DNA of 20,055 bases. It comes from a virus. Within the stretch, counting starts at the first letter, position 1, and every line of letters starts with the position of its first letter. A program made the position numbers and the translations under genes. Of the stretch, positions 1-20,055 are shown piece after piece. Below the pieces are notes generated by a model. The model did not search any database, was not told the origin of the DNA, and saw only the letters and a list, made by a program, of their open reading frames with translations. The stretch spans positions 1 through 20,055 of the IMG/VR virus record IMGVR_UViG_3300025645_000610; one strand, 5' to 3'.

Positions 1-661
1 TTCTGAGCTCTACATTTTCGTCATTTGCTAGACTTATAAATAAAGCTGGATTATTTTTAGCAAGCAACATCAAATCTCGTTTAAGTTCTTTGCTTGTCAT
101 CTTATTAACCGCAGTCCCTAATTCTGTTCTAAGGATTGCTTCTGCATGATCTACATCTAACTCCCGAGCCAATATCAACGCTTCAATTTCAAGCTCAATA
201 TCTTCTAACTCATCTACTGCAATTGCAACATCATCTTGCTCTCTATACGTCCCACCTTTTTGCGGGTGGTATAAAGAAAGTAACTTTTGTAAATTTTGTT
301 TAGCCTTTGGTACTAAAAGTACTCCATCTACAAACACAATGTGAGCGATCGTTACATGGCCCTTCTGCTCATCTACAAAAGGAGAGTTTTGATTTGTTGC
401 ATATCTTAGCTCTCTTTGTTGTCCCGTTTCTTCATCAAAATGTAATAAAGGAAACCTTGAAGAATGCTTGCTACAAAGTGTAAAAGTTAGTGGTGACGTG
501 CCGTTCGCTAGATAGTATCTTCTATCTTTAATCTCCCACTTAGGCTTTGAGTTTTTTACTTCAGCAATAGGAGCTTCTATTAAAGTCTCTTCTTGCATAA
601 TTTCTTGTTTAGGTGCCGCGCTTTTTGGGGCTACCTTTGATTTTTGGGCTTTTGTTGCCAT
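1..661 (-). CDS. Unknown phage protein downstream of MCP (partial, C-terminus off window)
   Basis: An open frame starts at an ATG at 661 and stays open to the left edge of the window, giving at least 220 codons. The first 35 or so residues are rich in Lys, Ala, Pro and Glu, so the N-terminus is probably disordered. A globular part follows, with aromatic and beta-type stretches (around KWEIKDRRYYLANG and TIAHIVFVDGVLLVP). Then comes a strongly acidic helical segment (EDIELEIEALILARELDVDHAEA) and a Lys/Leu helix. It is the first gene after the MCP and its terminator-like hairpin, a place where head completion or connector genes often sit. I do not recognise the family, so that role is only positional inference. 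The leader is pure A/T with no Shine-Dalgarno, like the other genes here. Confidence 0.75.
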   Translation of the reverse strand, partial: MATKAQKSKVAPKSAAPKQEIMQEETLIEAPIAEVKNSKPKWEIKDRRYYLANGTSPLTFTLCSKHSSRFPLLHFDEETGQQRELRYATNQNSPFVDEQKGHVTIAHIVFVDGVLLVPKAKQNLQKLLSLYHPQKGGTYREQDDVAIAVDELEDIELEIEALILARELDVDHAEAILRTELGTAVNKMTSKELKRDLMLLAKNNPALFISLANDENVELR

Positions 662-699
662 AATAAAATATAATATAAAAATTAATAATAAGAGTAATA

Positions 700-728
700 G
701 TTACCCCCATCTAAAAGACGAGGGTAAC
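700..728 (-). terminator. Perfect 13-bp hairpin after MCP (terminator or mRNA-end stabiliser)
   Basis: Read on the minus strand, 13 bases (GTTACCCTCGTCT) pair completely with the 13 bases after a TTT loop (AGATGGGGGTAAC), counting two G-U wobbles. The stem begins 17 bases past the MCP stop codon. The downstream sequence is T-rich (TATTACTCTTATTATTAATTTTTATA) but has no uninterrupted T-tract right at the stem, so it may be a weak intrinsic terminator or a processing/stability element. A role in setting MCP transcript level relative to the next gene is inference. Confidence 0.7.
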
Positions 729-744
729 ATTACAATAGTTAATA

Positions 745-2238
745 CTAAACAGTCGCCGTAAATAATACGAAGTTGTTAGCAGCTTGAGTAACTAAACATC
801 TTTCAGATAAGAAGTTAACTGTCATTGCATCTAAATCAGAAGTAGTAGCACCTCCAACAGATCCAGTAAGCCAAGACTTCATTCTTCTATCGTCAGCTTC
901 AGAAGCTCTGTAACGTACGTGTAAGAATGGTCGTCTGATGTTAGTACCTAACATTTGATCGTATACTGTGCTTGTTCCAGCAGGGACCATAACACCGTCG
1001 ATATCTTTAACTAAACCTCTTGTAGAAGCATCGTTTAAATATTTCCAATCAGTCTTGTAAAAGTCATAAGAACCTCTTCTAAAACCATCGAATCCTAAGT
1101 TCAACGCCATTTCTTCAGAGTTTTCAAATACACCATAAGATGTACCACCTGCTCCGTAAGAATTTTGTGCAGCTAACATATCATCAAAATCTAAAGAAGT
1201 AGATCTGTTCAAGAATAACATATTCTCCTCAATTGCTCCTTGCTTATCAAGATTCTGTAGAATGAAATCAAAGTCTTGCAAAGCACTTCTGTTTCCAACT
1301 CCTGGAGTTACATCACCACTTGCATAGTTTTGGTATACATTACCTCTTGCTTTTACTGCAGCAAATAAACCTTCAGTACCAGCAGATGTAACTGTTGCAT
1401 TCAATGCAGCGGCTACAGTTGATCCATTGCCAGCTAATTCACCTTCTACCATTGCCATTTCTAAGTAATCTTGGAAACGTAATCTTGTTTCTCCTTCAGA
1501 CTTCAAGTACCATAGGTATCCTGATGCTCCATCCTCAGTAGCAACTTCAACCCATCCAATTTGGGCAGCATCGGAGCCACTTATTTGATAAGTGTCCTTA
1601 ATAATAATTGGCTTGTTACTGTACTGAGTAAAAGAAGCCTCTAAAGAACCTAACATTCCATTTGTTCCTTTAGCAAACTCAGAACCGTAAACGAATAAAT
1701 TTACAGCCTCGTTCCCAAAAGTTACGTCGCCAGCAGCATTCGATGAAAACAATTGTTGAGTATAAGGCAATAAAGTAAAAGTTTGAGCTCCTGGAGTCGC
1801 AACAGATACATATGCTTTCAAGGTTCTTAGTCCATCAGCGCTAGATACTACTACTGTGTTTCCAACTCTTACTGAATTGTTTAATGCAGAACCTAATGTA
1901 ACAACTCCTGTAGCAGCTACAATAGACACTGTAGAGTTAGCAGTTACTGCATCATTTTCGTACCCGATGTGCAATCTGTTTTGCTCAGACCATACAACTT
2001 GATCAGAAGTCATTGGCATTTCAGCACCAACCATACGTAAGAATCCAGATAAAGTTCTGTTTCCATATCGCTCTACCTCAGCCTCGTAAAGCTCTGGTAA
2101 ATATTGTTGTGCAAAGTTATTTGAATTTGCTCCAGCATCTGTGAAGTCTAAATAATTGCCTACTAAGGCGGTTTTTGTTGGTGTTGGTACTAAGCTAAAT
2201 TTGCCTAGTGGGTCTATACCCGTTCCAAAATTTCCCAT
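745..2238 (-). CDS. Major capsid protein
   Basis: A 497-aa protein, probably the HK97-type major capsid protein of the virion shell. This rests on its resemblance to major capsid proteins of uncultured Bacteroidetes and crAss-like phages as I remember them, and on its position directly after portal and scaffold-like genes. Recognisable stretches include ELYEAEVERYGNRTLSGFLR (about residues 49-68), a beta-rich insertion around residues 97-180, IGWVEVATEDGASGYLWYLK, a GTSYGVFENSEEMALNLGF region, and a C-terminus NIRRPFLHVRYRASEADDRR followed by SERCLVTQAANNFVLF. Start ATG at 2238 lies behind an A-rich leader (AAAAAAACAAA) typical of Bacteroidetes; stop is TAG. Fold assignment is family knowledge plus context, not a structure prediction. 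It is the likeliest client of the phage chaperonins encoded upstream, but that is inference. Confidence 0.88.
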   Translation of the reverse strand: MGNFGTGIDPLGKFSLVPTPTKTALVGNYLDFTDAGANSNNFAQQYLPELYEAEVERYGNRTLSGFLRMVGAEMPMTSDQVVWSEQNRLHIGYENDAVTANSTVSIVAATGVVTLGSALNNSVRVGNTVVVSSADGLRTLKAYVSVATPGAQTFTLLPYTQQLFSSNAAGDVTFGNEAVNLFVYGSEFAKGTNGMLGSLEASFTQYSNKPIIIKDTYQISGSDAAQIGWVEVATEDGASGYLWYLKSEGETRLRFQDYLEMAMVEGELAGNGSTVAAALNATVTSAGTEGLFAAVKARGNVYQNYASGDVTPGVGNRSALQDFDFILQNLDKQGAIEENMLFLNRSTSLDFDDMLAAQNSYGAGGTSYGVFENSEEMALNLGFDGFRRGSYDFYKTDWKYLNDASTRGLVKDIDGVMVPAGTSTVYDQMLGTNIRRPFLHVRYRASEADDRRMKSWLTGSVGGATTSDLDAMTVNFLSERCLVTQAANNFVLFTATV

Positions 2239-2262
2239 TTTGTTTTTTTAGTTTTTAAATTG

Positions 2263-3444
2263 TTAAAATTGTGATTTTTTAATTTTTAATTTTGAAGAAT
2301 CCGCTCCTGTTACAGCTTTAACCCTAATGCCATTTACAAAAACTGCATCGCCAGCTGTTTGTCTTGGAGTGTCTGAAATGTTCTTTGAACTATTTACAAC
2401 GTCCTTAACAGCATCCGCTTTGCCTTGCTCATAAAAATGACTTGCAATCTGATCCATATTCTCAGCAGCGTGCATTGCCTTGTGATAGCCCTTGTGGTCT
2501 GAGACCTCCCCTTTGTCATTCAGAAACTTTCCGATGAAGTTGGTCATGTCAGACTGTTGCTGTGCAATCTTAGTTGGGTTATTTACGCCATATCTAAATT
2601 TCTTTTCTCCGATGTTGTATTCAAAACCTTTGAAATCATCATTTAAAAGATTAGACGTAGCTTGTTTAAACCTGTCTTGTCGCTGCTTTGATAAGTTTTG
2701 CTCTTCATTATATCGGCTAAAAAAATCCATTGCTTTTTTCTGCTCTTGGGTTACGCCTGGTCTTAACTTAATCTCATCGTAATATTTACCCTTCAAGTCT
2801 TCTAAAAAGTTTTTGGCTTCCGAAACCTCTTCTTTAAATGCAAGTTTTTTCTTGCGTATATCTCTTTCTTCATCTAATTCTTCGTCATACGAAAAATTAT
2901 CCTCTAAAAGGAATTTTATCTCATCATCATCAAGATGTGGTTTTCTTTTTCTATAATACTCTTTTAATAATGTATTGCTATCTACTGAACTATAGTCAGC
3001 ATTTAGCCTAACATAATCTTCTAGATTGCCACCCGTTTCTTCCATGAATGTAACAAGTTTTTCAATATTCTCAGGAAGAGGCTTACCAGATACACGCTCG
3101 TCTCTTATAGCTTCTTTTACTTCTTGAGTTATTTCTTTTACCTCATCTTCTGTTACTTCTTCAATCCCAGAAAACCCAACATCTTGAATGGTGCTTTCCC
3201 TTGGTGGTACTTCTGTTTCCACTTCTCGTATAACTTCGGTTGGTTTATCTTCAACCACTGTTGTTGTTTCTTGCTCTTTATTGGCATTGTCTGATTTTAT
3301 TTCAACTCTTGTTACTTCAGATTCTACATCTTCTTTTTTTGAAGATAAATCTACCTTTATAACTTCTGGAGTCTCACCTAATTTCTTCATTGATTGCTTC
3401 TTTTTTATTTTAAAGTCGCCTTCTTGTTTTACTTCTTCTGACAT
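2263..3444 (-). CDS. Putative capsid scaffolding protein
   Basis: A 393-aa, very charged protein lying exactly between portal and MCP, the usual place for a scaffold. Residues 1-115 are an acidic, Thr/Val/Glu-rich low-complexity region. Residues about 118-330 are mostly helical, with long Lys/Glu stretches (ELDEERDIRKKKLAFKEEVS) and a QQQSDMTNFIGKFLNDKGE segment followed by HKAMHAAENMDQIASHFYEQ, both scaffold-like. Short basic KIKK patches occur at both ends (FKIKKKQ near residue 11, LKIKKSQF at the C-terminus). In known scaffolds a basic C-terminal patch contacts coat protein, so the same is plausible here. No serine-protease motif is evident. The ATG at 3444 follows an ATATTATATTATATT leader. 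The call rests on position and composition. Confidence 0.65.
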   Translation of the reverse strand: MSEEVKQEGDFKIKKKQSMKKLGETPEVIKVDLSSKKEDVESEVTRVEIKSDNANKEQETTTVVEDKPTEVIREVETEVPPRESTIQDVGFSGIEEVTEDEVKEITQEVKEAIRDERVSGKPLPENIEKLVTFMEETGGNLEDYVRLNADYSSVDSNTLLKEYYRKRKPHLDDDEIKFLLEDNFSYDEELDEERDIRKKKLAFKEEVSEAKNFLEDLKGKYYDEIKLRPGVTQEQKKAMDFFSRYNEEQNLSKQRQDRFKQATSNLLNDDFKGFEYNIGEKKFRYGVNNPTKIAQQQSDMTNFIGKFLNDKGEVSDHKGYHKAMHAAENMDQIASHFYEQGKADAVKDVVNSSKNISDTPRQTAGDAVFVNGIRVKAVTGADSSKLKIKKSQF

Positions 3445-3472
3445 AATATAATATAATATAAATTAAAAAAAA

Positions 3473-5881
3473 TTATTTTGGGTCAAATTGGCCTAAACCA
3501 AAGTTGCCACTTAATACATCATTACCTTTAGACTCAAAGTTTTTTGGTAATAAGTTATTTTGTCTTTGTTCAATCATTTCAGATTGTTGTGTCCCAGATA
3601 TTCTTGTTCTCTTATCCTTTCTATCTTCAATCTCTTTGTCTCTCTGTGACTCAGATTTAATTCTTGCTTGTGCTAATTGCATCTGATAATTAAACTCCTC
3701 AGCCATAAGCTCTCTCTTTATTTGAGCCTCAGTTCGCATCCTTTGTATCTCAAACTGAGATTTAGATTGTTCAATAGCTACTTTTTCTGCTGTTAATGCT
3801 TGTTGTTTTTGGACTTCAGACATTGCTGCTTTCTCTGCAAGTTCAGCATTTGCTTGAGCTTGTGCCCGTATGTTGTCTTGTTGAGCTTTTTGAGATGCTT
3901 TTTGTTTTTTCTTTCTTTTATTCTTTAGCATTTCGTTTGCTAACTGAATGTTTTTTATTTGTCTAATATCTATCGCATCTTCAAGATCTATCCCACCAGT
4001 CTGCAAAGCAACTTGTATGTTTTGTTCTAACTGAGCTTTAATTTCGTCATCTGGCTCAAGGTCTAAAAATATACCAAAGTCATGCAAGTTTAGATATTTA
4101 ATTTCAGAAAGTGTTGCCACATTATACTTACTAACACTATTCTGCAAAGAGTTATTTGTTAAAGCAAAATCTATGGAATCTGCAATTCTTTTAGAGATGT
4201 TTTCGCACGTTCTAAGAGTTAAATAACAACTAGCCTGTAGTATGTGTCTAGTTGCAACATTAGATTGATTAGCGGCCATCTTTTGAAGTCCTACGAGTGC
4301 ATCTTTTGATGGCGTTGAACCATCTCTTGCTTCGTTCAATCCTGTAACATCTCTTATCATTTGCAAGTAGTACTGATAAGTTTGGATTAGTGAGTTTATT
4401 TTAGCACCACCACTAGAAGACTGAAGTTCTTGAATTGGAATCTTTCCTCTGTTCAATTCTCCATCTTGTGTCATAGACCTACCTAAAACACTACCTGTTT
4501 GGAAATACATATTTAAAGCCTCAGCAGCGTTGTAGCTAGTTCCATTACCTAAGTCAACCTCAGCCAATCCATCTACATCTAAGAATACTCCATCAGGAAC
4601 CATTCTTGACATTACCTGCTGTAGTTTAAGGTGTGTCAACTGAATCATATCTGCAAATCCAGTAATTTTATTTACAACAGAATCAATCCTTCCATTGTAC
4701 ATTCTTGGAGCACATATGGCATAATTCATTTCAACTTTAGTCGTGTCAGCGAAAGGTCTTGTCATATTCTCCGCAAGCTTCCACTCTAGCATTTGGTTAT
4801 TACCTAAAATCTTAGCCCCACTATAAAGAACTTCTATGCTTCTAGATACTTTTTTAAATGTATCGCTCTCAGGAGGATTAAATTCATCATTCTTTTGAAT
4901 GGCTTTTTCTAATCCGTTTGGACCTTGTTTAATTTTAAACACTTGATTGTTGTAAGTCTTGTACTCAAAATACAATACCTGAACAGTATTCTCATCATAC
5001 CCGTTCCATCCAGTAATCATTTGCCTGTTTCCAGGCATATCCTCTATACGCTTTAACTCTTCGTTAGGAATGTTTGGAAATTGTTTCTTTAATTCTGGTA
5101 TCGTTACAGCTCTAACTTCTCCTACATAGTATATGTCTTCAAAGTTTGGATCATCTGTGTAAGAGTAAACCATTCTTGCAGGGTCACAATAATCTGTAAC
5201 TACTCCATTTGCTTTATTCCAAGTAGTCTTTACAGCACCAATTCCTAGTACAGTTAAGTCGTAATTAAATCTTTTTCTAATCTCATCAAACTTATTCTTT
5301 GCAAGCACTTGATTTATAACTTCTTCTTCAGCTATTTCTATTGACTGCTTGTAGTCAAGTTGCATATGAAGTTCCAATTCTTCTTTATCTTCAGGAAGAG
5401 CGTCAACATCATTAGTGTTAAATGCATTAACTCCAATTGTTTCTTGTAATTCTAACAAACCTTCTTTTGCAGCCATATCTTCCATTATAGCTGTTGCGTA
5501 ATCTGTTCTTTCTTTTAACGCCTTTGGGTCTTGGGCGTAAGCGTTAATTTCGTATTTCTTTTCAGTCATACCGTTTGCAACAATGTCTACAAACTTAGAA
5601 ATTACAGGCACTGGTTTCCAATCTAAGTTTAAATAAGAAAGGTCTCCATTTATAGCAAGCTCATCTTTGTATTTCTGTACTGGCTGTTCGCCTCTTGCAT
5701 AAAGTCTTAATGTATGGAATTGATTATAGTTAGTTGAAAACCTATTGCCGTTCACGCCTTGTCTAAACCATTCCGATTCAATAGCCCTGCCAACTTGAAC
5801 GCCATACTCGTAGCTTGATTTTTCTCCGTCACTAACTACTTGGCTAGGAAATACACTGTTTGGGTTTGCGCCTACGTTCAT
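3473..5881 (-). CDS. Portal protein with long C-terminal coiled coil
   Basis: An 802-aa protein that begins immediately after the TerL stop codon (TAAATG). Portal proteins form the dodecameric DNA channel at one head vertex and dock the terminase. Supporting features are position, size, and a portal-like order of segments. These include LRLYARGEQPVQKYKDEL and YLNLDWKPVPVISKFVDIVANGM near residues 57-105, a central beta-rich clip/stem region, and a GSVLGRSM segment with a long helix near residues 440-520 (QTYQYYLQMIRDVTGLNEARDGS). The last 160 or so residues are Gln/Ala/Lys-rich and almost wholly helical (about 640-775), ending in a Gly/Asn-rich tail. They resemble a long barrel or coiled coil extending into the capsid. 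The length is near that remembered for crAss-like portals (around 800 aa). Confidence 0.85.
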   Translation of the reverse strand: MNVGANPNSVFPSQVVSDGEKSSYEYGVQVGRAIESEWFRQGVNGNRFSTNYNQFHTLRLYARGEQPVQKYKDELAINGDLSYLNLDWKPVPVISKFVDIVANGMTEKKYEINAYAQDPKALKERTDYATAIMEDMAAKEGLLELQETIGVNAFNTNDVDALPEDKEELELHMQLDYKQSIEIAEEEVINQVLAKNKFDEIRKRFNYDLTVLGIGAVKTTWNKANGVVTDYCDPARMVYSYTDDPNFEDIYYVGEVRAVTIPELKKQFPNIPNEELKRIEDMPGNRQMITGWNGYDENTVQVLYFEYKTYNNQVFKIKQGPNGLEKAIQKNDEFNPPESDTFKKVSRSIEVLYSGAKILGNNQMLEWKLAENMTRPFADTTKVEMNYAICAPRMYNGRIDSVVNKITGFADMIQLTHLKLQQVMSRMVPDGVFLDVDGLAEVDLGNGTSYNAAEALNMYFQTGSVLGRSMTQDGELNRGKIPIQELQSSSGGAKINSLIQTYQYYLQMIRDVTGLNEARDGSTPSKDALVGLQKMAANQSNVATRHILQASCYLTLRTCENISKRIADSIDFALTNNSLQNSVSKYNVATLSEIKYLNLHDFGIFLDLEPDDEIKAQLEQNIQVALQTGGIDLEDAIDIRQIKNIQLANEMLKNKRKKKQKASQKAQQDNIRAQAQANAELAEKAAMSEVQKQQALTAEKVAIEQSKSQFEIQRMRTEAQIKRELMAEEFNYQMQLAQARIKSESQRDKEIEDRKDKRTRISGTQQSEMIEQRQNNLLPKNFESKGNDVLSGNFGLGQFDPK

Positions 5882-8095
5882 TTAATTTATTATTTTTGAA
5901 TAACTTCCAGAGTTGTCGTATCTCTTCAATCCTAGATTTATATTTTTTCTTACTACTTTGTTTACTGGTGCGTACCTGTTTCTGTTACAAGCCATAATAG
6001 CTAATCCAGAACTTATAGAAGCATCGTGTTTTGTCCTATTGTTTATATTAAACCTTGCCCAATCCTCTAAAGTTCTTTGGAAGTAAACGTCCCCCATTTC
6101 ATCATCACCTAAAATTCCTACAAGTTCCTCAATATATGTTTCTATTGCAGCAGCGTGTGCCTGCATAATGTCTTGACTTGAGTTAGGAATACCACCTATT
6201 TCTCTTTCTGTAATTGATAACTTATTATATGTTTTGTCTGGTCTATTCATTGAGTACCCTCTGTAGCCCCTGTTCTTAAAATGATATAGAAGTCTAGGTT
6301 TATTATTCTCTGCTAATATTGGCATACCATAAAATACGCAAGCCATTAATACGTCTTCAAAAAATATTTCAGCTGTCTGAGGTCTTGCAATGTATTCTAA
6401 AAAGAAATGATTACTTGGAGCCTCTTCCATACTAAACTTAGTTAATCCGTGCAATGCTCCGTTAGATCCTCTACTATCTACCGTACCAGATATATCATAA
6501 CTATCACATCCAAAAGCCCCTAAATGCTCATTGCCAGGGTAATTGGTGCCGTTTTTATTTATAATCCTATTTTGCATACCCAAAGGTGGTATCCAAGAAA
6601 CGTAAAATCTGCCATCCTTGTGCGGCATAAACATTACTTTTGTGTCCTTAATACCATTCTCCCATTGGAAATTTCCTCTTGTAACCAATGTGCTAGCAGC
6701 CATAGATTCATTATGATCTATCTGCTGGTATATTTTTGTTAGGTTAAACAAAGATTCTTTTGCCTCATCCCTAAATGCGTGCTGTTCTGTTCTAGGAAAC
6801 TGTCTGTAAAATTCATTTAAGCCGTCCTGATCTTCTTTTAAACCAGCTACTTCGTTATTCCAGTAATCTATTACACCTGTTGTTATCGGTATTCCATACT
6901 GATCTTCGATTGGTTCTTCGGGAGTATCGAATACAGGTAGTCCATAAGAATCAATGTATCCCTCGTAGTTCCATTCCATAGGTATGAACAAAGAATATAA
7001 TCCTGAAGCAGTCTGTCCATTGCTGTTTCTCCTTGTAACGTCTGATGCATAATATAGTTTTTTAAAGTTGTCACCTCCCTTATCTAAAGCATTTGATGTT
7101 GAACCCATCATACACTTTCCAATAATTCTGCTACCTAATCTAAGACAAGTTTTTGTTACCCTCCAGTTATTAAGTATGTTGTTAGGTCTTTCCCACTTAC
7201 CAGATTCATCGTGTACAAGTAACTTTAATTTTTCTCCATCATAGGAGTTGTCACCTGTATTTTTCCAGTCAATCGTAGTATCCAATCCTTTGAGATCCTC
7301 TGGGTTCTCATTAGCGTCAAGTTTCCTCCTTGTAAGTTTTGAAGCAGGGACTCTATATGCCAATTCTGTTTTCGGTCTATCCATACCATCTTGGATGGGT
7401 TTGAAGAAGAACGGATAATTGACTGATATTGGTACAACCTTGTCGGTAAACATTTTTTTTGCATCAGGCCCTGACTTTGAAAGTATGCCGTATCTAGAGT
7501 CAGTAGACATGGTTGCAAGGTTGACAATTTCTCCAGATGACATGAACGAAAATCCACTCCGTCTGTTTTTAAGGTAGTCCATTCCAAAACATCTATAATC
7601 GGCTTTGCAGGCTTCCCAGAATATATAAAACAATCTGTTTGCTTCTCTAAAGTCTGGTGGACCAACATCAATCTTTGACCATTGCAAGTACATATAATGA
7701 GTGCCAGTAATGTAAGTAGGGTTACCCTTATTATTAAACCAAAATCCTTGTTCCCTTCTTTCAAATTCTTTTTCAATGTAATCGTACCATTCTTCTTTAA
7801 AATCTTCAGGATAGTCCTTCCAATCAAATATTGTTTTTATTCTACTTAATTCCTTAGGGTATTCTGTGTTAACCCATCGCTGGCCTTTAAAGTTTTGAAT
7901 TTCAAATTCAGCAGGTAAAGCTATCTTGAGATTTTGTATTTCGTAAATCTCTCCTATCTTACCAGTTTTACTTATAATGACCATGTCATGATCTGCATCA
8001 TAACCGTACTTCCAGGACTTGTGCCTGTTCTTCTTTTTTATTGTAGATGCCTTTATGTAGTTGTCCAGTACTTTATATAGTGTCTGTTCGTACAT
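5882..8095 (-). CDS. terL: Terminase large subunit (ATPase and nuclease)
   Basis: The DNA-packaging motor: an N-terminal ATPase and a C-terminal RNase H-fold nuclease that cuts concatemers. I place the start at the ATG at 8095 (737 aa), one base after the stop of the preceding gene (TAATATG), rather than at an upstream GTG at 8140 inside that gene. Numbered from this ATG, a Walker A-like loop is KNRRSGFSF at about 176-184, lacking the standard GK[ST] lysine. Walker B is LLVHDES with D296/E297. A coupling motif GSTSN is at 331-335. The nuclease first acid is near D531 (GAFGCDSYD), the second near E580 and the third near D691 (KHDASISSG). Portal follows directly. The ATPase motif set is visible in the sequence. 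Nuclease residue assignments are by eye and less certain. Confidence 0.88.
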   Translation of the reverse strand: MYEQTLYKVLDNYIKASTIKKKNRHKSWKYGYDADHDMVIISKTGKIGEIYEIQNLKIALPAEFEIQNFKGQRWVNTEYPKELSRIKTIFDWKDYPEDFKEEWYDYIEKEFERREQGFWFNNKGNPTYITGTHYMYLQWSKIDVGPPDFREANRLFYIFWEACKADYRCFGMDYLKNRRSGFSFMSSGEIVNLATMSTDSRYGILSKSGPDAKKMFTDKVVPISVNYPFFFKPIQDGMDRPKTELAYRVPASKLTRRKLDANENPEDLKGLDTTIDWKNTGDNSYDGEKLKLLVHDESGKWERPNNILNNWRVTKTCLRLGSRIIGKCMMGSTSNALDKGGDNFKKLYYASDVTRRNSNGQTASGLYSLFIPMEWNYEGYIDSYGLPVFDTPEEPIEDQYGIPITTGVIDYWNNEVAGLKEDQDGLNEFYRQFPRTEQHAFRDEAKESLFNLTKIYQQIDHNESMAASTLVTRGNFQWENGIKDTKVMFMPHKDGRFYVSWIPPLGMQNRIINKNGTNYPGNEHLGAFGCDSYDISGTVDSRGSNGALHGLTKFSMEEAPSNHFFLEYIARPQTAEIFFEDVLMACVFYGMPILAENNKPRLLYHFKNRGYRGYSMNRPDKTYNKLSITEREIGGIPNSSQDIMQAHAAAIETYIEELVGILGDDEMGDVYFQRTLEDWARFNINNRTKHDASISSGLAIMACNRNRYAPVNKVVRKNINLGLKRYDNSGSYSKIIN

Positions 8096-8096
8096 A

Positions 8097-8381
8097 TTAA
8101 CTGAATTTAGCTCTACCTTCTGCGAACCCTTTAAACTCACTCTTCTTCTTAGTGTCGTCTTTAGGCTTATCCTCTAACATCTCTTCCTCCTGCTCAATCC
8201 TGTTTAGAATTTCAAAGGCGTCAAATATTGCTAGCTTTTTAGTTGCTGCAGCATTCTTTAATTTGTCCGCTGTTAAGTCATCGTCTGAATCAACAATGGC
8301 CTCTTTAGCAACCTTTATTAATTCCTCAACTGCTCTTTGCCCAGCTTGGATTATATTCCTCTTCGTTTCCTTTACGTCCAT
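8097..8381 (-). CDS. Small helical protein before TerL, terminase small subunit candidate
   Basis: A 94-aa protein from the ATG at 8381; a TTG codon at 8393 would add four residues but is a weaker choice. It is almost all helical and charged. It has an N-terminal helix (VKETKRNIIQAGQRAVEELI), a conserved-looking middle (DDLTADKLKNAAATKKLAIF, then DAFEILNRIEQEEE), and a basic tail ending GFAEGRAKFS. It overlaps the end of the 198-aa tandem GroES-like gene and is joined to terL by TAATATG. A small protein translated directly before TerL is the classic place for the small terminase subunit, which recognises the packaging site. I see no clear helix-turn-helix, so the role is inferred from position and size. 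Confidence 0.5.
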   Translation of the reverse strand: MDVKETKRNIIQAGQRAVEELIKVAKEAIVDSDDDLTADKLKNAAATKKLAIFDAFEILNRIEQEEEMLEDKPKDDTKKKSEFKGFAEGRAKFS

Positions 8382-8922
8382 GTTTCGCAACAATGTTAAT
8401 TAATTTCATACAATATAATAGTTCACCATCAATGATAAACTCAAATTCTGACGTTGGCCTGAAGGACACTAAATCCTCTTCGTTTATACCCATTTCCTCA
8501 AGACCTTTGTTTCCGTGCTTTAACAATCCCACAAGAGGCTTCTCTCTATCTAAAGAGAAAATGTCATGGCTTACTAAAGGTTTTACAAAACAATAATCCA
8601 GATGAGCCTTATTTGCTCCATACATATAAATTTGCTCAGGTGAGCAAGCATACATATCTTCTTTAATAAAACTTCTACTGTTTTTTTCGTTGCCTCTAAT
8701 GTCATAGAATCTTCTGAATACGTTATGGTGTACTACTACTTTATCTCCAACTTTAATGTCAGTTTTTATAGATAAAGGCAAAGCGACAACTTCTGCCACC
8801 TTGCTTACACTTTTAAATTCCTCAATTCTTGTATTTATAATGAGGTCAACATCGTCAACCTTAACAGTATTGTTGTATCGACCCTCGATGGGTTTTACGA
8901 TAAAATCGTGGATACTTTTCAT
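8326..8922 (-). CDS. Tandem GroES-like (cpn10-like) co-chaperonin candidate
   Basis: A 198-aa protein that reads as two consecutive co-chaperonin-like barrels. Repeat 1 (about residues 4-100) has IHDFIVKP, a loop with hydrophobic DVDLIINT, SKVAEVVALP, IKVGDKVVVHHNVF and a closing FIKEDMYACSPEQIY. Repeat 2 (about 108-182) has LDYCFVKPL, REKPLVGLLKHGN, INEEDLVSFRPTSEFEFIID and GELLYCMKLINIVAKHG. These follow the GroES order: xVKPx strand, mobile loop, GxVxxVG strand, VKxGDxVxF strand, then a DGExYxxxxExDI-like end. Known parallels are chloroplast Cpn20, with two tandem cpn10 domains, and the T4 co-chaperonin gp31. The start at 8922 shares bases with the upstream stop (TAATG). It sits directly before the packaging and head genes. 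The first repeat is the more convincing one; the second needs a profile search. Confidence 0.65.
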   Translation of the reverse strand: MKSIHDFIVKPIEGRYNNTVKVDDVDLIINTRIEEFKSVSKVAEVVALPLSIKTDIKVGDKVVVHHNVFRRFYDIRGNEKNSRSFIKEDMYACSPEQIYMYGANKAHLDYCFVKPLVSHDIFSLDREKPLVGLLKHGNKGLEEMGINEEDLVSFRPTSEFEFIIDGELLYCMKLINIVAKHGRKGNEEEYNPSWAKSS

Positions 8923-9149
8923 TAATACTGCAAGTCGTATTCGACTGAAATAGCCATATTACTATTGAACTTTTTCCAAGGCAAGATCTCATCACCTTTC
9001 TTTATGTATATGTTATAAGAACTATCTTTCTCATCAAAGAGAATATCAGATATTTCATGACCACCATACACCTGTTGTCCAACGGAGTAGTGCATCGCAT
9101 CATTTTTATAATCAGACCCTATACTGATTTTTCTTATAACACTACTCAT
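8922..9149 (-). CDS. Unknown 75-aa protein
   Basis: A small protein of predicted beta character with alternating hydrophobic and charged residues (VGQQVYGGHEISDILFDEK, YNIYIKKGDEILPWKKF). It has no signal peptide, membrane segment or recognised motif. Translation appears coupled on both sides by TAATG overlaps: its ATG shares a base with the stop of the coiled-coil gene upstream, and its stop shares one with the start of the tandem GroES-like gene. I do not recognise the family. The tight coupling suggests it is made in step with those neighbours. Confidence 0.75.
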   Translation of the reverse strand: MSSVIRKISIGSDYKNDAMHYSVGQQVYGGHEISDILFDEKDSSYNIYIKKGDEILPWKKFNSNMAISVEYDLQY

Positions 9150-9385
9150 TACTTAGATTCTTCTTCCTCAACAGCAGTGTAACTGCCATCGTCAAGGTTA
9201 ATGTTTACACGACCATACTTTTCTTCAAGTGTAGTCTTTGTCTCTTCAACCTCTTGATTCACATCAAGCATAACACTCATGACCTCGTGCTTTCTAAGTT
9301 CTAGTGTTCCGATGTCTTGTTTAATTTGAGCAATTTTTGTTTGTTGCTCTCTGATAAGTTCAAGCTCTTCGTCTGTTATTCTCAT
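9149..9385 (-). CDS. Unknown 78-aa coiled-coil protein
   Basis: Residues about 4-55 form a heptad-type amphipathic helix rich in Glu, Gln and Lys (ELELIREQQTKIAQIKQDIG onward). A short beta-like tail follows (YGRVNINLDDGSYTAVEEEE). The helix-then-strand outline recalls half of a prefoldin-like coil, but there is no sequence motif that proves it. The ATG at 9385 follows an AT-only leader (AATTTAATATAATG), and the stop overlaps the next start. It is the first gene of the short run leading into the tandem GroES-like protein. Function is unknown. Confidence 0.75.
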   Translation of the reverse strand: MRITDEELELIREQQTKIAQIKQDIGTLELRKHEVMSVMLDVNQEVEETKTTLEEKYGRVNINLDDGSYTAVEEEESK

Positions 9386-9436
9386 TATATTAAATTTGAT
9401 TAAATTGTCTTCTATATTATTATTACCTATGTTTTA

Positions 9437-9880
9437 TTATTTTTCTGCTGAAGTCCCATAATAATAGGCAAATATGTTTGAAATTACTACTCCTTCAACC
9501 ATACCCATTAAATGTACAAAGAGTTCATTATGTAAAACTCCTTCCTCGTAAACTACTGCGTATATGATAAATAAGAAAGAAGCTAACCCAACGATACCTG
9601 TAAGCATCATCATAGTATCTTTTCCACCTGCCTTTTTAACTTCAACCTCTCTATTTCTAGCAGATTCTCTATCCTTTACTTCTAACTCATACATTTCTTT
9701 TGTTTGAGCTAGTGCTACCTTCCTATCTTCGGGCTTAATCTTTTCATCCTTTTCAATAAGGTTCTTAACCATACCTAACACCCCTGCGTCTGGCAAAAAG
9801 TCCCCAGCTATTTCTAGTATATGGGGGGCAGTATTCCCTAAGAAAATACCAAGTTTTGTTTCTTTGAATTTTTTAGACAT
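9437..9880 (-). CDS. Holin, 3TM-type family
   Basis: A 147-aa protein resembling the 3TM holin family, which permeabilises the inner membrane at the end of infection. The N-terminal half is soluble, with a hydrophobic ILEIAGDFLPDAGVLGMVKN stretch. An acidic/basic helical region follows (about residues 45-85: EDRKVALAQTKEMYELEVKD, then RESARNREVEVKKAG). Two clear membrane segments come last: about 90-111 (MMMLTGIVGLASFLFIIYAV) and 120-142 (FVHLMGMVEGVVISNIFAYY). The ending YYGTSAEK matches the FYFGSS-type end usual in this family. It begins 8 bases inside the end of the metallopeptidase gene and lies close to an M15 peptidase, which supports a lysis role. A third membrane helix is not obvious. 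Confidence 0.7.
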   Translation of the reverse strand: MSKKFKETKLGIFLGNTAPHILEIAGDFLPDAGVLGMVKNLIEKDEKIKPEDRKVALAQTKEMYELEVKDRESARNREVEVKKAGGKDTMMMLTGIVGLASFLFIIYAVVYEEGVLHNELFVHLMGMVEGVVISNIFAYYYGTSAEK

Positions 9881-10223
9881 TGTATTTTTTATCTTTATAT
9901 TTAGTCTTAGATTTCTTATAAGCCTCTTTCTCCCAAGGAGAATTAGATGGACTTGCCATAGCTATCTTAGGATTATTCTTTGAGTACTTCTTACCCTTCC
10001 AATAAATGTTGCTATCATCATAATCTAAGTCGCCTCGTGACATTTGATTTATGTGGACTTCTTCGTGTCTAATAACCTCATCGTGAAACTTAGGGTCTAG
10101 CTTCTCATTTATTATGATAGTGCCGTTGTTATTACTTTGCCCAAGAACGCCAGGCCCCAATTCTGCTTGATAGACTGGAGTCGGCTCACTGTTATATGGG
10201 GGGTTAGATAGTTTGAACGCCAT
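9873..10223 (-). CDS. Small HExxH zinc metallopeptidase-like protein
   Basis: A 116-aa protein with the zinc-peptidase signature HEEVH at residues 53-57 (context DEVIRHEEVHINQ), where the two histidines bind zinc and the first Glu is catalytic. A second acidic site, WEKEAY at about 97-102 with E100, could be the third zinc ligand, as in compact gluzincins. The N-terminus is Pro/Gly/Asn-rich and the C-terminus ends in a Lys/Tyr-rich tail. There is no signal peptide, so it would need the holin or incorporation in the virion to reach the envelope. It sits between a DUF5872-like gene and the holin. Whether it digests peptidoglycan stems, host proteins or a virion precursor is not shown by the sequence. 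Confidence 0.7.
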   Translation of the reverse strand: MAFKLSNPPYNSEPTPVYQAELGPGVLGQSNNNGTIIINEKLDPKFHDEVIRHEEVHINQMSRGDLDYDDSNIYWKGKKYSKNNPKIAMASPSNSPWEKEAYKKSKTKYKDKKYNV

Positions 10224-10236
10224 TTTTTATATATGT

Positions 10237-10503
10237 TTACCACTTAACTTTATCCGCCCAATATGCAGCAGACATTTTACCTTTAGCTATATTCTTTCCG
10301 TGCCTAGCCTTAAAACTTTTTCTCTTGGCCTTCATTTTAGCAGACTCTCCAGATTTTGGCTTTCCTGCCGTACTAGCACCCTGCTGACCAAACCTAATTA
10401 TCTTTTCTTTTCCACCCTCACAAGCCTTTACAACGTGAGACTTCTTAGGATGTCCAGGTGTTCTCTTTGGCTTATTACAAGCCATGTCTCCTTTCTTAAC
10501 CAT
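10237..10503 (-). CDS. Small basic DUF5872-like protein
   Basis: An 88-aa, strongly basic protein with a characteristic end: IIRFGQQGASTAGKPKSGES, then a KRKSFKARHGKNIAKGKMSA stretch and AAYWADKVKW. I recognise this as a conserved small protein of tailed phages and large DNA viruses (DUF5872-type), with no assigned function that I know of. Cys9 and Cys28 near the N-terminus could be a metal or disulfide pair. The net positive charge suggests nucleic-acid binding or packaging with DNA, as inference. Start ATG at 10503 shares bases with the stop of the M15 peptidase gene (TAATG). Confidence 0.7.
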   Translation of the reverse strand: MVKKGDMACNKPKRTPGHPKKSHVVKACEGGKEKIIRFGQQGASTAGKPKSGESAKMKAKRKSFKARHGKNIAKGKMSAAYWADKVKW

Positions 10504-10964
10504 TATATTATTGTATATCTAGTCCTACCATGTTCCTTCCAAGCCTTTAGGCATCTATTCCTATTCTTCTCTTGAGAAACGTAAGATATGTGTATCCAAT
10601 TAGGATTTTCATTATCGCCAAATTCCCATATCATCTGATCAAAGTCTAAGTTATCTTTTACAAACTTATACATCTCAGCATTAGTCATGCATCCATATGA
10701 GTCATCTAAATCAAAAGCTTGTCCCTTGCAGTGCTGCGAAGTAGAGCTTCCCCCAATAGCTTTGTTTAATTCAACTGAACGAAAGAAGCTATTAATGCGT
10801 ATAGGGCCTCCTACGTGACTTCTAAGAGGCTCAAATATCTTTTCTGATATAGTACTCATATTATCCAATTCGGACTCGTTAGGGAGGTTAATTATGTTTA
10901 ATCTATCCGCTGTGTCACTTCTGACTGCCTCCTTATATGATATATGTTCACTTATTTTTTTCAT
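10503..10964 (-). CDS. M15-family peptidase (endolysin-type)
   Basis: A zinc D-Ala-D-Ala carboxypeptidase-like domain (Peptidase M15, VanY/M15_3 type) that would cut peptide links in peptidoglycan. I start it at the ATG at 10964 (153 aa, MKKISEHISYKEAVRSDTAD), not at the TTG at 10982. Visible motifs are INSFFRSVELNKAIGG, the zinc site SxHxxGxAxD in STSQHCKGQAFDLD, and the third ligand in PNWIHISY. QMIWEFG carries the likely catalytic Glu. The protein is a single domain without a cell-wall-binding module or signal peptide, so export would depend on the holin nearby. Its start lies within the end of a small membrane-protein gene. Confidence 0.88.
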   Translation of the reverse strand: MKKISEHISYKEAVRSDTADRLNIINLPNESELDNMSTISEKIFEPLRSHVGGPIRINSFFRSVELNKAIGGSSTSQHCKGQAFDLDDSYGCMTNAEMYKFVKDNLDFDQMIWEFGDNENPNWIHISYVSQEKNRNRCLKAWKEHGRTRYTII

Positions 10965-11112
10965 CCCTGTATTTTTTAACAACAGCCAACCACTTAAAAG
11001 CAGTGTAACCTATTGTAACAACTAATAAGAGTATCTTAAGTATGACCTCTATGTCTGACATAGTTATCATCATCACTAAGGTATTAGCAATATAAAGCTT
11101 AAAATCACTCAC
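10948..11112 (-). CDS. Small single-pass membrane protein (GTG start)
   Basis: A short gene of about 54 codons from a GTG at 11112, five bases after the preceding stop. Inside ATG starts exist at 11073, 11070 and 11061. The protein reads roughly MSDFKLYIANTLVMMITMSD, then IEVILKILLLVVTIGYTAFK and WLAVVKKYRDEKNK. One strong membrane helix (about residues 21-43) is followed by a positively charged tail, which predicts a cytoplasmic C-terminus. The stop TGA at 10948 lies inside the start of the M15 peptidase gene. Its place next to an endolysin-type enzyme suggests a lysis accessory (holin, antiholin or membrane anchor). The exact start is uncertain. Confidence 0.65.
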   Translation of the reverse strand: MSDFKLYIANTLVMMITMSDIEVILKILLLVVTIGYTAFKWLAVVKKYRDEKNK

Positions 11113-11116
11113 AATT

Positions 11117-11338
11117 TTAACTCATATCATCATCGTCATACCCTTTTGCTTTCTCTGTGATAGGCCCTGGAATATAAGCTGGCATATTTTTAGCTAATAG
11201 CTGAATACCATTTGCACCTCTACTGTTTCCTTTACCTTTTGGCATATTGTCCATATTCAATGGCCCAGCCCAAATTGAATCAAATCCCTGTTCTTCTGCG
11301 TAAGGTCTTTTTGTTTCTACCATCTTCTTGCTTTTCAT
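11117..11338 (-). CDS. Unknown 73-aa protein
   Basis: A small, probably disordered protein with a basic N-terminus (MKSKKMVETKRPYAEEQGF), a middle rich in Met, Asn and Gly (LNMDNMPKGKGNSRGANG), a short hydrophobic stretch (IQLLAKNMPAYIPGPI) and an acidic end (YDDDDMS). The leader AAAAAATAATATTATG follows the pattern of other genes here. An internal Met6 is a possible start. It lies in a run of small low-complexity genes between the winged-helix gene and the lysis genes. No function can be assigned. Confidence 0.65.
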   Translation of the reverse strand: MKSKKMVETKRPYAEEQGFDSIWAGPLNMDNMPKGKGNSRGANGIQLLAKNMPAYIPGPITEKAKGYDDDDMS

Positions 11339-11352
11339 AATATTATTTTTTA

Positions 11353-11619
11353 TTACTTTATACCTCTAGATTTATTTCCTCCGTACATCATTAAACCCAT
11401 ATCTCTAGTTTTTGCATTAAAGTTTAAATCTGTAGGCGTTGTAGTTGTAACTTGACCTGTTGGGTCTGCTGGAGTTCTTTGTACTCCCATAGGAGAACCT
11501 ATTGCCTTGTTATATACAGGTTGTACTACAGGTTGTTGTGAAGGTGGTGCTGCATTTATAGCAGCAACTCCCATCATGTTTGCTTCTGCAATACCTGTTT
11601 GGTCTATTGTATTATCCAT
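11353..11619 (-). CDS. Unknown 88-aa Pro/Thr-rich protein
   Basis: A low-complexity protein: an Ala/Met-rich N-terminal part (IAEANMMGVAAINAAPPSQQ), a central Pro/Thr/Val-rich stretch with TGQVTTTTPTDLNF, and a C-terminal MGLMMYGGNKSRGIK motif. No membrane helix or signal peptide is evident. Composition suggests a disordered linker-like virion or assembly protein, but that is only a guess from position among late genes. I do not recognise it. Confidence 0.65.
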   Translation of the reverse strand: MDNTIDQTGIAEANMMGVAAINAAPPSQQPVVQPVYNKAIGSPMGVQRTPADPTGQVTTTTPTDLNFNAKTRDMGLMMYGGNKSRGIK

Positions 11620-11634
11620 TTTTTTATTATTTAT

Positions 11635-12429
11635 TTATCTTTTGTCATTTTTAAATGATTGAATACTATTTCTTAAACTTCTAAGAGGATTGTTTTCTCG
11701 TATAACCTGCACTGGATTATTAGCTATTGCGCTAGTAGATTTGTTGACTTGTTTAGGACTGCTGTTTGGTTTTAATTTAATCTCTCCAGTTTTTTCAAGT
11801 TCTTTAATTCTATTTTGAATGTTTTTCTCTCCAGTTGACATTCCTGATGATTTACTTGAAGAATTTCTATGAGTAGTGTTATCCATAGCCCAACCTTTTG
11901 CCTTATACTGAGCTATTCTTTCTGGACTAAAAGCAGCAGCCATGCCTTTTGACTTTGGTTTGTTACTAACAGTATTAGTGGCAGTATTAGGAGCAGTTTT
12001 AGGAGCAGTTTTAGTGGCAGTATTAGGAGCAGTATTAGGAGCAGTATTGGTAGTATTAATTCTACTTTTTATTTCTGCCAATTCTTTATTGTAGTTTGCT
12101 TCAGAAGAATCTGAGCCACGTACCGTAGTACCAGTACTAGTTTCTACTTTAGGAATACTAGTGTTTGCACCACTTGTTTTTTGCTTTGTTTTGCTTGCTA
12201 AATAACTTTTGTCAAAATCTCTCTTAACAGCTTTCCTTGCTTTATTTTTAGCAAAAATGTTTGCTGCTGTTGCTGCTGTCAAAGAAGTAAAAGATGAATC
12301 TAAAGGAGTTGTTGCATCAAACTTTAACTCTCCTCTATCTCTTGCTTTTTCAAAAGCATCTTTTTTTGCAGCTCTATATTCTTTTCTTTCAGCTCTCTTG
12401 GCTCCAAAACTTTCTGATATATCTTTCAT
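11635..12429 (-). CDS. Low-complexity basic protein with NTAP repeats and GWA motif
   Basis: A 264-aa protein with a charged helical N-terminus (residues 1-70, SFGAKRAERKEYRAAKKDAF), an Ala-rich hydrophobic patch (about 50-60) and a Ser/Thr-rich middle. A four-residue repeat region runs about 127-153 (NTAPNTAPNTATKTAPKTAP onward). The motif AQYKAKGWAMDNT is at about 173-185, and a basic C-terminus ends in SFKNDKR. The GWA motif is shared with the next gene upstream (AQYDKLGWAYDET), so the two proteins probably share a binding partner or ancestry. No enzyme motif is present. A structural or DNA-associated virion role is inference. Confidence 0.7.
   Translation of the reverse strand: MKDISESFGAKRAERKEYRAAKKDAFEKARDRGELKFDATTPLDSSFTSLTAATAANIFAKNKARKAVKRDFDKSYLASKTKQKTSGANTSIPKVETSTGTTVRGSDSSEANYNKELAEIKSRINTTNTAPNTAPNTATKTAPKTAPNTATNTVSNKPKSKGMAAAFSPERIAQYKAKGWAMDNTTHRNSSSKSSGMSTGEKNIQNRIKELEKTGEIKLKPNSSPKQVNKSTSAIANNPVQVIRENNPLRSLRNSIQSFKNDKR
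11969..12052. repeat. Seven 12-bp tandem units within the NTAP-repeat gene
   Basis: On the plus strand a 12-base unit of the type gcagtattagga repeats about seven times with single-base changes (tattagga, ttttagga, ttttagtg, tattggta). It encodes the four-residue NTAP/NTAT/KTAP units of the 264-aa protein. Because the unit is a multiple of three, copy-number change would keep the frame. Confidence 0.85.
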
Positions 12430-12457
12430 TTTTTTTATTTAAAAGATTAATACTTAA

Positions 12458-12967
12458 TTATTTCTTTGCTTTTTTTGCAGCTTCTAGCTTACCTTCCAAT
12501 CTACTTACTTTCTTGGTTGACTTAGCACTTTTTCTGGCTACTTTCTTTACTGTTCTTTTTTCTTTTCTAACTTCTTTTTTAGGAGTAAATTGTTTTACAA
12601 GTGATTTCTGAGCAGCTGTGCTAGCTTTTTGAGGAGTTGCACTTGTTTTAGGTTTAGCTTCTTTAGTAGCAGATTTTACAGAAACAACTCCCTTAGGTGC
12701 TACTTTTTTCATTGGTGCTTGTTTTTTAACGGCTGCTTTTTTTGCTGGAACATTCACCACAGGAAATCCTGCATTTGATGACCTAGTAGTAGGCCTAGCT
12801 TCTCTTCCTTTTAAAGGTCCTTGTACTGGAATTGTCTCATCATAAGCCCATCCTAATTTGTCATACTGAGCTCTTCTCGCCATAGAACCTACGGCTTCCA
12901 TTTTACCTGTTTGCTTTAATCCAGAGCCATAGGCTGACTTCATTTTAAATCCTTTACTGTTGTTCAT
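12458..12967 (-). CDS. Lys/Ala-rich basic (histone H1-like composition) protein
   Basis: A 169-aa, strongly basic protein. The first 45 residues contain the motif AQYDKLGWAYDET (33-45), shared with the downstream 264-aa protein. Residues 70-169 are a Lys/Ala/Thr/Pro-rich, probably disordered tail (PAKKAAVKKQAPMKKVAPKG, then KKEVRKEKRTVKKVARKSAK and ending KLEAAKKAKK) like histone H1 or bacterial Hc1-like tails. Such tails bind DNA non-specifically, so a DNA-condensing or virion core role is plausible. Nothing beyond composition proves it. The ATG at 12967 follows an A-rich leader (AAAGAAAAAAACA). Confidence 0.7.
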   Translation of the reverse strand: MNNSKGFKMKSAYGSGLKQTGKMEAVGSMARRAQYDKLGWAYDETIPVQGPLKGREARPTTRSSNAGFPVVNVPAKKAAVKKQAPMKKVAPKGVVSVKSATKEAKPKTSATPQKASTAAQKSLVKQFTPKKEVRKEKRTVKKVARKSAKSTKKVSRLEGKLEAAKKAKK

Positions 12968-12988
12968 TGTTTTTTTCTTTAATGTTAG

Positions 12989-13435
12989 CTATATTGATTT
13001 ATCGTTGTTTACGTTTTTGATTGATTTTTTTAGTACTTTGTCAGAGTATGTGCTACCTTTCATTATAGTATTTCTCTGTGGGCTTGTAGGTATGTCCTCT
13101 TCACCCAGCATTATTCTATACATTCTACTTATAAGTTGTTTGCCCTTGAATGAAACCTTATATACATTACTTTTTGTTGTAGTCCTATTCCTTTTAGCAA
13201 ATAGACTTATCCATCCGTTATCCTTAAGCTTAGACCACCTCCTGGTATCCCAACTGTAAGAATAAGCTCCATCAATAAAATCAAGTCTGTTAAAGAGACC
13301 AGTGCAGTCTAGGTAAATTAATAACTCTAGATCTGCATTAGAAAGTCCATTGTTCTTGCAAGCCCACTGCCTGATAATGCGGTAGTGCTTTAGTAGACTT
13401 AAATTCTTTATATCATTGGCCTCAAGACGCTTCAT
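12989..13435 (-). CDS. Winged-helix DNA-binding protein
   Basis: A 148-aa protein with a winged helix-turn-helix outline. Helix 2 is near residues 31-48 (LSNADLELLIYLDCTGLF), the likely recognition helix at 60-76 (YSWDTRRWSKLKDNGWI), then a basic beta-wing (about 77-95, FAKRNRTTTKSNVYKVSFKG) and a dimer-type helix KGKQLISRMYRIMLGEEDIP. This resembles MarR-type regulators and a family of winged-helix proteins frequent in Bacteroidetes phages. The C-terminal tail is basic. Its ATG overlaps the groES stop (ATGA), so it is translationally coupled to the chaperonin genes. It may regulate late transcription or act as a structural DNA binder; targets are unknown. Stop is TAG. Confidence 0.7.
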   Translation of the reverse strand: MKRLEANDIKNLSLLKHYRIIRQWACKNNGLSNADLELLIYLDCTGLFNRLDFIDGAYSYSWDTRRWSKLKDNGWISLFAKRNRTTTKSNVYKVSFKGKQLISRMYRIMLGEEDIPTSPQRNTIMKGSTYSDKVLKKSIKNVNNDKSI

Positions 13436-13692
13436 AAAACAACAACAACGTCAAATTCTTTTATGACTTTATATATTACCTTATCAATTTCCATATCAAA
13501 CCCTGCGTGTCTGTCGTAGTAAATGGTATCCCCATCTTGTACTCCTTCAACTAATGTTCCTATGGTTTTTACTTTAGCCTCTCTGTATCTTATATCTTCT
13601 CTGTGACTCTCTCCTAAAATTAAACCACCTTTTGTAGATACTTCGTTTTCCTTTACAGGCTCTATCAACATATACTTTCCTACTGCCTTCAT
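13432..13692 (-). CDS. groES: Co-chaperonin GroES
   Basis: An 86-aa Cpn10 that caps the GroEL cavity. Visible elements are the N-terminal strand KYMLIEPVKE, the mobile loop STKGGLILGESHREDIRYRE with the hydrophobic GGLIL tip (residues 22-26, equivalent to the IVL contact of E. coli GroES), and VKTIGTLVEGVQDGDTIYYD, RHAGFDMEID and the C-terminal VIKEFDVVVVL. It is about ten residues shorter than E. coli GroES (97), with a reduced roof region. The start shares a base with the groEL stop (TAATG) and the stop overlaps the winged-helix gene (ATGA). The order groEL then groES is the reverse of the common bacterial groES-groEL order. Confidence 0.92.
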   Translation of the reverse strand: MKAVGKYMLIEPVKENEVSTKGGLILGESHREDIRYREAKVKTIGTLVEGVQDGDTIYYDRHAGFDMEIDKVIYKVIKEFDVVVVL

Positions 13693-15230
13693 TATGCTCT
13701 TAAGTTATTAATTACACAATCAGTTGCAAGTATCGTATTAGCTACAGATGCCGCATTTTTTAATGCACTCTTTGTAACAAGTAGTGGGTCAATAATTCCT
13801 GCCTTAATCATATTGACTATTTCTCCTGTAACTACATTGTACCCACGTCCTTTTTTAGTAGGGTATTCAAACTTAGTGATACCAGCATTGGACATTATAA
13901 CTTCAAATGGAGCTTGAATAGCCTTTAGAAGTATTTCTTCTCCTATGTTAGATGGGGTTACCTTATCACTAGCGTTAAGTAATGCAATTCCACCACCTGG
14001 AAGTATACCTTCTTTAATAGCAGCTTTAGTAGCACAGATAGAATCCTCTACTCTGTCAGCCTTCTCCTTTAACTCAACCTCTGAGTTTGCCCCAACTTTA
14101 ATTACACCAACCTTACCAGCTAGTCTTGACAACCTTCTTTCAAGCAAGTGTTTCTTACCATTAATCTTTGTTGTCTTAAGTTCTTTTTTAATCTGCTTGA
14201 TTAGAGCCTTTGTGTCGTCATTAATCTCCTCTACTTGGATGATAGTATCATCTTGTGTAGTAACGGCCTTTAAACACGTTCCTAGGTGGCTTACGTCAAT
14301 TAAATCCATATCGTCACCTAAGTCCTCATTTATTACAGTTGCTCCAGTCAATGCAGCAAAGTCTTGTAATGTTTGCTTTTTATTAATACCGTAGTCAGGT
14401 GCGTCAATGATATTAGCTTTAATATTACCCTTAGATACGTTCATTGAAATCGCTGTAACTAGTTGTTCATCAGCATCCCCGATAATTAGTAGTTCCTTGT
14501 TGTTCTTAATGACGTACTCAAGAATACTTTGTACCTTTCTTACGTTAGGGATCTTGCTTTCTACAATTAATACAAGTGGGTTATTTAACTCACAAGTACC
14601 TTTCTCTTTGTTATTAATAAAGTGGTGATTCTTTAATCCTTTATCAATTGAAGCTCCATCAACTATTTCTGCCGATGTTTCCTCGTCATTAGATATTTCC
14701 ATACTAACAACACCATTCTCTCCTACATCCTCAAAAGCCTTAGCTATAATTTTACCTAAGCTAGAGTCGTTGTTAGAAGATATTGTGGCAACCTGCTTTA
14801 GCATATCACCACTAACTTCAACTGATTCGCCCTCTAAGTACTTAACAACTTTTTCAACTGCTGAGTTAATACCATCTCTGATTTCTCTTGAGTTGTAGTT
14901 GTCTGTTGCAAATGCCTCTTTTAATATAGAGTGTGCTAATACTGTAGCAGTAGTTGTTCCATCCCCTGCTTCTTTAACAGTTTGTCTAGCTGCTTCCTTT
15001 AAAAGCGTTGCACCCATATTTTCAACAGGGTCTAGAAGTATAACTGAATTTGCTACAGTTACACCATCCTTTGTGATTAGTGGTTTGCCAGATGAGTCCT
15101 CAAGCATTACACACTTACCGCTAGCTCCTAATGTGGAACTAACGGCTCGTGTTAATTTTGATACACCTTCAAACACTTTATTTTTACCTTCGTCTCCGAA
15201 GTTTAAGTTCTTAACGATTTCGTTAGACAT
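13692..15230 (-). CDS. groEL: Phage-encoded chaperonin GroEL
   Basis: A 512-aa group I chaperonin that folds proteins in an ATP-driven ring. Nucleotide-site motifs are intact: TLGASGK at 33-39 (TLGPKG in E. coli), TKDGVTVA with D55, GDGTTTATVLA with D90, RVEDSICATKAA with D396, and LPGGG at 410-414. The apical domain aligns well but its hydrophobic groove differs. E. coli Y199 and Y203 read as L199 and H203 (KGLKNHHF), F204 is kept, L234 reads as Q234, and a one-residue deletion precedes the helix I region, where V263 reads as Ser. The C-terminus stops at VINNLRA without the flexible Gly-Gly-Met tail. Phage GroELs are known from giant Pseudomonas phages and virioplankton metagenomes. The residue comparison is by memory alignment. 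Confidence 0.95.
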   Translation of the reverse strand: MSNEIVKNLNFGDEGKNKVFEGVSKLTRAVSSTLGASGKCVMLEDSSGKPLITKDGVTVANSVILLDPVENMGATLLKEAARQTVKEAGDGTTTATVLAHSILKEAFATDNYNSREIRDGINSAVEKVVKYLEGESVEVSGDMLKQVATISSNNDSSLGKIIAKAFEDVGENGVVSMEISNDEETSAEIVDGASIDKGLKNHHFINNKEKGTCELNNPLVLIVESKIPNVRKVQSILEYVIKNNKELLIIGDADEQLVTAISMNVSKGNIKANIIDAPDYGINKKQTLQDFAALTGATVINEDLGDDMDLIDVSHLGTCLKAVTTQDDTIIQVEEINDDTKALIKQIKKELKTTKINGKKHLLERRLSRLAGKVGVIKVGANSEVELKEKADRVEDSICATKAAIKEGILPGGGIALLNASDKVTPSNIGEEILLKAIQAPFEVIMSNAGITKFEYPTKKGRGYNVVTGEIVNMIKAGIIDPLLVTKSALKNAASVANTILATDCVINNLRA

Positions 15231-15260
15231 AATTATATTTGATTAGATTAAATTAAATTG

Positions 15261-15284
15261 TTTACTCCTTTGACCTGGAGTTAA
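15261..15284. promoter_or_regulatory. Imperfect inverted repeat in the groEL leader
   Basis: Plus-strand tttactcc and ggagttaa are 8-base inverted arms with one mismatch and an 8-base spacer (tttgacct). They lie about 30 bases ahead of the groEL ATG, in the 57-base gap after the upstream gene. The layout recalls chaperonin operators such as CIRCE (9-bp arms, 9-bp spacer), but the sequence is not CIRCE. A hairpin in the leader RNA is equally possible. Confidence 0.35.
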
Positions 15285-15287
15285 GGT

Positions 15288-15539
15288 TTATCCTTCTAAT
15301 AATGCTACAGAAACAAAAGAGTCTTCTGCTATGCAAACGTAAAGTTTGTTTTCTCCTGAATCAAATACCATGTCTCCAGCAACACCTTCTGATGGTGCTC
15401 CACTTACAATTTTTATAAACCCTGCGATGTCATTGATTGTTACACCTTGGTTGTTTGTTCTTGTGTTCTTTGGTTGTAAGTCTGTTCCACTATTGAAACC
15501 ACTAAATACCGTGTTTAAGTTAATTACTTCGTTTGCCAT
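15288..15539 (-). CDS. Unknown 83-aa late protein
   Basis: A small protein with a Thr/Asn-rich first half (GTDLQPKNTRTNNQGVTIND) and a beta-type second half (GDMVFDSGENKLYVCIAEDS, then FVSVALLEG). The pattern GDMVFDSGENKLYVC is common in phage tail-fibre and head-decoration proteins, where it forms short beta turns. No membrane segment or signal peptide. It lies between the coiled-coil membrane gene and groEL. A virion-associated role is inferred from its motif and position, with low certainty. Confidence 0.65.
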   Translation of the reverse strand: MANEVINLNTVFSGFNSGTDLQPKNTRTNNQGVTINDIAGFIKIVSGAPSEGVAGDMVFDSGENKLYVCIAEDSFVSVALLEG

Positions 15540-15587
15540 TTTAATTTTTATTTGTTATTGTTGTTACTATTATTATTACTTGTTTTT

Positions 15588-15848
15588 TTACTTTTTTACT
15601 CTATTCTTTGCAACGTGCAGCATTCTTTCTTCTAATTTAGATACCCTTATCGTTAACTCAAGTATAGTTTGATTAGCTTCTTTCAGCTCATCCTCTAGTT
15701 CTTCTATTCTTTTTTGCTTGTAGCTATTATGGCTTGAGGACACAGAGTGGTTTATATCCATCTTCTTTTTTATGATGTTCCAAACCTCTTTAATCCCAAA
15801 CGCACCAGCTAAACCACTTACTATTAATATAAGGCTCTCGCTATCCAT
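15588..15848 (-). CDS. N-terminally membrane-anchored coiled-coil protein
   Basis: An 86-aa protein with a short hydrophobic N-terminal helix (about residues 5-20, SLILIVSGLAGAFGIK) and a long heptad-type coiled coil (about 43-82, QKRIEELEDELKEANQTILE and on to LEERMLHVAKNRVKK). The tail is basic. The layout of one membrane anchor plus a coil is like small holin-associated or spanin-like phage proteins. There is no lipobox cysteine for an outer-membrane spanin, and no partner is seen beside it. A lysis or membrane-tethering role is a guess. I do not recognise a named family. Confidence 0.65.
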   Translation of the reverse strand: MDSESLILIVSGLAGAFGIKEVWNIIKKKMDINHSVSSSHNSYKQKRIEELEDELKEANQTILELTIRVSKLEERMLHVAKNRVKK

Positions 15849-15912
15849 ATGCTTTTGTTTTTATTGTTTATGTCATAGAGTAGATTTAATTAGATAAAGT
15901 TGCTTTGTTGTT

Positions 15913-16110
15913 TTATAGTTCTTCGCTGACTATTGGCATAGCTTCCACCTCTTCCATTTCTGAAAGGTAATTACTATTTTTTACAATATACCAAAATCCA
16001 TCTACTTCATAAGGCTCTGCCCATTGAGTAGTTGTTCCGATATAATTCTGTCCTGCTGTTACAAATGCGTTGTAAGCATCGCACTCTGCTTGTGTCCCTT
16101 TATAATACAT
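15913..16110 (-). CDS. Unknown 65-aa protein after tail/adhesion gene
   Basis: A small protein that begins MYYKGTQAECDAYNAFVTAG. A run NYIGTTTQWAEPYEVDGFWY is rich in aromatics, and the end is acidic (EMEEVEAMPIVSEEL). It starts 2 bases after the 832-aa gene, which suggests coupled translation. Small proteins with a YKGTQAECDAYN-type start accompany tail-fibre genes in other phages as I recall, but I know of no assigned function. Confidence 0.65.
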   Translation of the reverse strand: MYYKGTQAECDAYNAFVTAGQNYIGTTTQWAEPYEVDGFWYIVKNSNYLSEMEEVEAMPIVSEEL

Positions 16111-16112
16111 AG

Positions 16113-18611
16113 TTAATAAATTGTGTAATGGTTATTTATGTTTTGTTGAATTGCTAATCTGTTAGCTGTTTGGTCTGATGGGTAAAATATTAATTCTTGG
16201 ATAGTCCCTTCTAAAAAATGGTCTGCACCGTCATTCCTTGCACCGAAATTAAAAAATTGTGAATTTGCATAAAAATTTGTAGTCGCTAATGTTTGTAAAG
16301 TATCGTTGTTAACACTAATACTAACATCTGAATTAGTATGCTTTGCAAAAAACAAATTTTGAAGTCCGTTTGATGGAGTTGTAGCTTGAGCAAAGACTGC
16401 TTCATCGTTATCTGCGAAGTATTCTTTAAGGTTCCTTAAGCCAAGTCTAATCCTACCTCCTGTTCCAAACGAATCATAAATAAAATTATAATCAAATTCA
16501 TCTACTATTTTAGAAACTGCAAAAGCTGTAACTGTTGGGCCTACTTTTAAATTATTTTTAATATAATCAGTGGTTCCATTAAACTTAACACTTATCTTAC
16601 CATTCTCATTTATAACTGACCCACTACTTACAATTTGAGGTTGTTTTGAAGCTAAATTTTGTAATGCATCACCACCACCACCACCACTTTGGTCATACCA
16701 AGTAGTTACAAATCCATCTCCTGCACCAACGAATGAAAGTAAAGATGAAGTATCTAAAGTTCCATCGTAAAGCAAACCAATATCTTGCTCTTCATTGTCA
16801 CTTGACCTTCTAACTTTAATTGCTGCTCCTGTGTATGCTGAGTTCAACGCTCTTAATGAATAGGCTGCCGCAGCATTAGGATAATCATCTAATAAACCTG
16901 TTTGGCTTCCATCCCAATAGATATTGTAATTTTTATTTATGTTAGTTTCTATACCTGCTCTGTTTAAAGTTTGGTCGGATTGGTAAAGTATAGTATCACC
17001 TATTTTTCCATCAAAAAGAAAAGTACCTTCACCCCTTGCTCCCTCAATCATTGGATCATTAGACGTGTTTATACTGCCATCATTACTTCCTGACTGAGTT
17101 ATTGATGAACCATCTAACCACATTGAATTACCTGCAACTAAGTCTCCTGACGTGTAAATATTTGAAATTAATGAAGTACTTGTTGTTGGTGTAGATACCT
17201 GTCCAGCCCAAACTCTTCCTGATGCTCTTATATATATTTCAGGAGTTACGCCCCAAGAACTCCCTGTTTCAGCTGAAGTAGATATAGCAAACCTACCTGT
17301 TGCAAATCCTACGACATCCGTTTTTTGAACCAAAAATAAACTTCTGGACGATGTTCCAAAATTTAAACCGCTACTTGTTTTTAGATAATGGTTTGCCCCA
17401 TCGTAATCAATCATTGGTTTTTGATTTTCTGTGATTACTTGTCCTGATAATACTATTTTAGGTTGATTAACTGCTGAAATATTAGTTAAATCATTTCCAT
17501 TTCCAGACTGGTCATATCTTATCGTTACAAATCCATCCCCTGCGCCTACAAAAGAAAGTAAAGATTCTGTATTTAAACTACCATCATAAAGAAAATTAAT
17601 ATCTTGCTCTTCGTTGTCGCTTGACCTTCTAACTTTAATTGCTGGGCCTGTGTATGCTGAGTTTAATGCTCGTAACGAATATGCTGCCGCAGCGTTTGGA
17701 TAGTCATCCAGTAAACTTGTTTGAGAACCGTCCCAATAGATATTGTAATTTGAGTTTATGTTAGATTCAATACCTGCTCTGTTAGCTGATTGGTTAGATT
17801 CGTACATCACTATCTCTTGGATGTTCCCATTCATTGGGAAACTTCCTTCTCCTCTTGAACCTATACTTATAGAATTGAAGATACCCCTAACTGGGTTACT
17901 ACTAACGCCCTCTACTGCGTTGTTAAATGTTTCTGAACTTGGACTTATTGCAAAAGAACTAATTATATTTTGACCTGTAATATTTCCGCCTATTACTCCA
18001 TAATTTGCACCTAAAAAACCATAGGTGTTATTCCCTACACGATTATAAGTTAGTGCGTACAAATCTCTTTCATCTGCAATATTATACAAATTTTGGTCAA
18101 CCGTAGAGTCGTTTAAAGCTACTGCAAATATTGATTTTTCTGTTGCACTTCCACCTGAAGTAAATGGGTATTGAGTTAAATTTAAATGCATTAAGAAAGG
18201 AGATGAAAAACTCATAGTAGGCTTTCCATTTAACTCGTTTACCGCTCCATTGCTTACAAGTATAGGTTGTTTTGAAGCTGAAATTTGTGTTGCATCATTA
18301 TTCCCTGCTCCACTTTGGTCATACCACTTGGCAACAGAAACATCATCAGACCCTGCAAAAGAAAGTAAAGATTCTGTATCTAAACTACCATCATAAAGGA
18401 AACCAATATCTTGAACAAAAGTTTCACCTCCAACTGTTTTCATAGCCTCTATAGCTGGACCTGAATAAGAAGTCCTTAGCTTTCTCAAAGAATAAGCAGC
18501 CGCAGCATTAGGGTATAAGTCTAATAATAACCCTGTTGGTACTAACCCTCCTTCGGCTCCTCCCCTAATGCTGTTGTATGGGGATATTACCGATGCTGAT
18601 ATAAAAGGCAT
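16113..18611 (-). CDS. Tail/adhesion protein with three tandem GH54/LamG-like domains
   Basis: An 832-aa protein of three similar units: about residues 29-292, 299-566 and 572-832. Each opens with LYPNAAAAYSLR or DDYPNAAAAYSLR, continues with SAYTGPAIKVRRSSDNEEQD, then LYDGSL and LLSFVGAGDGFVTxxYDQSG, and closes with NINxNYNIYW or NNHYTIY. This AYSLR...GPAIxVRRSSD...YDQSGNGND pattern is the signature of the concanavalin-like catalytic fold of GH54 arabinofuranosidases (ArabFuran-catal), also seen in LamG-like lectin modules. The protein probably binds or trims surface glycans of the host. Whether it is enzymatic cannot be judged from the motifs. Unit 1 resembles the upstream partial protein, and units 2 and 3 resemble each other most. 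The start shares bases with the preceding stop (TAATG). Confidence 0.75.
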   Translation of the reverse strand: MPFISASVISPYNSIRGGAEGGLVPTGLLLDLYPNAAAAYSLRKLRTSYSGPAIEAMKTVGGETFVQDIGFLYDGSLDTESLLSFAGSDDVSVAKWYDQSGAGNNDATQISASKQPILVSNGAVNELNGKPTMSFSSPFLMHLNLTQYPFTSGGSATEKSIFAVALNDSTVDQNLYNIADERDLYALTYNRVGNNTYGFLGANYGVIGGNITGQNIISSFAISPSSETFNNAVEGVSSNPVRGIFNSISIGSRGEGSFPMNGNIQEIVMYESNQSANRAGIESNINSNYNIYWDGSQTSLLDDYPNAAAAYSLRALNSAYTGPAIKVRRSSDNEEQDINFLYDGSLNTESLLSFVGAGDGFVTIRYDQSGNGNDLTNISAVNQPKIVLSGQVITENQKPMIDYDGANHYLKTSSGLNFGTSSRSLFLVQKTDVVGFATGRFAISTSAETGSSWGVTPEIYIRASGRVWAGQVSTPTTSTSLISNIYTSGDLVAGNSMWLDGSSITQSGSNDGSINTSNDPMIEGARGEGTFLFDGKIGDTILYQSDQTLNRAGIETNINKNYNIYWDGSQTGLLDDYPNAAAAYSLRALNSAYTGAAIKVRRSSDNEEQDIGLLYDGTLDTSSLLSFVGAGDGFVTTWYDQSGGGGGDALQNLASKQPQIVSSGSVINENGKISVKFNGTTDYIKNNLKVGPTVTAFAVSKIVDEFDYNFIYDSFGTGGRIRLGLRNLKEYFADNDEAVFAQATTPSNGLQNLFFAKHTNSDVSISVNNDTLQTLATTNFYANSQFFNFGARNDGADHFLEGTIQELIFYPSDQTANRLAIQQNINNHYTIY
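16785..16964. repeat. Direct repeat copy A (GH54/LamG unit 3)
   Basis: A 180-base segment that aligns without gaps to 17604-17783, one repeat unit (819 bases, exactly 273 codons) away. Blocks of identity include cttgaccttctaacttta and cccaatagatattgtaat. It encodes the end of unit 2, the linker NYNIYWDGSQT and the start of unit 3 (DNEEQDIG upward). Confidence 0.85.
17604..17783. repeat. Direct repeat copy B (GH54/LamG unit 2)
   Basis: The partner of 16785-16964, equal in length and collinear. DNA differences are mainly at third codon positions (cattgtca versus cgttgtcg), as expected after an older in-frame duplication under protein-level constraint. A third, more diverged copy corresponds to unit 1, with its AYSLR start near 18495. 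Confidence 0.85.
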
Positions 18612-18913
18612 TACTTATAAGCTATTAATGCGCCACCATCAGCTACTGTGATACTCTGAAACAACTCTCCAGCTGGGGCTTGTATCAAAGCACCCTGCTT
18701 TAATGTAACATCAGACAAAGACATTGATGTCAGGTAGTCATCTGTAGCTACTCCTGTGCTTGCATTTCCACCTAGAAGCACTGTAATTACAGTGTCAGCC
18801 TGTGCAATAAACGCATAAGCATTAACTGATGCATGTGTGCCTTCCGCTAAATACTTAGAGCCGAATGTTCCTATTAGTCTACTTGGGTTTACACCCTTAC
18901 TGTTACTTGCCAT
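18611..18913 (-). CDS. Stand-alone copy of the small virion/adhesion domain
   Basis: A 100-aa protein whose residues about 17-99 match the first 85 residues of the partial protein upstream: FGSKYLxxxxHxxVNxxxFI, then VIxVLxGGxxST, SMSLSxVTLKQGALIxAPxG and FQSxTxxxG. It is beta-rich with no signal peptide or membrane helix. The upstream gene carries the same domain fused directly to a GH54/LamG-like domain, whereas here the domain ends at a stop codon that overlaps the ATG of the 832-aa protein (TAATG). It therefore probably acts as a base, trimerisation or attachment domain for the adhesin. That role is inferred from the fusion. Confidence 0.75.
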   Translation of the reverse strand: MASNSKGVNPSRLIGTFGSKYLAEGTHASVNAYAFIAQADTVITVLLGGNASTGVATDDYLTSMSLSDVTLKQGALIQAPAGELFQSITVADGGALIAYK

Positions 18914-18924
18914 TTTTTTTATTT

Positions 18925-20055
18925 TTATTGATAAATTGAGTATTCTGTGTTAATAAAAGATTGTATATCATTAAATTTAGAAACATCGTTTTTAAAATAT
19001 AATGTTAAGTGAGATATTGTTCCTGTCATAAAAAATGAGGGGGTTCTAGGTATTCTTGCTGCCCCATACGCTCCTATGTAAAATTCATAATCCGAAGCTC
19101 CAAATATATCTGCAGGGTTTGTTACTGCTGAGTTAGCTAAAGTTCCATCAAGATATAACTCGTGATTATTAGAATTTTTATTCAAAATAGAAGAATATAA
19201 TCTATTTGCAGCAACACCTTTTGCTGTGGAAGCGCTTCTATTATTATTTAACTGAGTGGTTAAAATTGAACTAAAATCTGTTCCATACTGTAAAAACCCA
19301 TATCTGTTGGGAGCACCAGCTGCGATAGCCTTAGAAAATACTCCTCCATTTCCTTCAACTTTAGAAACGGCAAAACTCATCATATTTGTATCTGTCATGT
19401 TTAAGACAGAATCACCGCCATTAAGATATTGATTCGCTGAAAATTTTAATGTATTATTACCATCATCATCTAATTCAACAACTCCACTACTTACAATTTG
19501 TGGTTGAGCAGATTCTGCATTATTAAACACATTAAACCCATTTGTGCTTTGGTCGTACCACTTAGCAACAAAAACATCCCCTCCATTTGCAAAAGAAAGT
19601 AAAGAAGTTGTATCTAATTCTCCATTTACAAATCCAATATCTTGAATAGAGGTTGCACCTCCAACTATTTTTATGACTTCAATAGCTGGGCCTGTGTAAT
19701 CAGTTCTTAGTTTTCTTAAAGAGTAAGCTGCAGCAGCATCAGGATATAAGTCTAATAGTAATGGAACTGCACTAGGTTTTGTTCCACCAACAACAGAGTT
19801 GTAAGCCATTATAGTACCACTATCTATTGTCATACTTTGGAATGACTCCCCTTGTGGTGCAACTATCAATGCCCCTTGTTTTAATGTAACCCCACTAAGA
19901 CTCATAGATGCCTCGTAGTCTACATTGTTAGCAGCTGTTGAAGAATCCCCACCCGTAAGTACAGATATAACTGCATCCTCCTGAACAATAAACTCATTAG
20001 AGTTTACATTGGTGTGTGCTGCTACCCCTAAGTACTTAGACCCAAATTGGTTCAA
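18925..20055 (-). CDS. Partial tail/adhesion protein: small domain fused to GH54/LamG-like domain
   Basis: The frame is open to the right edge of the window, so the N-terminus is missing. The edge codon is TTG, which by comparison with the 100-aa paralogue is an internal residue just before QFGSKYL. Visible residues 1-85 are the small beta domain (FGSKYLGVAAHTNVNSNEFI and SMSLSGVTLKQGALIVAPQG). After a linker (YNSVVGGTKPSAVP), residues about 98-376 are one GH54/LamG-like unit (LYPDAAAAYSLRKLRTDYTG, GDVFVAKWYDQST, ending NTEYSIYQ). It is the nearest relative of unit 1 of the 832-aa protein. Probable receptor-binding or glycan-binding virion protein. Confidence 0.75.
   Translation of the reverse strand: MNQFGSKYLGVAAHTNVNSNEFIVQEDAVISVLTGGDSSTAANNVDYEASMSLSGVTLKQGALIVAPQGESFQSMTIDSGTIMAYNSVVGGTKPSAVPLLLDLYPDAAAAYSLRKLRTDYTGPAIEVIKIVGGATSIQDIGFVNGELDTTSLLSFANGGDVFVAKWYDQSTNGFNVFNNAESAQPQIVSSGVVELDDDGNNTLKFSANQYLNGGDSVLNMTDTNMMSFAVSKVEGNGGVFSKAIAAGAPNRYGFLQYGTDFSSILTTQLNNNRSASTAKGVAANRLYSSILNKNSNNHELYLDGTLANSAVTNPADIFGASDYEFYIGAYGAARIPRTPSFFMTGTISHLTLYFKNDVSKFNDIQSFINTEYSIYQ

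Follow-up and report, generated by a model that had tools for sequence, protein, structure and literature searches.

The gene pair near the right edge of this stretch of viral DNA probably encodes a two-part adhesin, in which the 100-residue product is an anchor ('base') and the 832-residue product is a swappable fibre docked to it by a peptide, while the fused gene beside the pair is a derived, covalently joined form whose N-terminal anchor is another one. More tentatively, a widespread unannotated base family, for which no relation to the base of the RcGTA head spike was detected, may have the same peptide-docked, many-to-one architecture, with one phage group using the base domain in one virion both docked and fused (one base, one adhesin) through different anchors.

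The window, meaning the whole stretch of DNA analysed here, is a virus record of 20,055 bases, and its assembly holds no sequence beyond the record. It is a podovirus-like genome segment whose terminase, portal and capsid genes are related to those of Cellulophaga and Flavobacterium phages, and its putative spike genes lie near a GroEL-GroES pair. These phage-encoded chaperonin genes (13432-15230; GroEL 512 aa, GroES 86 aa) are adjacent with a 1-nt overlap, an arrangement kept in related contigs (GroEL 75-99%). In one of these, L009:2314-3851, GroEL is in three pieces and the fibre stops after 85 aa although the locus is intact in other respects; contig errors are the probable cause. At the right edge of the window stand three minus-strand genes, namely the partial fused ORF, the 100-aa ORF and the 832-aa ORF, with the following features.

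19798..20055, minus strand: base-like domain of the fused gene, its N-terminus cut by the window edge; 57% identical to the 100-aa protein; in the fused clade of the tree (98/95)
18925..19797, minus strand: linker YNSVVGGTKPS of the fused gene with its single lectin-like domain, from sequence comparison
18611..18913, minus strand: standalone 100-aa putative base (anchor) protein; BLASTP match to the fused ORF; orthologues at 75-95% in L006-L012 and L029
18609..18613, minus strand: TAATG stop-start overlap of the putative base and fibre genes, unchanged across the window and eight contigs
18579..18611, minus strand: fibre residues 1-11, MPFISASVISP, the proposed docking peptide; conserved, and missing from the fused protein (alignment A5)
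16113..18611, minus strand: 832-aa putative fibre (adhesin) gene, with PHROG 10356 and Pfam PF09206 matches
17736..18557, minus strand: lectin-like repeat 1 of the fibre, about aa 19-292, from BLASTP and relatives
16917..17735, minus strand: lectin-like repeat 2, aa 293-565, from sequence comparison
16116..16916, minus strand: lectin-like repeat 3, aa 566-832, from sequence comparison
15913..16110, minus strand: 65-aa protein encoded behind the fibre gene; in L007, L011 and L029, genes like it lie 3′ of the fused gene

The counterparts of the 65-aa gene lie at L007 5474-5677, L011 4209-4412 and L029 6622-6822, and other small genes come after lectin-like adhesins in the unrelated phages L018 and L021. 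By its position, the 65-aa protein is a possible fibre-assembly factor.

The fused and split versions do adjoin, as an earlier note on this DNA had claimed and alignment bears out. Residues 1-86 of the fused ORF (18925-20055, minus strand), which runs past the window edge, match the 100-aa ORF at 57% identity (BLASTP, E 3e-27), and its C-terminal part gives three alignments to the 832-aa ORF at 31-37%, the best at 37% with E 6e-41. Complete fused proteins in relatives begin MVNPIYQQGEELLLNQF and have about 13 N-terminal residues (MVNPIYQQGEELL...) that are missing from the window copy, which means that its edge TTG does not mark the start. The N-terminal 17 residues of the fused class, MVNPI.QQ.EELLLN (MVNPIYQQ.EELLLN in relatives), are conserved within that class and unlike those of the split class, of which residues 1-17, MASNSKGVNPSRLIGTF (MAS.SKGVNPSRLIGTF), hardly vary between the split copies in the window clade. 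One contig (L029:4659-8303) carries three base-domain copies in a row, two of them fused (657 and 370 aa) and one in a split pair; the 370-aa copy begins MAGKGVIQNRL, nearer to the split type. An AF2 model of the fused protein, made for the L006 homologue from 10 sequences, reached a pLDDT of 41 and was discarded.

Between the base domain and YNS..GG, the fused proteins are without the segment K-stop-MPFISASVISP (alignment A5), and short TAYAA repeats flank both ends of this missing segment. An in-frame deletion between the repeats would yield the fused form, which is the mechanism we infer. The match of YNSVVGG in the fused protein with PYNSIRGG in the 832-aa protein is real but short, and is located where the fused protein lacks MPFISASVISP. 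To call both forms the same two-domain adhesin was too simple, as the split fibre has three repeats here and one, two or other domains elsewhere, plus the extra N-terminal peptide.

Scans of viral contigs found eight (L006-L012 and L029) in which the 100-aa gene occurs together with an identical TAATG, and five of these contigs (L006, L007, L008, L011 and L029) have a fused gene upstream of the split pair. The split bases are 75-95% alike among themselves and about 50% alike to the fused copies; both forms therefore diverged before these phages did. The wider family was reached via a distant member, L035 (46%), leading to 61 and then 80 partly overlapping viral loci. The comparison of fused with split forms in related phages, which the earlier note had called for, found 94 of 101 distinct domain proteins standalone and 7 fused, all within the window's phage group. 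In the tree, all seven fused domains group in a single clade (98/95), and its sister clade is that of the window-group split copies (96/95); the node joining the two clades is weaker (89/66), and the whole group stands at 100/98. The fused clade was also recovered in an earlier tree. L236, which is split-only, falls outside both clades, and every more distant relative is split. In L236 and L237, the same upstream gene (MAINYTYP...) is followed directly by base and fibre, without a fused gene. A single nested fused clade, with split-only L236 outside it and split outgroups, therefore places the split pair first, followed by duplication and one fusion, and this fusion predates the divergence of these phages.

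This order can be set against other accounts of how the two forms arose. Of the earlier note's reading, a local duplication followed by gene fission (or the reverse), the duplication is supported, whereas fission and a recent date are not, given the single fused clade and the position of L236. In its main form, with an ancestral fused gene from which the split pair came by local duplication and fission, that reading would fit the side-by-side forms and their common YNS.xGG stretch; it is improbable given that all sampled outgroup members are split, that the fused form is one nested clade absent from the L236/L237 loci, and that the 11 extra residues of the split fibre sit where outgroup fibres have docking peptides. 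A sequencing or assembly error at 18611 that splits one gene, a doubt which the earlier note had itself raised, has nothing in its favour beyond the 1-nt overlap and hardly deserves credence: TAATG, in which the base stop and the fibre start have one base in common, as first noticed from the sequence, is identical in the window and all eight contigs, which come from at least six metagenome datasets; the junction-flanking codons vary silently on both sides; and the extra N-terminal residues of the split fibre are not found in the fused proteins. A programmed -1 frameshift site, at which the split pair would yield some base-fibre fusion, is very unlikely. With either overlap, -4 or -1, the fibre lies in frame -1 with respect to the base. 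Of 48 distinct members, however, 41, among them the entire window clade, have no X XXY YYZ slippery heptamer within the final 60 nt of the base gene; the seven with a heptamer are one group of near relatives, and both the start codon of the fibre and its N-terminal peptide are conserved.

Across the wider family, the standalone genes with a next ORF called within 12 nt overlap it by 4 nt in 47 of 76 cases and by 1 nt in 21 of 76, and several of the 17 standalone genes without a called next ORF visibly start an adhesin-like peptide just downstream. Overlaps of 1 nt and 4 nt are present at other gene pairs of the window too. The base/fibre overlap is compatible with translational coupling, as judged from gene layout.

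The 100-aa protein gave an AF2 model with a pLDDT of 82.7 and a pTM of 0.70, consisting of an all-beta core, where the pLDDT is over 90, and short helices. Foldseek/VIA comparison of this model with the PDB gave weak cupin/jellyroll-type matches, the best among the matches listed having a Z of 5.5; the Foldseek search of the PDB returned nothing at E <= 0.001, and the RcGTA base was absent among the matches listed. A jellyroll fold common to the window base and the RcGTA base is thus a possibility raised by the model. Matches in BFVD are unnamed phage proteins of about 90 aa. A sequence search of solved structures with alignments A1 and A3 gave nothing credible, and the family of about 90-100 aa was not placed by Pfam, PHROGs or NCBIfam in the searches made here. 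Scanning genome contigs revealed no bacterial or archaeal relative, and tblastn found no match for the base in the phage collection; all known base relatives are therefore uncultured IMG/VR contigs.

The 832-aa protein, taken in the earlier note as one LamG-like part, is instead composed of three tandem copies of a lectin-like domain of about 270 aa behind a short lead, the copies aligning at about residues 29-292, 293-565 and 566-832. It matches PHROG 10356, 'virion structural protein' (E 3.5e-52), and Pfam PF09206, the GH54 arabinofuranosidase family, with 87 bits. The best stretch of the latter match covers profile positions 11-87 of 315, the full catalytic domain is not matched, and the arabinofuranosidase name is therefore no evidence of enzyme activity. 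In repeat 3, a glycine run at 16660-16700 (WYDQSGGGGGDAL) has near-identical codons and is a possible length-variable spot.

While the fibre N-terminus is kept across relatives as MPF[ILV]SAS.[IV][ST]PYN, the remainder of the fibre is exchanged. The C-terminal parts consist of three, two or one lectin-like repeats or of other domains, with other concanavalin-like domains in the L029 fibre and another adhesin type in L008 and L012. L236 and L237 have identical bases and share the first ~21 fibre residues, and differ in sequence thereafter. The contig L008 had hinted that the fused and split adhesins of one phage carry the same lectin type; what was found is shuffling across phages, 264 aa of the window's split fibre having 73% identity with one domain encoded by the fused gene of L029, and no concerted evolution is therefore claimed.

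The closest solved counterpart is the head spike of RcGTA (base Rcc01079, NF048002, PDB 6tb9; head fibre Rcc01080), which like the proposed pair here comprises a small base and a separate receptor-binding fibre. In that spike, a pentamer of jellyroll base proteins, whose N-termini are bound to the capsid, carries one fibre, of which residues 2-10, IALGLGLGL, fill the base pockets as a five-point star (PMC7296036). In the window, too, a fibre gene of its own stands immediately behind the base gene, and fibres of its wider family open with an alternating peptide like IALGLGLGL. These N-termini alternate hydrophobic and small residues, as in MIGIGLSP, MPFVGLGVG and MFVGIGVGVG, and an alternating run of at least 4 occurs in 74% of the fibre N-termini (42 distinct ones) but in 10% of the 539 other ORFs compared (Fisher p 8e-20, inflated by sequence relatedness). 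When counted by distinct first-8 peptides, the proportion is still 68% of 34, and 71% of the genes behind true RcGTA-type bases have such a run. The window's own peptide, FISASVIS (MPFISASVISPYN), failed the strict alternation test with a score of 2, and is tied to the pattern solely through intermediates such as MPFVGLGVG, so that it is at best a degenerate form.

Between the window's base family and the RcGTA base, in contrast, no sequence homology was detectable. The NF048002 HMM, with a cut-off of 28 bits, matched neither the window base nor six relatives, and hhalign of the window base-family alignment A3 against the RcGTA-type base alignment A6 gave a probability of 0.5% over 7 columns. 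The same HMM is passed by elemo (66.9 bits), L019 (45.1), L020 (34.5), L099 (43.5) and L128 (70.5), and A6, built from such NF048002-type bases, matches the solved RcGTA base 6tb9 with E 1e-9. At the equivalent locus, L019, which is of a related lineage, has a true NF048002 base; behind it come a MAVGNGMGIGIP... fibre, whose lectin-like domain is of the kind found here, and next, like the window, GroEL. The fused derivative beside a split pair is a further difference, as none was present in the NF048002 loci looked at. In L108, L113, L117, L121 and L125, relatives of the RcGTA-type base are followed, after a 40-60 nt gap, by a small gene of 82-113 aa, with no adhesin. The split pair is best explained as likely to work as the RcGTA spike does, a likeness of working rather than membership of that spike type.

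Flavobacterium phage elemo (gp41/gp40, NC_055853) resembles the window in its terminase (44.5% identity), in the GroEL nearby and in a base followed at once by a fibre, MFISIANAIG..., whose N-terminus is of a similar FIS... kind. It differs in that its base is of the RcGTA type, the C-terminal sequence of its fibre is another one, and no fused copy was noticed in the annotated region. Phage proteins of PHROG 10356 ('alpha-L-arabinofuranosidase' or virion structural), including those of Synechococcus phage S-CBS4 and Gordonia phages, share the lectin-like domain at 34-47%, whereas no phage of that collection matches the 100-aa base.

Another likeness is offered by Klebsiella phage receptor-binding proteins, which have either an anchor domain or a short conserved anchor peptide (PMC6872550). 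Attachment in these tail systems with depolymerases is by the protein's own domain or by the N-terminal peptide bound to a partner, and no sequence relation to the window's proteins is expected. The base and fibre could by this comparison be a tail-mounted spike or fibre, an adaptor with its receptor-binding protein and no five-to-one star, the fibre N-terminus being like those anchor peptides. We regard this as rather unlikely, though it is the most serious competitor. In PHROGs the elemo base is named a tail fiber protein, the phage also has a fused copy with another anchor, and placement on the head is by analogy with RcGTA; against a tail position, the similarly built family for which a structure has been solved is a spike at capsid vertices (PMC7296036), and many members of the wider family have star-like peptides.

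In the docked base-and-fibre reading that we prefer, a small jellyroll-like base would sit on the virion via the conserved residues at its N-terminus. The lectin-like fibre, which can be exchanged, would be held by its short N-terminal peptide docking into a base oligomer, as in RcGTA. Separate genes would permit unequal copy numbers, with many bases to one fibre (5:1 in RcGTA), and would allow the receptor-binding part to be swapped behind a constant docking peptide, while the overlapping stop-start would couple translation of the two. In the ancestor of the phage group, the pair was duplicated, and one copy lost its stop, start and proposed docking peptide to become one polypeptide. Given its different N-terminal anchor, this fused copy is probably located elsewhere on the virion or assembles into a homo-oligomer. 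The two class-specific N-termini, together with the capsid binding of the RcGTA base N-terminus, would suggest two virion sites or contacts for the split and fused bases.

These proposals provide a testable function for a large family of phage proteins of about 90-100 aa, and the proposed roles would explain why the base genes overlap or abut an ever-changing adhesin. The family is a natural experiment in the evolution of receptor-binding proteins, in which a constant anchor and docking peptide accompany an exchangeable binding part, with one documented switch from putatively docked to covalent attachment.
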